Assembly: GCA_038734945.1 (NCBI GenBank)
Contig: JAVYOA010000001.1
Location: 124,001 to 188,000, forward strand
DNA from: Fervidicoccaceae archaeon
GTDB taxonomy: Archaea; Thermoproteota; Thermoprotei_A; Sulfolobales; Fervidicoccaceae
Direction: 5' to 3'
Length of the DNA stretch: 64,000 nucleotides
Part shown: positions 1 through 64,000 of the stretch, piece by piece
Numbering within the stretch: the first letter of the stretch is position 1
How the letters are laid out: each line of letters starts with the position of its first letter
Program-made: the position numbers and the translations under genes
The notes under the pieces: generated by a model
What the model was told of the DNA's origin: nothing
Seen by the model: only the letters and a program-made list of their open reading frames with translations
The model's database searches: none

Positions 1-1
1 T

Positions 2-160
2 ATAGATAGCAGAGTTGAAAGAGAAGTACAGGATGCTGTTAGGTTCGCTGAGGAGAGCCCGTATCCGAATCCTGAGGAGCTTTATGAGGATGTCTTCTCC
101 ACTCCAACGAGAGGGGTTCTTGTTTGGAAGTGGGGGTCTGAGGTGAGGTCGCATGGGTGA
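2..160 (+). CDS. 2-oxoacid (acetoin-type) dehydrogenase E1 alpha subunit, C-terminal end (partial)
   Basis: The open frame enters from the left edge and stops at TGA 158-160, leaving about 52 residues. The tail contains a segment like AVRFAEESPYPNPEELYEDV, typical of the C-terminus of the thiamine-diphosphate E1 alpha subunit of pyruvate, branched-chain or acetoin dehydrogenases. It overlaps the E1 beta start by 8 bp, the usual translationally coupled alpha-beta order. The catalytic part lies outside the window, so substrate cannot be judged from this piece. The presence of an AcoX-like gene downstream favours an acetoin-dehydrogenase-like complex. Confidence 0.85.
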   Translation: MDSRVEREVQDAVRFAEESPYPNPEELYEDVFSTPTRGVLVWKWGSEVRSHG

Positions 161-1139
161 AAGAATCATAACGTTTGCTGAAGCGCTTAATGAAGCTCTG
201 GACATAATGATGGCGAAGGATGAAAAGGTCATTGTGATGGGAGAGGATGTTGGAGTATATGGAGGGGTTTTTGGGGTAACTAAGGGACTCATAGAGAAGT
301 ACGGACCAGAAAGAGTTAGAGACACACCAATAGCAGAGAGCGGGTTCATAGGCGCTGGCGTTGGAGCTGCTGCTATGGGCTACAGGCCGGTGGTTGAACT
401 CATGTTCATAGATTTCCTTGGAGTTGCCTTCGATCAGATTTACAACCAGGCAGCGAAGATTAGATACATGTTTGGAGGAAGGGCCAAGATACCGATGGTC
501 CTCAGAACCGTGGCAGGAGCGGGGTTCAGCGCTGCTGCACAGCACAGTCAGTCGCTGCATTCTATTTTCATCCACGTCCCAGGACTGAAGGTGGTCATGC
601 CGTCCACTCCCTATGATGCAAAGGGACTCCTAATTGCGAGTATAAAGGACGACGATCCAGTCATCTTCATTGAGCACAAGGGTCTCTATGGAACTAAGGG
701 GCCTGTACCAAAGGATGAGTATGAGGTCCCCCTGGGAGTGGCAGATGTTAAGAGAAGGGGGAAGGATGTAACAGTTGTTGCCACAGCAGCTATGGTCCAC
801 AAGTCCCTTGCAGTGGCTGAAAGGCTCTCGAGAGAGGGGATAGATGTTGAAGTCATAGATCCGAGGACATTGAAGCCTATCGATGCTGATATGATACTCA
901 GCTCAATTAGAAAGACTGGAAGGCTTGTTGTGGTTGATGAGGGCTATCCAAGGTGCAGCTTCGCTACAGATATAGCTGCTATGGCTGCCAGCATGGCCTT
1001 CAAGAGCCTCAGGGCTCCTGTAAAGCTGGTAACGCCCCCTGACACGCCTGTTCCCTTTAGCCCAGCCCTCGAGGAAAAGTGGATACCAAGCGAAGCGGAT
1101 ATAGAGAAGGCTATTAGGAGTACCATGGAGGATAAATGA
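153..1139 (+). CDS. acoB: 2-oxoacid (acetoin-type) dehydrogenase E1 beta subunit
   Basis: The 328-residue protein has the full transketolase-like pyrimidine-binding domain (about 1-185) and the transketolase C-terminal domain (about 200-320). GEDVG lies at 30-34, the AESGFIGAGVG loop at 61-71 and the conserved HSQSLHS segment at 131-137. With E1 alpha it decarboxylates a 2-oxoacid or acetoin using thiamine diphosphate and transfers the acyl group to the lipoyl protein encoded at 1492. It starts inside the end of E1 alpha and is followed after 1 bp by the DUF6506 gene, so it is one operon. Family assignment is firm. The choice of acetoin over pyruvate or branched-chain substrates is inferred from the downstream AcoX homologue. 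Confidence 0.93.
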   Translation: MGERIITFAEALNEALDIMMAKDEKVIVMGEDVGVYGGVFGVTKGLIEKYGPERVRDTPIAESGFIGAGVGAAAMGYRPVVELMFIDFLGVAFDQIYNQAAKIRYMFGGRAKIPMVLRTVAGAGFSAAAQHSQSLHSIFIHVPGLKVVMPSTPYDAKGLLIASIKDDDPVIFIEHKGLYGTKGPVPKDEYEVPLGVADVKRRGKDVTVVATAAMVHKSLAVAERLSREGIDVEVIDPRTLKPIDADMILSSIRKTGRLVVVDEGYPRCSFATDIAAMAASMAFKSLRAPVKLVTPPDTPVPFSPALEEKWIPSEADIEKAIRSTMEDK

Positions 1140-1140
1140 G

Positions 1141-1452
1141 ATGGGAGAAAGAATAAAGGCTGCTTTCATTTTCATTGCCCCAGGCGCCAAGAGCGATAGG
1201 GATAGCGCCTTTGTGAGGACCCCCGCTGTTGATCTTGAGGTCCACGGAGTTAGCAGCTACGAGGAGGCTGCAGCTCTGGCTAAAAAGCTAGTTGAAGATG
1301 GAGTTTCTGTAATCGAGCTTTGTGGCGGGTTTGGAAACAGAGGAGTAGCTATTGTATCAGAGGCTGTGGCAGGGAAGGCTAAGGTTGGAGCAGTCAGATT
1401 CGATGTTCATCCAGCTCTGGGTGGACGCAGTGGGGATGAACTGTTCAAATAA
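1141..1452 (+). CDS. DUF6506 family small protein in the 2-oxoacid dehydrogenase operon
   Basis: This 103-residue protein resembles the DUF6506 family: an AAFIFIAPGA-like first strand, VIELCGGFGNRGVA in the middle (about 58-72) and FDVHPALGGRSGDELF at the end. The fold is probably a compact alpha/beta domain, and its biochemical role is unknown. It lies between E1 beta and the lipoyl protein in a tightly packed operon, which suggests an accessory role in the complex or its substrate pathway. The family name comes from memory of the motif pattern, not from a search. Confidence 0.75.
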   Translation: MGERIKAAFIFIAPGAKSDRDSAFVRTPAVDLEVHGVSSYEEAAALAKKLVEDGVSVIELCGGFGNRGVAIVSEAVAGKAKVGAVRFDVHPALGGRSGDELFK

Positions 1453-1491
1453 TTTTTTTCAATAAATATTCTGAGTGGGGAGTGAGATTTA

Positions 1492-1734
1492 ATGGTTGAA
1501 ATTAATGTGGTCATGCCCAAGCTTGGTTTAACCATGAGGAGCGGAACAATAGTGGAGTGGCTGAAGAAGGAGGGGGATATGGTCAGGAAGGATGAGGCGC
1601 TGGCAACAATTGAGACTGGAAAGATTAGTGGAGAGATAAGATCCCCAGATGATGGAGTGCTGAAGAAGATCTTGAGGAAGAGCGGGGAGGAAGTTCCTGT
1701 GGGAGAGATAGTAGCAGTAATTGAGAAGGAGTGA
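1492..1734 (+). CDS. stand-alone lipoyl-domain protein (acyl carrier of the dehydrogenase complex)
   Basis: The 80-residue protein is a single biotinyl/lipoyl-attachment domain from end to end (VMPKLGLTM at 7-15, then the beta-hairpin IETGK). The predicted lipoylated lysine is K44 in ETGKISGE. In most complexes this domain forms the N-terminus of the E2 acyltransferase. Here it is a separate polypeptide with its own stop codon, followed 6 bp later by the E2 core. It should swing the acyl group from E1 to E2 and the dihydrolipoyl group to E3. A GGGGAGTGAG-like SD precedes the ATG. Confidence 0.92.
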   Translation: MVEINVVMPKLGLTMRSGTIVEWLKKEGDMVRKDEALATIETGKISGEIRSPDDGVLKKILRKSGEEVPVGEIVAVIEKE

Positions 1735-1740
1735 AGAGCA

Positions 1741-2565
1741 ATGAATCAAGACGAGGAAGCTCTGAAATTTATGATGGAGCAGTATGATATTAAGGAGGAA
1801 GATGTTAGGAAAAGATTTGGAAAGTTTGATAGAGAAAGTGTAGAGAGATACATTGAAGAAGTGTTCCTACCAAAGATCAGGGAGAAAAGGAAGATAATAG
1901 GAATTAGGAAGACAATTGCTGATAATCTCTACAGAAGCTACAGCCAGGCTGTTCATGTGACGCTGAACATGGAAGTTAGCATGGAGAGGCTTCTGGCAAG
2001 GAGGGAGGAGCTGGCAAGGAGCCTGGAGAAACCTCCCTCGCTTACAGTTATGATAGGAAAGGCTGCTTCAGCTGCACTAAAGGAATTTCCAACCTTCAAT
2101 GCCACATTTGATGGAAAGGAGATTGCCATATATGATGATGTGAACATTGCCTTTGCAGTTGATTCTCCCTTTGGTCTGTTCACTCCAGTCATTAGAGGAG
2201 TTGAGAGAAGGAGCATTGATGAGTTGAGCAGGGAGTTCGAGGACGCAGCAGAGAGGGCCAGAAGGGGGATGCTGAAGGAGAAGGATTTCGTGGGTGGGAC
2301 GTTTACAATAACCAATCTGGGAATGTTTGGTGTGTTCACATTCAATCCAATAATAAATCCTCCACAGGTGGCAATACTTGGAGTGAACACTGTATTCGAG
2401 AAGCCTGTGAGGGGAGAGAAGAATGAGATTGAGTGGAGGAAGAGCAGCTTCCTATCCCTCACATTCGATCACAGGATAAATGATGGGGCTCCTGCTGCGA
2501 GGTTTCTTGATAGGATAAAGCACTATATTGAAAATCCCGATGAGGTGAGGTGGAGCGGAGAGTAG
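1741..2565 (+). CDS. acoC: 2-oxoacid dehydrogenase E2 acyltransferase core without lipoyl domain
   Basis: The 274-residue protein carries the chloramphenicol-acetyltransferase-like catalytic domain (about 50-270), with the active-site signature FDHRINDG giving H244 and D248. The N-terminal ~45 residues are charged and helical and may be a degenerate peripheral-subunit-binding segment for E1/E3. There is no lipoyl domain; that is supplied by the gene immediately upstream. It transfers the acyl group from lipoate to CoA. Typical E2 proteins exceed 380 residues, so this is a naturally split E2 and not a truncation: both halves are intact and adjacent. Confidence 0.92.
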   Translation: MNQDEEALKFMMEQYDIKEEDVRKRFGKFDRESVERYIEEVFLPKIREKRKIIGIRKTIADNLYRSYSQAVHVTLNMEVSMERLLARREELARSLEKPPSLTVMIGKAASAALKEFPTFNATFDGKEIAIYDDVNIAFAVDSPFGLFTPVIRGVERRSIDELSREFEDAAERARRGMLKEKDFVGGTFTITNLGMFGVFTFNPIINPPQVAILGVNTVFEKPVRGEKNEIEWRKSSFLSLTFDHRINDGAPAARFLDRIKHYIENPDEVRWSGE

Positions 2566-2581
2566 AGGGTATAGGAGGCTC

Positions 2582-2920
2582 TTGGTAGAGGTAGGGATGG
2601 GTGTAGATCAGCACGGTCAGGATCCTACCAAAGCTGCAGTTAAGGCAATAAAGGATGCAATGTCCAGGGTATGCATACCATATCTGGTGAGCGAGGGAAA
2701 GCTTAGGGATTTTGCTGTAGAAGTTGAAGTGGGGGTTCCCCGAAGCAAGGAAGTGAGATTGAAGGATCTGGAGGATGCCATACAAATAGGAAAGTTAAGA
2801 TCACTGAAGGTTGTTGAAGGTGGGCTGAGCACAGCATGTGTTGAAATGAAAGAGCTTGGAGATAGGAGCAGTGAGATGATAATCGCTGTTGCCTCAATCA
2901 CAGTGCTGGTGAGGGAATGA
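2582..2920 (+). CDS. Lin0512 family protein
   Basis: The protein of about 112 residues has the Lin0512-family pattern: a VEVGMGVDQHGQDPTKAAVKA start and an alternating strand/helix layout with GGLSTACVEM near residue 80. TTG at 2582 is preceded by AGGAGG at 2573-2578; no ATG lies upstream in frame before a stop. Its end overlaps the AcoX start by 4 bp. Function is unknown. Together with DUF6506 it forms a second accessory protein of this operon, possibly in assembly, metabolite sensing or an undescribed pathway step. Confidence 0.78.
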   Translation: MVEVGMGVDQHGQDPTKAAVKAIKDAMSRVCIPYLVSEGKLRDFAVEVEVGVPRSKEVRLKDLEDAIQIGKLRSLKVVEGGLSTACVEMKELGDRSSEMIIAVASITVLVRE

Positions 2921-3936
2921 GCTTGGCAAAGCCTGTGGGCCTGATCGCGAATCCAGCTTCTGGTAGAGATATAAGGAGATTGGTTGCGCATGCCAGCGTG
3001 ATAGATAACGTTGAGAAGGCAAACATTGTTCGGAGAATAATTGCTGTGCTTGATTTTTTAGGTGTGGAGGAAATGGTAGTTATGCCTGAAACATTTGGAA
3101 TTACTGAGAGAGCTCTGAGCCTCCTTCCACAGAAGCCCAAAATGAAGGTGAATTTTCTTGATATGAGGGTCAATGGGGATTGGACAGATACGTTTAGAGC
3201 ATCGGAAATGATGAGGGGGAATGTGGGAGCAGTCATAAGCATAGGTGGTGATGGAACCAATAGGATCATTGCAAAAGCTGGACTGGATGCTCCACTAATG
3301 CCAATATCCACGGGAACAAACAACGTCTTTCCGTATATGATTGAAGCAACTATAGCTGCTCTAGCAGTGGGCTCTGTTGCACTTGGAGCTGCTGATCCTG
3401 CCAGGGTAACTTTCAGATCAAAGAGAGTTGAGCTGCTGATCGATGGAGAGCTTCGGGATATTGCTCTAGTAGAGATCAGTGCAACAACACATCAGTTCAT
3501 AGGATCCAAGGCTATCTGGAGGCCGGACTTCGTAAGAGAGATCGTTGCCTCTGTTTGTGCTCCTTACAACATAGGGCTTAGCTCAATACCTGGAGCTTTC
3601 TATGAGATAGGCCAGATGGATGAGGGGGGAGCATATGTGCTCATTGGAGATGAGGGGGATAGAGCTGTCTCTCCAATTGCTCCAGGCGTTCTCAGAGAGA
3701 TCAAAGTGAAGGAGAGGAAAAGGCTGAGCAATGAGGAGCTCGTTGAAATTAGAACTTCCCCCAGCGTCATAGCGCTGGATGGAGAGAGGGAGATCATTGT
3801 TAGAGGAGAGGAAAGGGTCAGGGCTAAGATTACAAGAAATGGAGCAAGAGTCATAGATTACAGGAAGGCGATAATGGAGGGCTTTGCTGGAGGGCTTCTC
3901 TCTTCCTCCTTTCATTCTTCTCTCCAGGACAAGTAG
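2917..3936 (+). CDS. acoX: AcoX-like ATP-NAD kinase family protein
   Basis: The 339-residue protein belongs to the NAD kinase/diacylglycerol kinase-like superfamily. ANPASGRD lies at 11-18 and the nucleotide-binding GGDGTNR at 110-116, followed by STGTNN near 138-143. This long N-terminal-extended version matches AcoX of acetoin catabolic operons, whose exact reaction is not settled. It closes the dehydrogenase operon (4-bp overlap with the Lin0512 gene) and is the main reason for calling the operon acetoin-type. A genuine NAD kinase is less likely, since those usually keep a GGDGTLL-type motif and are shorter. Confidence 0.82.
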   Translation: MSLAKPVGLIANPASGRDIRRLVAHASVIDNVEKANIVRRIIAVLDFLGVEEMVVMPETFGITERALSLLPQKPKMKVNFLDMRVNGDWTDTFRASEMMRGNVGAVISIGGDGTNRIIAKAGLDAPLMPISTGTNNVFPYMIEATIAALAVGSVALGAADPARVTFRSKRVELLIDGELRDIALVEISATTHQFIGSKAIWRPDFVREIVASVCAPYNIGLSSIPGAFYEIGQMDEGGAYVLIGDEGDRAVSPIAPGVLREIKVKERKRLSNEELVEIRTSPSVIALDGEREIIVRGEERVRAKITRNGARVIDYRKAIMEGFAGGLLSSSFHSSLQDK

Positions 3937-3966
3937 TTTTTTTCTGCCGCTTTATCAGCTTGTTTC

Positions 3967-4584
3967 TCAAAAATTATTTTGAATGTGGGAAATGCCGGGA
4001 CTCGCTCCCGATGAATAGACCTCCAGGTAAACCAATGCTGCCATTAGGGTCATAGTGATGATGGCAGGAAATATTGAGAGAAACGGCGTCAAGAGATGAT
4101 ATGCTGGTCCACTATTTACAATGGCTGGGGGAATTGTGAGAGCTCCAGCCGAGGATACCCCTCCTAGGCTCTGCGGTATTTCTCTAATTGCCTCGCCAAC
4201 GAGAACTACTCTGGAGAGGAAAACGAGCGCTGAAAGCGAGGGATATGCTAGAGAAACAGCAAACGACGCCCTGGCCAAGTTTCGATTCAAGCTGGATCTG
4301 AAAACAGATGCAAGTAAGTAAATACCAATGATAATGGAGATGAGAGAGAAGACCAAAAGGGGATAAGAGAGCTCAGAGGCTCTGTCCAGAGCATCAATTG
4401 ATAGAGGATCTCCAAATATAAACAGGCTGTAGCCTGCAAGGGCAATTCTCCCCTCAATTGAGCCCTCAAATTGGTAAATAGGGAGAACAAGAGAAAGTGC
4501 TGTTAGGGTGCCGTAGATCAGTTGAGATGATCCTGCCAGCAGCCTAAGCAGCCTAGGAATTCTTAGTGAACTCTGCAATTCCAA
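3967..4584 (-). CDS. predicted membrane protein of the surface-filament operon
   Basis: I do not recognise a family. The 205-residue protein has about four to five hydrophobic segments (roughly 15-40, 50-62, 73-94, 107-130, 168-190) and a short polar tail. Its start overlaps the 3' end of the signal peptidase gene by 32 bp, so it is the last gene of the minus-strand operon that begins with the filament-like protein at 7722. Coupling to the peptidase suggests a role in export, anchoring or assembly of the secreted proteins, which is inference from position only. Confidence 0.72.
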   Translation of the reverse strand: MELQSSLRIPRLLRLLAGSSQLIYGTLTALSLVLPIYQFEGSIEGRIALAGYSLFIFGDPLSIDALDRASELSYPLLVFSLISIIIGIYLLASVFRSSLNRNLARASFAVSLAYPSLSALVFLSRVVLVGEAIREIPQSLGGVSSAGALTIPPAIVNSGPAYHLLTPFLSIFPAIITMTLMAALVYLEVYSSGASPGISHIQNNF

Positions 4585-5677
4585 CCCACCTGTTTGTTCT
4601 GTTCATAAATTCATAGAATACTTCTACGTATGCATAGTCATATTGACTTGGAAATTCTATCTTAAGGCTTCCAGCAGGAGGAACAAGTGTCTGGTTGAGA
4701 AGGCTCATGCTTTTCTCTATCCTTGGGGAACCATAATATGAGGTTGCATTAACATAGTATATGGTGGAATTTATTATGCTGAGGGGGACAGGATTTGGAT
4801 TCTGGATCAGTAGACTTGCATTCTCAATTTCAAGTTCTGGCTCCTGCCATGATATGACCAGGGGATAAGAGCCTGTTAGCTTTCCCTTATCAAGATTAAG
4901 GGACAAGTTCAGCTGATAGTATGTTGATTGATTTTCATATAGAGCCTGCAGAAGATCGGCAGGCATGGGTGCAATGAGAGTGGTCCCGTTAAGGATTGAT
5001 GCGCTGCATGGGAAGGATGTGGATTGTAAAACAAAAGAGCAGGAATCCACGCTTTCAATTGATAGATCTCTGAGATTGTAATTCAAAACAACAAGGGTCT
5101 TGTTCTCAGATAAACCAATAGAGCTCAGAGTTATGCTTGGAAGCTGAATTTCGGCTGCCTTTCCTGGAGCTTGAATAACTGTGAATAGAAATGAGAGCAC
5201 TAGAACCAGGAGAACAAGCGTGAAGACAAATGCCTCTAGAGAGAATGGCGAGAGAAGAGATTCTTCGAATTTTCGAATGTCTATGTAGGAGAATATGGAG
5301 AGGATGAAGAGGGAGGATATCCATAGCCAGGCTGGAACAGATAAAAGAAGCTTGTACCTCACGCTCTCTCTTTTTACTGGAGGATCTGGTATTGGGTTGA
5401 AGTCCCCCTTTGTTGTTACAATACCATCGCTCACATTCAGGACTCTGTGTATTGTGCAGTGAAACGGATCGCTACAATATATTACTATGTCTCCAGGAGA
5501 GTAGCTGCTGATGGAGGTTGAGATTGAGAGCGCGAGGTCCCCTGGTTTCAAAGTGGGGTACATCGAGAATCCCCAAACGATGTTTATTGATGCTGGAAAA
5601 GAAAAGAGCCTGGAGCCTATAGCAAGGAGGAAAATGAGGATGGCTGCTGCTGTGTACAGAAAACTGCTAGATTTCAA
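4553..5677 (-). CDS. archaeal/SipW-type signal peptidase I with C-terminal extracytoplasmic domain
   Basis: Residues 1-100 form an S26 signal peptidase. An N-terminal membrane anchor lies at about 8-25, the nucleophile S38 in GFSMYPTLKPGD, H77 in CTIHRV (archaeal and SipW-type enzymes use His where bacterial LepB has Lys) and an acidic box KGDFN at 90-94. Further membrane segments lie near 108-130 and 148-170. They are followed by ~200 residues rich in beta strands and Asn-linked glycosylation-type sequons, predicted to be outside the cell. At 374 residues it is about twice the size of a housekeeping archaeal signal peptidase. It sits directly behind two secreted-protein genes, so it is likely a dedicated processing enzyme. 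Confidence 0.9.
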   Translation of the reverse strand: MKSSSFLYTAAAILIFLLAIGSRLFSFPASINIVWGFSMYPTLKPGDLALSISTSISSYSPGDIVIYCSDPFHCTIHRVLNVSDGIVTTKGDFNPIPDPPVKRESVRYKLLLSVPAWLWISSLFILSIFSYIDIRKFEESLLSPFSLEAFVFTLVLLVLVLSFLFTVIQAPGKAAEIQLPSITLSSIGLSENKTLVVLNYNLRDLSIESVDSCSFVLQSTSFPCSASILNGTTLIAPMPADLLQALYENQSTYYQLNLSLNLDKGKLTGSYPLVISWQEPELEIENASLLIQNPNPVPLSIINSTIYYVNATSYYGSPRIEKSMSLLNQTLVPPAGSLKIEFPSQYDYAYVEVFYEFMNRTNRWVGIAEFTKNS

Positions 5678-5678
5678 T

Positions 5679-7130
5679 TCAGGAGATCACCTGAACTGTT
5701 ATTGGATAGTAGACACAAGCCCCCTGCCCACCAGAAATCGTGCAATATATTAAGTTCAAATTCAGAGAGGATGTGCCGGAGCCGGAGGAGCTTATGCTTG
5801 CTATTATGGCATTTCCTGAGCCAGGAAGCAGGGAAATCTCAGACGTAGAATAGGAACCTGGAATTCCCGAAGAGAACGTTATCGATGTCGAGCTCGCTCC
5901 ACCTTGAGAAAGGAGATAGATTGAGCCGGAGTGATTTGATGAGAGAGAGTATGAGGATAGGGAAAGCGATGCATAGTACTGCACTGTGTCCAACACGGTT
6001 ATGTTCAATATGGATTTCGATGAGAGGCTATTTATGTAAAAAGTGTAGATATATATTGAGGCAGATGTGTTTGCCTGTGCTATATTTACTATTAGAGTTG
6101 CTCCAACAACTGAATATGAGTCTCCTCCGAGGATGGCGCTGGTGGTGGGAGCTGTGTACTGAGCAAGCAGCAGTCCTCCCTGAGAGCTGTATATTGAGAT
6201 GCTGCCGCCGCTTCCAGTACCGACCACAAAATCTGAGACTACACTTAGAGAAAGCTGACTGCTGCTCGCTGTTCCAGAGGATACCAGGTTTCCAAGGCTA
6301 TCTCTTATTTCCACGTACATTCCAGAGGAAAGATTTTGTATGGTAATAGTCCTTGGATCTACTGTTGAAATGATGAATTCGTCGAAATATGCAGAAACAT
6401 CATCTACGGACACTCCTATGTAGGCTGGGGTGAACACGTTGGTGCTGGTTATGGTTGCTGAAGCTGAGGTAACATAGTTTCCGCTGGCATCGTAGAGGTA
6501 TGCCGTTATGCTGATGGTACTCCCGGAGACCGAGTAGTTTACCACAATAGTGTACCAGGCGGCTTGACTATAGCCAGGTATAGCAACACTAGCGTGATTG
6601 CTCCATCCATTGTTTACCACCACGTTGTAGCTCCATATCTGGAGGTACCCGGCTGTGGATCCTGTAGTGTATATCTCTACCGTGTACATTCTATTTATTC
6701 TTGAGTTCATCATGGGGATGCCGTACCATCCAGTTCCCGAAACCCATCTTGTCTTCAATGCTATCCAGTAGCTATTGCCTGATACTTGTGTGTTGTAGTA
6801 GTACTGAGATTCACTTCCAAGACCTCTGTTGTTGTCAGTTCCCTGCAGGACGTTTCCCTTAGCTCCCGCCACATTACTAACTAGAGTCCATGTGCCCCCA
6901 TCACTATTCCATCCTGAAAGAGGATATGTTTCAAAGTCTGTATATGTTATTGCTCCCCTAGATGTTAGCTGAATGCTTGCATATGTTTGGGGGGGCTGGG
7001 TGAATATGACTGGGGGTCTGGAAGGCGAGGATGATGCTGAGAGCTTATAGAAAACGAACACAGAAGCAAGAGCTACTGAGAAGAGAAGAAGAGAGATCGA
7101 AAAAAGAATAAATAGTTTGCTTTTTGCAAT
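5679..7130 (-). CDS. secreted surface protein with concanavalin/lectin-like domain (ATT start proposed)
   Basis: The mature protein of about 460 residues is rich in Ser, Thr, Tyr, Gly and Asn. It has a lectin/glucanase-like beta-sandwich region near its N-terminus (FETYPLSGWNSDGGTW to YFDEFIIS, about residues 40-235), followed by beta-rich repeat-like sequence. The first conventional start (GTG 7061) would leave no signal peptide. The same frame stays open up to a stop at 7134-7136 and encodes a classic signal or anchor segment (AKSKLFILFSISLLLFSVAL). The best start is ATT at 7128-7130, with GAGGTGA at 7139-7145 eight bases upstream. It lies 13 bp behind the filament-like gene and 1 bp before the signal peptidase gene. 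It is likely an adhesin or a minor/tip filament component. Confidence 0.8.
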   Translation of the reverse strand: MAKSKLFILFSISLLLFSVALASVFVFYKLSASSSPSRPPVIFTQPPQTYASIQLTSRGAITYTDFETYPLSGWNSDGGTWTLVSNVAGAKGNVLQGTDNNRGLGSESQYYYNTQVSGNSYWIALKTRWVSGTGWYGIPMMNSRINRMYTVEIYTTGSTAGYLQIWSYNVVVNNGWSNHASVAIPGYSQAAWYTIVVNYSVSGSTISITAYLYDASGNYVTSASATITSTNVFTPAYIGVSVDDVSAYFDEFIISTVDPRTITIQNLSSGMYVEIRDSLGNLVSSGTASSSQLSLSVVSDFVVGTGSGGSISIYSSQGGLLLAQYTAPTTSAILGGDSYSVVGATLIVNIAQANTSASIYIYTFYINSLSSKSILNITVLDTVQYYASLSLSSYSLSSNHSGSIYLLSQGGASSTSITFSSGIPGSYSTSEISLLPGSGNAIIASISSSGSGTSSLNLNLIYCTISGGQGACVYYPITVQVIS

Positions 7131-7143
7131 GGCTCATTTCACC

Positions 7144-7722
7144 TCAAGGCGCTGTTTCGCTGTTCGTTGTGCTGTAGATCAGCTGAAGGCTGGCAGTGAA
7201 TCCGCTTCCAGGGCTAGTGCTGTAGGATGAGCCTGTGCCTGCAGAGTAAGTCACTTGAAGATCCAGTGAGAGAGAGCTACTACCACTAATAGAGTACCAA
7301 CTACTGGTTCCAGTTTGCATTAGATTGATTGTAGCGACGGTTGTTGAGCCGCTCCTGATTATTAGAGAGGCGCTCTGCAAGTTTGTATCGGTAGCAGCAC
7401 TGTTCACTCTTACAGCGAAGTAATATGCCTGGGTATCCTGATTGTTGATGTTGGCGATGTTCTTATAGTAGTTGGTCTGGTAGGTAGGATGCACATTTAT
7501 TGAAAGTGAAGTGTTGGCATCCGATATGGTTACTGCTATCTTGTTGCCACTTCCATAGAACAGATCGTTCTGATTAGCATTGCTCCCCAAAGAGAAGTAG
7601 ATCGGTGGTTTTGTTGGTGTTGCTGCTGCTGTTACAGGATAGTAGACGAAGACGCTGGCAAATATCGCTGTCGCTGCCAACGATGCTACCACTAAAAATA
7701 CTAGGGGTGTTACGTTCTTCAT
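7144..7722 (-). CDS. secreted filament-like (TasA/AbpA-like candidate) surface protein
   Basis: The 192-residue protein begins with a type I signal peptide (hydrophobic core about 6-30) and a likely A-x-A cleavage after TAAA near residue 34. The rest is a single beta-rich Ser/Thr/Asn/Tyr domain without cysteines. Size, signal peptide, composition and a dedicated SipW-like peptidase in the same operon resemble the TasA/AbpA bundling-pilus subunits of bacteria and Pyrobaculum. I cannot show sequence homology from here, so the filament role is an inference. It is the first gene of the operon, with AGGAGATGAT at 7731-7740 eight bases before the ATG. That position fits the most highly expressed, structural component. 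Confidence 0.75.
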   Translation of the reverse strand: MKNVTPLVFLVVASLAATAIFASVFVYYPVTAAATPTKPPIYFSLGSNANQNDLFYGSGNKIAVTISDANTSLSINVHPTYQTNYYKNIANINNQDTQAYYFAVRVNSAATDTNLQSASLIIRSGSTTVATINLMQTGTSSWYSISGSSSLSLDLQVTYSAGTGSSYSTSPGSGFTASLQLIYSTTNSETAP

Positions 7723-7730
7723 ATTATCAA

Positions 7731-7774
7731 ATCATCTCCTTTTTAAATCTAAACAATTTTTAGGGTTTAAAAAG
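7731..7774 (-). promoter_or_regulatory. promoter and SD of the surface-filament operon
   Basis: Reading on the minus strand, a TATA-like CTTTTTAAAC lies at 7774-7765. About 25 bases downstream transcription should begin near 7744, giving a short leader with the strong SD AGGAGATGAT (7740-7731) 8 bases before the ATG at 7722. No other promoter-like sequence separates the four downstream genes. Confidence 0.55.
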
Positions 7775-7818
7775 ACTGAGGTGATTGATTACAATTGTTT
7801 TTTTATATTCCATTTTTC

Positions 7819-9036
7819 TCATAATGCCATTGTCACTTCCTTCAGCCTCTCTCTGAATTTCCCGTAGCTTAGCTCCTTTACCCTCTCCACAGATGCCCTT
7901 GAAAGCCTTCTCCACTCCCCCTCATTGTTCATGAGCCTGAGAACAGCATCTGCTGCCTCATCCCCATCCATATATCCAAGGGCATTTCTCCCATCCTCAG
8001 CCAGATCGCTCCATGCACCTCCAGATCTGTGAATCACTGCTGGAATTCCCCTGGCCATTGCCTCTGCAACAGCAATTCCCCAGTGCTCGTTTACTGTTGC
8101 ATGCATGAATACCCTGGATCTGTCCATGATTTTAAGCTTGAGCTCGCTTGGAGCATTGAGCAAGAGGCATATGCTCTCACTGCATTCTTCCTTTTCAGAG
8201 ATCTTGATCCCCATGCTCCCAGCTAGCTTCATCAGCCTACTCACATATGCTCTGGAATGGGGGGTGGAGGAGGACCCAATTATGTATAGCCTTATCTCAG
8301 GATCCTCCCTGAGGAGCCTCGGCAATACCTCCTCTATGACCCAGTGATACCTCTTCTCCTCGCTGTACCTCCCAATCATGACCACGCTCTTCTCCCTCTC
8401 CTCAAAGTCCCTTGGCCTCTCAACTATCTCCATCGATGGCGGGATTGGGGGGTTCAATACAGTGGGCTTCTCCCCATACACCTCCCTCACAATGTTTCCA
8501 GTCCACCTCGAATTGACGAGAACCAAAGATGCTGATTCGAATGGGTTCCTTCTGGCAAATATGGGAGATATCTTTGTGAAGAGTTTCCAGTATAAGTAGT
8601 AGAAGCTCTTTGAATATTTTTCTCCAATATATGGATCCATTTCCTCCTGAAGCTCTGAAGCTCTCTGTGTGTTGCTGAAGTATATTTCCAGTGGGAAGTG
8701 TATGTACTCAATAATCTTGCTTCCATTTTTCTTATAAAATGGAGAGTCTGTGAGAACTATCTCATCTCCCTTTTCATGCATGAGCAGGAGGGGGAAAAGC
8801 AAGAGCCTTGAGTATAAGGCAAATCCCTTGAGCTCCAGCTTAGGACCGAGCACTGGTATGCTGCTGAGATCTATGCCAAAGAACTCTTTGTACTTCCTCT
8901 TGTCCACATTGTTTGGGGAGAGGATGGAGGTGCGGATGCCGAGCTCATAGAGGGCTTGTGCTGCGGAAGCCATAGTCAGTTCGGCACCGCCTGGCTCATT
9001 CCAGAAGTGATGAGCTACTAGAGCCTCCTTCTCCAT
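7819..9036 (-). CDS. GT4-family glycosyltransferase
   Basis: The 405-residue protein is a GT-B fold retaining glycosyltransferase. The N-terminal HHFWNEPGGAELTM loop (about 9-22) is the acceptor-side glycine-rich motif. VVMIGRYSEEKRYHWV (about 218-233) begins the C-terminal nucleotide-sugar domain, and HWGIAVAEAMARGIPAV carries the conserved EX7E-type donor site. The pattern is close to Alg11-like or mannosyl/glucosyl transferases. It is encoded behind the filament operon on the same strand but is separated by ~95 bp with its own upstream region. A role in glycosylating surface proteins or lipids is plausible but unproven. Confidence 0.85.
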   Translation of the reverse strand: MEKEALVAHHFWNEPGGAELTMASAAQALYELGIRTSILSPNNVDKRKYKEFFGIDLSSIPVLGPKLELKGFALYSRLLLFPLLLMHEKGDEIVLTDSPFYKKNGSKIIEYIHFPLEIYFSNTQRASELQEEMDPYIGEKYSKSFYYLYWKLFTKISPIFARRNPFESASLVLVNSRWTGNIVREVYGEKPTVLNPPIPPSMEIVERPRDFEEREKSVVMIGRYSEEKRYHWVIEEVLPRLLREDPEIRLYIIGSSSTPHSRAYVSRLMKLAGSMGIKISEKEECSESICLLLNAPSELKLKIMDRSRVFMHATVNEHWGIAVAEAMARGIPAVIHRSGGAWSDLAEDGRNALGYMDGDEAADAVLRLMNNEGEWRRLSRASVERVKELSYGKFRERLKEVTMAL

Positions 9037-9212
9037 CCTCCTCCCCGAGAGGGATCTTTATGCCCAGGTATCTCATATGAACAATCCCGGTAATCATTCG
9101 GGATTGAGGCGGGACAACAGGTTTATTTTTCTAAACAATTACTCAGAGGAATCAGGTGTGGGGTTCATTGAGAAATACAAGCAGGGGGAAAATAGAGGAT
9201 CTTCTGTTTGGA

Positions 9213-10370
9213 ATGATGAGGGAAAATTTGAGGGCTTTCTGCCTAGAGAGGTGGCAGAGCCTCCACGAGAATTTTGCTAGGACAAACATGAGTGAGAGCG
9301 GGGTTTTTCCTCTCAGGCTAAATGAGCTCGAGAGTTTTGGATTGAATCTTGAAGAGCTCATGAATATGGAAATTGGTTATGGCTGGACAAGGGGATCCCC
9401 TGAGCTAAGAGAGAGAATAGCAGAGCTATACAAGGGCGAGGTGAGCAGAGAGGAAGTTCTAGTTACAGCAGGTTCCGCAGAGGCAAATCTAGTTGCAGCA
9501 ATGAGCACGGTTAAATTGGGAGAAACAGCTGTGGTTGATTTGCCGAATTACATGCAGATCCCTGGTCTAATAGAGTTTCTGGGAGGGAAAAAACTGGAGC
9601 TCAGACGCTCTCCTCCTTCCTGGGCTTTTCCCATTGAGAGAGCAATAAACATTATAGAGGAGAGGAGGCCAAAGGCTGCGTTCATTTGTAATCCAAACAA
9701 CCCAACTGCAACTGTTATTCCAGAAAAGGACATCGCGGAGCTGGGCGATGCTGCAAGAAGAGCAGGAACCATATTGATATTTGATGAAGTTTATTGGGGT
9801 TCCGAGCTGAGCGGAGAGAGGCCAAGCGCTCTTGAAATACTTGGCAAGGATTCTGCTGTTTCCGTTTCTGGGCTCTCAAAGGTCTATGGTCTTCCCGGTC
9901 TGAGGATAGGATGGCTCTCTGGGAAAAAAGAAATTGTTGAGAGGGCGTGGTCAGCCAAGGACTATGTAAGTATAGCTCCCTCCATTCTCAGCGATAAAAT
10001 AGCATCGCATATTTTAGGAGGAGAGAGCATTGAGAGGCTAAGAAGCAGGGCAAAGGAGATTGTTCGGAAGAATCTCCGGGAGTTTCTCTCGAGAGCTTCT
10101 GGGGATCTTCTCTCTCCTCTTCAACCGCAGGCAGGAGCATTTATCTGGGCATCTGTTCCATGGGAAGAGAACACCCTCTCTCTTGCCCTGGATCTCTTTG
10201 AGAACTGGAAAATCCTGGTTAATCCTGGAGAGTGCTTTGAGAGCCCAGGATATTTGAGAATTGGCCTGGGACAAGAGCCCAAGAGCTTCTCTGGAGCAAT
10301 GGATGAGCTCGTAGGAGCACTCTCAAAGGAAAGGGAGAAACGTGTTAATATTGAAAAGATGAACAGATAG
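9213..10370 (+). CDS. PLP-dependent class I/II aminotransferase
   Basis: The 385-residue enzyme is of fold type I. FICNPNNPTATVIP marks the cofactor-binding Asn, IFDEVYWGSEL the Asp that contacts the pyridine nitrogen, SGLSKVYGLPGLRIGW the Schiff-base lysine and the final LRIGLGQ segment the substrate-carboxylate Arg. The frame extends upstream to GTG 9156, but family proteins start near MRENLRAFCLERWQ, so ATG 9213 is preferred. Such enzymes use aspartate, aromatic or branched amino acids; the specificity is not visible. It is divergent from the glycosyltransferase and is followed closely by the zinc-finger/deoC genes. Confidence 0.88.
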   Translation: MMRENLRAFCLERWQSLHENFARTNMSESGVFPLRLNELESFGLNLEELMNMEIGYGWTRGSPELRERIAELYKGEVSREEVLVTAGSAEANLVAAMSTVKLGETAVVDLPNYMQIPGLIEFLGGKKLELRRSPPSWAFPIERAINIIEERRPKAAFICNPNNPTATVIPEKDIAELGDAARRAGTILIFDEVYWGSELSGERPSALEILGKDSAVSVSGLSKVYGLPGLRIGWLSGKKEIVERAWSAKDYVSIAPSILSDKIASHILGGESIERLRSRAKEIVRKNLREFLSRASGDLLSPLQPQAGAFIWASVPWEENTLSLALDLFENWKILVNPGECFESPGYLRIGLGQEPKSFSGAMDELVGALSKEREKRVNIEKMNR

Positions 10371-10386
10371 GTGGGTGTTTTCATGC

Positions 10387-10584
10387 ATGGGTGAGGACAG
10401 CGAGATAGTAATCGATAGGTTCGGATCTCTATTCAAGACCAGAAGGACTAAGGACAAAGCATTTTGGTGTCCCCTTTGCGGCTATGGTGAGGAATCCCCA
10501 ATATTCTTCACTGAAGAAGATCTTATATCTCACATATCTAGACATGAGATTCAGAGAAGAAAGGAAAGCGAAAGAGGTGAGTAA
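10387..10584 (+). CDS. small C2H2-like zinc-finger protein
   Basis: The protein has 65 residues from ATG 10387 (an earlier GTG at 10375 is possible). It has one finger of the form C-P-L-C ... H-I-S-R-H (WCPLCGYGEES followed by LISHISRH), preceded by a basic TRRTKDK stretch. Single C2H2-like fingers occur in several small crenarchaeal DNA- or RNA-binding proteins. It lies between an aminotransferase and deoC and its TAA is one base before the deoC start, so it is cotranscribed. The target is unknown. Confidence 0.75.
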   Translation: MGEDSEIVIDRFGSLFKTRRTKDKAFWCPLCGYGEESPIFFTEEDLISHISRHEIQRRKESERGE

Positions 10585-10585
10585 A

Positions 10586-11290
10586 TTGATCTTCAGCCTA
10601 GATAGGCTTCCAAGGACACAGGAAGAGCTCGCGAGGAGAATAGATCACACTGTGCTGAGACCTGAAGAAGGGATGCAGGCAATAATGAGGGCTGCAGATG
10701 AGACTGAGAAGCTTGGCTTTAGAGCCCTAGTGATACCTCCCTGGGCAGTCAGAGAAGTACATGAGATCAGCAGAGCAAAGATAGCTACGGTAATCAGCTT
10801 TCCGCTTGGGCACGATCCTGCTGAAATAAAGAAAGCACAGATCGAGAGAGCAGCGAATGATGGGGCTCTGGAGGTTGATGTTGTAATAAACATAATGGCA
10901 GCTCTGTCAGGAAGGTTGGAGCTTGTTAGAGGGGAGATCCAGGAGCTCACATCCTTTTCCCATGCTTTGGGTTTGGGCATAAAGTTCATACTTGAAACTG
11001 GACTGCTGACCCCAGATCTAATTTCAACAATTTCCAGCTATGTTTCTGAAGCTGGAGGAGACTACGTGAAAACTTCAACGGGATTCGGTCCTAGAGGAGC
11101 AAGCATTGAGGATATAATTATCATAAGGAGGTCGGTTGGAGATAAGCAGGGAATAAAGGCCTCAGGAGGCATAAGAACTGGGATGCAGGCAGCACTGCTC
11201 ATAGCTTATGGAGCTGATATAATTGGAGCAAGCAGCAGTGTGAAGATTGTGAGGGAGTATCCGCAGGCTCTATCCCAGATCCAAGGTTAG
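10586..11290 (+). CDS. deoC: deoxyribose-phosphate aldolase
   Basis: The TIM-barrel aldolase cleaves 2-deoxyribose-5-phosphate to glyceraldehyde-3-phosphate and acetaldehyde. Key segments are RIDHTVLRPE near the N-terminus, EVDVVINI, the Schiff-base lysine in YVKTSTGFGPRGAS and KASGGIRT at the phosphate site. The frame is open from 10484, but TTG 10586 is preferred: GAGGTGA lies at 10574-10580, it directly follows the zinc-finger stop, and it gives 234 residues, the normal archaeal size. It probably works in nucleoside catabolism with RpiA elsewhere in the window. Confidence 0.93.
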   Translation: MIFSLDRLPRTQEELARRIDHTVLRPEEGMQAIMRAADETEKLGFRALVIPPWAVREVHEISRAKIATVISFPLGHDPAEIKKAQIERAANDGALEVDVVINIMAALSGRLELVRGEIQELTSFSHALGLGIKFILETGLLTPDLISTISSYVSEAGGDYVKTSTGFGPRGASIEDIIIIRRSVGDKQGIKASGGIRTGMQAALLIAYGADIIGASSSVKIVREYPQALSQIQG

Positions 11291-11294
11291 TGCG

Positions 11295-11645
11295 ATGCCA
11301 TCTGCAGAGCTGTGTGAAATTTGTGGAAAAAGGAGGGCTCTTTTTGTTTGTCCTCTATGTAAAAGGAGGGTATGCGAGCACTGCTTTAGCATCGAGAGAG
11401 GCATGTGCTTGGTATGCCTTCAGACCATGTGTGAGAGATGCGGAAGGAAGCACTCCGTGGAGAGATGCCAGATCTGCGGCAGACTTATTTGTCCTGACTG
11501 TTTGATTAGAGTGGATAAAGCTAGAGCTATCTGTTTGGATTGCTTCAATGCTCTTGGAAAAGATAGGGCAATAGAGCTCATACGGAGGAGGAGCTCGGAG
11601 GAGAGGAGGGTCCTGCAGAGCAGACTTAAGCTGCTGGAGACCTGA
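11295..11645 (+). CDS. cysteine-rich zinc-binding protein (B-box/double zinc-ribbon like)
   Basis: The 116-residue protein is packed with C-x2-C pairs: CEICG, CPLC, CEHC, CLVC, CERCG, CQICG, CPDC and CLDC, about sixteen cysteines in the first 90 residues, then a charged helical tail. The spacing recalls B-box, LIM or FYVE-like cross-braced zinc fingers. It could bind nucleic acid or protein. It starts 4 bp after deoC and stops just before the TATA box of sufC. I do not recognise a named family. Confidence 0.75.
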   Translation: MPSAELCEICGKRRALFVCPLCKRRVCEHCFSIERGMCLVCLQTMCERCGRKHSVERCQICGRLICPDCLIRVDKARAICLDCFNALGKDRAIELIRRRSSEERRVLQSRLKLLET

Positions 11646-11656
11646 GGTATATATAC
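11646..11656 (+). promoter_or_regulatory. TATA box of the suf operon
   Basis: GTATATATACG lies at 11646-11656, directly after the zinc-protein stop. A start of transcription about 25 bases on would fall near 11676, i.e. at the GTG 11675 or just before the ATG 11702 of sufC. This separates sufCBD from the deoC group. Confidence 0.6.
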
Positions 11657-11674
11657 GAGACTGTTATTTTCCAT

Positions 11675-12481
11675 GTGTCCAAAGCAAAAGATGGGGTGCC
11701 GATGCCAATGGTGCTGCTTGCTGAGGATGTGGAGGCAGAAGCTGGGGGGAAGCTTGTACTGAGGGGGGTAAGTATTGAGCTTCGGGAAGGAGAGATCCTA
11801 GCTCTAATGGGACCAAACGGATCAGGAAAAACAACCTTTGCCAGTGCTATTGCAGGAAGCCCTTCGGTTGTCTTGAGGAAGGGAAGAATAGTGCTGGACA
11901 ACGAGGAAATAACAGCATATCCTCCCGAGGATAGAATGCTCAGAGGTCTTCTTCTCCTCTTTCAAAATCCACCTGAAATCCCTGGAGTTAAGCTGAGCAC
12001 CCTTCTCCTAGCATCGTACAACAAGTCAAGGGGAACGTCGAAGGATCTCCTGAAGGTATCTGACGCTTCCTTCTTTTCAAGGATGAGAGAAGCTGCAGCT
12101 AGAGTTGGTTTAAAGGAGGAGGTTCTCTATAGGGAGATAAATGTTGGATTCAGTGGGGGAGAGAGGAAGAGGGCGGAGCTCCTTCAGGCTATGGTGCTCA
12201 ATGCCAAGTACATTGTGATGGATGAGCCAGACAGCGGACTAGATGTGGATGGTCTGAGAGTTGTGGGAGAGTTCATCGAGAGGATGAGAAAAGAGGGGAA
12301 GGGCGTTCTTCTGATCACTCACTACACCAGGCTATTCTCAATGGTTAGGCCTGATAGGATAGCTGTTATGGTTGGAGGCAGAATTATAGCTGAGGGGAAG
12401 ATGGAGTTGGCTGAGAAAATTGATGCCAAGGGCTATTCGGGCCTGGCAAAGGAGTTGGGGGTCAGGGGAATTGAAAGCTGA
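11675..12481 (+). CDS. sufC: SufC Fe-S cluster assembly ATPase
   Basis: The ABC-type ATPase powers the SufBCD scaffold. The Walker A GPNGSGKT is at 46-53, signature FSGGERKR at 159-166 and Walker B IVMDEPDSGLD at 180-190 (numbered from GTG 11675). The family usually begins near MVLLAEDVEAE, so ATG 11702 or 11708 may be the true start. The GTG would suit a leaderless message from the TATA box at 11646. It is first in the sufC-sufB-sufD operon and its end overlaps the start of sufB. This is the crenarchaeal minimal SUF system; no sufS or sufU is nearby. Confidence 0.95.
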   Translation: MSKAKDGVPMPMVLLAEDVEAEAGGKLVLRGVSIELREGEILALMGPNGSGKTTFASAIAGSPSVVLRKGRIVLDNEEITAYPPEDRMLRGLLLLFQNPPEIPGVKLSTLLLASYNKSRGTSKDLLKVSDASFFSRMREAAARVGLKEEVLYREINVGFSGGERKRAELLQAMVLNAKYIVMDEPDSGLDVDGLRVVGEFIERMRKEGKGVLLITHYTRLFSMVRPDRIAVMVGGRIIAEGKMELAEKIDAKGYSGLAKELGVRGIES

Positions 12482-13892
12482 GAACAGAGAAAGTGTTCTG
12501 GGAAAGCTCTCTCTAGGAGGAGAGGTCCAGCTCCCAGAGGGCTTCAGGAGCTCCTATGTAGTTAAGGGAAGGTTGGAGAGATCTCTGATTGAGGAAATAA
12601 GCAGAGCGAAGAAGGAGCCCGAATGGATGCTCAGGCTCAGATTAAAGGCGCTGGAAGCATATGAGAAGCTGCCATTTCCAAATTGGATTAGAGGAGTTGA
12701 GGAGCTCGATATAGATGAGCTAGCTCACTATATAAAGCCTGAAGCAGGTCTTGCTAGGAGCTGGGAGGATATACCTCAGGAGATAAGGAGGGTCTATGAG
12801 GGTCTGAACCTCCCTGAGGCTGAAAAGAGGGCCTTGGCTGGAATAAGCTTTCAATTTGAGAGTGAGACCGTTTATTTGGGAATAAAGAAGCTGCTGGAGG
12901 AAAGGAAAGTAGTTATGGTTCCAATGGAGGAGGCCCTCAATAGATATCCCGACATGGTCAAAGAGTACTTCAGTAGGGTTTTTCCCTTTGCTGAGCATAA
13001 ATTCGCAGCTCTCCACGCAGCTCTATGGAGCGGCGGAGTTTTTGTTTATGTTCCAAGAGGCATAAGGATTCCTCAGCCAATAGAGGCCTTCTTCTTCATG
13101 GCAAGCGCGCTGGAGGGACAGTTCGAGCACACGCTCCTCATAGCGGATGAGGGGAGTGAAATTCAATTTATAGAGGGCTGCTCTGCCCCAATGTACAAGA
13201 GCTATAGCTTCCATGATGGCATGGTTGAAATTTATGCTCATAGAAACAGCAGGGTAAAGTTCGTGACGCTCCAAAATTGGAGCGGCAATGTGATAAACTT
13301 CAACAATAAGAGGGCTATAGCTGAGAGCAATTCCTCGGTTGAGTGGCTTGAGGGGAGCGTTGGGAGCAAGGTAACATATGTTTACCCCAGCACAATATTG
13401 AAGGGAGATGGGGCGAAGACTTCCATCTACACTGTAACAATATCCAATGGAAAGAAGTTGAAGGATACTGGAGCGAAGGTAATAGCTCTGGGCAAGAATG
13501 CAGGTGCCAAAATCGTAAGCAAAAGCATAAGTGCCAATGGCGGAACAAATGTGTACAGGGGATTGGTGAGGATAAACAGAGGATCGGAAAACACCGTAGT
13601 GACAAGCAGCTGTGACAGCCTCATTCTAGATAGAAAAAGCAGGGCATATACATATCCGCACAACCAAATAGAGGAGGACACCGCCTCTGTTAGCCATGAG
13701 GCGAGGACAGGCAGGATAAGCGAGGAGCAGCTCTTCTACATGCGCTCTAGAGGATTGAGTGAGGGAGAGGCAAAGAGCCTGATGGTGCTAGGATTTTTGG
13801 AGGATGTTCTTGTTGATGTTCCGTTCGAGATGGCATCCGTGCTGAATACAGTTATACAGCTGGAGTTCTCTAAACTTGGGGGGACGGGATGA
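12471..13892 (+). CDS. sufB: SufB Fe-S cluster assembly scaffold
   Basis: The protein of about 473 residues has the SufBD core, with Ser/Gly-rich beta-helix repeats in the C-terminal 250 residues and the typical ending RTGRISEEQLFYMRSRGL...A. The long N-terminal helical region (QEIRRVYEGLNLPEAEKRAL) is also SufB-like. The frame opens at 12420, but that would overlap sufC by 62 bp. TTG 12471, behind GTCAGGGGAA and overlapping sufC by 11 bp, is preferred. It is translationally coupled to sufC and to sufD (4-bp overlap). It builds and transfers Fe-S clusters with SufC and SufD in the cytoplasm. Confidence 0.94.
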   Translation: MKAENRESVLGKLSLGGEVQLPEGFRSSYVVKGRLERSLIEEISRAKKEPEWMLRLRLKALEAYEKLPFPNWIRGVEELDIDELAHYIKPEAGLARSWEDIPQEIRRVYEGLNLPEAEKRALAGISFQFESETVYLGIKKLLEERKVVMVPMEEALNRYPDMVKEYFSRVFPFAEHKFAALHAALWSGGVFVYVPRGIRIPQPIEAFFFMASALEGQFEHTLLIADEGSEIQFIEGCSAPMYKSYSFHDGMVEIYAHRNSRVKFVTLQNWSGNVINFNNKRAIAESNSSVEWLEGSVGSKVTYVYPSTILKGDGAKTSIYTVTISNGKKLKDTGAKVIALGKNAGAKIVSKSISANGGTNVYRGLVRINRGSENTVVTSSCDSLILDRKSRAYTYPHNQIEEDTASVSHEARTGRISEEQLFYMRSRGLSEGEAKSLMVLGFLEDVLVDVPFEMASVLNTVIQLEFSKLGGTG

Positions 13893-14983
13893 TGAGAAGG
13901 GAGGCAGTTCTAGCAAATATAAAGAGCATACCATATCAGAGCATGCATGACAGCCCAACAATGAAGTACTATACTAGCTGGAAGCTTCTTGAGGAAAGCC
14001 TGGATGAGCCCAGAGGAAAGGCTGAGCCTTTAATTAGAAATGTTATTCCTGGATCAAGCTCAATTGAGCTCCTTCCAGATGGAGGCTTCACTGGAGAGGG
14101 GGAAGAGATTCGTCCTTCTCCTCTCCTCTTCAATGAGAACGAGGGCAGAATTATGGCGGCACACTTTCTTCTATTGAATGGAGCGCTGCTTTTGAAGATT
14201 GCCGAAAAGGAGGAGAAAAGATTGATGATATTGGATATTGCTCCTCAAGCTGGAAGCTCACACCACCATGTAAGGCTTGAAATGGAGCCTGGCTCGAAGG
14301 GTGAGGTTGTTATTGCCTCTTCTGCCAGGTCCTCAAATGGAGCTCCAATGCTGAGCTTTGAAGTTCTGATGAGAGATTCCGAGCTCCGTCTTTGGAAGCT
14401 AAGCAGGTATGATGATGGGGGTCTTCCAGTATCCTGGATAAGGGTGCATGCTTCTGGCAGGAGCAAGATAGATTTGAGAAGTGTTGCCATTGGGGGAAAA
14501 TCCAACCTCTCATCGGATGAGGTTATACTGCAAGGAAGTGGAGAGAGCGCTAGCATTCGCTCTTTCCTCCTTGCCAGGAACGGTGAGAAGGTCGATTATA
14601 TAACAAATGTAATAAATGACTCTCCTGAAGGGAAGGCTGAGGTTAAGGTAAGGGGATTCAATTTTGGAGGAAGCGTTGTTCATAGAGGAAGGTTGAAGGT
14701 TGCTGAGGAAGCTGTGATGAGCGAGAATGTGCTGAGCAGCATAGTGTATAAAATAAGCGATGGAGCGAGAAGCTATTCGATCCCCTCTCTGGAAGTTGAG
14801 AACAGCGAGGTTCTAAGTGCCTCGCATGAGACATCAGTCTCCCCAATTCCTGAGGGTGTTCTCTTCTATTTGCGGTCAAGGGGGCTGAGCGAGAAGGAGG
14901 CAATAGAGCTTCTTGTGAGGAGCTCAGCTCTGGGCGTTCTCGAGGAGCTGAATGCTGAAGGAATAATTACTGGACTGCTATAG
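13889..14983 (+). CDS. sufD: SufD-type Fe-S assembly protein
   Basis: The 364-residue paralogue of SufB keeps the beta-helix core with the SHHHVRLEMEPGSKGEVVI strand and the C-terminal pattern SVSPIPEGVLFYLRSRGLSEKEA. It lacks the long N-terminal region of SufB, as expected for the SufD partner. The ATG overlaps the sufB stop (ATGATG context at 13889). It forms the SufBC2D complex. The overlapping convergent small gene at 14967 shares its last 17 bp. Confidence 0.93.
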   Translation: MMRREAVLANIKSIPYQSMHDSPTMKYYTSWKLLEESLDEPRGKAEPLIRNVIPGSSSIELLPDGGFTGEGEEIRPSPLLFNENEGRIMAAHFLLLNGALLLKIAEKEEKRLMILDIAPQAGSSHHHVRLEMEPGSKGEVVIASSARSSNGAPMLSFEVLMRDSELRLWKLSRYDDGGLPVSWIRVHASGRSKIDLRSVAIGGKSNLSSDEVILQGSGESASIRSFLLARNGEKVDYITNVINDSPEGKAEVKVRGFNFGGSVVHRGRLKVAEEAVMSENVLSSIVYKISDGARSYSIPSLEVENSEVLSASHETSVSPIPEGVLFYLRSRGLSEKEAIELLVRSSALGVLEELNAEGIITGLL

Positions 14984-15149
14984 CTGGAGCTGAAATCGGG
15001 CTCCTCTTGAGGATGTTGTGTTCTTCTGGCTCCGGAGAGCATGTCTCGATGCATATTAGCTCTGCTTCTTTCTCATTGGCGAGGAAAAGCTCTGTGTAAT
15101 ATGCAAAGCATGCCTCCATGCAGTCCTTTCTAGAGAATCTTCTGTTCAA
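14967..15149 (-). CDS. small twin-CX3C protein (unrecognised)
   Basis: This ORF of 60 residues starts at TTG 15149. It has two C-x3-C motifs (C10-x3-C14 and C33-x3-C37) separated by an 18-residue helical stretch, then CSPEPEE and a Pro/Ala tail. This twin-CX3C spacing resembles disulfide or metal-clamped helical hairpins. No family is recognised. It fills an otherwise empty 250-bp stretch and converges on sufD, overlapping its last 17 bp. The start has no strong SD, so the coding call is moderate. Confidence 0.5.
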   Translation of the reverse strand: MNRRFSRKDCMEACFAYYTELFLANEKEAELICIETCSPEPEEHNILKRSPISAPAIAVQ

Positions 15150-15231
15150 GACGATCGCCGATAATAATTTGGAGGGGGTGCTAAAAAGGTTTTGTGCGAA
15201 TAAGCGAGAACTTTTTTAGATTTTTGTCGAA

Positions 15232-15537
15232 TTACTCGATGGTGATGTTTCCATTGTCTGCTATTACCAAAGCTCCTCTTGGGAATGACAGCTTTAGCTT
15301 ACTTATGCACCCTTCCCCTTCGAGCTTCACGCAGAGATCCTTTCTGCTAATGTTCGCATTTATCATTGCACTGCGGAAATTTATGCTGTAAGCTTCAAGT
15401 AAAATTTCTTCTCCATTGATGAGCAAGAGTGTTACTCTGAATGGATCCTTCACGTTCTGCGGAGGATCAATTCTCATAGCCTCTGCAATGTACTCCGCAG
15501 GCTCTCTCAGGTTGAGAGCTTGCCTGATTAGACTCAT
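15232..15537 (-). CDS. hypothetical protein, about 101 residues
   Basis: The likely start is ATG 15537 (an ATT/ATG-like extension to 15546 exists). The protein looks like one small alpha/beta domain: an N-terminal helical region (SLIRQALNLREPAEYIAEAM), then strands FRVTLLLING, EILLEAYSI, LCVKLEGEG and KLKLSFPRGALVIA. I recognise no family; a superficial likeness to Pcc1-type KEOPS subunits is too weak to use. It has its own TATA box (15585-15576 on the minus strand) and is divergent from fbp. Confidence 0.6.
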   Translation of the reverse strand: MSLIRQALNLREPAEYIAEAMRIDPPQNVKDPFRVTLLLINGEEILLEAYSINFRSAMINANISRKDLCVKLEGEGCISKLKLSFPRGALVIADNGNITIE

Positions 15538-15575
15538 GCATAACACCCTTTATTCAATTGCATAACATTTGTGGG

Positions 15576-15585
15576 AATATAAAAA
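15576..15585 (-). promoter_or_regulatory. TATA box of the 15232-15537 gene
   Basis: On the minus strand TTTTTATATT lies about 40-45 bases upstream of the ATG at 15537. This leaves a short leader of about 15-20 bases. Confidence 0.45.
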
Positions 15586-15628
15586 CATTTCGAAAAGAAT
15601 TGATTGAGATTTTAGTGAAAAGAGAACG

Positions 15629-15644
15629 AATAAGTGCACTTATT
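15629..15644. promoter_or_regulatory. 16-bp perfect palindrome upstream of fbp
   Basis: AATAAGTGCACTTATT is fully self-complementary. It sits 21 bases before the fbp TATA box, where archaeal activators usually bind, and between two divergent promoters. It is a good candidate operator or activator site for glycolytic/gluconeogenic control. No regulator gene adjoins it. Confidence 0.45.
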
Positions 15645-15664
15645 TAAACTGGAACTCTGACATA

Positions 15665-15698
15665 GTTTTATATTGGTGATGCATTCTGCCAGGAGATA
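15665..15698 (+). promoter_or_regulatory. fbp promoter and SD
   Basis: TTTTATAT at about 15667-15674 predicts a transcript start near 15695. AGGAGAT (15691-15697) precedes the GTG start at 15704. Confidence 0.5.
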
Positions 15699-15703
15699 GG
15701 AAG

Positions 15704-16786
15704 GTGACTGTGAGTGTTATAAAGGCAGATGTTGGTGGTCTCGCTGGCCACCATGTTGTTCATCCGGATCTGCTAGCTACTGCAACCAGGGTTCTTGGTG
15801 AGGGAAAGGCGAGAGGAGTAATAGAGGATTTCTATGTCACAAATGTCGGAGACGATCTTGAGCTAATAATGACTCACTATGGAGGTGTTGATAATCCAGA
15901 TGTTCACGGACTTGCTTGGGAGGCCTTTAAGGAGGCAACAAAGGTTGCCCAGAGGCTGGGGCTCTATGGAGCGGGACAAGATCTCCTTTCAGATTCCTTC
16001 TCAGGGAATGTTAGAGGGATGGGGCCTGGAGTTGCTGAGATGGATTTCGTTGAGAGACCAAGCGAGCCCATCGTGATCTTCATGGCTGATAAGACTGAGC
16101 CTGGAGCTTTCAATCTGCCATTCTATAAGATCTTCGCTGATCCCTTCAATACCTCTGGGCTAGTCATAGATCCAAAGCTTCATTCTGGCTTCAAGTTCGA
16201 GATCTGGGATCTCATTGAGCACAAGGTGTACTTCTTAAATGCTCCAGAGGACATCTACGACATATTGGCACTCATAGGAACAACGGGTAGATATACAATA
16301 AAGAGAATTTTTAGGAGATCCGATGGAGAGATTGCCGCTGCTGTGAGCAGCGAGAGACTGAACCTAATTGCCGGAAAGTATGTGGGAAAGGATGATCCTG
16401 TTGCAATAGCAAGGGCGCAGAGCGGCTTTCCTGCTCTGGGCGAGATCCTTGAGCCCTTTTCCTTTCCACACCTCGTAGCAGGGTGGATGAGAGGGAGCCA
16501 CAACGGTCCCCTAATGCCCGTATCTCAGAGGGATGCTAGATGTACCAGGTTCGACGGTCCTCCTAGAATTGTAGCACTGGGATTCAATATCAAGGATGGA
16601 AAGCTCATAGGGCCGAGCGATCTCTTCGATGATCCAGCATTCGATGAGGCTAGGAGGCTTGCCCAGAAGATTGCTGATTATATGAGGAGACATGGTCCCT
16701 TCATGCCCCATAGGCTGGGACCGGAGGAGATGGAGTACACAAACCTTCCTCAGGTCCTAAAGAAGCTTGAGGAGAGGAAGGCCTAG
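15704..16786 (+). CDS. fbp: bifunctional fructose-1,6-bisphosphate aldolase/phosphatase (type V)
   Basis: The 360-residue protein is the archaeal gluconeogenic enzyme that both condenses triose phosphates and dephosphorylates FBP. Diagnostic segments are IKADVGGLAGHHVVHPDLL at the N-terminus, GGVDNPDVHGLAWE, GQDLLSDSFSGNVRGMGPG with metal-binding aspartates, ADKTEPGAFNLP and the late GPFMPHRLGPEEMEY. The GTG start is preceded by AGGAGAT, and a palindromic candidate operator lies upstream. It converges on tpiA (4-bp overlap), which makes the triose phosphate pool it uses. Confidence 0.97.
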   Translation: MTVSVIKADVGGLAGHHVVHPDLLATATRVLGEGKARGVIEDFYVTNVGDDLELIMTHYGGVDNPDVHGLAWEAFKEATKVAQRLGLYGAGQDLLSDSFSGNVRGMGPGVAEMDFVERPSEPIVIFMADKTEPGAFNLPFYKIFADPFNTSGLVIDPKLHSGFKFEIWDLIEHKVYFLNAPEDIYDILALIGTTGRYTIKRIFRRSDGEIAAAVSSERLNLIAGKYVGKDDPVAIARAQSGFPALGEILEPFSFPHLVAGWMRGSHNGPLMPVSQRDARCTRFDGPPRIVALGFNIKDGKLIGPSDLFDDPAFDEARRLAQKIADYMRRHGPFMPHRLGPEEMEYTNLPQVLKKLEERKA

Positions 16787-17469
16787 GTTTTTTCCAGGAG
16801 TCCCTCGGAGAGCTCCAGTATTTTTTTCCCAGGATCCGGTGCATTCATGACTGCGCTGGCTACAAGTACTCCTGCTGCTCCAAGCTCTACGGCTCTTCTT
16901 GCATCATCCTTGAAGCTGACTCCTGCACCAACCAGTATTGGTATTCTGCTGGATCCCGCTTTCCTAATCAGCTCAACTGATGCCGTTATAACCTCGGGCT
17001 TTGCCCTCGAAACACTTATGCCAGTTCCAATGAGCTCAGGAGGCTCCACAGCAACCATATCTGGAGATAGAACGGAAATGGCTGCTGCTGTTCTTGGTGT
17101 AGAAGCGCATGCTATTGAAATTAAGCCAGCATTCCTCAGCATATCCACTGCATCTTCTATCTCCGAGAGGAGCATCCTTCTTTCGCTGTGATTTATCAGG
17201 GATCCCTTCCCTCCTGCAGATGATATCATCTTAGCTGTAATGCGTCCAGTGGCCGCGCTTTCTGCTATAGGATCAATGTGCTGCGCTACTACTTCCAGCT
17301 CAACTCTTTCTGCTATTGACCTAATCTCTGTGAATGGCACAGCAAGAATCGTTCTGACGCCTGTGCTTTTCGAAGCTTTTTCAGCCTGCTTAGCAATAGC
17401 CAGTCCCTTTTCTCCATAGCTGGTGGGGAATGATTTGTAGTTTATTACGAGGATCCTCTCCTCTGCCAA
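16783..17469 (-). CDS. tpiA: triosephosphate isomerase (archaeal type)
   Basis: At 228 residues it is the short archaeal TIM barrel. Catalytic residues are visible: K12 in VINYKSF, H94 in INHSERR and E142 in AVEPPELIGTG, with the phosphate loop GAGVSFKDD near the end. It interconverts DHAP and glyceraldehyde-3-phosphate in the same pathway as fbp, which lies convergently and overlaps by 4 bp. Confidence 0.97.
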   Translation of the reverse strand: MAEERILVINYKSFPTSYGEKGLAIAKQAEKASKSTGVRTILAVPFTEIRSIAERVELEVVAQHIDPIAESAATGRITAKMISSAGGKGSLINHSERRMLLSEIEDAVDMLRNAGLISIACASTPRTAAAISVLSPDMVAVEPPELIGTGISVSRAKPEVITASVELIRKAGSSRIPILVGAGVSFKDDARRAVELGAAGVLVASAVMNAPDPGKKILELSEGLLEKT

Positions 17470-17600
17470 GGAGCATCAGCTCCAAAAGCTCTTTGTTTTC
17501 TCTGCTTATTTTGCTTACTGTCTTTTGTTCAATGAAATAGATGCTTGGGAATCAAAGAAACTTGCAAAGATTTATGGAGAGAGGGGTACTGTTGGAGATC

Positions 17601-18254
17601 TCATGAGATCTTTGTTGATTCGTAGCACACAAAAGATCCTTCTTCTCCTTCCAGGGGATCCTCCTGAGCTGGCTTCTTTCCTGGGCTGTAGCGGAGAACG
17701 CTGGCTGCCCTAACAACGTTGAGTTTTTCCTCTTTGAGCATTGATTTCACCTGCTCCCTTGTATAGAAAACAGCATTTGCATAGAAGATGCTCTCTCCGG
17801 CCCTCTTCCTTTTCTCATAGAACTGCCCCCATTCCGAGTCGAGCGGAACAATGCAGGTTATGAGCCTTCCTCCGTGCTTGAGCACCCTAGCAGCTTCGCT
17901 TAGAGTTTTTCTGGGATTGTTTACGAAGCACAGAGTTACTATTAGATATGCTGTTCGAAAGGACTCGTTTCTGAAGGGCAGGTGCTCTGCTACTCCCCTC
18001 ACCACCTCAATTCCTCTGGCTGCTGAGAGTGAAAGTGCAGAAGTGGAGGGATCTATGCCTGTTTCAACGCCCAAGGGGGCAGCGAATCTTCCAGTTCCAA
18101 CGCCAATTTCGATGCAGGGCTTGCTGCAGGGAAAGCTCTCTGTGAGCTTCAGCTCGCTTTCATATATTATCCTCTGCCTCTCAAACCATTCATCGTATTC
18201 CTCTATCCTCTCATCAAAGACTCTGAATGTTCTCTCCTCTCTTGGAGATTCCAA
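17601..18254 (-). CDS. SAM-dependent class I methyltransferase
   Basis: The 217-residue protein has a Rossmann methyltransferase core of the Methyltransf_11/UbiE kind. Motif I is CIEIGVGTGRFAAPLGV (about 47-63), followed by the acidic ribose-binding GIDPS, VRGVAEHLPF (motif II region) and AARVLKHGGRLI (motif III). The substrate cannot be read from the sequence. About 130 bp of weakly informative sequence separates it from tpiA on the same strand. Confidence 0.85.
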   Translation of the reverse strand: MESPREERTFRVFDERIEEYDEWFERQRIIYESELKLTESFPCSKPCIEIGVGTGRFAAPLGVETGIDPSTSALSLSAARGIEVVRGVAEHLPFRNESFRTAYLIVTLCFVNNPRKTLSEAARVLKHGGRLITCIVPLDSEWGQFYEKRKRAGESIFYANAVFYTREQVKSMLKEEKLNVVRAASVLRYSPGKKPAQEDPLEGEEGSFVCYESTKIS

Positions 18255-18321
18255 AGCAGCAGCACCGCTCTATTTTTACTGCATATTTACTTTTATGTCC
18301 CATTGTTATTTCTCTTTCTAC

Positions 18322-19191
18322 TTATTTCTCGAGTATTTGATTCGATGCTTCCCAGGCCCTCCTTTCAGATAGAATTACTGGAGATTTTCTAGGAACGCCC
18401 AGAGCTCTTGCTATTACTGGGCACTTCGCTCTAAGCAGAAATATGGCTTTATTCTCCAGCCACCTTCCTGAATCTATGTAGCCTTCAAGGTTTGCTATGC
18501 CCTTTGAAATTACGATGTCCGAATCGAGCATTGCCCTCCATGCATCATTGCTTGGATGCGCTTTATATAGGGGCGGTAAGTTCCATTTGGATCGGATTGC
18601 ACCAATGCTTCCATTGAGATGCCTGAGCACCTCTGAATATGTAGCATCTATCTCGTAGGGATCCTCCCTAAGCACGAGGAGGATCTCATATCCGAGGGAG
18701 GAGAGCTTGCTTGCTACAAATAGATCGAAGATTATCTCTCCGGAATTATCAGGCACGTATGCTATTTTCTTGATGCCTTTCCAGTTTATTGTTCTCGAGT
18801 CGTCTATTGCTGGTGGTTCAAACAGATCCTGCTCTTTTGTTGCTTTTAGATCGTAGCTATATCCGAGAACGCTTGTATCGAATATGTTTGCTGCTGCAGC
18901 TAGCTTGAGGAGCTCAGCTTCATTCCAATCCACAATATCCTTAATTCTTTCAAGGAGTTCCTTGGCCAGCTCATTCAGCTTTGCTTTGTGCTCATAGTAG
19001 GGATCGCGGTTTCCGGAGAGCTCTGAAACTATTCTGAAGCTCAGCGAGAAGGCCTCGCTTCTTGGCTTCCTCAAAAGTGCAGAGATGGCATTTAAAAGAG
19101 CGGAATATCCTTCTTCCATGATCCCTGCTTCCTTAAGATCGTTGATTCTGCTCCCTACTAGGCATGAAATGCAATCTCTCGGTCTATTCAT
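18322..19191 (-). CDS. DUF89/ARMT1-like damage-control phosphatase
   Basis: The 289-residue protein matches DUF89: N-terminal RDCISCLVGSRI with C7 and C10, then the metal-binding PDNSGEIIFD motif (about 157-166) and SKGIANLEGYID near 240. Related enzymes remove phosphate from damaged or unwanted sugar phosphates. It is the last gene of the serA-aminotransferase-DUF89 operon, overlapping the aminotransferase gene by 4 bp. It may clean up side products of phosphoserine or sugar-phosphate metabolism; the exact substrate is not visible. Confidence 0.87.
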   Translation of the reverse strand: MNRPRDCISCLVGSRINDLKEAGIMEEGYSALLNAISALLRKPRSEAFSLSFRIVSELSGNRDPYYEHKAKLNELAKELLERIKDIVDWNEAELLKLAAAANIFDTSVLGYSYDLKATKEQDLFEPPAIDDSRTINWKGIKKIAYVPDNSGEIIFDLFVASKLSSLGYEILLVLREDPYEIDATYSEVLRHLNGSIGAIRSKWNLPPLYKAHPSNDAWRAMLDSDIVISKGIANLEGYIDSGRWLENKAIFLLRAKCPVIARALGVPRKSPVILSERRAWEASNQILEK

Positions 19192-20264
19192 GCTTGTTCT
19201 TCCTCTATTCTTTCCATTTCTCCAATGAGCTTCCTCACGTGCTCCTCTGTGATGTACCCCATTACCCCAACTCTCAGGATTTTCTCCTTCAGATCTCCCA
19301 TACCAGTAGCAACATAGATTCCCCTTTTCTTGAGATTTTCTGCTATTTCAATTGAGCTCCTTCCCCTGGGAGGAACAAGTGCAGCAACTGTATGTGCCCT
19401 GACCTCCTCGGAGGGTAGCGGTGAATAGCCCAACCTCCCAGCCTCATTATACAGCAGAGAGCTTGCCCTCTGTATTCTACTCCATCTTTCCTCCTTTCCC
19501 TCCTCTCTGAGGATTCTCAGCGCCTCTGCTAGACCATACATGAGGTTGATAGCTGGTGTGAAGGGCGTTTCCCTTTTTTCCAGAAATTTCAAATACTTAC
19601 AGAGATCCAGGTATGACGGCTTTGAGCTTGTTCTGCATGCTATCCTTGATGCCTCGCTTGAGAGAGCAACAATAGATAATCCAGGAGGTCCTCCAAGGCC
19701 TTTCTGAGAGCAGCTGGCAACCGCGAATATGTTCCAGCTGCTCATTCTCAGCTCCTCTCCTCCAAGGGATGATACTGCATCTAGGAGAAGCTGTGCTCCC
19801 ATCTCCTCTGAGAGCCTTGATAGCCTCTCCAAATAGCTTATAATTGCTCCTGTGCTCGTCTCGACATGCACTGTAGCTATGTATTTTGGCTTGAAGCGCT
19901 CGGCTGCCTCTGCAACTTCAGCAAATGATGGTGCGCTGCCTGGGGGGCTCTTCAGCGTTTCCAGCCTTGCTCCCCTGCTTTCCAGGCTCTCTCTCATTCT
20001 CCTCCCAAACTCTCCAAATTCCAGCACAAGGACTCTATCTCCTGGATTCACTAGGGAGTATATCATTGCCTCAACTCCAAGCGTTCCTGAGCCGGTAAGC
20101 AGCAGTGCTTTCTCTTCCCCGTTCCCCCCAACGCTCCACTTCAGATCTTCCAGGATTGATGTTAGCAGATTGGAAAACTTCTCGGATCGATGGGAAACTA
20201 CCTGCATAGCTATAGCTTTCAGAACTCTCTCGTGAAGCTCCACTGGTCCGGGAACCAGTATCAC
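19188..20264 (-). CDS. class V aminotransferase (alanine-glyoxylate / serine-pyruvate type)
   Basis: The 358-residue PLP enzyme has the class V pattern: PGPVELHERVLKAIA at the start, LLTGSGTLGVEAM, VHVETSTGAI, LLDAVSSLGGEEL and the Schiff-base lysine in SCSQKGLGGPPG (about 190). It overlaps serA by 4 bp. In archaea such enzymes paired with SerA are proposed to transaminate phosphohydroxypyruvate or hydroxypyruvate in serine synthesis, so a serine role is more likely than glyoxylate detoxification here. Confidence 0.9.
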   Translation of the reverse strand: MILVPGPVELHERVLKAIAMQVVSHRSEKFSNLLTSILEDLKWSVGGNGEEKALLLTGSGTLGVEAMIYSLVNPGDRVLVLEFGEFGRRMRESLESRGARLETLKSPPGSAPSFAEVAEAAERFKPKYIATVHVETSTGAIISYLERLSRLSEEMGAQLLLDAVSSLGGEELRMSSWNIFAVASCSQKGLGGPPGLSIVALSSEASRIACRTSSKPSYLDLCKYLKFLEKRETPFTPAINLMYGLAEALRILREEGKEERWSRIQRASSLLYNEAGRLGYSPLPSEEVRAHTVAALVPPRGRSSIEIAENLKKRGIYVATGMGDLKEKILRVGVMGYITEEHVRKLIGEMERIEEEQA

Positions 20265-21190
20265 TCTTCCACCCTCCTGAGCTTTCTCTCAATTGCTTCT
20301 GCGATCTCCAAGGCTATCCTCCTCTGAGCCTCAACTGTTTGGCTCCCAATGTGAGGAGTTACCACAACATTTGGATGCTTGATGAGCTCCATCTCCAGCT
20401 CTCCAGGCGGCTCTCGCTCCAGGACGTCGAGGGCTGCCCCTCCCAGCTTTCCCACCTTCAGCGCCTCCAGAAGTGCCTCCTGATCTACTATTGAGCCTCT
20501 TGATGTGTTTATGAGAAGGGCTCCATTCTTCATTAGGAAAATTTCCCTCTTCCCAATCAGCCTGTGCGTCTCCTTTGTCAGAGGAACGTGCAATGTCACA
20601 ATGTCTGATGAGCGCAGGAGGTCCTCCAGGCTGTCGGCAAGCTTTATTCCATGTAGCTCGTTCAGTGCTTCCTTTCTCACATCATATGCTATTACTTCCA
20701 TTCCCAGACATCTGCAGAGCCTGGCTACTTCCCTACCTATTCTTCCGATTCCAATGATTCCTGCTACTTTTCCTCTCAGCTCGATCCCCTCGACCTTTTC
20801 CCATCTGCCCTCCCTCGTGAGCTGCATGGCCGTGTTTATTTTTCTTGCGAGAACCAGCATGAGGGCAACTGTGAGCTCCGCAACAGAAACGGCAGGGGCT
20901 GCTGGTGATGTAATTATTTCTATTTTCCTCGCCGCAGCCTCCTCAACATCTATGTTGTCAACGCCTACGCCAGCCCTAGCAATAAGCTTGAGATTCTTTC
21001 CTTTCTTGATGACTTCTGCATCTATTTTCGTTCTGCTTCTCACAACAACTGCATCGAACTTCTCGATTTCCTCTAGAAGTTTTTCCCTTGAGATTCCTGG
21101 AGAATAGAGAACTTCAAACCCCCTTCTCTCCAGTTCCTCTGCGAGAGTTCTGTCTACTCTGTCTGCTATGAGAATCCTTTCCTTTTTAAT
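20261..21190 (-). CDS. serA: D-3-phosphoglycerate dehydrogenase (ATT start proposed)
   Basis: The D-2-hydroxyacid dehydrogenase has AGVGVDNID, the NAD-binding GIIGIGRIGREVA, the catalytic Arg in INTSRGSIVD, Glu in LDVLEREP and His in TPHIGSQT. It oxidises 3-phosphoglycerate, the first step of serine synthesis. The first GTG (21043) lies inside the substrate domain. The frame continues upstream for 49 codons with perfectly family-like sequence (KKERILIADRVDRTLAEEL) and meets no ATG, GTG or TTG. ATT at 21188-21190 sits exactly where homologues start. No ACT domain is present; this is the short form (~309 residues). Confidence 0.9.
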   Translation of the reverse strand: MKKERILIADRVDRTLAEELERRGFEVLYSPGISREKLLEEIEKFDAVVVRSRTKIDAEVIKKGKNLKLIARAGVGVDNIDVEEAAARKIEIITSPAAPAVSVAELTVALMLVLARKINTAMQLTREGRWEKVEGIELRGKVAGIIGIGRIGREVARLCRCLGMEVIAYDVRKEALNELHGIKLADSLEDLLRSSDIVTLHVPLTKETHRLIGKREIFLMKNGALLINTSRGSIVDQEALLEALKVGKLGGAALDVLEREPPGELEMELIKHPNVVVTPHIGSQTVEAQRRIALEIAEAIERKLRRVEE

Positions 21191-21234
21191 ATGTGGGGAG
21201 TTCTGTGAATCGGGAACGACGACAAAGAGGCAAA

Positions 21235-21275
21235 CACCTCACGGTGTTCTCTTTATTTTTGGGTATAAATTTAAA
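21235..21275 (-). promoter_or_regulatory. serA promoter with possible leader peptide start
   Basis: On the minus strand AATTTATACCC (about 21272-21262) is a TATA-like box predicting a transcript start near 21243. GTG at 21242-21240 would open an 18-codon ORF (MRCLPLCRRSRFTELPTY) whose TAA overlaps the proposed ATT start of serA. Confidence 0.35.
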
Positions 21276-21335
21276 AATTTTTGTGTTTTTCAAAATTTCC
21301 GCTTAGAGCTTTTCAGCTATGATGCATGCTGTACT

Positions 21336-21944
21336 TTAGGAAGAAGCTGTTATGTTGCTCGGCTGCTGTGTTGTGGTATTTGTTTCCCCCGCGATTGAGC
21401 GCAGATGCTGATATATGGCATTTGATATTGTTTGATTCAGGAGCTGCGCGGAAAATGTTCCGCTCGAGGTGACTGGGGGAAAGTCCATATAAAGGAATGT
21501 TCCGTTGCTTATCAGCATAAGGTATGGAGTTCCAAAGTACTGGCCCAGCGCATTTTCAATAGCACTGTATGTTGCCTTTGCAGAGGGATCCGAGCAGCTT
21601 GAAGAGAAGAATGTGCACACTATCTCAACAGGTGTTATGTTGTAGGGAGATTTTGGAAGGTAGCTCTTGAAGTACTCGCTCCAGACAGTATCGAATTGCT
21701 GGCAGGCAGGACAGTTCAAGTTTCTAAAGTAGATGAGGTAGGTTCCTTCTCCTTCTGGAAGCCAAAGAGTCCCGTTGCTGTTTATCTTCTTCCATTGCCC
21801 CCCACTGTATTCATAGATGCCCTCCACGTTGACCAGAGGGTTTGTTCCAATTCCTGTTATCACTGGAATTATGACTGAGAGGATCATGACTGCAATGAGC
21901 AGAAAGCCTGCAGCAATAACTCCTATTTGCTTGTAGTTAGGCAT
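21336..21944 (-). CDS. membrane-anchored thioredoxin-fold protein (CPAC)
   Basis: The 202-residue protein has one N-terminal membrane segment (about 7-30) and an extracytoplasmic thioredoxin-like domain. The redox motif is C78-P-A-C81 in FRNLNCPACQQF, and the cis-Pro region is FGTPYLML (about 145). Two further cysteines (VCTFFSSSC) may form a second disulfide, and the C-tail is Thr/Asn-rich with sequons. It probably makes or isomerises disulfides in secreted proteins. It is transcribed alone. Confidence 0.82.
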   Translation of the reverse strand: MPNYKQIGVIAAGFLLIAVMILSVIIPVITGIGTNPLVNVEGIYEYSGGQWKKINSNGTLWLPEGEGTYLIYFRNLNCPACQQFDTVWSEYFKSYLPKSPYNITPVEIVCTFFSSSCSDPSAKATYSAIENALGQYFGTPYLMLISNGTFLYMDFPPVTSSGTFSAQLLNQTISNAIYQHLRSIAGETNTTTQQPSNITASS

Positions 21945-22116
21945 TCCCCATCTTCTCTCAAATTGTTCTAAAAGCTCTCATTCTGGGATTTTAAATGTTC
22001 GTGGTTGATTCCCGAGGAAAACCCTTTTTATGGATGCTTTTTTACTTTTACTTGTTTGTGTTATGACAGTTGGGCTTTTCTGCTAGCATTTTTTAAAGCT
22101 GTGAGAGGAGAAGGAA

Positions 22117-22260
22117 TTGAAGGAGAAAGGAAGGGTGGAGATCTGGGGAAAAATAGCATATCTGAGAACTGAAAGGGGAAAGGAGGCACTCATTCCAATA
22201 AACGATCTGTGCTCAATGGCTGAGAGGCTCGAAGTAGAGCTGGAGAATTATAAGTGCTAA
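22117..22260 (+). CDS. small protein of 47 residues (unrecognised)
   Basis: TTG 22117 opens a frame ending at TAA 22258-22260 that reads like a real protein: VEIWGKIAYLRTERGKEALI followed by PINDLCSMAERLEVELENYK-C. AGGAG lies at about 22106-22110, six bases upstream, and TTTTTAAA at 22089-22096 is a possible TATA box. The fold may be a strand-helix unit with one Cys near the middle and one at the C-terminus. It converges on trpS, overlapping its last 4 bp. It is below the usual ORF-size cutoff. Confidence 0.5.
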   Translation: MKEKGRVEIWGKIAYLRTERGKEALIPINDLCSMAERLEVELENYKC

Positions 22261-23375
22261 AACGATGGAATGTCCACTATCTTCTCAGCTTCATCCTTGG
22301 CAAGTTCGAGCTTTTTCTGATGCTCTTCCAGCCATTTGAGAAGCTTCTCTACAGCCATCTTCTTGTCTTCTCCACATAATAGCTGTCCTCTTCTGCATCT
22401 GGAGTATATGTCAAGGAGATCTTCGTCCTTTGGTAATAAATGATAGAGATACATTTCATATACGCTGCACTTCTCCGGCTCTCCTCCTAGCTTCCTCTGT
22501 TCCTCCACTGTCGCTCTTCCTCCTGTAAGTGCCTTCATCAGCTTAGATGCTGCTACATCAGGAGGATCCGAGAGAAATATTGCCGAGTCAGGCCTGCTGC
22601 TGCTCATCTTTCCTCCATCGAGCCCTGTCATGAACCTGTGATATGTGCTGGCTGGCCTCCTGAGCTTGAGCTCACTTGAAAATCTATCTGCTATATCCCT
22701 CGTGAATCTGAGGTGGGGGTCCTGATCTGCTCCGACAGGAACGAAAACGTGTTGATACCCTCCATATTCCTCAAGCATGGGATGGAGAATGTCTGCAGCC
22801 TGAAGAAGGACTGCTGTTATTTTTGATGGGGTAACCTCGCCATATATAGCATTGAACTCTGCTGCTGTCACCTTCTGGCTGAACATGTTGGCTAGTCTGT
22901 AGTAAGGAGCATCCATGTTGCTCTGAAAATATATTCTCAAGTTTCTTTTCTGCAGCCCCAGAGCAAGGGCATTTGCTACATATTCATCGATGGCAATTCT
23001 TATGAGCTCCTTTCTGTCCATTTTCCTTACTGCATATGCTTCCATGTCAGCGATTGCCAGAATTATGTCCACTCCTCTCTCCTGCCAATATATTATTTGA
23101 TCCAAGAGCATCTTGTGGCCGAAATGCAGCTTACCGCTTGGCATGAATCCTGTGAGAAGCGCCACTTTTTCCCTTTTCTCCATAGCATCCAGTATCTGGT
23201 CAAAGTCCCTGTGACCAAATATAACTCCTCTTCTCATTAGAATGCTTGGAGACTTTATTCTTGGAAGTAGCTCCCTAAAAGGGCGAATACCAAATAGGTT
23301 GAACAGCTTCTCATAGTCTGCGATCTGCGAATATCCCCAGGGATCTAGCTTTATTTCCTCCTTCCTTTCCTCCAA
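22257..23375 (-). CDS. trpS: tryptophan-tRNA ligase
   Basis: The 372-residue class I synthetase charges tRNA-Trp. The HIGH-type motif is MPSGKLHFGHKML (about 82-94) and the KMSKS loop is GGKMSSSRPDSAIF (about 253-266). The archaeal/eukaryal-type N-terminal segment (LDPWGYSQIADYEKLFNLFGI) is present. It is transcribed away from the candidate replication origin that begins immediately upstream of its start. Confidence 0.96.
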   Translation of the reverse strand: MEERKEEIKLDPWGYSQIADYEKLFNLFGIRPFRELLPRIKSPSILMRRGVIFGHRDFDQILDAMEKREKVALLTGFMPSGKLHFGHKMLLDQIIYWQERGVDIILAIADMEAYAVRKMDRKELIRIAIDEYVANALALGLQKRNLRIYFQSNMDAPYYRLANMFSQKVTAAEFNAIYGEVTPSKITAVLLQAADILHPMLEEYGGYQHVFVPVGADQDPHLRFTRDIADRFSSELKLRRPASTYHRFMTGLDGGKMSSSRPDSAIFLSDPPDVAASKLMKALTGGRATVEEQRKLGGEPEKCSVYEMYLYHLLPKDEDLLDIYSRCRRGQLLCGEDKKMAVEKLLKWLEEHQKKLELAKDEAEKIVDIPSF

Positions 23376-23433
23376 GACCGAACACCTTGAAGTGTTATGT
23401 TGTTTTGCTGAAAGCGTTTATATTGTTTCCAGA

Positions 23434-23457
23434 TGTTCCACAGGAAGTAGAGGGGTT
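23434..23457 (+). other. ORB-like box 1
   Basis: TTCCACAGGAAGTAGAGGGG begins at 23436. It has the best dyad of the four (TTCC-ACA-GGAA) followed by GTAGAGGGG. The G-string points right, towards the A/T-rich patch. Confidence 0.65.
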
Positions 23458-23491
23458 AGCAGGAGGTGAGAGAGGAGGGATCGAATGTCTT

Positions 23492-23509
23492 GTTAACTCC
23501 CCAGTTAAC
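23492..23509. repeat. inverted repeat GTTAACT-CCCC-AGTTAAC (copy 1)
   Basis: Seven-base arms flank a CCCC spacer, immediately left of ORB-like box 2. A second copy (17 of 18 bases, opposite orientation) lies at 27042-27058. It is probably a protein-binding site. Confidence 0.6.
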
Positions 23510-23510
23510 A

Positions 23511-23531
23511 CCCCTCCATTTCATGTGGAGC
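23511..23531 (-). other. ORB-like box 2
   Basis: On the minus strand this reads CTCCACATGAAATGGAGGGG. It is in inverted orientation to box 1 and lies next to the inverted repeat. Confidence 0.62.
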
Positions 23532-23561
23532 TCCTGGAGCTTTTGTTGCCCATAACCCTCA

Positions 23562-23586
23562 CACCCCTCTATTTCATATGGAAAGC
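23562..23586 (-). other. ORB-like box 3
   Basis: On the minus strand this reads TTTCCATATGAAATAGAGGGG. It has the same orientation as box 2 and is separated from it by about 30 bp. Boxes 2 and 3 share ACACCCCTCYATTTCATRTGG as seen on the plus strand. Confidence 0.62.
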
Positions 23587-23671
23587 ACTTTTCATTGATG
23601 GTGAAGAAGAAGCTCTCTCTATGAGTTTGTATAAACTTCAAATTTTAATTTTGGAATAGAGAAAAGGCTAA

Positions 23672-23696
23672 TGATCCAATAGAAGTAGAGGGGGGC
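23672..23696 (+). other. ORB-like box 4
   Basis: ATCCAATAGAAGTAGAGGGG begins at 23674, in the same orientation as box 1. It has a weaker dyad but an identical GAAGTAGAGGGG half. It abuts the dcd stop codon. Confidence 0.58.
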
Positions 23697-24229
23697 TAGG
23701 GCATTCTGAACATTTTTGGTAATCTAACTCCTCTCTGACCTTGATAATCTCCTATATAGGGCTTTTCAACTGGAGTAAGAAGTCTAGCAAATATTAGATG
23801 AGCAAATCTGTCTCCGGAATGTAGTTTTATTGGAAAAGATCCCCCAACTACTTCAATAGTTATGTTTCCCTCAAAACCAGCATCCACAATTGTTGGTGGG
23901 GCCAGTATTCCCAGCCTCGCATATGTGCTTCTGAGATTGACAAACGCCATTATGTCATCTGGAAGCTTTATGAATTCCATTGTATTTAAGAGAACCCTCT
24001 CGTTGGGCATTATTATGAAGCTGTCCCCCCTGATTATTTCATAGTAGCTTCCTGGATCTAGATCTCTATCCCTTGTATCAACAGGAATGGAGCTAGGCTT
24101 TAGCTTTGCTATTTCGTTTGAGAGCCTTAAGTCTATTCCATTTTCTCTTACAATTTCTTCATCATATGGCTCTATGTATATTCTTCCTGTTTTTATGTAG
24201 TATCTCAGATCTCGATCTCCCAGTATCAT
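23696..24229 (-). CDS. dcd: dCTP deaminase
   Basis: The 177-residue enzyme from ATG 24229 (a longer frame starts at 24283) belongs to the trimeric dUTPase/dCTP deaminase fold. [17 protein letters not shown] is the standard archaeal start, and [30 protein letters not shown] holds the catalytic Glu and the nucleotide-contacting residues. It makes dUTP for dTMP synthesis. It lies beside the candidate origin and is transcribed towards it. Confidence 0.92.
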
Positions 24230-24304
24230 GTTGTAATTCCCCCTACTTTTGAAAACATATCCTAAAAAATTGGATATTAACACTTGATAATGCTTTTTGA
24301 GAAG

Positions 24305-25342
24305 TTATGGTAGGTTTGCTTTGAGAACTCTCATTACATTTTCAAATGCTATTTTCTTCAGATCCTTGTCATCGAATCCCTTTTCAGAGAGCTTGCTGTA
24401 TAGATTGGGAAGCCTATCAATGCTTTCAAATCCTTCTGGTGCAGGAAGACCTAAAAGGCCTAGAAAGTCAGTCCCTATAGCAAGAATATCAGTTCCAAAA
24501 TTTTCCTTTACATGCACGAAGTGATTTATGAGATCCTCCATGCTTGGCCTCTGCTTATTAGATATAAGCGGCCCTATTGCCGAGATTCCCAATACTCCAT
24601 TATTTTTATAAAGCATTTCAAGAATCTCATCATCGACGTTCCTGGATCTGTCTACAATTTTTCTCACATTTGCATGACTTATTATCATGGGCTTCTTGCT
24701 CGCTGAAAGAGCATCCATGACCGTTCTCTTGCTAGCATGGGCCAAATCCACGATTATTCCCAGTCTGTTTGCAGTTCTTATGAGCTCTTCTCCATCACTC
24801 GTTAATCCCAAATCCTTCTTTGAAGTGCAGCCAGTGCCATATTTGTTCTGATAGTTCCAGGTGATTCCTATGCTTCTCAGACCGAGCTTTTTCAATACTA
24901 CCAAGTCATAGGGCTCATCGATGGGCTCAGCTCCCTCCATATGCAAAAGAAAGCACACCACATCTTCCTTCAAGCATCTTTCCGCATCCTCATAAGTTTC
25001 CACAAATTTTATTCCATATGCTTCAGCCATCTTGTAGTAAATAGATATGTGCTCCCAGAGTATGGATTGAGGAACTCTATACTTTGTGGCTGGCATCCAG
25101 CTGCCGTAGAGCTCCTTTAGAGCTCTTGATTCCTCTGGGCTGAAGCTCTCAATTCCGGTGAAAATGGCTGAAAACACTATTTTTACTCCAGCCTTCCTGT
25201 ACTTTGGAATGTCTGCATCTCTTCCTGGAATGTCCTCAGAGAAGTCTCCAAGTGGTGCTCCCCCTCCATGATAGAGGAAGTATGCCGAGACATCCTCATG
25301 TAGATCTATGGATGGATAAAAGAAAGGAGATTCCAAAGACAT
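24305..25342 (-). CDS. membrane dipeptidase family (M19) zinc peptidase
   Basis: The 345-residue TIM-barrel metallopeptidase has zinc ligands at H-x-D in PSIDLHEDVSAYF, Glu in LLHMEGAEP, and His in VDLAHASKRT and MIISHANVR. FAEN-like C-terminal sequence is also typical. It hydrolyses dipeptides and suits the peptide-import systems at 25.5 and 33.9 kb. No signal peptide is seen, so it acts in the cytoplasm. Confidence 0.9.
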   Translation of the reverse strand: MSLESPFFYPSIDLHEDVSAYFLYHGGGAPLGDFSEDIPGRDADIPKYRKAGVKIVFSAIFTGIESFSPEESRALKELYGSWMPATKYRVPQSILWEHISIYYKMAEAYGIKFVETYEDAERCLKEDVVCFLLHMEGAEPIDEPYDLVVLKKLGLRSIGITWNYQNKYGTGCTSKKDLGLTSDGEELIRTANRLGIIVDLAHASKRTVMDALSASKKPMIISHANVRKIVDRSRNVDDEILEMLYKNNGVLGISAIGPLISNKQRPSMEDLINHFVHVKENFGTDILAIGTDFLGLLGLPAPEGFESIDRLPNLYSKLSEKGFDDKDLKKIAFENVMRVLKANLP

Positions 25343-25456
25343 TTTCAGTACAACTCCTATTTTTAATAATTTTAAATATTGCTAGTTAGATATAAAACTT
25401 CCTTTTAAAGTTCAGCGTGAAGAATCAGGAATAATTTTCAAACTTCTAAGATTATA

Positions 25457-25499
25457 ATAAATTTTAAATATTACAAAAAGGGATTTCTCGTTTGAGGTG
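25457..25499 (+). promoter_or_regulatory. promoter and SD of the APC permease
   Basis: AAATTTTAAATATT at about 25458-25471 is a TATA-type box and GAGGTG (25494-25499) is the SD nine bases before ATG 25509. An almost identical AATTTTAAATATT lies at 25368-25380, where it can serve the divergent M19 gene. Confidence 0.45.
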
Positions 25500-25508
25500 T
25501 TTTTTTAG

Positions 25509-26960
25509 ATGTCATTGAAAAGAGTTCTCACATGGTATCATGTGCTAGCCCTAGGAGTAGCTGGAATTGTAGGAACGAGCTGGGTCTACCTAAACACTAC
25601 CTTCTATGATCTCTATGGACCAGGATCTGTTATATTGGGCTACTTAATAGCCACTGTTATGGCCTCTCTAATAGCTCTAGCATATTCAGAGATGTCAACT
25701 ACAATTCCAAGAGAGGGGGGAGAGGTAGCATTTGTATTTCCAGCAATAGGTGCAGCAGGATCGTTCTTCATTGCTTGGATGTTTCTGCTGGGGATGCTCG
25801 CTGCTGCCCTATCCTTCTACTTTGTTGGACTTCCCTACCTTCTCAGCTGGATATTCCCTCAGCTCAACACATTTCCGCTCTATGAAGTTGCTGGCTTTCC
25901 TGTATATCTTCCATGGATAATAGTGGGTTTGGCAGGAGCGCTTACGATATTCGCGATGAACTACTTCAGCGTTAAGCTCACCGGCCATGTCCAAACAATA
26001 CTGTTCATATTGTTGGTGCTCACAGGAGTTATAATGATAATAGTCGCAGCTCTTCGAGGCTCTCTGCAGAATTTCGAGCCGCCTTTCAAGCCTGGATCAA
26101 ATCCAGGAGTGAACGCCTTCAGGTTTGCACTAATAGGAATAGGCTATCTCTCTGGCTTCGAAACACTGCCAATGATAGCTGAGGAGACGAAAGTAGAAGT
26201 GAAGAAGTTTGGATACCTAGTAGCTCTGAGCGCAGTTCTAGCTGGATTGTGGTACATGACCATGATGTTTGTAGGAGCAACTCTGATGCCTTGGCAAGGA
26301 TCCTCAACAGCAGCCCCTCATGGCCTCATAGATGAGCTGAACATGATACATCCAGGTTTGGGCTATGTGGCTTGGCTCGCCTCCTTCTTGGGCTTAGTAA
26401 CATCATGGATACCTGCTATGCTAACCATATCGAGAATGATCTATGCCCTGGCAAGAGGAGGCCTATTTCCAAAGCAATTCGAGAAGCTCAGTCCCAAATA
26501 TAATGTCCCAACAAATGCCCTGATCTTTGTTCTGCTGGTCTCAGTGGTACTTGGGCTTCTGGGAAGGAAGGGGCTTGTTTGGTTCCTCGATGTTGGAGGG
26601 GTCTCTCTCGGTGTGTGCTGGTTAACAGCAACGCTTTCCATGCTCATAACAAGAAGAAGATATCCCCAGCTAAAGAGGCCCTTCGCAGTTCCATATCCAT
26701 TCATTATCGGAGGAATAGCGCTGATAATTGGACTCACTGTAGTTATCACTCCCCTCATTCCTGGCACAGATGTGAGCTTGGTGTGGCCCTACGAATATGT
26801 TCTGCTAATAGTTTGGGTGCTTTTAGGAATTCTACTGTACTTTGGCTACGTTAGAGGGAGGATCAGGGAAATCGGTTTGGAGAACGTGGCTAGAGGGCTC
26901 CTCGGCGAATATTACGATCAGATTTTCGGAGCGAAGAAGGAGGAGCCCAAAAAACAATGA
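25509..26960 (+). CDS. APC-family amino acid permease
   Basis: The 483-residue protein is almost entirely hydrophobic with about 12 membrane segments. The family hallmark GVAGIVGTSWVYL in helix 1 corresponds to the unwound substrate-binding stretch, and the EMSTTIPREGGEVAFVFPAIG segment at helix 2/loop is typical. GYLSGFETLPMIAEETK matches helix 6-7. It is a secondary amino-acid transporter of unknown specificity, transcribed singly. Confidence 0.9.
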   Translation: MSLKRVLTWYHVLALGVAGIVGTSWVYLNTTFYDLYGPGSVILGYLIATVMASLIALAYSEMSTTIPREGGEVAFVFPAIGAAGSFFIAWMFLLGMLAAALSFYFVGLPYLLSWIFPQLNTFPLYEVAGFPVYLPWIIVGLAGALTIFAMNYFSVKLTGHVQTILFILLVLTGVIMIIVAALRGSLQNFEPPFKPGSNPGVNAFRFALIGIGYLSGFETLPMIAEETKVEVKKFGYLVALSAVLAGLWYMTMMFVGATLMPWQGSSTAAPHGLIDELNMIHPGLGYVAWLASFLGLVTSWIPAMLTISRMIYALARGGLFPKQFEKLSPKYNVPTNALIFVLLVSVVLGLLGRKGLVWFLDVGGVSLGVCWLTATLSMLITRRRYPQLKRPFAVPYPFIIGGIALIIGLTVVITPLIPGTDVSLVWPYEYVLLIVWVLLGILLYFGYVRGRIREIGLENVARGLLGEYYDQIFGAKKEEPKKQ

Positions 26961-27036
26961 TTTTTTAATTTATTCTGCTGGGCATTTCAAACCGCTTCAA
27001 TAGCAGCTGTTAGCGGGAAAAGAGCAAGATAAAATC

Positions 27037-27071
27037 CTTTTTTAACTGGGGAGTTAACAACAGATTTAAAT
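27037..27071 (+). promoter_or_regulatory. promoter region of the 27125 membrane-protein operon with palindromic site
   Basis: CTTTTTTAACT (27037-27047) is TATA-like and overlaps the second copy of the 17-bp inverted repeat (27042-27058). A further TATA-like GATTTAAAT follows at about 27063-27071. A protein bound to the repeat would cover the promoter, so repression is the simplest reading. Confidence 0.45.
27042..27058. repeat. inverted repeat copy 2 (TTAACT-GGGG-AGTTAAC)
   Basis: This is the reverse-orientation match (17 identical bases) to the repeat at 23492-23509 in the candidate origin. Six- to seven-base arms flank GGGG. Confidence 0.6.
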
Positions 27072-27124
27072 TCAACCTTCTCTCAAAACATCTTGAGCTC
27101 TAGCTTCTTCAGGAGCTGAGAAAC

Positions 27125-27400
27125 ATGAAGAATGAGCAAGTGGCAGCCTATATCCTCATAGCATCAGGCATCTTCCTCATATTCTTCGCTGCTTATTTGG
27201 CCTACAGCGATTACAAAACATATGCTCCTTCAGTAATAGGATCCAACGTGAACGACGTTCTCTCCTCCGTTATTTCCTCCCTGCTGGTTCTGGCCATGAA
27301 GCTTGGCTATCTCGGGATTCTTGTGTGGGGAGGATCCCTCGTGACGAAATACGGCATACAGCTCTTGCTTGGAGTTAGGAGGGAAATTCCAAGGCAATAA
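27125..27400 (+). CDS. small membrane protein, two TM segments
   Basis: The 91-residue protein has hydrophobic segments at about 8-27 and 47-72 and a basic C-terminus (RREIPRQ), so both ends are probably inside. No family is recognised. It is first of three short membrane-protein genes read together. Its promoter overlaps the inverted repeat shared with the candidate origin. Confidence 0.68.
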   Translation: MKNEQVAAYILIASGIFLIFFAAYLAYSDYKTYAPSVIGSNVNDVLSSVISSLLVLAMKLGYLGILVWGGSLVTKYGIQLLLGVRREIPRQ

Positions 27401-27414
27401 AGGGCTGCATAAAA

Positions 27415-27792
27415 ATGTATGGTCCAGCCAAGTATGCTATTGTAATAGTCACGGCAGCCCTGCTAGCCTATATGCTCATCCCTCTTGCCATTCTATTCCT
27501 TGAAGTCAGGGAAAATCCAAATGCCATCGGTCTCGAGCTTAAACCCCTGGAGGTCCTGGAAAATCAAAGCGTTGTTGTGGAGGTAATATACAAACATGAA
27601 ATATCGGTAACTTTCAACAATCTCACTATAGTGATTGCTGGGAGCACAATTAGCTTTGGAGACGTGAGAGAGGGGATCTATGAAAGGAATATAACCATTC
27701 CCCTCTCCGCATTAGAGGGAAAAAGCAGCACAAAGATAAGTTTTGTTCTAGCAGGAATATATCCAGTCACAATGGAAGTGCAGGGAAAATGA
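27415..27792 (+). CDS. membrane-anchored extracytoplasmic beta-domain protein
   Basis: The 125-residue protein has one N-terminal membrane segment (about 6-28) and then a single Ig-like beta domain of ~90 residues with NLT and NIT sequons. No cysteines or catalytic motif are visible. Its end overlaps the next gene by 4 bp. It is probably a small surface or periplasmic-side subunit of a membrane complex with its neighbours; function unknown. Confidence 0.68.
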   Translation: MYGPAKYAIVIVTAALLAYMLIPLAILFLEVRENPNAIGLELKPLEVLENQSVVVEVIYKHEISVTFNNLTIVIAGSTISFGDVREGIYERNITIPLSALEGKSSTKISFVLAGIYPVTMEVQGK

Positions 27793-28214
27793 GCACAGCC
27801 ATGAGAATTTTCAGAGGAATATTGCTTGGGACTTTAACAGGGCTTCTCTACTATGCTGTGTTCTTTCTCCTCATACCAATGCTTCTGCGCTACTACAACA
27901 TTCCAACAGAGGAAGCACCCAGCTTCAGCTCCTCATACCTTCTTCTGGCCCTTGCTCTCATAATAACAATGGAGATAGCAGCCTCTGCACTCCGATTTCC
28001 CCTCTCTCTTCCCCTTTACCTAGCCTCTGCTGCTCTAGCTCTTTACATAATGGGTAGCATAGTTAGCTGGGGGAAGGCATCAGTACAAACAGCGATTTCT
28101 GGAGAGAGCATAAGAATAACCGTGGATGCTTCCCCCCTCATAGCAGCGATAGCTGGTGCATCCATTCTTATCGCTCTTCTCTCTGCTCTGGAAATGCTTG
28201 GAAAGGAGAGCTAG
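27789..28214 (+). CDS. small membrane protein, four TM segments
   Basis: The 141-residue protein has hydrophobic stretches near 10-30, 48-68, 72-92 and 115-135. A short polar loop (SGESIRITVDASP) lies between the last two. It overlaps the preceding gene by 4 bp and converges with the pilin-like gene (4-bp overlap). Family unknown. Confidence 0.68.
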   Translation: MSTAMRIFRGILLGTLTGLLYYAVFFLLIPMLLRYYNIPTEEAPSFSSSYLLLALALIITMEIAASALRFPLSLPLYLASAALALYIMGSIVSWGKASVQTAISGESIRITVDASPLIAAIAGASILIALLSALEMLGKES

Positions 28215-29533
28215 GAGGGAGGCGAATAAACGCAGCCTCCCATTAGATCTCCATAATAGGCTGAAACAAGACTTGTGCCACTGTAAATGAGCACTGTAGC
28301 ATTTGCTATGATGGGAGAGAAGCTGGAAGCATCGCTGTAGATAAATGCCTTGAACATTCCAAGGGAGGGATCATATGTAGCATTGTAAACATTGCCACTG
28401 CTATCAACTACAATTACTTTATATCCCTGCTGTATTCCTGTGAAGTAAACATATAGAGGATCCCTGCTCCTTGTAACATAGATGAAATCAAACGAAGTAT
28501 TGGTGCTACTATAGCTCCCAATTCCTATATATGAGACATTTAGGGGAGAAGAATCGCTGTAAGATGCATATGATTGCTGCGATGCTAAAACGAGAGATCC
28601 TATAGCAGCAGAGGAGCCGTTCTTGGCGAGGTAGCTTTCCAGAAGAACTGGAAGGGAAGCAGAAATGGTTTGCCCCTGGCTCAATCCAAGCCACCTGGAA
28701 GTATATACCCATATGCCTGCCTGCATGAAATTGCTGTTCCGAAAATAAACACCAGAGTCGTAGAAGCTGTTCAGGAAAGAGGTGGATCCCGAGAATAGAA
28801 CGTCAGCCGTGCTTCCCTGCATATCTGAGGCGAGAATCCTGGTTACAACATACACTGAAGAGGGAAAGGAAGAGGTATAGCCATATGCTGTGAGATTCAA
28901 ATAAGCCACATTTTCCCCTGAAGGAAGTGTGCTCGTTCCAGAAACAACGAGAGCTCCCGATTTCCAACTCCATGTGCCGGAAACTGGAACTATTTTTTTC
29001 AAAGAAATGGGATCAGACAAAAAATCGTCATAGGCAATGACGTTGTTCTCAACGAGAGATAGAGAGGGGATCCCATAAGAGGGTGGCTGAGCCACCAAGT
29101 ATGGGCTCAGCGGCACAGAAGCCTGGGTACCGCTCAATGTATGCAGAAGGGCAATGACGCTTCCAGGCACAGAGGAAACTCCATTGACAGCTATTATCCT
29201 GCTCTCCCCCGGCCTTATCACTTCACCAATATAGCTGCTCATGAAGGCGCTTCCATCCCCAAATATAACAAGCACTCTCGATATTATTGCGGGCTCTCCA
29301 TAGCGATTCGTTAAGTTCACACTCAATGTCTTGCTCCCCGGATCATATACATATGTTCCAGAAACAGATCTCATCAGATCCAAGCTTCTCTGCAAAATAC
29401 CTTCTCTCTCTATAGTGCCCTTTATGTACAGCACACCGGCCTGGGTCAGGGAGTAGAGGGAGACAAATATTATGAGAGAGGCAACTATCAGAAAGAGAAT
29501 AGATATGAGTCCAGAGATCCCCCTCTCCCCCAA
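28211..29533 (-). CDS. large pilin-like/adhesin secreted protein
   Basis: The 440-residue protein starts GERGISGLISILFLIVASLI, which has the form of an archaeal class III (type IV pilin-like) signal: basic GERG, then a hydrophobic helix that would be cleaved near G5 and packed in a filament core. The rest is Ser/Tyr/Thr-rich beta sequence, much larger than a usual archaeal pilin, with a final CVYSPPS. It may be a pilus tip adhesin or a pseudopilin-anchored surface protein. No prepilin peptidase is in the window. Confidence 0.75.
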   Translation of the reverse strand: MGERGISGLISILFLIVASLIIFVSLYSLTQAGVLYIKGTIEREGILQRSLDLMRSVSGTYVYDPGSKTLSVNLTNRYGEPAIISRVLVIFGDGSAFMSSYIGEVIRPGESRIIAVNGVSSVPGSVIALLHTLSGTQASVPLSPYLVAQPPSYGIPSLSLVENNVIAYDDFLSDPISLKKIVPVSGTWSWKSGALVVSGTSTLPSGENVAYLNLTAYGYTSSFPSSVYVVTRILASDMQGSTADVLFSGSTSFLNSFYDSGVYFRNSNFMQAGIWVYTSRWLGLSQGQTISASLPVLLESYLAKNGSSAAIGSLVLASQQSYASYSDSSPLNVSYIGIGSYSSTNTSFDFIYVTRSRDPLYVYFTGIQQGYKVIVVDSSGNVYNATYDPSLGMFKAFIYSDASSFSPIIANATVLIYSGTSLVSAYYGDLMGGCVYSPPS

Positions 29534-29844
29534 AAGCCATCTCCCAGAAAACTTTTATTCTCCTTCCTCTATTAAAATCCTTGGACTTCGCGAAGAATGA
29601 TGAGTGTGGCGGTCTCCGAGCCCAAAAGGCAATGAGAGGACATTCAGGAGCCCTTGCTGAGCTTCGCTTGAAATTTCCAAACAACTAGAACAAAATTAGA
29701 CTCAAGAACGGAAGAAAAGGAGATCTGAAGTACCAACCAAACTTCTATTTTTCTCCCCAAACATTATAAAAATATTCTCAAAAATTTGAGCTGATACGCT
29801 TATTTTGCTCTCAACAATCAATTTTCAGAAAAAGGTCTTCTCAC
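29534..29844. other. 311-bp intergenic region with C/D box sRNA candidate and guaB promoter
   Basis: This gene-free stretch holds the sRNA candidate at 29590-29667 with its own TATA-like box (about 29564-29573). AT-rich promoter-like sequence for guaB follows (ATTATAAAAATATT at 29764-29777). I see no further coding sequence. Confidence 0.6.
29590..29667 (+). ncRNA. C/D box sRNA candidate
   Basis: A terminal stem GCGAAG (29590-29595) / CTTCGC (29662-29667) closes on a perfect C box ATGATGA (29597-29603) and D box CTGA (29657-29660), i.e. a kink-turn. Inside are a degenerate D' (CCGA, 29616-29619) and C'-like AATGAGA (29631-29637). Guide regions would be GTGTGGCGGTCT before D' and CATTCAGGAGCCCTTG before D. 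TATA-like CTATTAAAA lies about 25 bases upstream. It probably directs 2'-O-methylation of rRNA or tRNA. Targets were not searched. Confidence 0.62.
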
Positions 29845-30915
29845 ATGCCTGGCTTTCTCAAGAAGCTGGAAGAAGCAGATCTCGCACTTTCCTTCGAAGA
29901 CGTCCTTCTGCTCCCGTCCTACAGTGATGTAAGCTTCAGTGAAATTGAAACATCGACACTGATACCTCCAAGCCTGAAGCTATCTATCCCAATACTCAGC
30001 TCTCCAATGGACACAGTTACAGGGAGAGAAGTTGCTCTCATCCTTGGCTCCATGGGAGGGCTGGGAGTGCTCCCCAGAAACATCCTCCCAGATGCTGCTA
30101 TTTCAATAATTAAGGAAGCAAGAGAGAGGGGAATTCCAATTGCAGCAGCAGTTGGTCCGAGGGATACTGAGCTGGCAAGAAAGCTAATCGACGAGGAAGT
30201 AAGCTGCATAGTTATAGACTCAGCCCATGGACACAGCAAGAGCGTCATAGAGATGACAGCAGAACTCTCCAGATCGGATGTTCCAATAATTTCTGGAAAC
30301 ATAGTAACTGCTGATGCAGCATTAGCTCTGGTCGAGGCTGGAGCTTCAGGACTGAGAGTAGGAATAGGCCCAGGACATGCTTGCACTACTAGGGAAATAG
30401 CAGGAATTGGCTGCCCCCAGCTCACTGCAATAGCTAGAGTTGCTGATGCTGTCTCAGATTCAGATATGGAGGTAGCTGTAATAGCCGATGGAGGTTTTGA
30501 AAAGCCGGCAGATCTCGTTAAAGCAATCGCTGTGGGAGCAGATGCCATCATGCTTGGCTATCTCATAGCATCTAGCCTTGAGGCCCCTGGTGAGAGGGTT
30601 GAGTTGAATGGAAAGTGCTACAAGCGCTATAGAGGGATGGGGAGCCAAGGGGCACTGCAATCCGGCTCCTCTAGATACGGCGAATTCAAAAGAGTTCCTG
30701 AGGGGGTGGAAGGATTAATAGAATGCAGAGGGAGCCTCTCAAGCATAATCGATTTTCTCCTCGGCGGTCTGAAGCAGGGCATGGGATACGTGGGGGCCAG
30801 GAACCTGAGTGAACTTAAGGAGAAAGCCAAGCTGGTGAGAATAACCCCCTCATCCTTCAGAGAGGGAGGACCGAGAGGAATGCTGAGGGATGGGGAATGG
30901 GATGCTTTGAAATAG
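29845..30915 (+). CDS. guaB: IMP dehydrogenase lacking CBS domains
   Basis: The 356-residue TIM-barrel enzyme has LSFEDVLLLP at the N-terminus and ISSPMDTVTG-like LSSPMDTVTG (51-60). The catalytic loop GIGPGHACTTREIAG carries C180 and T182. The flap is YRGMGSQGALQSGSSRYG. It oxidises IMP to XMP. There is no CBS insert between the barrel strands, so regulation by adenine nucleotides through CBS is absent. GMP reductase is less likely because of the operon with guaA. It overlaps the amidohydrolase gene by 19 bp. Confidence 0.9.
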   Translation: MPGFLKKLEEADLALSFEDVLLLPSYSDVSFSEIETSTLIPPSLKLSIPILSSPMDTVTGREVALILGSMGGLGVLPRNILPDAAISIIKEARERGIPIAAAVGPRDTELARKLIDEEVSCIVIDSAHGHSKSVIEMTAELSRSDVPIISGNIVTADAALALVEAGASGLRVGIGPGHACTTREIAGIGCPQLTAIARVADAVSDSDMEVAVIADGGFEKPADLVKAIAVGADAIMLGYLIASSLEAPGERVELNGKCYKRYRGMGSQGALQSGSSRYGEFKRVPEGVEGLIECRGSLSSIIDFLLGGLKQGMGYVGARNLSELKEKAKLVRITPSSFREGGPRGMLRDGEWDALK

Positions 30916-31994
30916 AGGAGCTATTTCAAGGAAGAAAAGTAATTACAGAAGCCACATTCTGCCTTCCTGGAAAGGCCTCTGGAAGCTTCAGATCAGCAAT
31001 CTCTCCCGGACTCAGCGATGCTCACGCGCATCCCCAGGTAATTGATGTAGGGGAAAAGGGAATATGGAGAGATAGCTATGAGTGGATCAGCAGAAGAAAG
31101 CTAAGAATAAGAGAGGGGGATCTGAGGAAGGATCCAATATTATCATCTAAGTTAGCTTCCATTGCACTTAAGCTCTCCGCTCTTGATGGTGTAACCCTCA
31201 TAGCACTAACAGGAAGCATATATGGGAACATCTTGGCCATAAGGAAAGAAAGCCTTCGCCCCAGGACAATCCTATTCCCCACCGTCATGGATAGAGAAGG
31301 CTGGATAAGTTTGGAGGAAGCGAGAACGATATTCGGATCCCATGCTAATTTAGATGGAGGAACAATCAAGCTGGGAATATTTCTCCACTCTCTGGGATTC
31401 ACAAGGAGAGAAGCAGTCAAAGAAGCGATCTTGCTGAGCAGAAAAAACAACCTTCCAGTAGCACTCCACCTGAGCGAGGGAAAGAAAGAGGCATTTAAGC
31501 TCAAAGAGATGCTCGGAGAAAACGCTGGTGGCCTAATAGCAGTTCACTGCCTAGAGGAGCCCGAGGAATGCAGGGAGCTTGGACTAAAAATAGTATCCTG
31601 TCCACTCAGCAACATCTACCTATACGGGAGAACCTTAACATCTCCCGATCTATTCGATGCTCTGGGAAGCGACTGGCCCCTGATCACAGGAACTATGAGG
31701 GACGTCCTCTCAATCTCCACCTCACTTTTTGGCTTCAGCGAGCAGCTTCTTGGGAAGGCAACTTTAGGAGGTTATGAGCTCTTCAGCATTCCTGCCTCAA
31801 ACGACATCTCACTGTACGATGAATCACTAATTGATGTCGCCTCCGGCAGAGCGAGACCAAAAATGGTTCTTGTTAATGGAAGGGAGACAGTTGTAGAGGG
31901 AAAATTGGATGGAATTGATCGAGAAGAGGTTGAGAAAGAAGCAAGGGAGGTCATAGAGGAGGCCTTTAGCCTCTACGGAAGTGATTCCTCATGA
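30897..31994 (+). CDS. amidohydrolase (deaminase-like) between guaB and guaA
   Basis: The 365-residue amidohydrolase-superfamily protein has HxH in SDAHAHPQ (about 42-44), His in VALHLSEGK, His in IAVHCLEEP and the metal Asp in GSDWPL: the mononuclear deaminase-type ligand set. The N- and C-terminal strands form the usual small beta domain. It overlaps guaB by 19 bp and guaA by 4 bp, so the three are coexpressed. A purine or pterin deaminase (e.g. guanine-deaminase-like) is the natural guess from context, but substrate residues are not diagnostic. Confidence 0.82.
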   Translation: MGCFEIEELFQGRKVITEATFCLPGKASGSFRSAISPGLSDAHAHPQVIDVGEKGIWRDSYEWISRRKLRIREGDLRKDPILSSKLASIALKLSALDGVTLIALTGSIYGNILAIRKESLRPRTILFPTVMDREGWISLEEARTIFGSHANLDGGTIKLGIFLHSLGFTRREAVKEAILLSRKNNLPVALHLSEGKKEAFKLKEMLGENAGGLIAVHCLEEPEECRELGLKIVSCPLSNIYLYGRTLTSPDLFDALGSDWPLITGTMRDVLSISTSLFGFSEQLLGKATLGGYELFSIPASNDISLYDESLIDVASGRARPKMVLVNGRETVVEGKLDGIDREEVEKEAREVIEEAFSLYGSDSS

Positions 31995-33544
31995 GAAAGA
32001 TAATCATCATTGATTTTGGAGGTCAGTATGCACATCTGATAGCAAGGAGGATAAGAGAGCTCAACAGGCTCTCCGTGATGGTGGCAGGAAAGAAAGGCAT
32101 AAAAATCCCAAAGAGAGAGGAAGCAGGAGCTCTGATCCTCTCCGGAGGACCCAGAAGCGTCAACAAGGAGGATATCGAACTAGCTAATGAAATTCTAGAG
32201 ATCTCATTGTCCGAAAAGATACCAATAATGGGCATATGCTATGGGCACCAGCTCCTGGCAAAAGCTCTTGGAGGTAGCATTGAAAGGAAGAGGAAAGAAG
32301 AGTACGGATCAGTAAACATGAAGATCCTGAAGGAAGATCCAATATTTAACAATGTCCCCTCAAATCTTAAAGTTTGGATGTCGCACTCGGACTCCGTCTC
32401 CATCCTTCCACAAGAGACGGAGGTCCTGGCATTGACGGAAAATGAAGTTGTAGCAGCATTCAGGCACTTATTCCTTCCCATCTATGGACTTCAATTCCAT
32501 CCGGAAGTGAAGCATACCGAGATGGGAAAGGAAATACTGGAGAACTTTCTCTCAAGGGTGGCTGGGATCGGGAAAGAATGGTTTCCGGTCAGCAGGGCAA
32601 CAGCAATAATTGAGGAGCTGAAGGAAAGGATGAAGGAGGGCGATGTACTAGCTGCAGTGAGCGGTGGCGTAGACTCAATAACAGCAGCAGTGCTGGTTTC
32701 AAGGGCTGTAGGAAAAGAGAGGATCCATGCCCTTCTTATAGATACAGGTCTCCTGAGGGAAGGGGAGATCGAGGAAGCAAAGAAGGCTCTGAGCGAAGCA
32801 GGAATAATGAACATTTACATAGCTGACAAATCCAAGGAATTTCTCTCGAGGCTGAAAGGGATAACAGATCCCGAGGAGAAGAGAAGAGCAGTCTCCGAGA
32901 CCTTTGCCAGAGCTTTCGAGGAATTTGCCTCCAATCTCGCTTCAAGAGGGATAAAACTGAAATACCTAGTTCAGGGAACAATATATCCTGACAGAATAGA
33001 GAGCGGTGCTGCGGGGGCTGGAGCGGAAAAAATAAAGAGTCATCACAACGTGGCAATGAGGACAATTGAAGGGCTAGATGTTATTGAACCCCTTTCCGAA
33101 TTCTACAAGGATGAAGTTAGGGAGATAGCCAGAAGCTTGGGGATTCCCAATTATATATTGAAAAAACATCCATTTCCAGGACCAGGACTAGCCATAAGAA
33201 TAATTGGAGAAATATCAGAGGAAAATCTGAAGAAGGTCAGGAAAGCCACAAAGATAGTTGAGGAGGAGCTGAGAAAATTCAATCTCTACGAACATGTTTG
33301 GCAGGCTTTCGCTGTTCTTCTTCCAATTAAAACTGTGGGGATAAAGGGAGACAGCAGAAGCTATGAAGAAGCAGTAGCAATAAGAATTGTTGAGAGCGAG
33401 GATGGAATGACAGCATCTGTGCCAGAGATTCCGTGGGGGCTGATTGAGAGGATAGCATCTAGAATAGTTAACGAAGTTCCTGGAGTAAATAGAGTTCTCT
33501 TCGATGCAACCACGAAGCCGCCCGCGACCATAGAGTTCGAGTAG
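31991..33544 (+). CDS. guaA: GMP synthase (glutamine-hydrolysing), fused form
   Basis: The 517-residue protein joins a class I glutamine amidotransferase (about 1-195; nucleophile C83 in GICYGHQL, HPEV further on) to the ATP-pyrophosphatase domain with AVSGGVDSITAA. The C-terminal dimerisation domain has HPFPGPGLAIRIIGE and the ending ATTKPPATIEFE. It turns XMP into GMP. Many archaea carry the two halves as separate genes; this one is the fused type. It is the last gene of the guanine-nucleotide operon. Confidence 0.97.
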   Translation: MRKIIIIDFGGQYAHLIARRIRELNRLSVMVAGKKGIKIPKREEAGALILSGGPRSVNKEDIELANEILEISLSEKIPIMGICYGHQLLAKALGGSIERKRKEEYGSVNMKILKEDPIFNNVPSNLKVWMSHSDSVSILPQETEVLALTENEVVAAFRHLFLPIYGLQFHPEVKHTEMGKEILENFLSRVAGIGKEWFPVSRATAIIEELKERMKEGDVLAAVSGGVDSITAAVLVSRAVGKERIHALLIDTGLLREGEIEEAKKALSEAGIMNIYIADKSKEFLSRLKGITDPEEKRRAVSETFARAFEEFASNLASRGIKLKYLVQGTIYPDRIESGAAGAGAEKIKSHHNVAMRTIEGLDVIEPLSEFYKDEVREIARSLGIPNYILKKHPFPGPGLAIRIIGEISEENLKKVRKATKIVEEELRKFNLYEHVWQAFAVLLPIKTVGIKGDSRSYEEAVAIRIVESEDGMTASVPEIPWGLIERIASRIVNEVPGVNRVLFDATTKPPATIEFE

Positions 33545-33667
33545 AATTTCAAAATTATTTATAATTCTTAAGAATCGATATCTTGAGAAAAAATTGAAAA
33601 AACACTTTTTAATCCTCGAGAAAAAATTAACTCAACTCTCATTCCCACTTGAGTGTGATAAAATGAA

Positions 33668-33795
33668 GGAGGGCCCAGCAGAAGGTGCATGCAAGCACTC
33701 AACCTCACCTTCTGCTGCAGCCTTCCTCAGCATTTTCTCCTCCATTCTCTATATTTTGATCATCATTTATTGGGCCCTCCTCTAGGAGGGCCCAC
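33668..33795. repeat. nested long inverted repeat (possible structured RNA or terminator)
   Basis: GAGGGCCCA (about 33669-33677) pairs with TGGGCCCTC (33771-33779). Inside it AGCAGAAGGTG (33677-33687) pairs with CACCTTCTGCT (33706-33716). Just outside, AGGAGGGCCCA (33784-33794) forms an alternative hairpin with the same TGGGCCCTCCT. Two competing pairings of one strand is the layout of a switch or attenuator. It lies behind guaA and before the dpp TATA box. Confidence 0.5.
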
Positions 33796-33803
33796 ACACC
33801 ATA

Positions 33804-33877
33804 CTTTATAAATAAAAACCCAATATTCCCCCACTCTATTACCTTTTTTCTCTTTTCAAAAAACTCTCAAAGGAGGA
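33804..33877 (+). promoter_or_regulatory. dpp operon promoter and SD
   Basis: CTTTATAAATA (33804-33814) is a strong TATA box and predicts a start near 33834. AGGAGGA (33871-33877) is the SD seven bases before ATG 33885. Confidence 0.6.
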
Positions 33878-33884
33878 CGAAACA

Positions 33885-35603
33885 ATGCACTCAAATAAAA
33901 ATAATGAGAATCACAGGGAAAAGACCTCATCCAATAAGAGATCCCTTAGCACACCCTCAGTTCTGGCTCTAATAGTTGTTGTAGCAATCGTGGCGGCAGC
34001 AGCAATTTTCCTCTCAAGAGGATCCTCACTACAAACACAGACTACAACCACCGCAGCACCAACAACCACAACAACTCTCTCTACCACAACTTCACTTCCT
34101 CCAACAACAACCACAACACAGCAGACAACAACCCAGCTGGGCTCGGGAAAAACGCTGAAAGTCGGCATAGGTGTGGATGCTGATACACTCGACCCAGCCG
34201 GACAGACCACAACAACAATAAGCAACATAATCAGGCTCATAGCCGAGCCGCTCTTCTTAACTTCTCCCAACGGCACCCTAATTCCCGTTCTCGCAGAATC
34301 CTACAATATATCGGATAATGGAACGGTCTACACAATATCTCTCAAGAAGGGGATAAAATTCCAGGACGGAGAGCCATTCAACGCTGAGGCAGTTAAGTTC
34401 ACACTGGAGAGAATTCTCGATCCAAGCGTAAAAGTCCCCTCAAGAGGAAACTATCTCCTCATAGATAGAGTCGAGGTCGTTGACAACTACACTGTGAGAA
34501 TATATCTGAAGAAACCATTCGCCCCATTCCTCGGAGTTCTTGCCTCTGCTTATATAGTTGCTCCAAATGCCACAAAGCAGCTTGGCGACAAGATAGCAAC
34601 GTCGCCTGTTGGCATAGGCACGGGACCATATATCTTCAAAGAATGGGTCAAGGGAGATCACATAACCCTAGTTGCTAATCCGAACTACTGGAACGGAACT
34701 CCATACTTCAGTCAAATAATATTCAAGATAGTTCCAGATGCTAGCACAAGGGAGGCAATGCTCCTCTCAGGCGATCTTGACTTAATAATTCAGCCTCCAG
34801 CAAGCGATGTGGCCAGCCTGAGCTCCAGAAGCGATATCAAGGTAGCTAGCGTGATATCCACTAGGGAAATGTACATTGGGATAAATACAAAATATGGCCC
34901 CCTCTCCGATCCAAGAGTGAGGCAAGCCCTCAATTATGCCATAGACAAGACATCCCTCATAAAATACGTTCTCTTCGGTCTAGGCTCCCCAGTGGACTCG
35001 GTGCTTCCCCAGACATCTGTTGGATACATAAAAGTAGGGCCCTATCCCTATGATCCTCAGAAAGCTAAGCAGCTTCTCGCTGAAGCAGGCTATCCCAATG
35101 GCTTCTCAGTCACACTGATAACTCCGAACGGGAGATATCTATTCGACACGCAGGTAGCAGAAACAGTAGCGCAATATCTGAGAGACATAGGCCTTCAGGT
35201 ATCAGTCAGAACCTATGACTGGCCCACATACGTCTCAACAGTACTGGCTCCACTGAATAGAACAGAGCTTCAACTGTTCCTCCTAGGCTGGTCTCCGAGC
35301 GTGCTGGACCCGTACTTCTACACATATCAGCTGTTCCACTCCTCTCAGTTCACTCCAAACGGCTTCAACAACTTCTTCTACAACAACACCACTGTGGATC
35401 AGCTATTGGAGCAGGGAGCAACAGTTACAGATCCTGACCTTAGGTCGCAGATATACCAGAACCTCACGAAAATACTATGGAATGATGCTCCAATGATATT
35501 CCTCTACTATCAAGCATTCGTTGTGGCATACAGGAGCACGCTAAGTAATGTCATAGTCTTCCCATACGAAATGGTTGACTTCGCAAGCATAAGAATGGGG
35601 TGA
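33885..35603 (+). CDS. peptide ABC transporter substrate-binding lipoprotein-like protein
   Basis: The 572-residue SBP_bac_5 (DppA/OppA) family protein has an N-terminal basic segment, one membrane anchor (about 25-44) and a Thr-rich linker (about 50-88), followed by the binding domain starting KTLKVGIGVDADTLDPAG. Typical segments are IVPDASTREAMLLSGDLDL and VRQALNYAIDK. It captures peptides outside the cell. The Thr linker is the glycosylated stalk common in thermophilic archaea. It is first of a six-gene operon. Confidence 0.94.
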   Translation: MHSNKNNENHREKTSSNKRSLSTPSVLALIVVVAIVAAAAIFLSRGSSLQTQTTTTAAPTTTTTLSTTTSLPPTTTTTQQTTTQLGSGKTLKVGIGVDADTLDPAGQTTTTISNIIRLIAEPLFLTSPNGTLIPVLAESYNISDNGTVYTISLKKGIKFQDGEPFNAEAVKFTLERILDPSVKVPSRGNYLLIDRVEVVDNYTVRIYLKKPFAPFLGVLASAYIVAPNATKQLGDKIATSPVGIGTGPYIFKEWVKGDHITLVANPNYWNGTPYFSQIIFKIVPDASTREAMLLSGDLDLIIQPPASDVASLSSRSDIKVASVISTREMYIGINTKYGPLSDPRVRQALNYAIDKTSLIKYVLFGLGSPVDSVLPQTSVGYIKVGPYPYDPQKAKQLLAEAGYPNGFSVTLITPNGRYLFDTQVAETVAQYLRDIGLQVSVRTYDWPTYVSTVLAPLNRTELQLFLLGWSPSVLDPYFYTYQLFHSSQFTPNGFNNFFYNNTTVDQLLEQGATVTDPDLRSQIYQNLTKILWNDAPMIFLYYQAFVVAYRSTLSNVIVFPYEMVDFASIRMG

Positions 35604-35612
35604 TCCCTAAAG

Positions 35613-36548
35613 ATGGCATTCATATCTTTTTTTGCTAGAAGGCTTTTCGGCATCATGATAGTAGTTTTCTCAGTTAGCATATTCATGTTCATCCTCCTCA
35701 GGTCGATTCCAGGAGATCCTGCTAGGCTCCTGGCTGGTTTTGATGCCCCCCCACAGGTTGTTGAGCAGATAAGAGAGAAGTACGGCCTCAATGACCCCCT
35801 ACCAATTCAGCTCATTAAATACCTGGGGAACTTGCTCACATTCAACCTGGGAATTTCAATAAGGACGGACAATCCTGTTCTCAGTGAAATATTAGCAAGG
35901 CTTCCATACACTATATATCTCTCCATCGTCAGCCTAGCAATAGCCATAGCTGTTGGAATACCTCTTGGAGCCTATGCAGCCCTAAGGAAGGACTCAACCC
36001 TTGACTACTTAGTCACAGCATTTGCCTCTCTGGGCACAGCTATGCCAACATTCTGGCTGGGGCTCATGTTGATCTTCCTCTTCGCAGTTCAGCTCAAGCT
36101 CCTACCGGCAGGAGGGGCAGACTCCCCATACAGCATTCTGCTTCCCGCACTTACTCTTTCAATATCCGTGATGTCCCCAATAGTAAAAACAACGAGGTTC
36201 ACCTTTCTCGAGGTTATGAGAGAGGACTTTGTCAAGCTCGCAAGGGCAAAGGGGCTCAGCAAGAACAAGGTGATATTCAAACACATCATGAGAAATGCCA
36301 TGATACCAGTCCTAACAGTCATCGGGCTGCAGTTGGGCAACCTAATGAGGGGGGCAGTGATAACCGAGACGGTCTTCGCATGGCCTGGAATAGGGAGGCT
36401 TGTAGTGGACTCAATTTTTGCTAGAGACTATCCAATGGTTCAGGGGGCAATATTCATACTGGCTCTCATGTACGCGCTCATAAACCTGGCAGTTGACTCT
36501 CTCTACGCAGTAGTTGATCCAAGAATAAGGCTTGGAGGTGCTGCCTAG
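35613..36548 (+). CDS. dppB: peptide ABC transporter permease (DppB type)
   Basis: The 311-residue protein has six membrane segments. LRSIPGDPARLLAGFDA follows the first helix, as in all DppB-like proteins, and the EAA-type loop is DFVKLARAKGLSKNKVIFKHIMRNA (about 206-230), which contacts the ATPases. It forms the channel with the next gene, which starts at its stop codon. Confidence 0.94.
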   Translation: MAFISFFARRLFGIMIVVFSVSIFMFILLRSIPGDPARLLAGFDAPPQVVEQIREKYGLNDPLPIQLIKYLGNLLTFNLGISIRTDNPVLSEILARLPYTIYLSIVSLAIAIAVGIPLGAYAALRKDSTLDYLVTAFASLGTAMPTFWLGLMLIFLFAVQLKLLPAGGADSPYSILLPALTLSISVMSPIVKTTRFTFLEVMREDFVKLARAKGLSKNKVIFKHIMRNAMIPVLTVIGLQLGNLMRGAVITETVFAWPGIGRLVVDSIFARDYPMVQGAIFILALMYALINLAVDSLYAVVDPRIRLGGAA

Positions 36549-37426
36549 TGGATGTAAAGCTGGATTCCCTAAAGAGACTTGGATCGGTGGATTCCACCAT
36601 AATCCTCATTACGAGGAGCAGGACGGGGATGCTTGGACTTTCAATGATTTCCTCTATTCTCTTTATTTCCCTCATAATAGGCATGATAAGCCCCTACAGC
36701 CCGATAAAGGGGAATCTGGCAGATGCGCTGAAACCGCCATCCCTCTCTCATATATTCGGAACAGACGAGCTGGGAAGAGATCTATTCACGAGAACCTTTT
36801 ACGGAGTCAGAACATCGATACTCATATCTTTCCTGGGTGCCGGAATAGGTGCGGCTCTGGGAACACTGCTCGGACTAATGGCAGGGTACTTGGGGGGAAT
36901 TGTGGACTACTCCCTCATGAGGCTCTCCGATGCTCTCCTCTCAATACCATCAATACTCATAGCAATAGCTCTAGTTGCCATCCTAGGTCCAGGAACAACC
37001 AACATAATCATAGCGATCGCATTTGGTTTAGTTCCTGCCTACATGAGGCTAACAAGGGGGATCGTTGTCCAAGTGAAGAACTTGGAATATGTCATAGCTG
37101 CTAAACTACTTGGTCTCAGCAGCACCAGGATAATGTTCAGGCACATACTCCCCAACATATCCTATCTCACAGTCTCTCAATTCACCCTAGATCTGGGAGG
37201 AGCCATACTAATGGCTGCTGGGCTGGGCTTTCTTGGTCTCGGAGTGCAGCCTCCCCAGCCTGAGCTTGGAACAATAATCGGAACAGCGAAGAACTACATA
37301 GGAGTAGCACCTTACTTGATACTCTTTCCGGGCCTAGTACTCCTCCTCCTGTCGCTTGGATTCAACCTCTTGGGCAACACTCTTAGAGATATAATAGACC
37401 CGTCATCGAGGGTGAGGATGAAATGA
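36548..37426 (+). CDS. dppC: peptide ABC transporter permease (DppC type)
   Basis: The 292-residue partner permease has the DppC pattern: an N-terminal helix, HIFGTDELGRDLFTRTFYGVRTSI, then the loop NLEYVIAAKLLGLSSTRIMFRHILPN. It starts at GTG 36548 overlapping the dppB stop by one base and overlaps dppD by 4 bp. Confidence 0.94.
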   Translation: MDVKLDSLKRLGSVDSTIILITRSRTGMLGLSMISSILFISLIIGMISPYSPIKGNLADALKPPSLSHIFGTDELGRDLFTRTFYGVRTSILISFLGAGIGAALGTLLGLMAGYLGGIVDYSLMRLSDALLSIPSILIAIALVAILGPGTTNIIIAIAFGLVPAYMRLTRGIVVQVKNLEYVIAAKLLGLSSTRIMFRHILPNISYLTVSQFTLDLGGAILMAAGLGFLGLGVQPPQPELGTIIGTAKNYIGVAPYLILFPGLVLLLLSLGFNLLGNTLRDIIDPSSRVRMK

Positions 37427-38412
37427 GCCTCCTGAGGATCAGAGATCTAACAGCATACTACTTTCTAGGAAGAAAGAGGGAGAAGGTACTGAGCGATATT
37501 GAGCTGAGCATTGAGAGGAGGGAAAGAATAGCAGTTGTTGGAGAGAGCGGCTCCGGAAAAACTACACTTGCATCCATCATAACTAGGATGGAAGCGGAGA
37601 ATCTGGAGATAGCAAGTGGGGAAGTCTTGTTCGAAGGAAGAGATCTGCTCAAGGCAAGCGAGAGCGAGCTAAGGGAGATAAGAGGTAAGGAAATCTCAGT
37701 TGTATTTCAGAACCCATCAAGCTCCCTGGATCCCCTCTATCCTGTAGGGGAGCAGATAGCAGAGGTGTTCAGAGAGCATGGCTATGGAAAAAGCGAGGCC
37801 AAAAGCGAGGCAGTTGAGCTGCTGCGAAGCGTTGGAATACCAAACCCAGAGAGATCCTACTTTTCCTATCCCCACCAGCTCTCCGGAGGTCAGAAACAGA
37901 GGGTAGCAATAGCTATAGCCATAGCGCTGAGGCCGAAGCTGCTGGTTGCTGATGAACCTACAAGCGCTTTGGACGTATCCACACAGACACAGATAATTGA
38001 CCTCCTCAACACACTTTCGCGGGAATATGGAACCTCCCTCCTCCTCATAACCCACGACATTGGAGTAGCCTATGATGCCTCCGATAGAATGGTTGTTATG
38101 TATGGGGGTAGGATCATGGAGATAGGAAGAACGGAAAAAATAGTGGAATCACCGCTTCATCCATACACGAGCTATCTTCTTTCCTCCGTCCCAATTGGCA
38201 AAAATGTAAAAAGAATTTGGAAGAGGGAGAGAAGGGCTTTTTCCCAATCCTCGAATGGATTTTCGATGGAGGGATGCCCCTTCAGTCCAAGATGTCCCCT
38301 CCCAAGCGAAAGGTGCTCTCTCTCAGCCCCTCCGCTGAAGGAAATAGACGGAAGGAGCGTCTACTGCTGGAAAGCAGAATCAGAGGTGATACTCAATGCA
38401 TGGGGGCTCTAG
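37423..38412 (+). CDS. dppD: peptide ABC transporter ATPase (DppD type)
   Basis: The 329-residue ATPase has Walker A GESGSGKTT (about 39-47), signature LSGGQKQR and Walker B LLVADEPTSALD. The oligopeptide-transporter C-terminal extension has clustered cysteines (GCPFSPRCPLPSERC and YCW), which in relatives hold an Fe-S cluster. It powers peptide uptake with dppF, overlapping it by 17 bp. Confidence 0.94.
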   Translation: MSLLRIRDLTAYYFLGRKREKVLSDIELSIERRERIAVVGESGSGKTTLASIITRMEAENLEIASGEVLFEGRDLLKASESELREIRGKEISVVFQNPSSSLDPLYPVGEQIAEVFREHGYGKSEAKSEAVELLRSVGIPNPERSYFSYPHQLSGGQKQRVAIAIAIALRPKLLVADEPTSALDVSTQTQIIDLLNTLSREYGTSLLLITHDIGVAYDASDRMVVMYGGRIMEIGRTEKIVESPLHPYTSYLLSSVPIGKNVKRIWKRERRAFSQSSNGFSMEGCPFSPRCPLPSERCSLSAPPLKEIDGRSVYCWKAESEVILNAWGL

Positions 38413-39352
38413 CGCGGCTTCAGTAGCCAATCTGAAGAAAATCTACAGGCTCGGAAAAGGCTTCAGGAGGTCGGTGGAGATAAGGGCCATAGATGGAATA
38501 GACCTGAGCATAGAGAAAGGAGAAGTTCTGGGACTTCTCGGAGAGAGCGGCTCCGGAAAAACAACATTGGGGAAGATTCTCGTTGGCATAGAAAGACCAT
38601 CATCCGGGAAGGCCGAGCTATTCGGAGAGAACATCGAGGAATATCTGAAGAAAAACAGGAGAAATGTCCAGATGATATTCCAGAATCCAGATACTTCGCT
38701 GAACCCAAGAATGAGAATCGGAGAAATTTTGAGGGAGGCACTTGAGGCGGGAGGAAGGAGCGGCAGTGAGCAGGAGATCAGGGAGCTGCTCGATATGGTA
38801 GGACTGGATCCAAAGATTTCCAATTACTACCCATCGCACATATCTGGAGGGCAGAAGCAGAGAGTTGCAATAGCAAGAGCCCTTGCTGTAAAGCCAAGCT
38901 TCATAGTAGGAGACGAAATTGTCTCTGGTTTGGATGCCACAGTGAAGGTTCAAATCCTCTCATTAATACGGGAGCTTCAAGAAGTCCTTGGCTTCACCCT
39001 CCTTTTCATAAGCCACGATCTTCCCATAACGAGGGCCATTAGCAACAGAGTCGCAGTCATGTATCTTGGAAAGATCGTGGAGATCCTCGATGCTGAGGAG
39101 CTAATTGAAAATCCCATGCACCCCTATACGAGGCACCTCCTCACATCTCTCCCCTCAATCTATCTGAGGGGAACAGACCTAGATGGTAAGAAGCTCCGAC
39201 TGAAGGAAACTCATTCCCCTCCCCCTATCTCAGGCTGCAAGCTTCAGACAATATGCCCGCTTGCTACTGAGAGATGCAGGAGGGAGGATCCTCCTCCTGT
39301 AATGGAGGAAAAGGGCCATGTCGTTTTTTGTCATATATACACAAAGAACTGA
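38396..39352 (+). CDS. dppF: peptide ABC transporter ATPase (DppF type)
   Basis: The 318-residue ATPase has Walker A GESGSGKTT, signature ISGGQKQR, Walker B FIVGDEIVSGLD (D-E-I instead of D-E-P) and the C-terminal cysteine cluster SGCKLQTICPLATERCRR. It starts inside the end of dppD. The true start is likely near the ATG at 38399. Confidence 0.93.
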   Translation: MHGGSSAASVANLKKIYRLGKGFRRSVEIRAIDGIDLSIEKGEVLGLLGESGSGKTTLGKILVGIERPSSGKAELFGENIEEYLKKNRRNVQMIFQNPDTSLNPRMRIGEILREALEAGGRSGSEQEIRELLDMVGLDPKISNYYPSHISGGQKQRVAIARALAVKPSFIVGDEIVSGLDATVKVQILSLIRELQEVLGFTLLFISHDLPITRAISNRVAVMYLGKIVEILDAEELIENPMHPYTRHLLTSLPSIYLRGTDLDGKKLRLKETHSPPPISGCKLQTICPLATERCRREDPPPVMEEKGHVVFCHIYTKN

Positions 39353-39368
39353 GAGAGGCGTGTAAAAA

Positions 39369-40640
39369 ATGAAAACAAACAAAATTGTCATAGATAATGT
39401 GAGAATATTCTCATCTGAGAGGATGAATCTAATAGAGAATGGAACAGTAGTTGTGGAAAATGGAAAGATAGTGGAAGCTGGAAGCAAGGGAAGCGTGGAG
39501 CTACCCCAAGATGCCCATCTCATAGATGGAAGAGGAAGGGTAGCCCTTCCTGGCCTAATCGATGCCCATCTCCACATAACTGGAATGAGGACAGGGGATA
39601 GCGTGAAGGAACCCCTCCTTACTCCAATGGGAGTGTTCTTTGCCAGGGGCGTGAAGGATCTGGAGAGGCTGATAAACGCAGGATTCACAACCATAGTGGA
39701 TGCGGGTGGCATAGTTGCCCTTCACCTGAGAGAGGCCGTCAGCGAGGGAACAATTGTTGGACCTAGAATATTTGCTGCTGGCTTCTCCCTCTCCCCAACC
39801 TTTGGTCATGGAGACGTGCACTACATGCCTGTTGAATATGTTGATGCAAGGACCAGCAAGTTCATGAAGCCACTTAAGGGGCTAATATGTGATGGAGAAG
39901 CGGAATGCAGGAAGGCAGCCAGGTATGCGCTGAGAGAGGGAGCAGATTTCATAAAGGTAATGGCTACAGGTGGTGTGCTATCTCAGAGAGACAGACCAGA
40001 GTACAGACAATTCACACTAGAGGAGCTCAAGGTAATAGTTGATGAAGCCAGAGCGGCGAAAAGATTCGTTCACGCTCATGCTCAGGGAAAGGAGGGAATA
40101 ATTAATGCACTCAATGCTGGAGTCAAGGTGATTGCCCATGCCATATACATGGATGAGGAAGCTGCGGAGCTTGCAAAGGAGAAAGATGCTGTAGTAGTTC
40201 CAACGCTTGCCATAGTACACAAAATACTTGAAGTTGGAGCAAAGGCCGGTATACCTGAGTGGGGGCTCAGGAAATCAGAAGAAGTCTTCAAGGAGCACGT
40301 GGAGAATGCTAGAAAGGCAAGAAAGCTGGGTGTGAAGCTGGCAACAGGGACCGACTTCCTTGGAGGATTCTTCCCACACGGGGAAAACGCCCTCGAGCTG
40401 AAGCTGTTTGTTGAGAAGCTCGGCATGTCCCCAGCAGAGGCAATAAGAGCTTCAACGGAAGTCGCTTCTGAAGTGGCTGGAATGAAGGAGATCCTTGGAA
40501 AAATAGAGAAGGGAAAACTGGCCGATTTAGTGCTTGTCAGAGAGAATCCTCTGCTCAGCATAGACTCCCTACTGAAAGCGGAGAACATAGAGCTAGTTAT
40601 GAAGGGGGGAGAAATAGTAAAAAACTCCCTTCCTGAATAG
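39369..40640 (+). CDS. amidohydrolase (imidazolonepropionase/prolidase-like)
   Basis: The 423-residue metal hydrolase has HxH in GLIDAHLHITG (about 65-67) and the lysine in DFIKVMATGGVLS that may be carboxylated. HAHAQG and AHAIYMDEE supply His ligands, and the Asp is in ATGTDFLGG. Relatives include Xaa-Pro dipeptidases and imidazolonepropionases. As the last gene of the dipeptide transporter operon (17 bp after dppF), cleavage of an imported dipeptide or cyclic amide is the likeliest role. No signal peptide is seen. Confidence 0.87.
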   Translation: MKTNKIVIDNVRIFSSERMNLIENGTVVVENGKIVEAGSKGSVELPQDAHLIDGRGRVALPGLIDAHLHITGMRTGDSVKEPLLTPMGVFFARGVKDLERLINAGFTTIVDAGGIVALHLREAVSEGTIVGPRIFAAGFSLSPTFGHGDVHYMPVEYVDARTSKFMKPLKGLICDGEAECRKAARYALREGADFIKVMATGGVLSQRDRPEYRQFTLEELKVIVDEARAAKRFVHAHAQGKEGIINALNAGVKVIAHAIYMDEEAAELAKEKDAVVVPTLAIVHKILEVGAKAGIPEWGLRKSEEVFKEHVENARKARKLGVKLATGTDFLGGFFPHGENALELKLFVEKLGMSPAEAIRASTEVASEVAGMKEILGKIEKGKLADLVLVRENPLLSIDSLLKAENIELVMKGGEIVKNSLPE

Positions 40641-40642
40641 CA

Positions 40643-41824
40643 TCAAGATCGCTTAACTTTTTCAGCCATCAAACCTGCTATTTTTTTGAGCTCCTCCAGA
40701 TCACTTGTTGTGGGCTTCACATTTATCTTCACTCCTCCAATATACTCCAGTCCCAAGCTCCTGAGAGCTTCTTCAATTTCCTTGTCCGCCCCTGTCCCCC
40801 ACAGATATGTTACAACAGATGCAGCATATTTCAGCGGAGGCCTGAGGAGCTTAGCAACATTCAGATACAGTGCTGCCATTGGATGAACATGGGCCTCCAG
40901 CGTCGATGAAGCCAGCACTATGCCTCTCGAATCAACAAAATCCGCTGCTACATCCCCGGGATCAGCAAGGGAAGCATCATGCATTGCCACCTCAACTCCC
41001 CTAGCCCTCAGTTCCGATGCTATTAGCTCAGCAGCACTCAAGGCATGCCCCCACATAGATACAAACAAAACAGTAACCTTCTCTTTTGTTTTTCCCTCGC
41101 TCCAGTCTTTGTACAGCTGCATTATCTCGCCTGTCCTCCTGTATATTGGACCATGCGAAGGAGCTATCATTTTTATATTCAATCCGGAGATCTTCTGCAG
41201 AGCCTTCAAAGCATTCGTCCTGAAGGGCATCATTATCTCACCCCAGTACCTCTTTGCGTGATAAAGGACGTCATCAACCTCATCGCTCCAGAGCCCATTA
41301 GCCAAATGCGCTCCAAAGAAGTCACATGGGAACAAAATTCCGCGTTCTTCCAGAAAAGTGAACATGGTCTCGGGCCAGTGGAGCATTGGAGCCTCGATGA
41401 ACTTCAATGTGTATTTTCCCAGATTTATCCTGTCTCCATCCCTCACAATAGCAATTCTCTCTTGCGGAATGTCGTAGAATAGCCTTACATACTTTGCTCC
41501 AAGTTGAGTAGTAACCAGCTTTATCTCCTTGCTCATGCTCAGCACTCTTGCAACTGCTCCAGCATGGTCAGGCTCAGCATGATTCATTACCAGATACTTT
41601 ATTCTCTCTGGTTCGATGACCGATTTTATTCTGCTCTCCAGAACATCCTCGAAGCCAGGATTAACCGTATCAATTACAGCAGCTCCCTCTTCTCCGACAA
41701 CTAAGTAGGAATTATAAGATGTCCCCCTTGGGAGGCGAATGAGGGAATCAAAGAGGGTTCTCGAGTAGTCCCTGGCTCCAATCCAGAAGACATTCCTATC
41801 TATTTCAACAGCTCTCAATAACAA
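40643..41824 (-). CDS. FprA-type flavodiiron protein
   Basis: The 393-residue protein has an N-terminal metallo-beta-lactamase diiron domain (about 1-255) with H82-x-E84-x-D86-H87 in NHAEPDHAGA, a further His in MLHWPETM and Asp in PCDFFGAHL. A flavodoxin-like FMN domain (about 260-390) starts VTVLFVSMWGHALSAAEL. Such enzymes reduce O2 to water or NO to N2O and protect anaerobes. It converges with the peptide operon and is divergent from livK. The palindrome GGGGAATTCCCC lies 22 bp upstream of its start. Confidence 0.93.
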   Translation of the reverse strand: MLLRAVEIDRNVFWIGARDYSRTLFDSLIRLPRGTSYNSYLVVGEEGAAVIDTVNPGFEDVLESRIKSVIEPERIKYLVMNHAEPDHAGAVARVLSMSKEIKLVTTQLGAKYVRLFYDIPQERIAIVRDGDRINLGKYTLKFIEAPMLHWPETMFTFLEERGILFPCDFFGAHLANGLWSDEVDDVLYHAKRYWGEIMMPFRTNALKALQKISGLNIKMIAPSHGPIYRRTGEIMQLYKDWSEGKTKEKVTVLFVSMWGHALSAAELIASELRARGVEVAMHDASLADPGDVAADFVDSRGIVLASSTLEAHVHPMAALYLNVAKLLRPPLKYAASVVTYLWGTGADKEIEEALRSLGLEYIGGVKINVKPTTSDLEELKKIAGLMAEKVKRS

Positions 41825-41845
41825 ATCAGGACACCAATATTACAT

Positions 41846-41857
41846 GGGGAATTCCCC
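41846..41857. promoter_or_regulatory. GGGGAATTCCCC palindrome upstream of fprA
   Basis: This is a perfect 12-bp palindrome extended by AT/AT to ATGGGGAATTCCCCCAT. It is located just upstream of a TATA-like TAATATT for fprA. It could be an operator for fprA or for the divergent livK. Confidence 0.35.
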
Positions 41858-41909
41858 CATTTATTCATTGTCTTTATCAGCGACAATCGTTATTTTTGAT
41901 TGAAAAAGA

Positions 41910-41920
41910 TTAAATATATG
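41910..41920 (+). promoter_or_regulatory. liv operon TATA box
   Basis: TTAAATATATG at 41910-41920 predicts transcription from about 41940. AGGTGG (41963-41968) is the SD for ATG 41977. Confidence 0.5.
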
Positions 41921-41976
41921 GTTTAGTTTACAGAACTATTGAATATTCTAACCCACAAAAGTAGGTGGATTTTCTA

Positions 41977-43338
41977 ATGGGAGGTGGAAAAAGAACCCTA
42001 TCTTCTGCAGCAGTAGCAACAATAGCAATAATAATCGTGATCCTTGCAGTAATCGGAATATACTTGGCCACAAGGGGAGGAGCGCCTACAACCACTACGG
42101 TTTCTCCAACAACAACTCCTCTAACAAACACGACAGCGCCTCCAAAGCAAATATACATAGGTCTCGTTGAGCCCCTAACAGGAAGCTATGCTGTCTTTGG
42201 TCAAGAGGCGCAGCAGGCTGCCCAGCTGATAGTTGACATAATAAACAACGAGCTGGGCGGGATAAAATCCATGGGAGGAGCAAAGCTCGTACTTGTGACT
42301 GAGGATGCTGGAGGGACGCCTGAGAGTGCGAGGCTAGCAGCCCAGAAGCTCATATCAACGTACCATGTTCCCATAATGCTGGGCGCATATGTTTCCAGAT
42401 TCACTTCTGCCATGGCAGCCGTGACCGAGCAGAACAAAGTCATACTAGTGACCGATGCTCTTGTGGACTCACTAACCCAGCAGGGATGGCAGTACATATT
42501 CAGAGTAGCTCCAAAGGCCAGCGCCCATGGTAAGGCAGCAGTGGACTTTGTTCTAGATATGGCAAAGAAAACAAATACAACAATTAAGACAGCGGTAGTT
42601 CTCAACGAGGACTCTATTTTCGGAACAACTGTAGCTAATGGAGCAGTCCTGGAGCTCGTGTCAAACGGAATAGAGGTGGTTTCTCACATAACATATCCAT
42701 ATGACATTTCCGATGTAACTCCAATCATCAACCAAATCAAGCAGCTCAATGCAGACATTCTCATATCTGTTCCATATTTCAACGATGGGGTCCTTCTTGC
42801 CAAGGCCATTCAGGCAGCAGGCCTCAAGTTCGCCTTCATAGCGGGCGCCGGAGCATGTGGATACACAGATCCCGATTCGATAAAGGCAGCAGGAAACGCT
42901 GTGCTCTACTACACTAACACATACAGCTACAACCCCGCTCGCCCCACTCAATGGAACCAGAAAGTTGTATCAATGTTCGAGCAGAGATATGGAAAGCTTC
43001 CAACAGAGGGGGCAGGAATAATCTTCTACTCTCTCCTGACAGTATATGAAGCTCTCGAGAAGGCAGGAAAGATGTTTCCCAACGACCCCCTTAATCCAGA
43101 CAATTTGAGAGCTGCATTCATGAGCCTTGACCTCAATGACACAAACAGCATAGCAGCCCAGCTTTATCCATCTGGGCACATAAAGTTCTCTCCTGATGGA
43201 GATAACCTGTATCCGCAGACGGCAATTCTGCAGGTTCAGCTGGTCAGCGGCAATCTAACTCCAGTTGTTGTGTGGCCAGAGGCTCAGCCAGGATTCTCAG
43301 CAATCTTTCCAAGGCCTGGCTGGGCTCCATCCAAATGA
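41977..43338 (+). CDS. livK: branched-chain amino acid ABC transporter substrate-binding protein
   Basis: The 453-residue protein (ATG 41977; GTG 41965 is also possible) has a membrane anchor (about 10-31) and a Thr/Pro-rich linker. A type I periplasmic binding fold follows, starting KQIYIGLVEPLTGSYAVFGQEA. The family is LivK/Peripla_BP_6, for leucine, isoleucine, valine or related ligands. It is first of livKHMGF. The 35-bp gap to livH is A/T-rich and contains AAGGAGG, its SD. Confidence 0.92.
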   Translation: MGGGKRTLSSAAVATIAIIIVILAVIGIYLATRGGAPTTTTVSPTTTPLTNTTAPPKQIYIGLVEPLTGSYAVFGQEAQQAAQLIVDIINNELGGIKSMGGAKLVLVTEDAGGTPESARLAAQKLISTYHVPIMLGAYVSRFTSAMAAVTEQNKVILVTDALVDSLTQQGWQYIFRVAPKASAHGKAAVDFVLDMAKKTNTTIKTAVVLNEDSIFGTTVANGAVLELVSNGIEVVSHITYPYDISDVTPIINQIKQLNADILISVPYFNDGVLLAKAIQAAGLKFAFIAGAGACGYTDPDSIKAAGNAVLYYTNTYSYNPARPTQWNQKVVSMFEQRYGKLPTEGAGIIFYSLLTVYEALEKAGKMFPNDPLNPDNLRAAFMSLDLNDTNSIAAQLYPSGHIKFSPDGDNLYPQTAILQVQLVSGNLTPVVVWPEAQPGFSAIFPRPGWAPSK

Positions 43339-43373
43339 TTTTTTTAAAAAAATAAAAAAGGAGGCTCATCACA

Positions 43374-44243
43374 ATGATCTCCCCAACTCTAGTGCTGCAG
43401 AACACGGTAGACGGAATATTCCTAGGCCTCTTCTACTCCCTCGTTGCAATTGGGTTGGCGCTCATTTTCGGGGTAATGGACATAATAAACTTCGCTCATG
43501 GAGACCTCCTCATGCTAGCCGCATATTTTGCCTGGCTGGGCTCTGTCGACCTCTCAACCGATCCATCGATAACAGCTTTACTCCTAGTTCCCACATTCTT
43601 CATCCTTGGCATTGGGCTTTACTACGGCTTGATACAGCCGGTAATTGGCAAGGAACCCCTCATACAGATAGCTGTAACAGTTGGCTTTGGGCTCATATTG
43701 CAGAACATTGCATTGGCAACATTCAAGGCAGAACCAAAGGCGGTGCCTTACTCAATATTTAACTTCAGCTATTCAATTGGGCCTCTAACGCTCTATGCAT
43801 CAAAGCTCTTCATAGCTGCAGTGAGCCTCGCAACTCTCTTGGCTCTTCACCTTTTTTTGAATAGGACACATCTTGGACTTGCCATGAGATCCATAGCAGA
43901 TAACAGAGAGATAGCACAGCTGATGGGAATAAACGTGAAGAAACTCTATGCCCTCACGTTTGGACTGGGAACATCTCTCATAGCCCTCTCGGCCTCTCTC
44001 TGGATGACCTTTGGCCAGGTGCAACCATACCTGGGAACGTCTTTCAGCTTGATTTCCTGGGTAATAGTTGCTCTGGGAGGTCTAGGAGGGGTCGTAGGAG
44101 TGCTGTACTCAGGAATTATAGTAGGACTAGCCGAATCTTTAGGAGGGCTTTTGCTCACTCCCTCAGCCAGGATGGCAGTTGTCTATGTTGTCTTCTTCCT
44201 CGTCCTCTGGTTCAAGCCAAGAGGCCTGTTTGGAAGGAGGTAG
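43374..44243 (+). CDS. livH: branched-chain amino acid ABC permease LivH
   Basis: The 289-residue permease has the LivH hallmarks DGIFLGLFYSLVAIGLALIFGVMDIINFAHGD in the first two helices and an inner repeat ending SWVIVALGGLGGVVGVLYSGIIVGLAES. About eight membrane segments are present. It pairs with LivM encoded 5 bp downstream. Confidence 0.94.
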   Translation: MISPTLVLQNTVDGIFLGLFYSLVAIGLALIFGVMDIINFAHGDLLMLAAYFAWLGSVDLSTDPSITALLLVPTFFILGIGLYYGLIQPVIGKEPLIQIAVTVGFGLILQNIALATFKAEPKAVPYSIFNFSYSIGPLTLYASKLFIAAVSLATLLALHLFLNRTHLGLAMRSIADNREIAQLMGINVKKLYALTFGLGTSLIALSASLWMTFGQVQPYLGTSFSLISWVIVALGGLGGVVGVLYSGIIVGLAESLGGLLLTPSARMAVVYVVFFLVLWFKPRGLFGRR

Positions 44244-44248
44244 GAAGC

Positions 44249-45241
44249 ATGCATCTTAGGCTCCCCCTTCCAAAAAGCATTTTATTGGAGACAGCCCTCC
44301 TAGCTCTATTCCTAGCAGCTATATCAGCTCTTCTCATTGGTAATGCCTACTACACTCTACTCGCCGCAACAGTAGTTCTATTTTCCTCCATGGTGGTAGC
44401 ATGGAACGTAATAGGAGGCTATGCTGGGCAGCTGGATCTGGGAGCATATGCATACATGGGATTCGGAGGGATAATCACTGCTGAGCTATGGATAAAAACC
44501 GGCTTACCACCAATAATTGGAATCTTCGTAGGTGGTGCTGCCTCATCCCTTCTCGCCGTATTGATAGGAATACCAACGTTCAGGTTTGGAATAAAGGAGG
44601 TATGGTATGCTCTCTTGACAGCAGCTCTGGTGGTAATATTCAACAATATTGCCAGGCTTCTCATGGGTCCCTTTGACTACTATCTTCCGTCTGACAGCGG
44701 GCTGCTCTACCTGAAATTCAACAACTATGAGCTCATGTATGCAATATCCTCGGCTTTCCTGCTAGCCGCCTTCCTCATAAACTTTCTAATAGAGAGGTCA
44801 AAGGTGGGCTACTATCTCAGGGCAATAAGGGAAGATGAGCTGGCCGCCGAGATGATTGGAATAGACACAAGAAGATACAAGCTCTATGCACTCATGATAT
44901 ATTCGTTCCTCCTTGGAACAATGGGCTATATATACATAGTCTTGGCTGCCAGCTTTTCCTATAGAATTTTCGACAGCAGCGCTTCTCTTAGCATAGCGAT
45001 TATGGGGATCATTGGGGGACTGGGAAGCGTGGAGGGAGCAATAGCGTCATCCATGATCCTCAGATCCCTAGGAGAATACTTCAGAAGTAGCTTCGGCTCA
45101 ACCTTTCCAGGACTGGATCTCCTTCTCTATGGAACGGTTCTCATACTCATGGGAATATTCCAACCGGAGGGTCTGGTAAGTATGTTCAATCTAATTAAGA
45201 GGAAATTGGGTGTGATGACAAATGAGCGAGATCATCCTTGA
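44249..45241 (+). CDS. livM: branched-chain amino acid ABC permease LivM
   Basis: The 330-residue protein has about nine to ten membrane segments. The LivM signature GGYAGQLDLGAYAYMGFGGII is near residue 50, and the cytoplasmic loop YLRAIREDELAAEMIGIDTRRYKLYAL contacts the ATPases. It overlaps livG by 20 bp. Confidence 0.94.
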   Translation: MHLRLPLPKSILLETALLALFLAAISALLIGNAYYTLLAATVVLFSSMVVAWNVIGGYAGQLDLGAYAYMGFGGIITAELWIKTGLPPIIGIFVGGAASSLLAVLIGIPTFRFGIKEVWYALLTAALVVIFNNIARLLMGPFDYYLPSDSGLLYLKFNNYELMYAISSAFLLAAFLINFLIERSKVGYYLRAIREDELAAEMIGIDTRRYKLYALMIYSFLLGTMGYIYIVLAASFSYRIFDSSASLSIAIMGIIGGLGSVEGAIASSMILRSLGEYFRSSFGSTFPGLDLLLYGTVLILMGIFQPEGLVSMFNLIKRKLGVMTNERDHP

Positions 45242-45953
45242 AACTAGAAATCTAGTGAAGAGATTCGGAGGGATCACAGCTGTCAACAAGGTGAACTTCT
45301 TGGTGAAAAGAGGAGAAATAGTTGGGCTTATAGGCCCGAACGGAGCAGGAAAGACAACACTATTCAACTGCATCACCGGGACGCTCCGTCCAGATGGAGG
45401 GAGCATACTCTTTGAGGGAAGGAACATAGCAGGGCTCCTCTCCCATAAAATAGCTAAGCTGGGAATAGCAAGGACCTGGCAAATTGTCAGACCATTCAGA
45501 AAGATGACTGTTCTAGATGCGATAACAGTTGGAGCGCTGCTGAGGCATAATGACATAGAAGTAGCCAGGGAGAAAGCGAAGGAAAGCGCGCTATTCCTTG
45601 GACTGCCGGAGAGCATACTTGAGAGAAGGGGGGATGAAATAACTCTAATGCAGCACAAGCTGGTGGACATGGCGAGGGCCCTAGCAACAGAACCTAAGCT
45701 TCTACTTATAGACGAAGTTGGCTCTGGGCTCAGGCCTGGAGAGCTGAGCTCTATGATTGAAACAATTCAGAGAATTAACAGAGAGAAAAACATAACCCTT
45801 GTCGTTGTGGAGCACATAATGAGGCTTGTCATGAGCATTAGCAAGAGAATCGTTGTAATGCATGAGGGAAGAATCATAGCAGATGGAAAGCCAGAGGAGA
45901 TCTCCAACGATCCCCAAGTTATTCAGGCCTATCTTGGAACAAAGCCTGTATAG
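45222..45953 (+). CDS. livG: branched-chain amino acid ABC ATPase LivG
   Basis: The 243-residue ATPase has Walker A GPNGAGKTT (about 38-46). Its signature region ERRGDEITLMQHKLVDMARALA lacks the canonical LSGGQ (it reads LMQHK), and Walker B is LLLIDEVGSGLRPGE. The LivG-type Q-loop insert follows Walker A. The degenerate signature is unusual; in heterodimeric ABC pairs one partner is often defective, so LivF may carry the active site. Confidence 0.9.
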   Translation: MSEIILETRNLVKRFGGITAVNKVNFLVKRGEIVGLIGPNGAGKTTLFNCITGTLRPDGGSILFEGRNIAGLLSHKIAKLGIARTWQIVRPFRKMTVLDAITVGALLRHNDIEVAREKAKESALFLGLPESILERRGDEITLMQHKLVDMARALATEPKLLLIDEVGSGLRPGELSSMIETIQRINREKNITLVVVEHIMRLVMSISKRIVVMHEGRIIADGKPEEISNDPQVIQAYLGTKPV

Positions 45954-45964
45954 AGAGTGAGAGA

Positions 45965-46681
45965 ATGAATGAGGGATTAGCGCTATCAAATGTTTCAGCA
46001 GGATATGGAGATTTCATCATACTACATTCAGTATCCATGGAAGTTCCTACTGGAAAGATAACCGTCTTGGTCGGTCCAAATGGGGCAGGAAAGACAACAA
46101 CTCTCAAGACAATAATGGGCATCTCCCGACTCAGAGAAGGAAGCATAACTTTCGATGGAAACGACATAACTAGGTTGCCAACACATAGGAGGGTTGAGCT
46201 TGGCATAACTCTGGTTCCCGAAGGAAGAGGGCTCTTCTCCTCTTTGACCGTTAAGGAGAACCTCCTAATAGGTGCTTACACAAGGAGAGCTAGAGAGAAA
46301 ATCCAGGACACAATGGAGATGGTCTTTTCTATATTTCCAAAGCTCAAAGAGAGGCTGGATCAGAGGGCTGGAACCCTGTCTGGAGGAGAGGCGCAGATGC
46401 TGGCTATAGCCAGAGGGCTAATGAGCATGCCAAGAGTCCTCCTGCTCGATGAACCTAGCCAGGGGCTTGCCCCCCTCATAGTCATGGAGCTTTTCCGGAC
46501 AATAGCAAGACTTAACGAGGAGTTCAAGCTAACCATATTCCTTGTAGAGCAGCACGTTAAAGAATCTCTTGAACTTGCTGAAATGGCATATGTAATGGAG
46601 CAAGGCTCCATTGTAATGAGAGGGAAGGGAAGCGAGATCTTAGAGGATCCCTCTCTTAGAAAGGCCTACCTTGTTTATTAA
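45965..46681 (+). CDS. livF: branched-chain amino acid ABC ATPase LivF
   Basis: The 238-residue ATPase has Walker A GPNGAGKTT (about 37-45), the LivF segment ITLVPEGRGLFSSLTVKENL, signature LSGGEAQML and Walker B LLLDEPSQGLAP. It is the last gene of the liv operon and is followed by a hairpin plus T-run. Confidence 0.94.
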   Translation: MNEGLALSNVSAGYGDFIILHSVSMEVPTGKITVLVGPNGAGKTTTLKTIMGISRLREGSITFDGNDITRLPTHRRVELGITLVPEGRGLFSSLTVKENLLIGAYTRRAREKIQDTMEMVFSIFPKLKERLDQRAGTLSGGEAQMLAIARGLMSMPRVLLLDEPSQGLAPLIVMELFRTIARLNEEFKLTIFLVEQHVKESLELAEMAYVMEQGSIVMRGKGSEILEDPSLRKAYLVY

Positions 46682-46691
46682 TAGCAAAAAC

Positions 46692-46722
46692 AACGCTCTA
46701 AACTTCTTGGAGCGATTTTTAA
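46692..46722 (+). terminator. terminator hairpin after the liv operon
   Basis: CGCTC (46695-46699) pairs with GAGCG across an 11-base loop (TAAACTTCTTG), followed by ATTTTT. It lies about 15 bases after the livF stop. Confidence 0.5.
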
Positions 46723-46779
46723 AAAATTAATAACAAACTGAGCTCTATGCTTTTATATTGGAAAGAAGAAAATCACAGT

Positions 46780-47754
46780 TCACTGTTTTTTATCTGGAAC
46801 TATCTTGGTTCCGCTCTTTTCCTCAAGTATCTCCTTCAGTTTGTACAGATGCCCTATATAGGCAGCCTTTCCTGTTCTCTCCGCAAACCTCACAGCGGCC
46901 TTTACCTTTGGCCCCATGCTTCCTGAGCCAAACACACCTTGCTCAAGTAGCTTCTTTGCCTCACTCACTGTTAGCTCTCTAAGAAGCTTCTGATCGGGCT
47001 TCCCAAAGTTCAGGTAAGCCCCCTCAACATCAGTGAGAATGACGAATATGTCTCCACCGACAACCGATGCCAGGAGCTGTGCACCAAGGTCCTTATCTAT
47101 GACAGCTTCCCTTCCATAAACTCTGCCCTTCTCATCCTTGACAACAGGAATGCCCCCACCTCCGCTTGCAATGACTATGAAGTCGTTTTCGTAGAGGAGC
47201 TTTATGGCATCCTTCTCGATATTATCAACTACATCTGGAGATGGAACAACCCTCCTGTAACCGCCTCTGGGATCCGCCTTCATAGCCCATCCCCTCTCTT
47301 CCCTCAATTTCTCAACCACGGCCGCGTCATAATAGTACGGTCCTATGTACTTGGTTGGGTTGTTCCAAGCAGGATCGTCCTTCTTGACCTCAACCTGATT
47401 GATGATTGTAACCACTCTATACCTATGATCCAAGTTCTCTTCTATCAGAACATTTTGTATAGCCTGCTGTAGCATGTACCCTATCCATCCCTGCGTCATT
47501 GCTCCAGCTATGTCCATGGAGAGCGGAGGGATCTTGTCCTTGAGTGCTTCCATCCATTCCAAGACATTTCCAACCTGTGGACCATTTCCATGGGTCACTA
47601 CTACCTTGTAGCCGCTCTTGACCAGATCAACTATTTGCCTTGCAGCAGCATACACGTTCTTCCATTGCTCCTCAACAGTTCCCTTCTCGTTCTTCTGAAG
47701 GAAAGCGTTTCCTCCTAGGGCTATAACAACCAGCTTTTTCCTACTATCATCCAA
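46780..47754 (-). CDS. arcC: carbamate kinase
   Basis: The 324-residue amino-acid-kinase-fold enzyme has VIALGGNAFLQKNEKG at the N-terminus, VVTHGNGPQVGN (about 53-64), IASGGGGIPVV and VIDKDLGAQLLA. In archaeal fermentation it makes ATP from carbamoyl phosphate, or makes carbamoyl phosphate from ammonia and bicarbonate. It stands alone here, without arginine deiminase or ornithine carbamoyltransferase genes. Confidence 0.96.
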   Translation of the reverse strand: MDDSRKKLVVIALGGNAFLQKNEKGTVEEQWKNVYAAARQIVDLVKSGYKVVVTHGNGPQVGNVLEWMEALKDKIPPLSMDIAGAMTQGWIGYMLQQAIQNVLIEENLDHRYRVVTIINQVEVKKDDPAWNNPTKYIGPYYYDAAVVEKLREERGWAMKADPRGGYRRVVPSPDVVDNIEKDAIKLLYENDFIVIASGGGGIPVVKDEKGRVYGREAVIDKDLGAQLLASVVGGDIFVILTDVEGAYLNFGKPDQKLLRELTVSEAKKLLEQGVFGSGSMGPKVKAAVRFAERTGKAAYIGHLYKLKEILEEKSGTKIVPDKKQ

Positions 47755-47850
47755 ACCATCTCACCTTTCATGCTTCTGATTCAAGTGCGAACTCTATTAA
47801 AAGAGATATGGAGACATTTTTTAATTTTTCTTCTAATAAATCTATATCTT

Positions 47851-48198
47851 TTATCTTCTTTCCAAAGAATAATAATATTCATAGAGGCTTTCCAGCTCTT
47901 CCTCGCTCTTTCCCTTCATCCAATCAACCAGAATTTCTCTGTCCTCGGGATGCTTGGCGAAGTAGTATATTGAAAAGCTGCATACAGGCTCAATTTTTAG
48001 CCCTCTCCTTCTTGCATCCTCAATAGCTGCCTTAACTAACATCTCACCTAAACCCCTCCCCCTGAACTGAGGAGGGGTGTATGTGTGAAGAAGCCTCATA
48101 ATTCTAAGCTCTTCAATGACTTCAAACTTGAGTAGAGCCCTTTTTCCGTTTGGCAGTTCTATGTAGAACTCAGAGTCGTTCAGCTTTACGCTCTCCAA
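47851..48198 (-). CDS. GNAT-fold acetyltransferase (YidJ/Gcn5-related small type)
   Basis: The 115-residue compact acetyltransferase has the acetyl-CoA pyrophosphate loop QFRGRGLGEMLVKAAIEDARRRGL (about 43-66) and the CSFSIYYFAKHPE ending of the short PF14542-type family. The start is TTG 48198 behind GGTGAT. The substrate is unknown; it may act on small amines or protein termini. It is read in the same direction as arcC, ~95 bp apart. Confidence 0.85.
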   Translation of the reverse strand: MESVKLNDSEFYIELPNGKRALLKFEVIEELRIMRLLHTYTPPQFRGRGLGEMLVKAAIEDARRRGLKIEPVCSFSIYYFAKHPEDREILVDWMKGKSEEELESLYEYYYSLERR

Positions 48199-48244
48199 TG
48201 CAAATCACCAAATTCCAAGAGTTTTTCATGCGGATAAAAAGATT

Positions 48245-48391
48245 CTATAAATATTTCTCATCCCAGCCATCATTTTTTATTTCGGTGATCCCTCCCTCCA
48301 CCTTCAAAAGCCCCAGCTCTTCAGATATATCCCCCAAGAGATCTGAACCCTGATGAGGTATGGATAGATGTGAAGCATGTGGGGGAACCAT
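48245..48391 (-). CDS. possible small protein overlapping the tfb-like gene start
   Basis: An open frame of 48 residues from ATG 48391 reads in its C-terminal 30 residues like real protein: GSDLLGDISEELGLLKVEGG then ITEIKNDGWDEKYL. The N-terminal ~14 residues lie antisense to the zinc-ribbon gene, and a shorter start is possible. No clear SD is seen. It lies 46 bp upstream of the GNAT gene on the same strand, so it could be cotranscribed with it. Alternatively it is a gene remnant. Confidence 0.38.
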   Translation of the reverse strand: MVPPHASHLSIPHQGSDLLGDISEELGLLKVEGGITEIKNDGWDEKYL

Positions 48392-48953
48392 TGTATGGGA
48401 CTACAGGACAGGGGATATCATATGCTCATCATGCGGGCTCGTAATAGGAAGGATATATGAGCATGAAGAGGAAAGGAGCGGTGATAAAAAAGCAGAAGAA
48501 ACTTGCGGTAAAAAGCAGCAATCATATCCAAAATCATTCAGGCTATATCTCAAGATAAGCAGGAGGAAGCCAAGGGATCTTCTGATAGATGAGGAGCGCT
48601 TTAGAGCATTTCTGAAGGATGGAAAGGCCATTAGGGTTTTTGCACACCCCAAAGATGCCTATCTAAGAAAAATGCTGGAGAAAAACGAGAGTCTCAGAGA
48701 AATCTATGAAGGCTACGTGGAGAAGAATCCCAAGCTCTCGTGCCGCACAATGAGGGCAAAGGTTGCATCCGCGATGATCCTTCAGCTTTACTTCTCTGGA
48801 AGGAAAATTAGGGGAGAGGACATATCCAGGATAGCAAGAGAGACTGGAGTGAGCAAATGGCACGCAGCCAAGCTCATTGATATTCTTGGAAGGTATTATC
48901 CTCCTCTTTCATCTGGACAGAGAAGCAGGATTCATCGACGATCCTCACCCTGA
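48360..48953 (+). CDS. mini TFB-like protein: TFIIB zinc ribbon plus one cyclin-like repeat
   Basis: The 197-residue protein begins with a TFIIB-type zinc ribbon (C4, C7, C22, C25 in CEACG and ICSSCGLVIG). A linker with basic clusters follows, and near the C-terminus a segment resembling one cyclin-fold repeat (RAKVASAMILQLYFSGRKIR, then GEDISRIARETGVSKWHAAK). Normal archaeal TFB is ~300 residues with two cyclin repeats and a B-finger, so this is a reduced paralogue. It may modulate transcription. Its last ~80 bp overlap the convergent tgtA gene. Confidence 0.78.
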   Translation: MDRCEACGGTIVWDYRTGDIICSSCGLVIGRIYEHEEERSGDKKAEETCGKKQQSYPKSFRLYLKISRRKPRDLLIDEERFRAFLKDGKAIRVFAHPKDAYLRKMLEKNESLREIYEGYVEKNPKLSCRTMRAKVASAMILQLYFSGRKIRGEDISRIARETGVSKWHAAKLIDILGRYYPPLSSGQRSRIHRRSSP

Positions 48954-50430
48954 CCCCAATTTTTTTGAGCACCGTATCTTTCAGAGCCTGCAGGAGAGCC
49001 TCATGTTCCCTGCATATTCTCATTTCAATTTCTTCATACATTTGGCCAAACTTCTCCAGGAACTCAGTTATATCTCTTGCTATCTTTATCTGCTCTGCCT
49101 CTCCTATAGCCTTCTGGTACACGCCCTGTCCTATTGGATAAATTCCAGAGATTTCAGCAGGAACTGCTCCAATGGCAGGGGCGTAGTAAACCAAGTATTC
49201 TTCTCCCCTGCTTCTAGCATCTGGAATTCTGAAATATATTGGAACTATTGCTAGCTTTCTGAAGAGGCCGGGAGGTTTATACTCCTCTGCAATGAACTTT
49301 CTCATCCTTGCAATTCTAGGATTCTTCCTGCTATCATCCTCAAAAATAAACGTGCTCTTTCCGCCCCCCTTAGTTGATGGTGTATACAGCTCCATCCAGG
49401 AAGAGTGATTTTCCTCAATACGCCTCAGAAGGGATAGAAGGCTGGGGTGCCCCCTTGACATAGAAATCAAGAGCTCCCATAGCCTCCCCTCCTTTATTGC
49501 TTCCTTTGTTTCGTTTATTATCCTTCTCACAACGAGGAGGTTGTGCTTTGCCAGAAGGCGCGTTCTCTCTTCCTTTTTCATTTCCCTCAGCTCAGCTGGC
49601 GTATACTTGGAGCAGATAGGACAGGAGCAGGGAAAATAGCTCAATCTCTCCAGCCTCATGGTGCCATGCTCGGTCATGTACCTTCCATCTCTGGCAAACA
49701 ATATATAGGAGGCCGAATCAAATAGATCGATTCCCATTGCGACTGCAAAAGGAATTATCATTGGATGCCCTGCCCCAAACAAATGCAGCGGCTTTTTAGC
49801 AGGTATTTGGGACCTTGCTGCTCTTATCATATCTATGAGTGCCTCATATTGGTACCTCTCCATGAATCTGGTGGGACTTCCGAGCGCATATATATCGAAA
49901 TCAAGCTCCGCCGATTCTCTGGCGCTTTTCTCAACGAGATCCAGAAACAGCCCCCCTTGGATTGGAAGAACCCAAAGTCTTTTTCCTCTATCTATCAGCT
50001 CCGCTGCTTCCTTTGCTCTTCTAAGGGTTTCATTCACCGTCCACTCTGCATACTCTCTATTCAGAGAATCTCCCGTGGGAACATCCAATATAACAGCAAT
50101 ATCAGAGTCAAGCATTTTCTCTATTTCAATAATCTCCCTATTGCTCACTTCAACTTCTCCGTACTGGAGGAGCTGATAAGCTCCTGAATCTGTCATAACC
50201 AGAATATCCCTGGAAGCCAGAAGATCGTGAATTCTTCCCCTCCAGCCCCTCTTGTAGGCTAAATAGGCATTGGTTATAACTCCTCTGAAGCCTAGATCCT
50301 TTATCTCCTCAACCGAAAGCTCCTGTCTAACAGGGTCAACTACTGGAAAAAGATAGGGGGTCTCAATGGAGCTCCCCCTCGCCTCGAGCCTTCCAATTCT
50401 CCCGGCCAGATCCCTATCAAGTATCTTCAT
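48874..50430 (-). CDS. tgtA: archaeosine tRNA-guanine transglycosylase, without PUA domain
   Basis: The 518-residue protein has the TGT barrel (about 1-340): catalytic/recognition VMTDSGAYQLLQYGEV (about 78-93), LDVPTG, IQGGLFLD, and the zinc site FPCSCPICSKYTPAE followed by a His. A C-terminal region (about 350-510) has the archaeal C1-type domain (ELYTPSTKGGGKSTFIFEDD). It inserts preQ0 at G15 of tRNAs. The C2 and PUA domains of full-length archaeal TGT are missing; the protein at 61849-62346 looks like that missing part. Confidence 0.93.
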   Translation of the reverse strand: MKILDRDLAGRIGRLEARGSSIETPYLFPVVDPVRQELSVEEIKDLGFRGVITNAYLAYKRGWRGRIHDLLASRDILVMTDSGAYQLLQYGEVEVSNREIIEIEKMLDSDIAVILDVPTGDSLNREYAEWTVNETLRRAKEAAELIDRGKRLWVLPIQGGLFLDLVEKSARESAELDFDIYALGSPTRFMERYQYEALIDMIRAARSQIPAKKPLHLFGAGHPMIIPFAVAMGIDLFDSASYILFARDGRYMTEHGTMRLERLSYFPCSCPICSKYTPAELREMKKEERTRLLAKHNLLVVRRIINETKEAIKEGRLWELLISMSRGHPSLLSLLRRIEENHSSWMELYTPSTKGGGKSTFIFEDDSRKNPRIARMRKFIAEEYKPPGLFRKLAIVPIYFRIPDARSRGEEYLVYYAPAIGAVPAEISGIYPIGQGVYQKAIGEAEQIKIARDITEFLEKFGQMYEEIEMRICREHEALLQALKDTVLKKIGVRVRIVDESCFSVQMKEEDNTFQEYQ

Positions 50431-50454
50431 TGATTCAATACCTTTCTATCCTTC

Positions 50455-50919
50455 CTATGTCTTGGCCTGGGGAGTCTCCTTTCTCTTGCTTTCCATGTAC
50501 TCCGTGAATAAACCGTAAATCTTATGAGCGAGAGGACCGCTTCCTTCGACCCCCTTTTCTGAAATTCTTATTGTGTTCAGCACCACAAGAACACCAGCTT
50601 CTGGATAGGCTTTAACGTCAGCCTCCCTTATATTCAGCCTGCTTACTACAATTCTCGCAAACTCCTCAGGGTTAAACAAAGGAGACTCTACTGCCGCCAT
50701 GACCTCTATGCTTTCAGCCAAGATAAGAATCACGGGAAATGAGGAACCTCCATCTTCGCTTGCATTCTTGAGGAGCAAGTTCAGCCTCTCGTCGAATCCA
50801 TATAGAGTACCTCTCAGAACCTTTCCGCTTTTCAACCTCACAACTACCTGCCTATCCAGGAGGGCATTGAGCTCGCTGATTATCCTCCTGCTAGCTGTTG
50901 TAACGCTCATGCTAATCAC
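50455..50919 (-). CDS. Lsm/Sm-like protein with C-terminal extension (SmAP3 type)
   Basis: Of 154 residues, about 10-75 form the Sm fold: Sm1 VVVRLKSGKVLRGTLYGFDERLNLLLKNA and Sm2-like VILILAESIEVMAA. The remaining ~75 residues are a separate alpha/beta domain (VVSRLNIREADVKAYPEAGVLVVLNTIRIS), as in crenarchaeal SmAP3. It probably forms a ring binding U-rich RNA. It lies 24 bp upstream of tgtA on the same strand, so both may be cotranscribed. Confidence 0.88.
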   Translation of the reverse strand: MISMSVTTASRRIISELNALLDRQVVVRLKSGKVLRGTLYGFDERLNLLLKNASEDGGSSFPVILILAESIEVMAAVESPLFNPEEFARIVVSRLNIREADVKAYPEAGVLVVLNTIRISEKGVEGSGPLAHKIYGLFTEYMESKRKETPQAKT

Positions 50920-51011
50920 CCTAGCATATTGATTCTTAAACAGTTATATTTCCAATATGGTTACAACTTAATAAAGGTAAATAAACACAGTAGTGAATTG
51001 CTCCTAAGAGA

Positions 51012-51392
51012 GTGATGTTCATGACCAATTTCACTATTGATAGCCTCAATGTCGCCAGCATAAATCCATCCATAATCCCTCAAATCGTCGATGTTAAGGC
51101 ATCAGCGCCAGGTGGCATTGAAGTGCTCTTCGAGTACCACAAGAGCATGGGAATAAGCTATAGCGAAGGAGAAAAGCTCCTATTAAAGATATCCTCTCAG
51201 AAGATTCCCCCAACCGAGAGCTTGAGCTTCTGCGGCAAGGCTACTCTATTTAGTATAAAGCAGAAGGAGGGAGGCCTAGTCTATCTCTTCTCAATAGGCG
51301 GTCTCATCCTGAGAATCTCCTCTCCAGGACAAATAGAAGGGCTGGAGATAACAAAGGATTACTATTTCTGCATAGAGAAGACTAGCCAGTAA
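51012..51392 (+). CDS. RNA polymerase subunit Rpo8 (RpoG)-like protein
   Basis: The protein of about 123-126 residues (ATG 51012 or 51021) has the strand order and landmark spacing of archaeal Rpo8: an N-terminal PSIIPQIVDVKA strand, GEKLLLKISSQK, the FCGKATLFSIK segment equivalent to FCAHGYV, the SIGGLILRIS strand and a final DYYFCIEK. Rpo8 is a small OB-fold subunit confined to crenarchaea and relatives. The match is by pattern memory, so a different OB-fold protein is possible. It is divergent from the Lsm gene. Confidence 0.62.
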   Translation: MMFMTNFTIDSLNVASINPSIIPQIVDVKASAPGGIEVLFEYHKSMGISYSEGEKLLLKISSQKIPPTESLSFCGKATLFSIKQKEGGLVYLFSIGGLILRISSPGQIEGLEITKDYYFCIEKTSQ

Positions 51393-51412
51393 GATCGCTT
51401 TTCTCCTCTCTC

Positions 51413-52180
51413 TCACCATGAGCTGTACATAATATATATGCCAACGACTATAAGAACAGCTGCAAAGATCTTCCTCAGGATTTCCTTCGGCAGACTTACC
51501 GAGAGCCTAGATCCCCACCATCCTCCAAAAATTCCCCCCACTATAAAAAGTGCTGATATCAATGGATCTAGCTGTCCACTAATGTAGTACCTGAGCGCTG
51601 TTATTAGCCCGAACGTTCCAACCGAGAGAAGGGAGGTTCCTATGGCCTTTGATATATCAAGCCCCCCAACGAACATCAGGGTTGGGGCAATAAGAAACCC
51701 ACCTCCTATGCCGAAGTAGCCTGAAGCAAAACCAACAAGTAAGGAAAACAAAATCAACTTAGCAAGAGATCTGCTACCACTTTTCGCAACGAAATCCCCT
51801 CTTTTCAGCATATATATAGCTACAAATATCATGAGACCCCCAAAGAGAAAGAGAAGCCTTTTCCCTGGAGTCAGCAAGCCGAGCTGGTTCCCAAGAAGAA
51901 CACCCGCGGTTCCAGCTAGACTGAAAATGGCCCCAATTTTTAAATCAAAATTTCTCTTCATTGCGTGAGGAACTATATTTATTAGTGCATTGACGGCTAC
52001 GGAGAAGGCCGTCGTTCCTATGGCCATATGAGGAAAGTTGAATCCCACCACGTATATGAGGAGGGGGACAGCCAAGATAGATCCCCCTCCTCCAATGAGC
52101 CCGAGAGAGAATCCCACAATGACACCAGAAAATATTGAGAGAGCTAACTGGATAGCTGAGAGCTCGTACATATTTATCAT
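51413..52180 (-). CDS. TauE/SafE-family anion exporter
   Basis: The ~255-residue membrane protein has seven to eight helices. The family repeats are VGFSLGLIGGGGSILAVPLLIYVVG near the start and VGFASGYFGIGGGFLIAPTLMF in the middle. Such proteins export sulfite, sulfoacetate or related anions. The frame extends to 52240, overlapping asnB by 25 bp; the family start is nearer the Met at 52180 or 52171. It is read behind asnB. Confidence 0.88.
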   Translation of the reverse strand: MINMYELSAIQLALSIFSGVIVGFSLGLIGGGGSILAVPLLIYVVGFNFPHMAIGTTAFSVAVNALINIVPHAMKRNFDLKIGAIFSLAGTAGVLLGNQLGLLTPGKRLLFLFGGLMIFVAIYMLKRGDFVAKSGSRSLAKLILFSLLVGFASGYFGIGGGFLIAPTLMFVGGLDISKAIGTSLLSVGTFGLITALRYYISGQLDPLISALFIVGGIFGGWWGSRLSVSLPKEILRKIFAAVLIVVGIYIMYSSW

Positions 52181-52215
52181 CTTCAATGATTCATCAATCA
52201 AATCTTTTAAAAATT

Positions 52216-54042
52216 TCACTCGAAATACGTTCTGAGCCACAGCTCAGCGAAGAAGAGCCTCCAATAGAACCTGGCATAGTCCTCCTTGACTTTTCCTCTT
52301 TTTACTGATTGGACGATCTCCTGAACAGCATCTCTTCTAACAATTCCCATCTTAACTAGACGGGAGTCCTCCATGAGCTCCTCAAATTTTTCTCCAAGAG
52401 AGAACATCCACTTCTTCTCGGGAGCCTGAAATCCTATTTTCCTTCTATTCCAAACAATTTCTCTTGGGAGCATTCCTTCAACAGCCTTTCTATGTATCCA
52501 CTTCGTATAGCCATCCCTTATCTTCATCTCAGAGGGCATAGAGAGTGAGAGCTCAGCCAGAGCGTGGTTCACAAATGGAACTCTAATTTCTATGCTATAT
52601 GCCATGCTGGATCTGTCCTCAGTTCTCAGGATCTCCAGAAGCCTCCCCCCAAAAAGATCTCTTCTCAGGGCATCGTTCAGTCCTTCGAAGCTATTGCTCC
52701 TTCGTTCAATCATCCTTCTTCCCTTTTCTGTTAGTATCCTCTCGGACATCCTCATCCTCATTCCAAGCATAACCCTCAGACCAAGCGTAATCTTCTCAGC
52801 TATATATTTCCTCAGCTTCCATGCTTCAAGAAATCCTGTTAGTAGCCCCCTTTTCCTCATTACTTCCTTCAGATAAATTGGAATGTATGCATGGTATCCT
52901 GCTAGGAGCTCATCCCCACCCTGTCCGTTGAGCAGAACCTTTAGGTTCTCAGCCCTTTCCCTTATCTTTTTCATCATCATCCAATGGAGAATGCTGCTTG
53001 GACCCTCAGGAGGCTCCTCCAAATAATAGATCATTTTCCTCAAATCATCGATGCTGAGGTCGCCAGCTTTTACCTTAACAACTTCCATGTTGTCCTCCAT
53101 TCCAAGAAATCTGGCCACGCTTTTAGCATACTCTAGTTCATCTATGGCACTATCATCCACAGAGACTGTGAAAATCTTCAGCGTTTCCCTGGAGAATCCC
53201 TTCTCCTTCAAACCCTCTTCTAGGAGCTTCTTTGTTTCTGCCAGTATAGATGAGGAATCAAGCCCACCGCTCAAAGCAATAGCAAGCGGGACATCTGTTC
53301 TGAGGTGTAGCTTCACACTGCTTTCGAAAGCACTTCTCCACTTCTCAATAGCATCCGAATCTTCCCAGCTTCTCTCCTTTACTTCAGGGCTCCAATATCT
53401 TTTCAAATCCACACTCTCTCCATCGCTGCAGAAATAGTATGCTGGAGGTATGGAATAAACACCCTCGAAGAAGGTCTCCTCAGGGTTGCCCCTCAGGAAG
53501 GATAGATAGCTCACAACTCTTCTAGCATTCGGCCTCAGATTAGCAACTGCTCTGAATGCCTTAATTTCTGAGGAAAAATAAACAGCATCTCCTACCTTCA
53601 TGTAGTGCAGGGGCTTTATCCCGAATCTATCCCTTGCCCCACAGAGCTTCTTTTCCCTCGAATCATATATTAGGAAGGCATACATTCCGAGCAATCTATT
53701 GAGAGCACTCTCTATTCCCCATTCCGCTACTGCCTTCAGAACAACCTCAGTATCGCTATCGCTCTCAAATGTATGTCCAAGACTTCTAAGCTCCTCCCTC
53801 ACTTCTCTGTAGTTGTATACCTCTCCATTCAGCACGATTGCGAACCTATCGTGGAACATTGGCTGGTGACCCTTAGGAGAGGGATCTAGGATCGATAGCC
53901 TCCTATTTCCAATGGCTGCCTTGTCATCACTGAATATGCCCTCATCATCTGGGCCTCTATGTTTCATGAGCTCTAGCATCTTTCCAATTAGTCTAGAGTC
54001 CACACTACCCTTTCCTGCAACTGCTCCCGCTATTCCGCACAA
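52216..54042 (-). CDS. asnB: asparagine synthase (glutamine-hydrolysing)
   Basis: The 608-residue protein has an N-terminal class II glutamine amidotransferase with nucleophile C2 (MCGIAG), KHRGPDDEG and LNGEVYNYRE. The ATP-pyrophosphatase-type synthetase domain has ALSGGLDSSSILAE (about 262-275) and LNGQGGDELLAGY. It makes asparagine from aspartate with glutamine as nitrogen donor. The long C-terminal region is the type seen in archaea and some surface-sugar clusters, but no such cluster is here. Confidence 0.95.
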   Translation of the reverse strand: MCGIAGAVAGKGSVDSRLIGKMLELMKHRGPDDEGIFSDDKAAIGNRRLSILDPSPKGHQPMFHDRFAIVLNGEVYNYREVREELRSLGHTFESDSDTEVVLKAVAEWGIESALNRLLGMYAFLIYDSREKKLCGARDRFGIKPLHYMKVGDAVYFSSEIKAFRAVANLRPNARRVVSYLSFLRGNPEETFFEGVYSIPPAYYFCSDGESVDLKRYWSPEVKERSWEDSDAIEKWRSAFESSVKLHLRTDVPLAIALSGGLDSSSILAETKKLLEEGLKEKGFSRETLKIFTVSVDDSAIDELEYAKSVARFLGMEDNMEVVKVKAGDLSIDDLRKMIYYLEEPPEGPSSILHWMMMKKIRERAENLKVLLNGQGGDELLAGYHAYIPIYLKEVMRKRGLLTGFLEAWKLRKYIAEKITLGLRVMLGMRMRMSERILTEKGRRMIERRSNSFEGLNDALRRDLFGGRLLEILRTEDRSSMAYSIEIRVPFVNHALAELSLSMPSEMKIRDGYTKWIHRKAVEGMLPREIVWNRRKIGFQAPEKKWMFSLGEKFEELMEDSRLVKMGIVRRDAVQEIVQSVKRGKVKEDYARFYWRLFFAELWLRTYFE

Positions 54043-54129
54043 GCCCTCTCAGCCTTTTCAGTGAGAACTTAATTAAAAATTCTTTTGCTTGTATTTAAAA
54101 ATTAGGTGATTCTAAAAATTTTAGAAGGC

Positions 54130-55623
54130 TCAGAGAGCCATCGAAATTCCCTCTGTCCTCGGATCGCTGGCAAGATAGAGAACGCCCCTCCTATCCATCC
54201 TAGCAGTGTGAATATGCCCATGCGTTCCAAACAGCGGGACTCTCACGAAGCTCAGACCGGCCTCTTCACTGAACGACAGGCCATTCTCCACCTCAACCTT
54301 CCATTCATTTCCAGCAGGGGAGAATATGAACCTGGGAGCCATGAGCGCTTCAGCATCCCCCATCCTATAGACATAGATGTTCTCATATGCTCTCAAGTGA
54401 AGCTGAGGCCTGTAGTCACCGCCCACACATCCTATTATTCTTCTCGCATCTCCCTCATCTATTCCCAGGATGGAAAGAGTATGCATAGGTCTCTTCCTGG
54501 GGGCAGGACTGTTGGGAAGATTCATAGCTCTCGCGAATCCAACCCCCCTGTTCTGGACGGGGAAGCCACCAATTATAAGTCCAGATCCAAACGGATTGAA
54601 CAGACTCTGTATAAATCCCACTAGGTGCTCTCCATCCGAGACAATGAAGAATGTTGTGTCTCCGCCACTCCTTCCCCCAACAAGCCCCTTCTCCGCTGCA
54701 TTCTTTATCTCTGAATATTTTAGCATTCTTTCCACACTTATGCCCATGTGATCTGGATCACCGATATATCTGTCTCTGAAAGCATATGCTGCCTTTATAG
54801 GCTCCATCCATGCAGCTATTCTCTTGGGATCCCCGAACCCAAGCTCATCAAGCCCAAGCTCATGGAGAGCAGATATAAGGTGAAGAGTTGTCACTCCAAT
54901 AGTGCTTGGAGGTAGCTCGTATAGCACCCTTCCATCTATTTCAAGAGAGAGTGGTTTCACTTCTTCAGCTTCATGTCTCCTCAGATCCTCCAGCTCAGCT
55001 CCTACTCCCTGTTCTCTGAGCTCACCCACAATTCGCTCAGCCAGCTCACCTTCATAGAAATCTTTCCATCCTCTCTGCACTATAGCTCTCAGAGTTCTCG
55101 CCATGTCTCTGTTTACTACAAGATCCCCCTCTCTTATCCCTCTGAAATACTTAGCCCATTTATACCTGCCAATCTCCTTCTCGGAGCTAGCAGATGCATT
55201 TGCAAGCATTTTGCCTGCCCTGAAGCCATTGAATGCCAAAGATATGGCAGGCTGAAGAAGATCTTCTAAGGGCATCAATCCCAACTCCTCATTTATTTTC
55301 CCCCACAGAGCAACTAGACCAGGAACAGTGGCCGTCAGAGGACCCCTTGTGGGGGACTCCTTTATGAACCTCTCTGCATCAAAACCGGAGAAGGATCTCC
55401 CATAAGAGGCAAACGCTCTTATTTCCCTATCCCTGAAGAACATGAGAAAGGCATCTCCTCCCGGTCCGCCACTCTGTGGCTGAAGCACAGAGAGAGAGGC
55501 ACTTATTGCTATCGCCGCATCGAATGCATTCCCGCCATCTTCAAGAACATCCATACCTATCTTGACTGAGAGAGGATGATCAGCAGCAACACCTACTCTT
55601 CCATATGCTACTTTCAATATCAT
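54130..55623 (-). CDS. gamma-glutamyltransferase family N-terminal-nucleophile hydrolase
   Basis: The ~497-residue Ntn hydrolase has GMDVLEDGGNAFDAAIAISASLSVLQPQSGGPGGDAFLMF at the N-terminus, PSTIGVTTLHLISAL, and the autoprocessing site GGDTTFFIVSDG with the catalytic Thr (about residue 330). SLFNPFGSGLIIGGFPVQNRG follows. It cleaves gamma-glutamyl compounds, or may be an acylase-type relative. It lacks a signal peptide, so it is probably cytoplasmic. The frame extends to 55644, but ATG 55623 fits the family. Confidence 0.9.
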   Translation of the reverse strand: MILKVAYGRVGVAADHPLSVKIGMDVLEDGGNAFDAAIAISASLSVLQPQSGGPGGDAFLMFFRDREIRAFASYGRSFSGFDAERFIKESPTRGPLTATVPGLVALWGKINEELGLMPLEDLLQPAISLAFNGFRAGKMLANASASSEKEIGRYKWAKYFRGIREGDLVVNRDMARTLRAIVQRGWKDFYEGELAERIVGELREQGVGAELEDLRRHEAEEVKPLSLEIDGRVLYELPPSTIGVTTLHLISALHELGLDELGFGDPKRIAAWMEPIKAAYAFRDRYIGDPDHMGISVERMLKYSEIKNAAEKGLVGGRSGGDTTFFIVSDGEHLVGFIQSLFNPFGSGLIIGGFPVQNRGVGFARAMNLPNSPAPRKRPMHTLSILGIDEGDARRIIGCVGGDYRPQLHLRAYENIYVYRMGDAEALMAPRFIFSPAGNEWKVEVENGLSFSEEAGLSFVRVPLFGTHGHIHTARMDRRGVLYLASDPRTEGISMAL

Positions 55624-55677
55624 CACCGAAAAATGCAATATCATTAACTATATATTAAAGGATGACAGTCCGGCTGA

Positions 55678-55690
55678 AAAGATTATAAGC
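55678..55690 (+). promoter_or_regulatory. TATA box of tRNA-Val
   Basis: AAAGATTATAAGC at 55678-55690 lies about 25-30 bases before the tRNA start at 55715. Confidence 0.5.
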
Positions 55691-55714
55691 TTCAAGAGGA
55701 ACAATAAGGAGAAA

Positions 55715-55792
55715 GGGCCCGTCGTCTAGCCTGGTTAGGACGCCGCCCTTACAAGGCGGAGGCCCTGGGTTCGATTCCCAGCGGGCCCACCA
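55715..55792 (+). tRNA. tRNA-Val (anticodon TAC), CCA encoded
   Basis: The acceptor GGGCCCG pairs with CGGGCCC. The D arm is GTCT/GGAC, the anticodon stem CCGCC/GGCGG with loop CTTACAA (anticodon TAC, Val), and the T arm CTGGG-TTCGATT-CCCAG. Discriminator A is at 55789, followed by encoded CCA (55790-55792). There is no intron and all stems pair. Confidence 0.97.
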
Positions 55793-55853
55793 TCCTTTTT
55801 CAATCGAAAGCCACGCATTTGGAGTGGGAAGACAACTATCATTGGGAAGGGGC

Positions 55854-56237
55854 ATGAAACAAAAGCTAGTGCATATGCTGAGCAAGGAAGCAAGAAGAAG
55901 AATACTGGAGGTTCTGGCAAGAGAGAGGGGGAGTGAAGCAGCAGAGGTTCTCGGAATATCGAGGGCAGCTCTCAGCAAGTTTCTTAATGGAAAGATCCAC
56001 CCAAGCGATGAAGTTGTTGAGAGAGCGATATCTTCTGCAAATTCTCTAGAGATGAACAAGATTCTTGTGATAATAGCTGAGGACATAGCAGACTTTGCGA
56101 GAGAACTGGCAGATCTCATACGCAACCACGGAGAAGATTTTAAGAGCCCAGAACTCATCAATGAGGCCCTGCGGGAGCTGGAGAGGGCAGCAGAGGAGTT
56201 GAGGGAATCCACACACTCTTCAAGAAAGAGAGGATAA
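55854..56237 (+). CDS. helix-turn-helix DNA-binding protein
   Basis: The 127-residue protein from ATG 55854 (the frame opens at 55824) has an HTH of XRE/TrpR-like form in the segment LARERGSEAAEVLGISRAAL-SKFLNGKIHPSDEVVERAI (about 20-58). A long helical, acidic C-terminal region follows (about 65-120), perhaps for dimerisation. Genes like it recur in Desulfurococcales-type genomes, but I know no function. It follows tRNA-Val on the same strand. Confidence 0.75.
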   Translation: MKQKLVHMLSKEARRRILEVLARERGSEAAEVLGISRAALSKFLNGKIHPSDEVVERAISSANSLEMNKILVIIAEDIADFARELADLIRNHGEDFKSPELINEALRELERAAEELRESTHSSRKRG

Positions 56238-56399
56238 CATTCTCAGAATCTTGTGCTTTGAAAAACAGCCAGGTAAATAAGCCTTTGGTATTACCGAATT
56301 AAACACAAATATCTATATTTTTAAATCTAATTAATCCTTTATCTGGGGATTATTTCATATATCTGTGTGCCTTCTAAATAGAAACAAACATATCTCTTA

Positions 56400-56464
56400 G
56401 GTGAAAGGCCAAGATGGCAGAGAAGGGAAAGAAGAAGGGAAAGAAGGAGGAGAAGAAGCAGTAA
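56400..56464 (+). CDS. Lys-rich mini-protein of 16 residues with SD
   Basis: ATG 56414 opens MAEKGKKKGKKEEKKQ and stops at TAA 56462-56464. AGGTGA (56400-56405) sits eight bases upstream, the standard spacing in this window, and a TATA-like TATTTTTAAATC lies near 56315. A very similar Lys/Glu-rich peptide is encoded at 61713-61760. It could be a ribosome- or nucleic-acid-associated peptide or the remnant of a ribosomal protein tail; unproven. The interval given includes the SD. Confidence 0.4.
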
Positions 56465-56513
56465 TCAGCAAATAGCTTTTGCCACGTTCCACAGTTAGAA
56501 TTTTTTTTGAGGC

Positions 56514-57245
56514 TTATCTCCTCTTTATAGCCCATACTATTTCTCTGACTGCATCTAGACTTTTCTCCAGGACGTTTCCTGTTACAATAGCATCTGCTCC
56601 AGCCTCAATTACGCTCCTCGCAGCCTCTCCGCTCCTAATTCCTCCTCCAACAATAAGAAAAGCCTCTCTCAGGCTTTTTCTAACCACCTTGATCATCTCA
56701 GGAGGGATGTGCTGCGGACTTCCTGAGCCAGCCTCCAAATATATGTAGCGCATTCCCAGCATCTCCGCTGCCATAGCATATGCCGCAGCTATGTATGGCT
56801 GGTCAAATGGTATCGGCCTAGCCCTTCCAATATATCCAGCAGCCCCTCCATAGCCTACAATAATATACCCTGTCGGCAGCGGCTCCAATCCATACTTTCT
56901 CACCAGAGGAGCTCCCTGAACCTGTGCACCAACAATATGATAAACACTTTCACTGTTGAGCAGGCTCATGAAAAGTATAGCATCAGCTTCCTTTATCACA
57001 TTGTTCACATCTCCAGGAAAGACGATGACAGGCAATCCAGAACTCCTCAGAGCCCTAGCAACCTCACTTGCTTCCAAGGGATCAACACCAATGCTTCCAC
57101 CTATCAGAAATGCGTCTGTGCCCAGCCTCTTAAGCTCCTCAGCAATTTTTCCTGCTTCCTCAGCTCCGGTTTTGTGCGGATCTATTAATGCAAAGTGAAG
57201 AGGCCCCTTCTCCCTTCTCTCTCTCAGATAATCACTTACCCTCAA
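56514..57245 (-). CDS. geranylgeranylglyceryl phosphate synthase
   Basis: The 243-residue TIM barrel has FALIDPHKT (17-25), GSIGV, FPGDVNNVIKEADAILFMSLLNS, YIIVGYGGAAGYIGRARPIP, YLEAGSGSPQHIPPEM and VGGGIRSGEAA. It links geranylgeranyl diphosphate to sn-glycerol-1-phosphate, the first committed step of archaeal ether lipids. Its start overlaps the end of the Elf1 gene by 14 bp. Confidence 0.96.
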   Translation of the reverse strand: MRVSDYLRERREKGPLHFALIDPHKTGAEEAGKIAEELKRLGTDAFLIGGSIGVDPLEASEVARALRSSGLPVIVFPGDVNNVIKEADAILFMSLLNSESVYHIVGAQVQGAPLVRKYGLEPLPTGYIIVGYGGAAGYIGRARPIPFDQPYIAAAYAMAAEMLGMRYIYLEAGSGSPQHIPPEMIKVVRKSLREAFLIVGGGIRSGEAARSVIEAGADAIVTGNVLEKSLDAVREIVWAIKRR

Positions 57246-57564
57246 CTTCCTCTTCCCTCCTTCCGTCCAGCTCCCCTATGCAGTTACCAGCAGCTATGGT
57301 ACTCTCAACGCTCTCTGAAACAGAATCGTAGAGGTCTATCAGTTTTCCGTAGGCATCCACAGGTTGATATAGCTTGGGAACCTTGAATCGTGCACAGAAG
57401 CCACACTCTCCACAAATCGCATCAGCCACGGCAAAATCATCACTTGGCTTTGCTGTAACGCTTATTCTCAGCGACTGCCTGCTGCAGTGAGGACATACGA
57501 ATATCTTTGGTATCTTTCTGACTATCCTCTTTGGTTGCGCTCTCTTCTTCTTCCTTCTTCCCAA
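57232..57564 (-). CDS. transcription elongation factor Elf1-like zinc-ribbon protein
   Basis: The 110-residue protein from TTG 57564 starts GRRKKKRAQPKR, the canonical basic Elf1 N-terminus, with AGAGGAG nine bases upstream. The frame is open to ATG 57606. The zinc ribbon has C24, C27, C51 and C54 (FVCPHC and AICGEC), followed by KLYQPVDAYGKLIDLYD, a strongly conserved Elf1 motif. It associates with RNA polymerase on chromatin-like DNA. The acidic C-tail is longer than in eukaryotes. Confidence 0.9.
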   Translation of the reverse strand: MGRRKKKRAQPKRIVRKIPKIFVCPHCSRQSLRISVTAKPSDDFAVADAICGECGFCARFKVPKLYQPVDAYGKLIDLYDSVSESVESTIAAGNCIGELDGRREEEVEGK

Positions 57565-57586
57565 GGAAAGCATCTCCTCTCTATCG

Positions 57587-57988
57587 TTATCTTTCCTTAG
57601 AGCCATTTGAGATATTTATCAGTTTTCTCAGCTTTTCAGCCCTTCCAGTTGCAATAACATCTCTAATCATCGATATTAGCTCTATTGAATCGGACGCCTT
57701 CATAATGCTGAGATTTCCGGCTGATCGAGACAGGCAATATGAGAGGATATGGTAGCAGGCCCTCCTCTTCCCCCTAGCTATCACATTCAAAGAGAAGTCC
57801 TTGCAGCTGCAGTAGAATGGAGGAAGAACTGCGTAGTCCTCGTTTTTTCCCAAGAAAATAGCTATTGTTGGATTCTCCCATACAACAAATATCCTGCCCC
57901 TATTAGCAGCAGCCTTCGCTTTCTCTATGCTTCTCTTGCTCAGCCCATGAGCGAGCTCACTGCACTCATCTCTTGAGCCTTCTGACAA
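57587..57988 (-). CDS. SWIM zinc-finger protein
   Basis: The ~133-residue protein has the SWIM motif C-x-C...C-x-H in FYCSCKDFSLNVIARGKRRACYHIL. A strand-rich N-terminal part precedes it (RIFVVWENPTIAIFLGKNEDYAVLPP). TTG 57988 is preferred because GGAGGAGG precedes it and the overlap with rpiA stays at 23 bp; the frame opens at 58036. SWIM proteins bind DNA or partner with RecA-family recombinases. Its neighbours are Elf1 and rpiA in one operon. Confidence 0.82.
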   Translation of the reverse strand: MSEGSRDECSELAHGLSKRSIEKAKAAANRGRIFVVWENPTIAIFLGKNEDYAVLPPFYCSCKDFSLNVIARGKRRACYHILSYCLSRSAGNLSIMKASDSIELISMIRDVIATGRAEKLRKLINISNGSKER

Positions 57989-58661
57989 CTGCCTCCTCCT
58001 CTCCACCGATAACAACTGCATCCGCCATACCAACAAAAAGTCCAGTAGCTATCACTCCAACAACGCCTCTCAGAGCTCTGTCCAGGTCCTCAATATTTCC
58101 TCTCCAGCCGCTTGAATCAACATCAACTATAATGCCGTAGCTATCGCTCACCACAGGTCCGTACTTTCCAGCAAGAGAATGTCTAATTGAGGCTCTGAGT
58201 CCCATTTCTCCTATCTTTTTCATAACATATGCGACAGAGAATGGACTTACTTCGACAGGAACGCTCCTTCCTATCAAATTTGTGACCATTTTCCCTTTAT
58301 CCACTATAACAGCAAAGAAAGCACTCATCGAGGCAAGAATTTTTTCCCTGAACAGGGCAGCTCCTCCCCCCTTTATCATGTTTCCATCCTCATCCACAGC
58401 ATCGGCGCCGTCCACATAGAAATCAACACTATCGGTTACAGAAATATCCAATACACTGCACCCTCTGCGCCTAAGGGCTATGGCTGTCTCAAAGCTTGAG
58501 GAAACGAAGAGCTTCTCCTCAATGTCCTTTTTTCTCAGAAGCGATATGAAATGAGCAACTGTGCTCCCAGTCCCAACACCAACAACTCTAGCTCTCTCGA
58601 ACTCCTCTAGATGAAGAGCAGCTTCAGCAGCCCTCTTCTTTGGAGAATCTTTCTCCACCAC
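57966..58661 (-). CDS. rpiA: ribose-5-phosphate isomerase A
   Basis: The 231-residue enzyme has VVGVGTGSTVAHFI (25-38), DGADAVDEDGNMIKGGGAALFREKI with the catalytic Asp and Glu/Lys, and DKGKMV. It interconverts ribulose-5- and ribose-5-phosphate for nucleotide synthesis. It is first of the minus-strand rpiA-SWIM-Elf1-GGGPS operon and is divergent from the eL38 gene. Confidence 0.96.
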   Translation of the reverse strand: MVEKDSPKKRAAEAALHLEEFERARVVGVGTGSTVAHFISLLRKKDIEEKLFVSSSFETAIALRRRGCSVLDISVTDSVDFYVDGADAVDEDGNMIKGGGAALFREKILASMSAFFAVIVDKGKMVTNLIGRSVPVEVSPFSVAYVMKKIGEMGLRASIRHSLAGKYGPVVSDSYGIIVDVDSSGWRGNIEDLDRALRGVVGVIATGLFVGMADAVVIGGEEEAVVRRLKR

Positions 58662-58676
58662 ACCTCACCGGCAAAA

Positions 58677-58740
58677 AGTTATAATATCCTCTGCCTTATT
58701 TCCTTAAGTGCTTTAAGTAAAAAGCTACAGAAGCGGGTGG
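58677..58740 (+). promoter_or_regulatory. promoter and SD of the eL38 gene
   Basis: AGTTATAATATCC (58677-58689) is a TATA box and GGGTGG (58735-58740) the SD five bases before TTG 58746. Confidence 0.5.
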
Positions 58741-58745
58741 TTTGT

Positions 58746-58997
58746 TTGCCGCAGGAGATACTGTTCTCAAGCCTAGAAGAAGCAGAGAAGAAGATAAAGG
58801 ATCTCTCCATCACACCACAGGAATGCAGGATAAAGGTTGGAAAGAAGGGCGTCAAGCTCAAGCTAAGGACAAAGAAGATTCTATACACGCTGGTCTTCAG
58901 AGCTGAGAACACCGGTTCCTCTAACATTGAGGATATTAAGAAAGCTGCATCTGAGCTTGCCACGAAGATAGGCTGCTCTTCCATTAAAGAGCTCTGA
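58746..58997 (+). CDS. rpl38e: ribosomal protein eL38
   Basis: TTG 58746 gives 83 residues starting MPQEI, the normal eL38 beginning. ECRIKVGKKGVKLKLRTKKILYTLVF in the middle is the eL38 core. The C-terminal part (about 55-80) is longer than usual by ~15 residues. It is a small protein of the large ribosomal subunit found in crenarchaea and eukaryotes. Its end overlaps the convergent beta-CASP gene by 14 bp. Confidence 0.8.
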   Translation: MPQEILFSSLEEAEKKIKDLSITPQECRIKVGKKGVKLKLRTKKILYTLVFRAENTGSSNIEDIKKAASELATKIGCSSIKEL

Positions 58998-60252
58998 GCT
59001 CTATTTCTTCTCCGTTAGCAGGAATTATGGGCTCTATTCCCACAGCATCCTTTATATCCTGAGCGAGCGATCTCTGGACGCTCTCCTCTCCATGAACCAG
59101 AACAATTCTTTTCAGACCCTTCACGCCCTTCACGACTTCTATAAGACCGCTCTTTCCTGCGTGGCTGGAGAAATCCATCCACTCGAGCCTTGCCTTTATG
59201 AGAGGACCACCATCCTCGAATGTGCCTCTCTCTAGAAGCTCTCTTCCAGGAGTTCCCCTTCCCTGATAGCTAACTAGTATGACCGCATTCCTGGGATTGT
59301 CATAAATCTTTCTAAGGAAATATCTTGAGGGTCCTCCCTTCAGCATTCCAGAGCTTGAAACAATAACCCCCCCTCTCTTCCAAGCGCTTCTCCTGTCCTG
59401 CCAGCCCTTCAGAAATATTTGATTCTCTCGGGCCCTTCTCAGGATGAGGGGATCTCTCAGAAATCCGCTGTTCTCCAGCATTATCTCAGTGGCGCTCTTC
59501 ACCATACCATCAATATATACTGGAGATATCTCATTTTCCTCGAGAATGCTCATTACCTCCTGACCTCTCCCAACACTGAAAACAGGAACAAGGACTGTAC
59601 CCCCCGATGATAGCACCTCCTTAACAACATCGATGAACCTCTTCTCAACATCCTTTCTTTTTGGATGATCAGCGTTTCCATATGTGCTCTCAATTATCAA
59701 CGTATCAGCTTCAACCCCACTCAAATTTGCCCCGGTAACGAGCTTCGTATCAATTGTGTTGACATCACTTGTATATAGAACGCTTCCCTCCGGAGTTGAA
59801 ACCTTAACTGCTAAGCTTCCCGGTATGTGTCCACTGTGGAAAAATTCTAGCTCGAAGTCACCCAACTTCACCCTGTCCCCATGGGATACTTCCTCTAAGC
59901 TGGATATCAGCGAGTTGACCTCATTTATTTCAAAATCCAGGTAGTAGCCGGAGAGCTTTAGAAAGTCCTCCAACATGAGTCTGGAGAGAGCTTTCGTGAG
60001 CCTCGTTGAGAAGGCCCTCGGTGCAATTGAAGTATATAGAAGGGGCGCTGCTCCTATGTGGTCAAGATGGACATGTGTTAAGACCAGCGCGACTAGCTTA
60101 TTCGGAGGAAAGTGAAGAGGCATCACAGGGTCATCATTCTCATCAAAGTTAACTCCATAGTCTAGCAGAACCGCCCTTTCTTTGTACTCTACAGCTATTG
60201 CTGCCCTTCCAACCTCCCTTCCACTTCCCAGAACTCTTAGCTTCAGCGCCAT
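58984..60252 (-). CDS. beta-CASP metallo-beta-lactamase RNase (aCPSF2-like)
   Basis: The 422-residue protein has the zinc motif H60-x-H62-x-D64-H65 in LTHVHLDHIGA and further ligands near FFHSGHIPGS and YTSDVN. The beta-CASP insert has VLVPVFSVGRGQEVM, VIVSSSGML and DFSSHAGK. No N-terminal KH domains are present, so it belongs to the shorter aCPSF2-type group, not aCPSF1. It is an endo- or 5'-exoribonuclease in mRNA processing or decay. Confidence 0.92.
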   Translation of the reverse strand: MALKLRVLGSGREVGRAAIAVEYKERAVLLDYGVNFDENDDPVMPLHFPPNKLVALVLTHVHLDHIGAAPLLYTSIAPRAFSTRLTKALSRLMLEDFLKLSGYYLDFEINEVNSLISSLEEVSHGDRVKLGDFELEFFHSGHIPGSLAVKVSTPEGSVLYTSDVNTIDTKLVTGANLSGVEADTLIIESTYGNADHPKRKDVEKRFIDVVKEVLSSGGTVLVPVFSVGRGQEVMSILEENEISPVYIDGMVKSATEIMLENSGFLRDPLILRRARENQIFLKGWQDRRSAWKRGGVIVSSSGMLKGGPSRYFLRKIYDNPRNAVILVSYQGRGTPGRELLERGTFEDGGPLIKARLEWMDFSSHAGKSGLIEVVKGVKGLKRIVLVHGEESVQRSLAQDIKDAVGIEPIIPANGEEIELRAL

Positions 60253-60362
60253 GCTTTCTCCTCTTCCAAAAAGGAACTCTCATGCATCATACTTTTCTTT
60301 ATTTTTCCCTCTGGACATTAATATTTTTAGATGGAGCTTAACTCAGAGCTCCGGTGTTTCCC

Positions 60363-60728
60363 ATGTTCAGGATGAATCCAACCGAAATGAAGAGAATGCT
60401 CAAGAGAATGGGCATCTCGGCAGATATAGAGGAAATAAACGATGCAGAGAGAGTCCTAATAGAGAGGACAGGAAGCAAGAACATGATAATCGAAGACCCT
60501 GTAATAACTATCCTAAAAATGAAGGGAGAGAGCGTCCTTTACATTTATGGAACAATAAAGGAAATATCCAAGGAGGAGAAGCACATCTCCAGGCCTCAAA
60601 TACCCGAGGAGGACGTTCAGCTGGTAGCGAGTGAGGCAGGAGTGAGCATGGATGAGGCCAGAAAGGCTCTTGAGGCAACGGGAGGAGACATAGCCCAAGC
60701 AATAATGCTGCTGCAGAGCAGAAAATGA
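60363..60728 (+). CDS. nac: nascent polypeptide-associated complex protein
   Basis: The 121-residue archaeal homodimeric NAC has a basic N-terminus (MNPTEMKRMLKRMGIS), the NAC beta-barrel domain (ADIEEINDAERVLIERTGSK to MKGESVLYIYGTIKE) and a UBA-like tail (VASEAGVSMDEARKALEATGGD). It binds emerging peptides on the ribosome. ATG 60363 lies behind GGTG; a GTG at 60354 is an alternative. Confidence 0.93.
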   Translation: MFRMNPTEMKRMLKRMGISADIEEINDAERVLIERTGSKNMIIEDPVITILKMKGESVLYIYGTIKEISKEEKHISRPQIPEEDVQLVASEAGVSMDEARKALEATGGDIAQAIMLLQSRK

Positions 60729-60731
60729 CCT

Positions 60732-61442
60732 CTAAGTTCTCAGCAGTTTCCTAAGTCCACCAAGAAGAGACTGGACATCCTGAGCCTGAGAGAGGATGAG
60801 TGGAATTCCGTCGCTCTCCGCAAGCCTTATGGCAAGGGGATCCACAGCTCTTGGTCCATGTATAACAACAGCTCCCGGCTTCAGGAAAGAAACTCTAACG
60901 GCCACCATCGGCGACCTCCCAGTGCCGACGTTTGTGAAAACGAGAGCTCTCTCCGTAGTATATCCCATTATGCTGAGGAATTCATACCCGGTCATACTCT
61001 CAATAGCAGCAATACTATCAAGAACGGTATATCCATATAGCTGCTTATCCAGCTTATCCTTTCCGTACAGAATTACTCCCTTCACAGCATCCACTACATC
61101 CTTAAGCTGGACTTTCTGGGGAAACTCTCTCATATCCAGCAGAGCTGAAGGCGGAAGCCTATGGCCCCTTGCCAATTCCTTAACGGTCAAGTAGCCTCTT
61201 TCCCTATCAATTTCCAGCAGAGTCTTAACAAATTTCTTGACAAATCCGCTTCCAGGAGTCCTTCTTCCCTTCTCATAGTCGCTCAGAACGCTTGAGGATA
61301 TACCCATCCTCCTCGAGAGGGTCAGCTGCGTAACTCCAAATAGCTCCCTCCACTTTCTCATCGACTTCCCGGGCGAATCGCTCCACGCTATATCGCCTGC
61401 CATGTCCTTAGCAATTTTTTCTATAATAGCCTCTGAAGCCAA
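60732..61442 (-). CDS. XRE-family transcriptional regulator with C-terminal ligand-type domain
   Basis: The 236-residue protein has a Cro/CI-type HTH at about 30-62 (LFGVTQLTLSRRMGISSSVLSDYEKGRRTP). A long alpha/beta region follows (about 85-236) with GPRAVDPLAIRLAESDGIPLIL, a segment typical of the archaeal conserved XRE regulators. Effector and targets are unknown. It converges with the NAC gene. Confidence 0.87.
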   Translation of the reverse strand: MASEAIIEKIAKDMAGDIAWSDSPGKSMRKWRELFGVTQLTLSRRMGISSSVLSDYEKGRRTPGSGFVKKFVKTLLEIDRERGYLTVKELARGHRLPPSALLDMREFPQKVQLKDVVDAVKGVILYGKDKLDKQLYGYTVLDSIAAIESMTGYEFLSIMGYTTERALVFTNVGTGRSPMVAVRVSFLKPGAVVIHGPRAVDPLAIRLAESDGIPLILSQAQDVQSLLGGLRKLLRT

Positions 61443-61583
61443 TGCAGGCAGCCTCCGAAGGACAGCTTATCATTGCAAAATGATCTGCTGCCTCATTAAA
61501 AATATTTCGACTTTTATCGAAATAAGCAATCAAGCTTCAAAAACATTATTAATTTCTTTTCTGTATCACAATAAAAAATGCAG

Positions 61584-61702
61584 GGGCCCGTAGTCTAGCT
61601 TGGTAGGATGCGAGGTACGGCTTCCTCTGTAGAGGAGCCGCTCGACTCGGGACCTTACGGCGAAAGTCCTCGTGGTCCGGGGTTCAAATCCCCGCGGGCC
61701 CA
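61584..61702 (+). tRNA. tRNA-Pro (anticodon CGG) with probably two introns
   Basis: The acceptor GGGCCCG / CGGGCCC pairs, with discriminator A at 61702 and no encoded CCA. The D arm is GTCT/GGAT, the anticodon stem CGAGG (61611-61615) / CCTCG (61668-61672) and the T arm CGGGG-TTCAAAT-CCCCG. The 52 bases between the anticodon-stem strands must shrink to 7. No single excision leaves U33, whereas removing ~30 bases (about 61617-61646) and 15 bases (about 61652-61666) leaves TTCGGGT with anticodon CGG. The first intron contains a strong hairpin (CGGC..GCCG). Confidence 0.8.
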
Positions 61703-61712
61703 TTTCTCTGCT

Positions 61713-61774
61713 TTACTCCTTCTTTTCCTCGGACTTCTTCTTCTTTCCCTTGCATCCCAAGATTTCAACACCTC
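61713..61774 (-). CDS. Lys-rich mini-protein of 15 residues with SD
   Basis: On the minus strand TTG 61760 opens MGCKGKKKKSEEKKE and stops at TAA (61715-61713). GAGGTG (61774-61769) is eight bases upstream. TATA-like CTTTTAAATAG lies a little further upstream. It resembles the 16-residue peptide at 56414. The interval given includes the SD. Confidence 0.35.
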
Positions 61775-61848
61775 AAAAATATTTAGTGAAGAACTATTTA
61801 AAAGAGGCAATATATAATCATGCTACTTAAAGAAGGGCTGATGCTGCC

Positions 61849-62346
61849 GTGGGAAGGGAGAATGAGCCTAATTTGCAGGAAATGGCTCAAATATATGGAG
61901 TCATCTACTACCAATTCGGGAAAAGGGCAGCAGAGGAGCTCCTCAAGAGGGAGAAAGAGATCAGCCTGAAAAGGTACTCTAGCGGAATAGTTAGGGAGGT
62001 AATTCTTCCTGAGGGTACGATACTCTATCACAATCCCAGCACAGGTCTCTTCACCCTCAGCTGGAAGGGAGCCCTCCTTCTTTTTCCTCTTACACAGTCT
62101 GACAGGAAAAGGATATTTGCCAAGAGAGACATCTTCATTAAATACACGAAGAAAGTCCTCCTGGCTCCTGCTGTAATAAGAAGCACGGAGGATATAAGAG
62201 CGGGGGATGAGATCTTCATAGTCGATGAAGAAGGGGCTCTCCTAGCTCTTGGAAAGGCGCTGGCAAGCGCCATTGAAATAAACTCAATGAAAAGAGGAAA
62301 GGTGGCTTTGGTGAGGAGGAGCTCAGATGAGCTTCAAGAGAATTAG
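61849..62346 (+). CDS. PUA-domain protein: split C-terminal part of archaeosine TGT
   Basis: The 165-residue protein matches the C2 plus PUA region of full-length archaeal TGT. IYYQFGKRAAEELL and GIVREVILPEGTILYHNPSTGLFTLSWKGALLL correspond to C2. KKVLLAPAVIRSTEDIRAGDEIFIVDEEGALLALGKAL is the PUA domain (about 98-160). TgtA at 48874 ends before these domains, so the two proteins likely act together on G15 of tRNA. It starts at GTG 61849 and overlaps the PAC2 gene by 20 bp. Confidence 0.83.
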   Translation: MGRENEPNLQEMAQIYGVIYYQFGKRAAEELLKREKEISLKRYSSGIVREVILPEGTILYHNPSTGLFTLSWKGALLLFPLTQSDRKRIFAKRDIFIKYTKKVLLAPAVIRSTEDIRAGDEIFIVDEEGALLALGKALASAIEINSMKRGKVALVRRSSDELQEN

Positions 62347-63049
62347 CATATATCTGTCTGGAAGAAAAGCACTCAGGCAGGGATATAGGGTCATCTCCGG
62401 CTTTAAGGGATTCGGAGCAGTTGGCATAATAACTGTCCTCCACATAGTTAGTAGCCTCAACATGGAGAAGATTGGAGTTGTGGTCACAAAATATCAGCCA
62501 GAATATGTCTACAGGGAAGAGGATCTAGTCTATCCCTTTGAGATATATGTGAGCCATCCCCACAGGCTTGTTGCTCTCGTCAACAGGGAGCTTCCGGATG
62601 AGAGGGTTAGAGAGGAGTATGTCTATGAGCTAACAAAGCTAATATCAAGGAAGGGCCTCTCTCCTCTATATCTCATAGGAGGGCTTGATCACAGATTCAG
62701 AGAGAGGCCGGAAGAGAGACTTAGATGGCTGAAGAACTCAGCCTACAAAGGTCCAGTTCCCAACACACCAATGTTGGATAGGGGATTGCTTGTCATAGGC
62801 CCCCTGGCCCTTCAGCTCATGTTCTCCGAGCTCATGGGTATACCAACGCTTGCACTGCTTCCCTATGCTTCAGCTGAGACTCCAGATCCCACGGCCGCGG
62901 CCGTTGCTGTTGAGGAGCTGAACAAGCTACTTGATATCAATGTACCTACAGATAAGCTCATAGAGGAGGGCATGAAAATTCAGGAAGAGCTGAGGAGACT
63001 CGAGGAGCTCTCCACCCAGAAGCATGGAGGGAGAGAGCCCTATATGTAA
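62327..63049 (+). CDS. PAC2-family proteasome-assembly chaperone-like protein
   Basis: The 240-residue protein has the PAC2/DUF75 pattern: VISGFKGFGAVGIITVLHIVSSL at the N-terminus and GVVVTKYQPEYVYRE. In the middle is YLIGGLDHRFRE, then GPLALQLMFSELMGIPTLALLPYA and DPTAAAVAVEELNKLL. Archaeal homologues are linked to proteasome assembly. It is coupled to the PUA gene by overlap. Confidence 0.88.
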   Translation: MSFKRISIYLSGRKALRQGYRVISGFKGFGAVGIITVLHIVSSLNMEKIGVVVTKYQPEYVYREEDLVYPFEIYVSHPHRLVALVNRELPDERVREEYVYELTKLISRKGLSPLYLIGGLDHRFRERPEERLRWLKNSAYKGPVPNTPMLDRGLLVIGPLALQLMFSELMGIPTLALLPYASAETPDPTAAAVAVEELNKLLDINVPTDKLIEEGMKIQEELRRLEELSTQKHGGREPYM

Positions 63050-63064
63050 TAGTATAGGACATTG

Positions 63065-63175
63065 ATGAGAGAACCCGGGCCTGGGCTAAAAGCCTTTAGA
63101 GCGGTACAAGCCGCAATGAAGAGAGGCCTGCGGCTGAGAAAGAAGAATAGGGAAAAAAGTTCTATATTTCTTTAA
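63065..63175 (+). CDS. possible basic mini-protein of 36 residues
   Basis: ATG 63065 opens a frame with MREPGPGLKAFRAVQAAMKR then GLRLRKKNREKSSIFL before TAA near 63175. It is strongly basic in its second half. It lies 15 bp behind the PAC2 gene. There is no clear SD. The same stretch contains TGATGA and CTGA, so an RNA is also possible, but no closing stem is seen. Confidence 0.25.
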   Translation: MREPGPGLKAFRAVQAAMKRGLRLRKKNREKSSIFL

Positions 63176-63210
63176 AGCTCAGAGCTGGATTTAAAAGAAC
63201 ATTCAGCTCT

Positions 63211-64000
63211 TCAGCCACTAATAGCGCTTATCCTCTTCAGTATATCTGTCCTAGTCACTATCCCCTTTGGCTCTCCAAGAGCATTGACGACTATAAGCCT
63301 TCCCACACCATGAAGCTCCATTATTCTCACTGCATCCATTATATCCTCGTCCTCTCTTATTGTGACAACATGCTTCCTCATGTACTCTTCCACTTTAGCC
63401 TTCACGTTTCCCTCGCTGTATGCCTTTGCTATGTCTGTCGTTGTTATTATTCCTACTATCCTATCATTCTCTATTACAGGAGCACCTCTTATCTTCTCTC
63501 TAAACAGAAGACCAGCTGCCTCGCGGAGAAGCATCTGAGGGGTCAGCGTTATCAGATTCTTCGAGGAAATGTCACCAACAATCTCCTTCGGTATGCTCAC
63601 AAGCCTTTTTATCAATATAGCTATTTGCCCCATTGCCCTATCTATGTGCTGCACTTCTCCATCTATCAATATTCTATTGTAGCTCGTAGGCCCTATCCTT
63701 ATAATGTCTCCCTCCTTTATCTCATCGAAGTTCCCGCTAGCCTTTACTATAGCCCTTCCTCCGCCCGGATTGAGTATATCGAGGATCTCCACGGAAAATG
63801 CTGTTATATTGGTTTCCTTGCCGTCCTTCTTTATTTTGAGGGAGCCATACGCAATTATTCCTGTGCTCTTCATGAGCTCTCTGGCCTTCAGGGTTGGCAC
63901 GTATCCTCCCATTGGACCGGTCTTGCTTTCCAACAGTCCCAAGCTCCTAAGGCTGGAAATAACGTTTCTCACAGTCCCCTCATCCTTTCCTATCATCTCA
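63211..64000 (-). CDS. HTH plus CBS-pair regulator (5' end outside window)
   Basis: The frame runs off the right edge, so the N-terminus is missing. What remains (about 262 residues) shows the end of a winged-helix reader of the Rrf2/BadM kind (GTVRNVISSLRSLGLLESKTGPMGGYVPT). A central beta-rich domain follows (about 45-125), then two CBS repeats (about 140-260; GAPVIENDRIVGIITTTDI and GRLIVVNALGEPKGIVTRTDI). It is probably a transcription regulator sensing adenine nucleotides or a related ligand. Confidence 0.85.
   Translation of the reverse strand, partial: EMIGKDEGTVRNVISSLRSLGLLESKTGPMGGYVPTLKARELMKSTGIIAYGSLKIKKDGKETNITAFSVEILDILNPGGGRAIVKASGNFDEIKEGDIIRIGPTSYNRILIDGEVQHIDRAMGQIAILIKRLVSIPKEIVGDISSKNLITLTPQMLLREAAGLLFREKIRGAPVIENDRIVGIITTTDIAKAYSEGNVKAKVEEYMRKHVVTIREDEDIMDAVRIMELHGVGRLIVVNALGEPKGIVTRTDILKRISAISG

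Follow-up and report, generated by a model that had tools for sequence, protein, structure and literature searches.

The closest described system to the locus reported here is the thread of Sulfolobus acidocaldarius, a surface fibre built from the subunit Saci_0406. According to PMC9715654 and PMC11607397, the assembly pathway of threads is unknown and the function of the neighbouring genes elusive. PMC9715654 also proposes an isopeptide bond of the mature N-terminal Asp, which is present in all homologues considered there. A second point of reference is the TasA-TapA-SipW system of Bacillus, together with the AbpA and AbpX fibres.

Here we describe a four-gene operon in a 64,000-nt stretch of DNA from a Fervidicoccaceae archaeon (GCA_038734945.1, contig JAVYOA010000001.1, positions 124,001 to 188,000; hereafter the window). 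The genome carrying the operon measures 1.34 Mb, and its closest named relative, Fervidicoccus sp. ARK-14 (G002), is placed in the same genus. Judging from sequence comparisons and structural models, we consider it likely that the operon builds a thread-type surface fibre with a lectin-bearing minor subunit, its own signal peptidase and candidate assembly factors. Its features are, in window coordinates:

7766..7773, minus strand: TATA-box-like TTTTTAAA, ~45 nt upstream of the pilin192 gene, as read in the sequence
7731-7739, minus strand: putative Shine-Dalgarno-like GGAGATGAT, 5' of the first gene, as read in the sequence
7144..7722, minus strand: pilin192, the major subunit, 192 aa
7657-7722, minus strand: signal peptide of pilin192, codons 1-22
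7594-7656, minus strand: predicted donor strand of pilin192, SVFVYYPVTAAATPTKPPIYF
7147-7593, minus strand: beta-rich head of pilin192
5679..7130, minus strand: minor subunit, a lectin-like pilin, 483 codons from ATT
7002..7064, minus strand: predicted donor strand of the minor subunit, SVFVFYKLSASSSPSRPPVIF
6363..6959, minus strand: concanavalin-A/CBM66-like insert of the minor subunit, from predicted structure
5721..6107, minus strand: pilin-head-like C-terminal domain of the minor subunit
4553..5677, minus strand: signal peptidase with extracytoplasmic domain (ECD), 374 aa
about 5351-5605, minus strand: catalytic part of the peptidase
about 4556-5173, minus strand: ECD, residues ~169-374, past the third membrane helix
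3967..4584, minus strand: mem205, a multi-pass membrane protein, 205 aa

The four genes follow one another closely on the minus strand at 3967-7774 in the order pilin192, minor subunit, peptidase-ECD and mem205, with intergenic distances of 13 nt and 1 nt and then a 32-nt overlap. The tight packing described in an earlier note on this DNA agrees with the coordinates, the spacing and the conserved gene order. Because each gene has homologues and the order is kept in many genomes, these are not chance open reading frames. A GT4-type glycosyltransferase gene (window 7819-9036, same strand) adjoins the operon directly upstream, and its link to glycosylation of the fibre is possible.

A PDB search with the single pilin192 sequence returned no match. 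With a profile built from 24 homologues, Saci_0406 (7pnb; also 8rzl) was matched at E 4e-9 from the signal peptide through the C-terminus, positions 3-185 aligning to 3-199 of 7pnb, and the pilin192 family aligned to Sulfolobus-type threads at 99.4% in hhalign. pilin192 is a distant homologue of the thread subunit Saci_0406, and the filament-type subunit seen in the earlier note is upheld. The AlphaFold model from the single sequence is of low confidence (pLDDT 52); the structure-prediction check proposed in that note, carried out with this model, has 7pnb as the top Foldseek match (E 1.7e-4, TM 0.46) and the sole one below 1e-3. A cannula protein identity was rejected, since no CanA appeared in the PDB profile search. 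No pilin or lectin homologues were found in the viral contigs searched.

Ala at position 22 is invariant across 26 pilin homologues and aligns with A23 of Saci_0406. We infer a Sec/type I signal peptide with predicted cleavage after Ala22, not a class III (PibD) site. The donor-strand motif is conserved among the pilins and aligns in sequence to the tail of Saci_0406. The mature N-terminal residue so defined is Ser23 in pilin192 and Ser, Gly, Ala, Thr or Asn across the window-type clade, throughout which the N-terminal Asp of the Sulfolobus threads is absent at the matching position. In the tree, the window-type pilins form a clade apart from the Sulfolobus threads (support 100/98). With the isopeptide Asp missing, pilin192 therefore represents a sister branch and not a canonical thread. 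One genome in the comparison (G045) encodes a subunit containing all tested 7pnb sequence segments; this identifies the genome as S. acidocaldarius or one very close to it, and the locus as the published thread cluster.

A mechanical ORF caller takes GTG 7061 as the start of the minor subunit; this codon lies within the signal peptide, which is thereby lost. Upstream of it the frame stays open as far as 7130, with IAKSKLFILFSISLLLFSVALASVFVFY as its translation and no ATG, GTG or TTG between 7130 and GTG 7061. The ATT at 7128-7130 stands 8 nt past GAGGTGA (7139-7145), and an in-frame ATT behind a GAGG motif is also present in two related genomes (L051, 144-161; L023, 1-100). Because this combination recurs in relatives, the minor subunit probably initiates at AUU (window 7128-7130), and such a start would make gene callers clip its signal peptide. 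At the contig end of L023 (1-50; genome G001), where the minor-subunit gene starts, there is a palindromic CCTCGCCGTTCACGGCGGGG, possibly an IS200/IS605-type end.

Both ends of the minor subunit resemble the major one. In hhalign, its signal and strand (first ~45 residues) match the pilin at 98.8% (E 7.5e-17) and the C-terminal stretch of ~130 residues aligns with the pilin head at 97.1% (E 5.8e-11), the head scoring 67.8 against 14.5 for the best among 30 shuffles, whereas the middle of the protein matches neither the pilin strand nor the pilin head. The pilin profile detects the minor subunit in the window genome and in other genomes, and in L040 the donor strands of the two subunits are identical at 20/21 positions. 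The AF2 model of the minor subunit was built from 2 sequences (pLDDT 56 overall, ~65-80 in the insert). In this low-confidence model, the insert resembles CBM66 (4b1m, 4azz; Foldseek prob 1.00, TM(target) 0.55-0.57) and also laminin-G, galectin and legume lectin; no Pfam family matches the domain significantly. On account of this modelled fold, lectin-like, as the earlier note called the protein, is a fair guess. By sequence comparison and model, the minor subunit is a pilin interrupted between donor strand and head by a predicted lectin-like insert, which may bind sugar.

Homologues of the minor subunit are present in many loci. In sister thread loci, a PA14 domain replaces the lectin insert (L105: E 6e-6, over the cut-off), and the N-terminal part of the PA14-bearing group matches the thread subunit at 98.1% in hhalign. 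Given these counterparts and their thread-like N-terminus, a pilin with an exchangeable glycan-binding-type domain seems general in thread clusters. Saci_0404 is, judged by its position and N-terminal motif, a member of the minor-subunit group, a role as minor subunit or adhesin that the available text of the thread paper does not discuss. In an S. acidocaldarius-type thread locus (L085, 5828-7153), the Saci_0404-type protein opens with a signal peptide and a thread-like strand and is a candidate minor subunit or adhesin.

The third gene product scores 60.7 bits on TIGR02228 (curated cut-off 51.85), has SEC11A/C as its best solved match (E 1e-11), and its catalytic S38, H77 and D98 are invariant across 20 homologues. 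By these motifs and scores it is classed as an archaeal/Sec11-type Ser-His-Asp signal peptidase, in keeping with the His-type enzyme and large extra domain that had been noticed before. Hydropathy places membrane helices at about 6-24, 110-128 and 150-168, a placement that would put the last ~200 residues outside, as well as the catalytic part. The ECD has no significant Pfam match, and a kinship with the DUF5305 protein of the AbpX operon was rejected, no homology being found. Two further signal peptidases, one of them housekeeping, are encoded in the same genome.

The ECD also occurs on its own. In one group of genomes (f4), a 242-248-aa protein consists of a membrane helix and the ECD alone (hhalign 99.0%), without the peptidase domain. 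Three other loci (L117, L119, L120; f9) have lost the catalytic Ser motif and His and have kept the peptidase-ECD protein, pilin, mem205 and minor subunit; their peptidase homologues are apparent pseudo-proteases. Since the ECD persists without a peptidase or an active site, it is likely the core function, the peptidase being an addition in one clade. In the Sulfolobus and f31 clusters, a one-helix extracytoplasmic protein occupies the corresponding place. Comparison of the ECD and mem205 with the counterparts there gave probabilities of 4-14%, above all shuffles in hhalign, and is only suggestive of homology of these accessory genes.

Phe stands at P3' in nearly all window-type-clade pilins that adjoin a same-strand peptidase, and also in three pilins of two loci (L095, L097) without one. 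The tree needs a single change, so the correlation counts as one event and not as independent support; given this single origin, the idea that Phe at P3' marks the specificity of the peptidase was rejected.

The fourth gene product, mem205, confirms the membrane protein expected in the operon: it is hydrophobic and multi-pass and has homologues in 24 loci, with no significant match to a known family in Pfam. In at least seven loci (L032, L037, L040, L043, L047, L090, L098), mem205 is fused N-terminally to the minor subunit, which ties the two proteins functionally.

The four-gene cassette of pilin, lectin-pilin, peptidase-ECD and multi-pass membrane protein is not confined to one family: many families within the GTDB order have it, as do other orders of the phylum. 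Among 59 related genomes, peptidase-ECD occurs in 25; with pilin presence scored by single-sequence search, 23 of the 59 have both pilin and peptidase-ECD, 2 the peptidase only, 5 the pilin only and 29 neither (Fisher 1.6e-9, the 59 genomes not being independent). The gene-set search suggested earlier thus does recover the peptidase pairing in relatives. The same recurrence runs against the earlier impression that the peptidase fusion and the lectin partner are unusual, and identifies the combination as a conserved cassette instead of an oddity of one genome. No prior report of the four-gene cassette was found in the open-access literature.

In the thread-type mechanism that we propose, pilin192 would leave the cytoplasm through Sec and lose its signal peptide by cleavage after Ala22. 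The freed strand, SVFVYYP...PPIYF, would then occupy the open groove of the next head, giving a chain linked by donor strands in this species as well. The minor subunit, with the same kind of strand and head, could enter the chain and display its lectin-like domain as the adhesive part. The dedicated signal peptidase would leave its ECD at the exit site, where it would most likely receive or join subunits, with mem205 acting together with the peptidase-ECD protein. More specifically, mem205 and the ECD protein, whether or not the latter carries a peptidase, might form an assembly platform for threads in the manner of a chaperone/usher, with the lectin-pilins as adhesin; we advance this tentatively, at somewhat less than even chances. 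One polypeptide would in that case cut the signal peptide, hold the unstable subunit and pass it to the growing fibre.

The peptidase could instead be a cutter alone, its ECD a docking or anchoring domain without a role in assembly, and the fibre could grow spontaneously. The catalytic triad is indeed intact in the window genome, and cannulae, which are donor-strand fibres, have been proposed to polymerise chaperone-free, by the title of a 2024 preprint cited in PMC11952670. A mere cutter, however, fits poorly with an ECD that persists without the peptidase or with a dead one, and with the retention of mem205 alongside it, and we hold this reading to be rather unlikely, slightly more so than an assembly platform. 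Far less probable is that there is no fibre at all and that the two secreted proteins of the operon are surface lectins or associated with the S-layer and have a common export peptidase. This would suit the lectin-like fold, and the fibre proposed for the window organism is a prediction from genes and models; yet pilin192 is homologous over its full length, linking strand included, to a structurally proven fibre subunit, and the donor strand recurs in the minor subunit.

The earlier note had favoured a parallel with TasA-SipW fibres and bundling pili, which would make this a TasA/AbpA-type fibre of the camelysin family with a SipW-type peptidase. The make-up is similar, namely a secreted beta-rich subunit, a second subunit and a Ser-His peptidase (TIGR02228). 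However, the PDB profile search with pilin192 finds the thread and neither TasA nor AbpA, the TasA family PF12389 is absent from the window genome, and the genome's own AbpX-like proteins match pilin192 at 10% over 38 columns in hhalign, which is no match. The peptidase reaches 19.9 bits on the SipW model NF046067, far below its cut-off of 190. Moreover, a genuine AbpX-type operon sits elsewhere in the genome (L138; C1 99,785-104,073, ~20-24 kb upstream of the window). It encodes a 184-aa protein matching AbpX (9sj2, E 3e-8), a protein of 502 aa that carries an SdrD_B domain and has its N-terminus in common with the 184-aa protein, a DUF5305 protein and a signal peptidase of 401 aa that begins with a multi-helix part; similar gene sets occur in L143 and L144. 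By these matches, L138 is taken as the AbpA/TasA-type system of the window genome. We therefore reject a TasA/AbpA kinship of pilin192 and give such an identity of the operon very little credence, the least among the readings weighed here. The parallel serves as a working analogy; as a statement of family it gives way to the thread.

The thread-type reading has several implications. The cassette names three candidates for thread assembly or function, i.e. the ECD protein, the multi-pass protein and the lectin-bearing minor pilin, each open to single deletion or mutation in Sulfolobus, where genetics exists. Thread-type fibres reach well past the few crenarchaea reported so far, and one small genome holds two filament systems, thread-type and AbpX. 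Exchangeable domains of glycan-binding type, ConA-like here and PA14 in sister loci, may offer a reason for the adhesiveness of threads. An ECD that does take part in assembly would give archaea a counterpart of chaperone-usher and TapA/SipW.

Compared with the Saci_0406 thread (7pnb, 8rzl; PMC9715654, PMC11607397), the window system shares full-length subunit homology, a Sec/type I signal peptide, an aromatic N-terminal strand and a PP motif, and the Sulfolobus cluster likewise has a larger protein with a subunit-like mature N-terminus (Saci_0404) and, nearby, a one-helix extracytoplasmic and a multi-pass protein. It differs in that its pilins form their own clade lacking the isopeptide Asp, a peptidase domain is fused onto the extracytoplasmic protein, and the minor subunit has a predicted lectin-like domain between strand and head. 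With Bacillus TasA-TapA-SipW and with AbpA/AbpX, it has in common by analogy a minor subunit, a dedicated archaeal/Sec11-type peptidase and, as predicted here, a donor-strand fibre, although its subunit has no sequence kinship to theirs and the AbpX-type operon is separate in the same genome. The insert resembles CBM66, laminin-G and concanavalin-A-like domains (4b1m, 4azz) in its predicted beta-sandwich (TM ~0.55 to CBM66), but not detectably in sequence. Finally, the enzyme shares with Sec11 and archaeal signal peptidase I (TIGR02228; 7p2p, E 1e-11) the Ser-His-Asp motifs and the N-terminal helix, whereas it adds two membrane helices and the ~200-aa ECD without a Pfam match, and its relatives include dead or peptidase-less forms.

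Follow-up and report, generated by a model that had tools for sequence, protein, structure and literature searches.

For archaeal box C/D sRNAs the published target rule, as given in the available text of PMC4644070, is an uninterrupted run of nine Watson-Crick pairs spanning the N+5 position. C/D sRNAs that are directed at tRNA are known as well, among them the tRNA-Trp intron guide and the guides for position 34 (available text of PMC7994747), and the same text cites orphan guides as making up 28% of the guides of Pyrobaculum. The locus described here lies in a window of 64,000 nucleotides, the whole stretch of DNA that was analysed. Judged from its sequence and from that of its relatives, it is very probably a real box C/D guide RNA gene, and the same two guide sequences recur in many thermophilic archaea belonging to one order. 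That it is a box C/D sRNA gene with targets other than rRNA we regard as likely. In what follows G000 denotes the genome of the window, G001 that of a sister species, and G006 and G004 those of members of the same family.

A C box, a D box and a GCGAAG/CTTCGC stem are present on the plus strand at 29590-29667, together with a weak pair of inner boxes, as read directly from the sequence and just where the preliminary description had placed them. The 5' half of the stem, GCGAAG (29590-29595), precedes the C box ATGATGA (29597-29603), and the 3' half, CTTCGC (29662-29667), follows the D box CTGA (29657-29660); both boxes agree with the RUGAUGA and CUGA of archaeal box C/D sRNAs. Next to the C box lies the D' guide GTGTGGCGGTCT (29604-29615), assigned by comparison of homologues, which has the 12-base spacer length of such RNAs and is closed by a D' box, CCGA (29616-29619), one change away from CTGA. 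The words GCC (29620-29622) and GGC (29628-29630) flank a weak C' box, ATGAGAG (29632-29638). Both inner boxes are degenerate in the window copy and better formed in many relatives, which have RTGAWGA at the place of C'. The D spacer between C' and D is not 12 but about 18 bases long (29639-29656, by eye and varying with the placement of C'); by eye it measures 17-18 in G001, G004 and G006 and 12 in most of the other relatives read. A 12-base D spacer is typical of active guides and is not a condition of C/D membership. Within the D spacer stands CATTCAGGAGCCC (29641-29653, plus strand), a 13-base complement of the RNase P RNA of the same genome (G000:C9:145182-145194).

The gene sits in the 311 bases between the start of a minus-strand ORF (29533) and that of guaB (29845), a gap that the ORF starts confirm. 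The downstream neighbour (29845-30915, plus strand, 356 amino acids) is called guaB-like after the preliminary description and by eye. The divergent upstream ORF (28211-29533, minus strand, 440 amino acids) begins with MGERGISGLISILFLIVASL, by eye a pilin-like leader, and resembles a secreted or pilin-type protein; it adjoins the sRNA in G001 too. Across the window Rfam gives a single match at its cut-offs, to a tRNA at another place, and none at the sRNA, and over 18 of the 31 archaeal loci found by the pattern scan described below it returned two tRNAs and left the sRNA itself unmatched. Among the Rfam C/D families sR28 comes nearest, with 16 bits where its cut-off would require 39. On its own the RNA has an ordinary fold (z -0.13; 81 of 200 shuffles do equally well), and the case beyond chance therefore rests on conservation rather than on stability.

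A 121-base query finds a match in G001 (E 1e-22) and further ones in G006 and G004, with identical box order in each. At an E of 1 or better 29 of 40 genomes match the same query, many of the weak matches surely by chance. In G001 the gene likewise lies between a guaB-like gene (73% identity over 356 amino acids) and the divergent gene (42% identity); these neighbours were not found in the short loci from the eight other genomes tried. A pattern made of the C box, the D' guide and the D' box, and leaving the D half free, matched 33 contigs of the genome collection, 31 archaeal and two bacterial. Since the pattern itself required the D' core, the identity of that core among the 31 archaeal loci is no evidence, and only features outside the pattern were counted as such. 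One of these is the core of the D guide: AGGAGC occurs within 40 bases in 29 of the 31 loci, as compared to 77 of 5000 40-mers drawn at random from these loci, and the two loci without it (L099 and L122) both belong to the Sulfolobales. Kept out of the alignment were both bacterial matches and L048, whose D' guide begins with a single change. A covariance model was built from 37 rows. At E ≤0.01 this model finds a match in 126 of the order's 197 genomes, a count that includes the seed genomes and whose weakest members may be chance. At 40 further places that were read, most of the variation in the D' guide falls on the first base and on two internal positions, GUGUGG[C/U]GG[U/A/G]C. In one family (G030, G020 and G010; L045, L046 and L048) the sRNA lies no more than about 0.2 kb from a tRNA-Gly(GCC) gene on the opposite strand.

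The terminal stem is compensated in the relatives in a register one base over from that of the window. For the four pairs beside the boxes in the register of most relatives, 67.4% of the cells are standard pairs, 49 double changes occur and the covariation score is 0.613, and none of these three measures was equalled by any of 500 shuffles or by any slid register. The register was picked after a slide by one had shown an excess in an earlier test, and as the rows of the alignment are related species the shuffles overstate the case somewhat. In the number of further pair types the alignment does not exceed its shuffles (272 of 500). The window's own register shows no excess (44.4%; 97 of 500 shuffles).

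These observations bear on the two ways in which the locus itself could be read differently. That there is no gene, and that the box words arose by chance in a spacer, would fit the ordinary fold and the silence of Rfam; it is most improbable, however, in view of a D guide that is conserved outside the pattern, a covarying stem, synteny and the spread through the order, the same evidence on which the original reading as a C/D box sRNA is now backed. A weightier alternative is that the sRNA is real but is processed from a longer transcript and has no promoter of its own, to which we give a considerable chance, though somewhat below half. The preliminary description had the RNA independently promoted from a TATA-like box about 25 bases upstream. 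The element in question, TATTAAAA (29570-29577, direction undecided), indeed has its centre about 24 bases before the C box, yet only about 16 before the stem, and because of this spacing transcription that begins 26 bases beyond the element would start within the C box. A second TATA-like candidate promoter element, CTTTTATT (29552-29559), could be read on either strand. By eye both stretches are common to the window and G001, which speaks against processing from a longer transcript, as does the lack of any plus-strand ORF of at least 60 amino acids between 28214 and 29845. Then again, both could instead serve the divergent minus-strand gene. A TATA-like word occurs 15-45 bases upstream of the stem in 13 of 37 copies, the window's included, as compared to 6 of 37 downstream, and for C/D genes of six model archaea the available text of PMC7994747 gives 20% with a TATA-like motif within 50 nt upstream. 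A promoter belonging to the sRNA is possible.

What, then, do the two guides recognize? In G000 they were compared with SSU and LSU rRNA, 41 tRNA genes, the SRP RNA and the RNase P RNA; 5S rRNA was not part of this set, nor were tRNA-Trp, tRNA-Gln and tRNA-Lys(CTT) among the tRNA genes found. Neither guide forms nine pairs over N+5 with the rRNAs, the 41 tRNAs or the SRP RNA. The longest Watson-Crick runs over N+5 in rRNA are 7 for the D' guide and 8 for the D guide, both in LSU, and the runs with the SRP RNA are 5 and 6. The proposal that the RNA guides rRNA or tRNA modification, with complementarity of at least 9-10 bases, is therefore not borne out by the SSU, LSU and 41 tRNA genes of G000, where no Watson-Crick run exceeds 8, and the earlier interpretation as a whole is partly supported. 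For the D' guide a nine-pair partner is absent from the RNase P RNA as well, and hence from all of these RNAs. The acceptor of tRNA-Gly was considered as its target and set aside: it offers 11 pairs in G000, two of them wobbles, but 11% of shuffles equal this, and in G027 the acceptor differs while the guide core stays the same. The SRP RNA was likewise dismissed, as nothing consistent emerged over the genomes and the lone good score is that of the D guide of G026 (9.8, with G028 left out). The sole copy of the exact complement GGGCTCCTAAG in G037, G028 and G018 is the sRNA itself, and the same holds for GWCCGCCACAC in G000. Across families the complement of the D' guide, G-H-CC-R-CCA-CA, appears to resemble tRNA 3' ends.

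The D guide, by contrast with what was found in rRNA and tRNA, pairs over N+5 with the RNase P RNA of G000 through 13 unbroken Watson-Crick bases, GGGCUCCUGAAUG. In the Rfam structure line the site falls on the hairpin that comes second when counted from the 5' end, where it takes in the 5' strand, the loop and a few flanking bases; this hairpin we take to be P8. None of 3000 guide shuffles reaches 13, the longest run being 12 anywhere in 8,776 nt of target sequence (five times) and 11 within the RNase P RNA. The duplex energy is -28.1 kcal/mol, and none of 300 shuffles is as strong, the nearest having -26.8. In another shuffle run one of 400 gave an unexplained run of 18, to be set against none above 12 in the 3000, and 5 of 3000 random 18-mers of the window gave 14 or more; the 18-mer outliers are likely to be caused by the window's tRNA-Val, which is part of the target pool. 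For pairing, the guide would have to compete with the hairpin's own two strands.

A match of this strength is restricted to G000, with a weaker form kept in G001, where one bulge breaks the pairing and where, by eye, a change of the loop base from G to A is met by a change from C to U in the guide. Within the family the pairing of each species' own guide with its RNase P RNA is unremarkable, with shuffles as strong in 19% of cases for G001 (-17.7), 5% for G006 (-18.1) and 63% for G004 (-11.4; 300 shuffles each), and outside the family 23 to 68 of 100 shuffles equal it in seven genomes. RNase P RNA as a target throughout the order is thus unsupported outside G000. In addition, guides from other species also pair well with the RNase P RNA of G000 (to -24.3), because this RNA contains GGGCUCCU, the complement of the common core, so that a chance match to an old guide core is possible. 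Taken by itself, RNase P RNA as the partner of the D guide is a tentative proposal, which we hold somewhat less probable than not; that the pairing is real and lineage-bound falls only a little short of an even chance.

By analogy with established archaeal C/D biology, the sRNA would fold into one K-turn, formed by C and D, and a second weaker one, formed by C' and D', and would bind L7Ae, Nop5 and fibrillarin and so present its two guides. For the D guide of this species the RNase P RNA hairpin, with its 13 pairs, is the best candidate partner; there the guide might direct 2'-O-methylation of the guanine at N+5 or might serve as a folding chaperone, although a D spacer of 18 bases makes efficient methylation less certain. 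In such a scheme an old sRNA family, perhaps aimed at tRNA before, would in this genus have had its D guide re-aimed, within a C/D guide RNP, at an RNase P hairpin. We consider this scheme in its entirety rather unlikely; if true, the re-aimed guide would link the C/D machinery to the maturation of tRNA 5' ends.

Two other accounts of the targets have to be weighed against it. One makes tRNA-Arg(CCU) the ancestral target of both guides, with the D guide on the anticodon loop (N+5 at C32) or the intron and the D' guide on the 3' end (N+5 at C72); the window copy would then have lost the D part of this pairing and the RNase P match would be chance. It draws on 186 tRNAs from 15 sources, each scored with its own guides, among which tRNA-Arg(CCU) provides the top two matches by length for D and the top one for D', and on a subset of 97 tRNAs from seven genomes outside the window's family, where this isoacceptor has the longest mean run of 28 for both guides. 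It was present in four of the seven genomes, namely G037, G021, G028 and G018, three of one family and one of another, with runs of 9, 7, 7 and 8 for D and of 8, 8, 9 and 8 for D'; in 20000 random draws of one tRNA per genome, sums as high came up 5 times for D and 4 times for D'. Moreover, the sole genomic match to GWCCGCCACAC in G017 is the 3' end of tRNA-Arg(CCU). However, this tRNA was singled out after the fact among the 28 isoacceptors, from sets that are partial, having been selected by likeness to tRNA-Gly; a score that counts wobbles gives no D' enrichment for it (5556 of 20000); the D' match is common to other tRNAs, for example Arg(UCU) of G028 with 9 pairs; and position -3 of D' mismatches C70 in all four genomes. 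The runs also reach only 4-6 in G000, G004 and G006, and in G017 that of the D guide is 5. Setting the enrichment in relatives against this failure in the window's family, the wider target may be tRNA-Arg(CCU) and the window copy may have moved away from it, but as a full account we find it rather unlikely. In G017 (L188, 1419-1508) the match to the D' complement covers the 3' end and the trailer of an intron-bearing tRNA-Arg(CCU), and the pre-tRNA-Arg(CCU) introns of G028 and G037 (L232 and L208) contain GGGG(U/C)UCCU, to which the D guide is complementary over 11 bases in G028, one of them a wobble, and over 9 in G037. Elsewhere, an ARAGORN call of Met(cat) at L030 1501-1588 by eye resembles a tRNA-Thr(UGU) whose D arm carries an insertion.

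The other account is that of a conventional rRNA guide with a site that escaped notice because it tolerates mismatches or needs both guides together. According to the available text of PMC4644070, 163 of 489 archaeal C/D sRNAs confirmed by RNA-seq, about one third, have no clear rRNA match, and weak paired sites do exist near the 3' end of LSU, where G019, scored with the family consensus guide instead of its own gene sequence, forms 10 contiguous pairs. Yet when the guides were scored along an alignment of 11 rRNA operons, G019 again with its consensus guide, none of the roughly 4600 columns stands out (best z 3.9, runners-up 3.8 and 3.7), so that the LSU sites, not being above the background of alignment columns, were rejected as targets, and the D' guide of G000 scores worse in rRNA than 99% of shuffles. 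We hold an rRNA guide to be improbable. The LSU matches in G021, G032 and G031 (L072, L080 and L081) are 0.6-1.2 kb longer than that of G000, probably on account of rRNA introns.

Among the matches listed from the open literature, titles and abstract beginnings showed no report of this sRNA family or of a C/D guide aimed at RNase P RNA, and the listed matches to the guide strings include no archaeal paper by title. The family may be included among the 128 Ignicoccus sRNAs in the supplement of PMC4644070. What emerges is a widespread and well-kept C/D sRNA family, unreached by the Rfam cut-offs in the window, whose guides lack a clear rRNA target and have two candidate partners, RNase P RNA in this genus and tRNA-Arg(CCU) in relatives; either of these, if true, would widen the known targets of archaeal C/D RNPs.

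Compared with the archaeal box C/D sRNAs of the sR families (Dennis 2015, available text of PMC4644070), the gene agrees in its C and D boxes, in its inner D' and C' boxes, though these are degenerate in the window copy, its terminal stem, its 12-base D' spacer and its size. It differs in the window's D spacer of about 18 instead of 12 bases and in having no nine-pair partner in the tested rRNA and tRNA of G000, and no Rfam family, sR28 being the nearest, reaches its cut-off at the window copy. With the tRNA-directed C/D sRNAs covered in the available text of PMC7994747 it shares that its copies in four relatives match tRNA-Arg(CCU), in part at the anticodon loop; different from them, it is a separate gene, both of its guides may touch one tRNA, and the tRNA match was not seen in the window's species. 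Finally, like the orphan C/D guides of the same text it carries conserved guides without a recognised target, but whereas those are kept within one genus, the guides of this family are kept across the families of an order.
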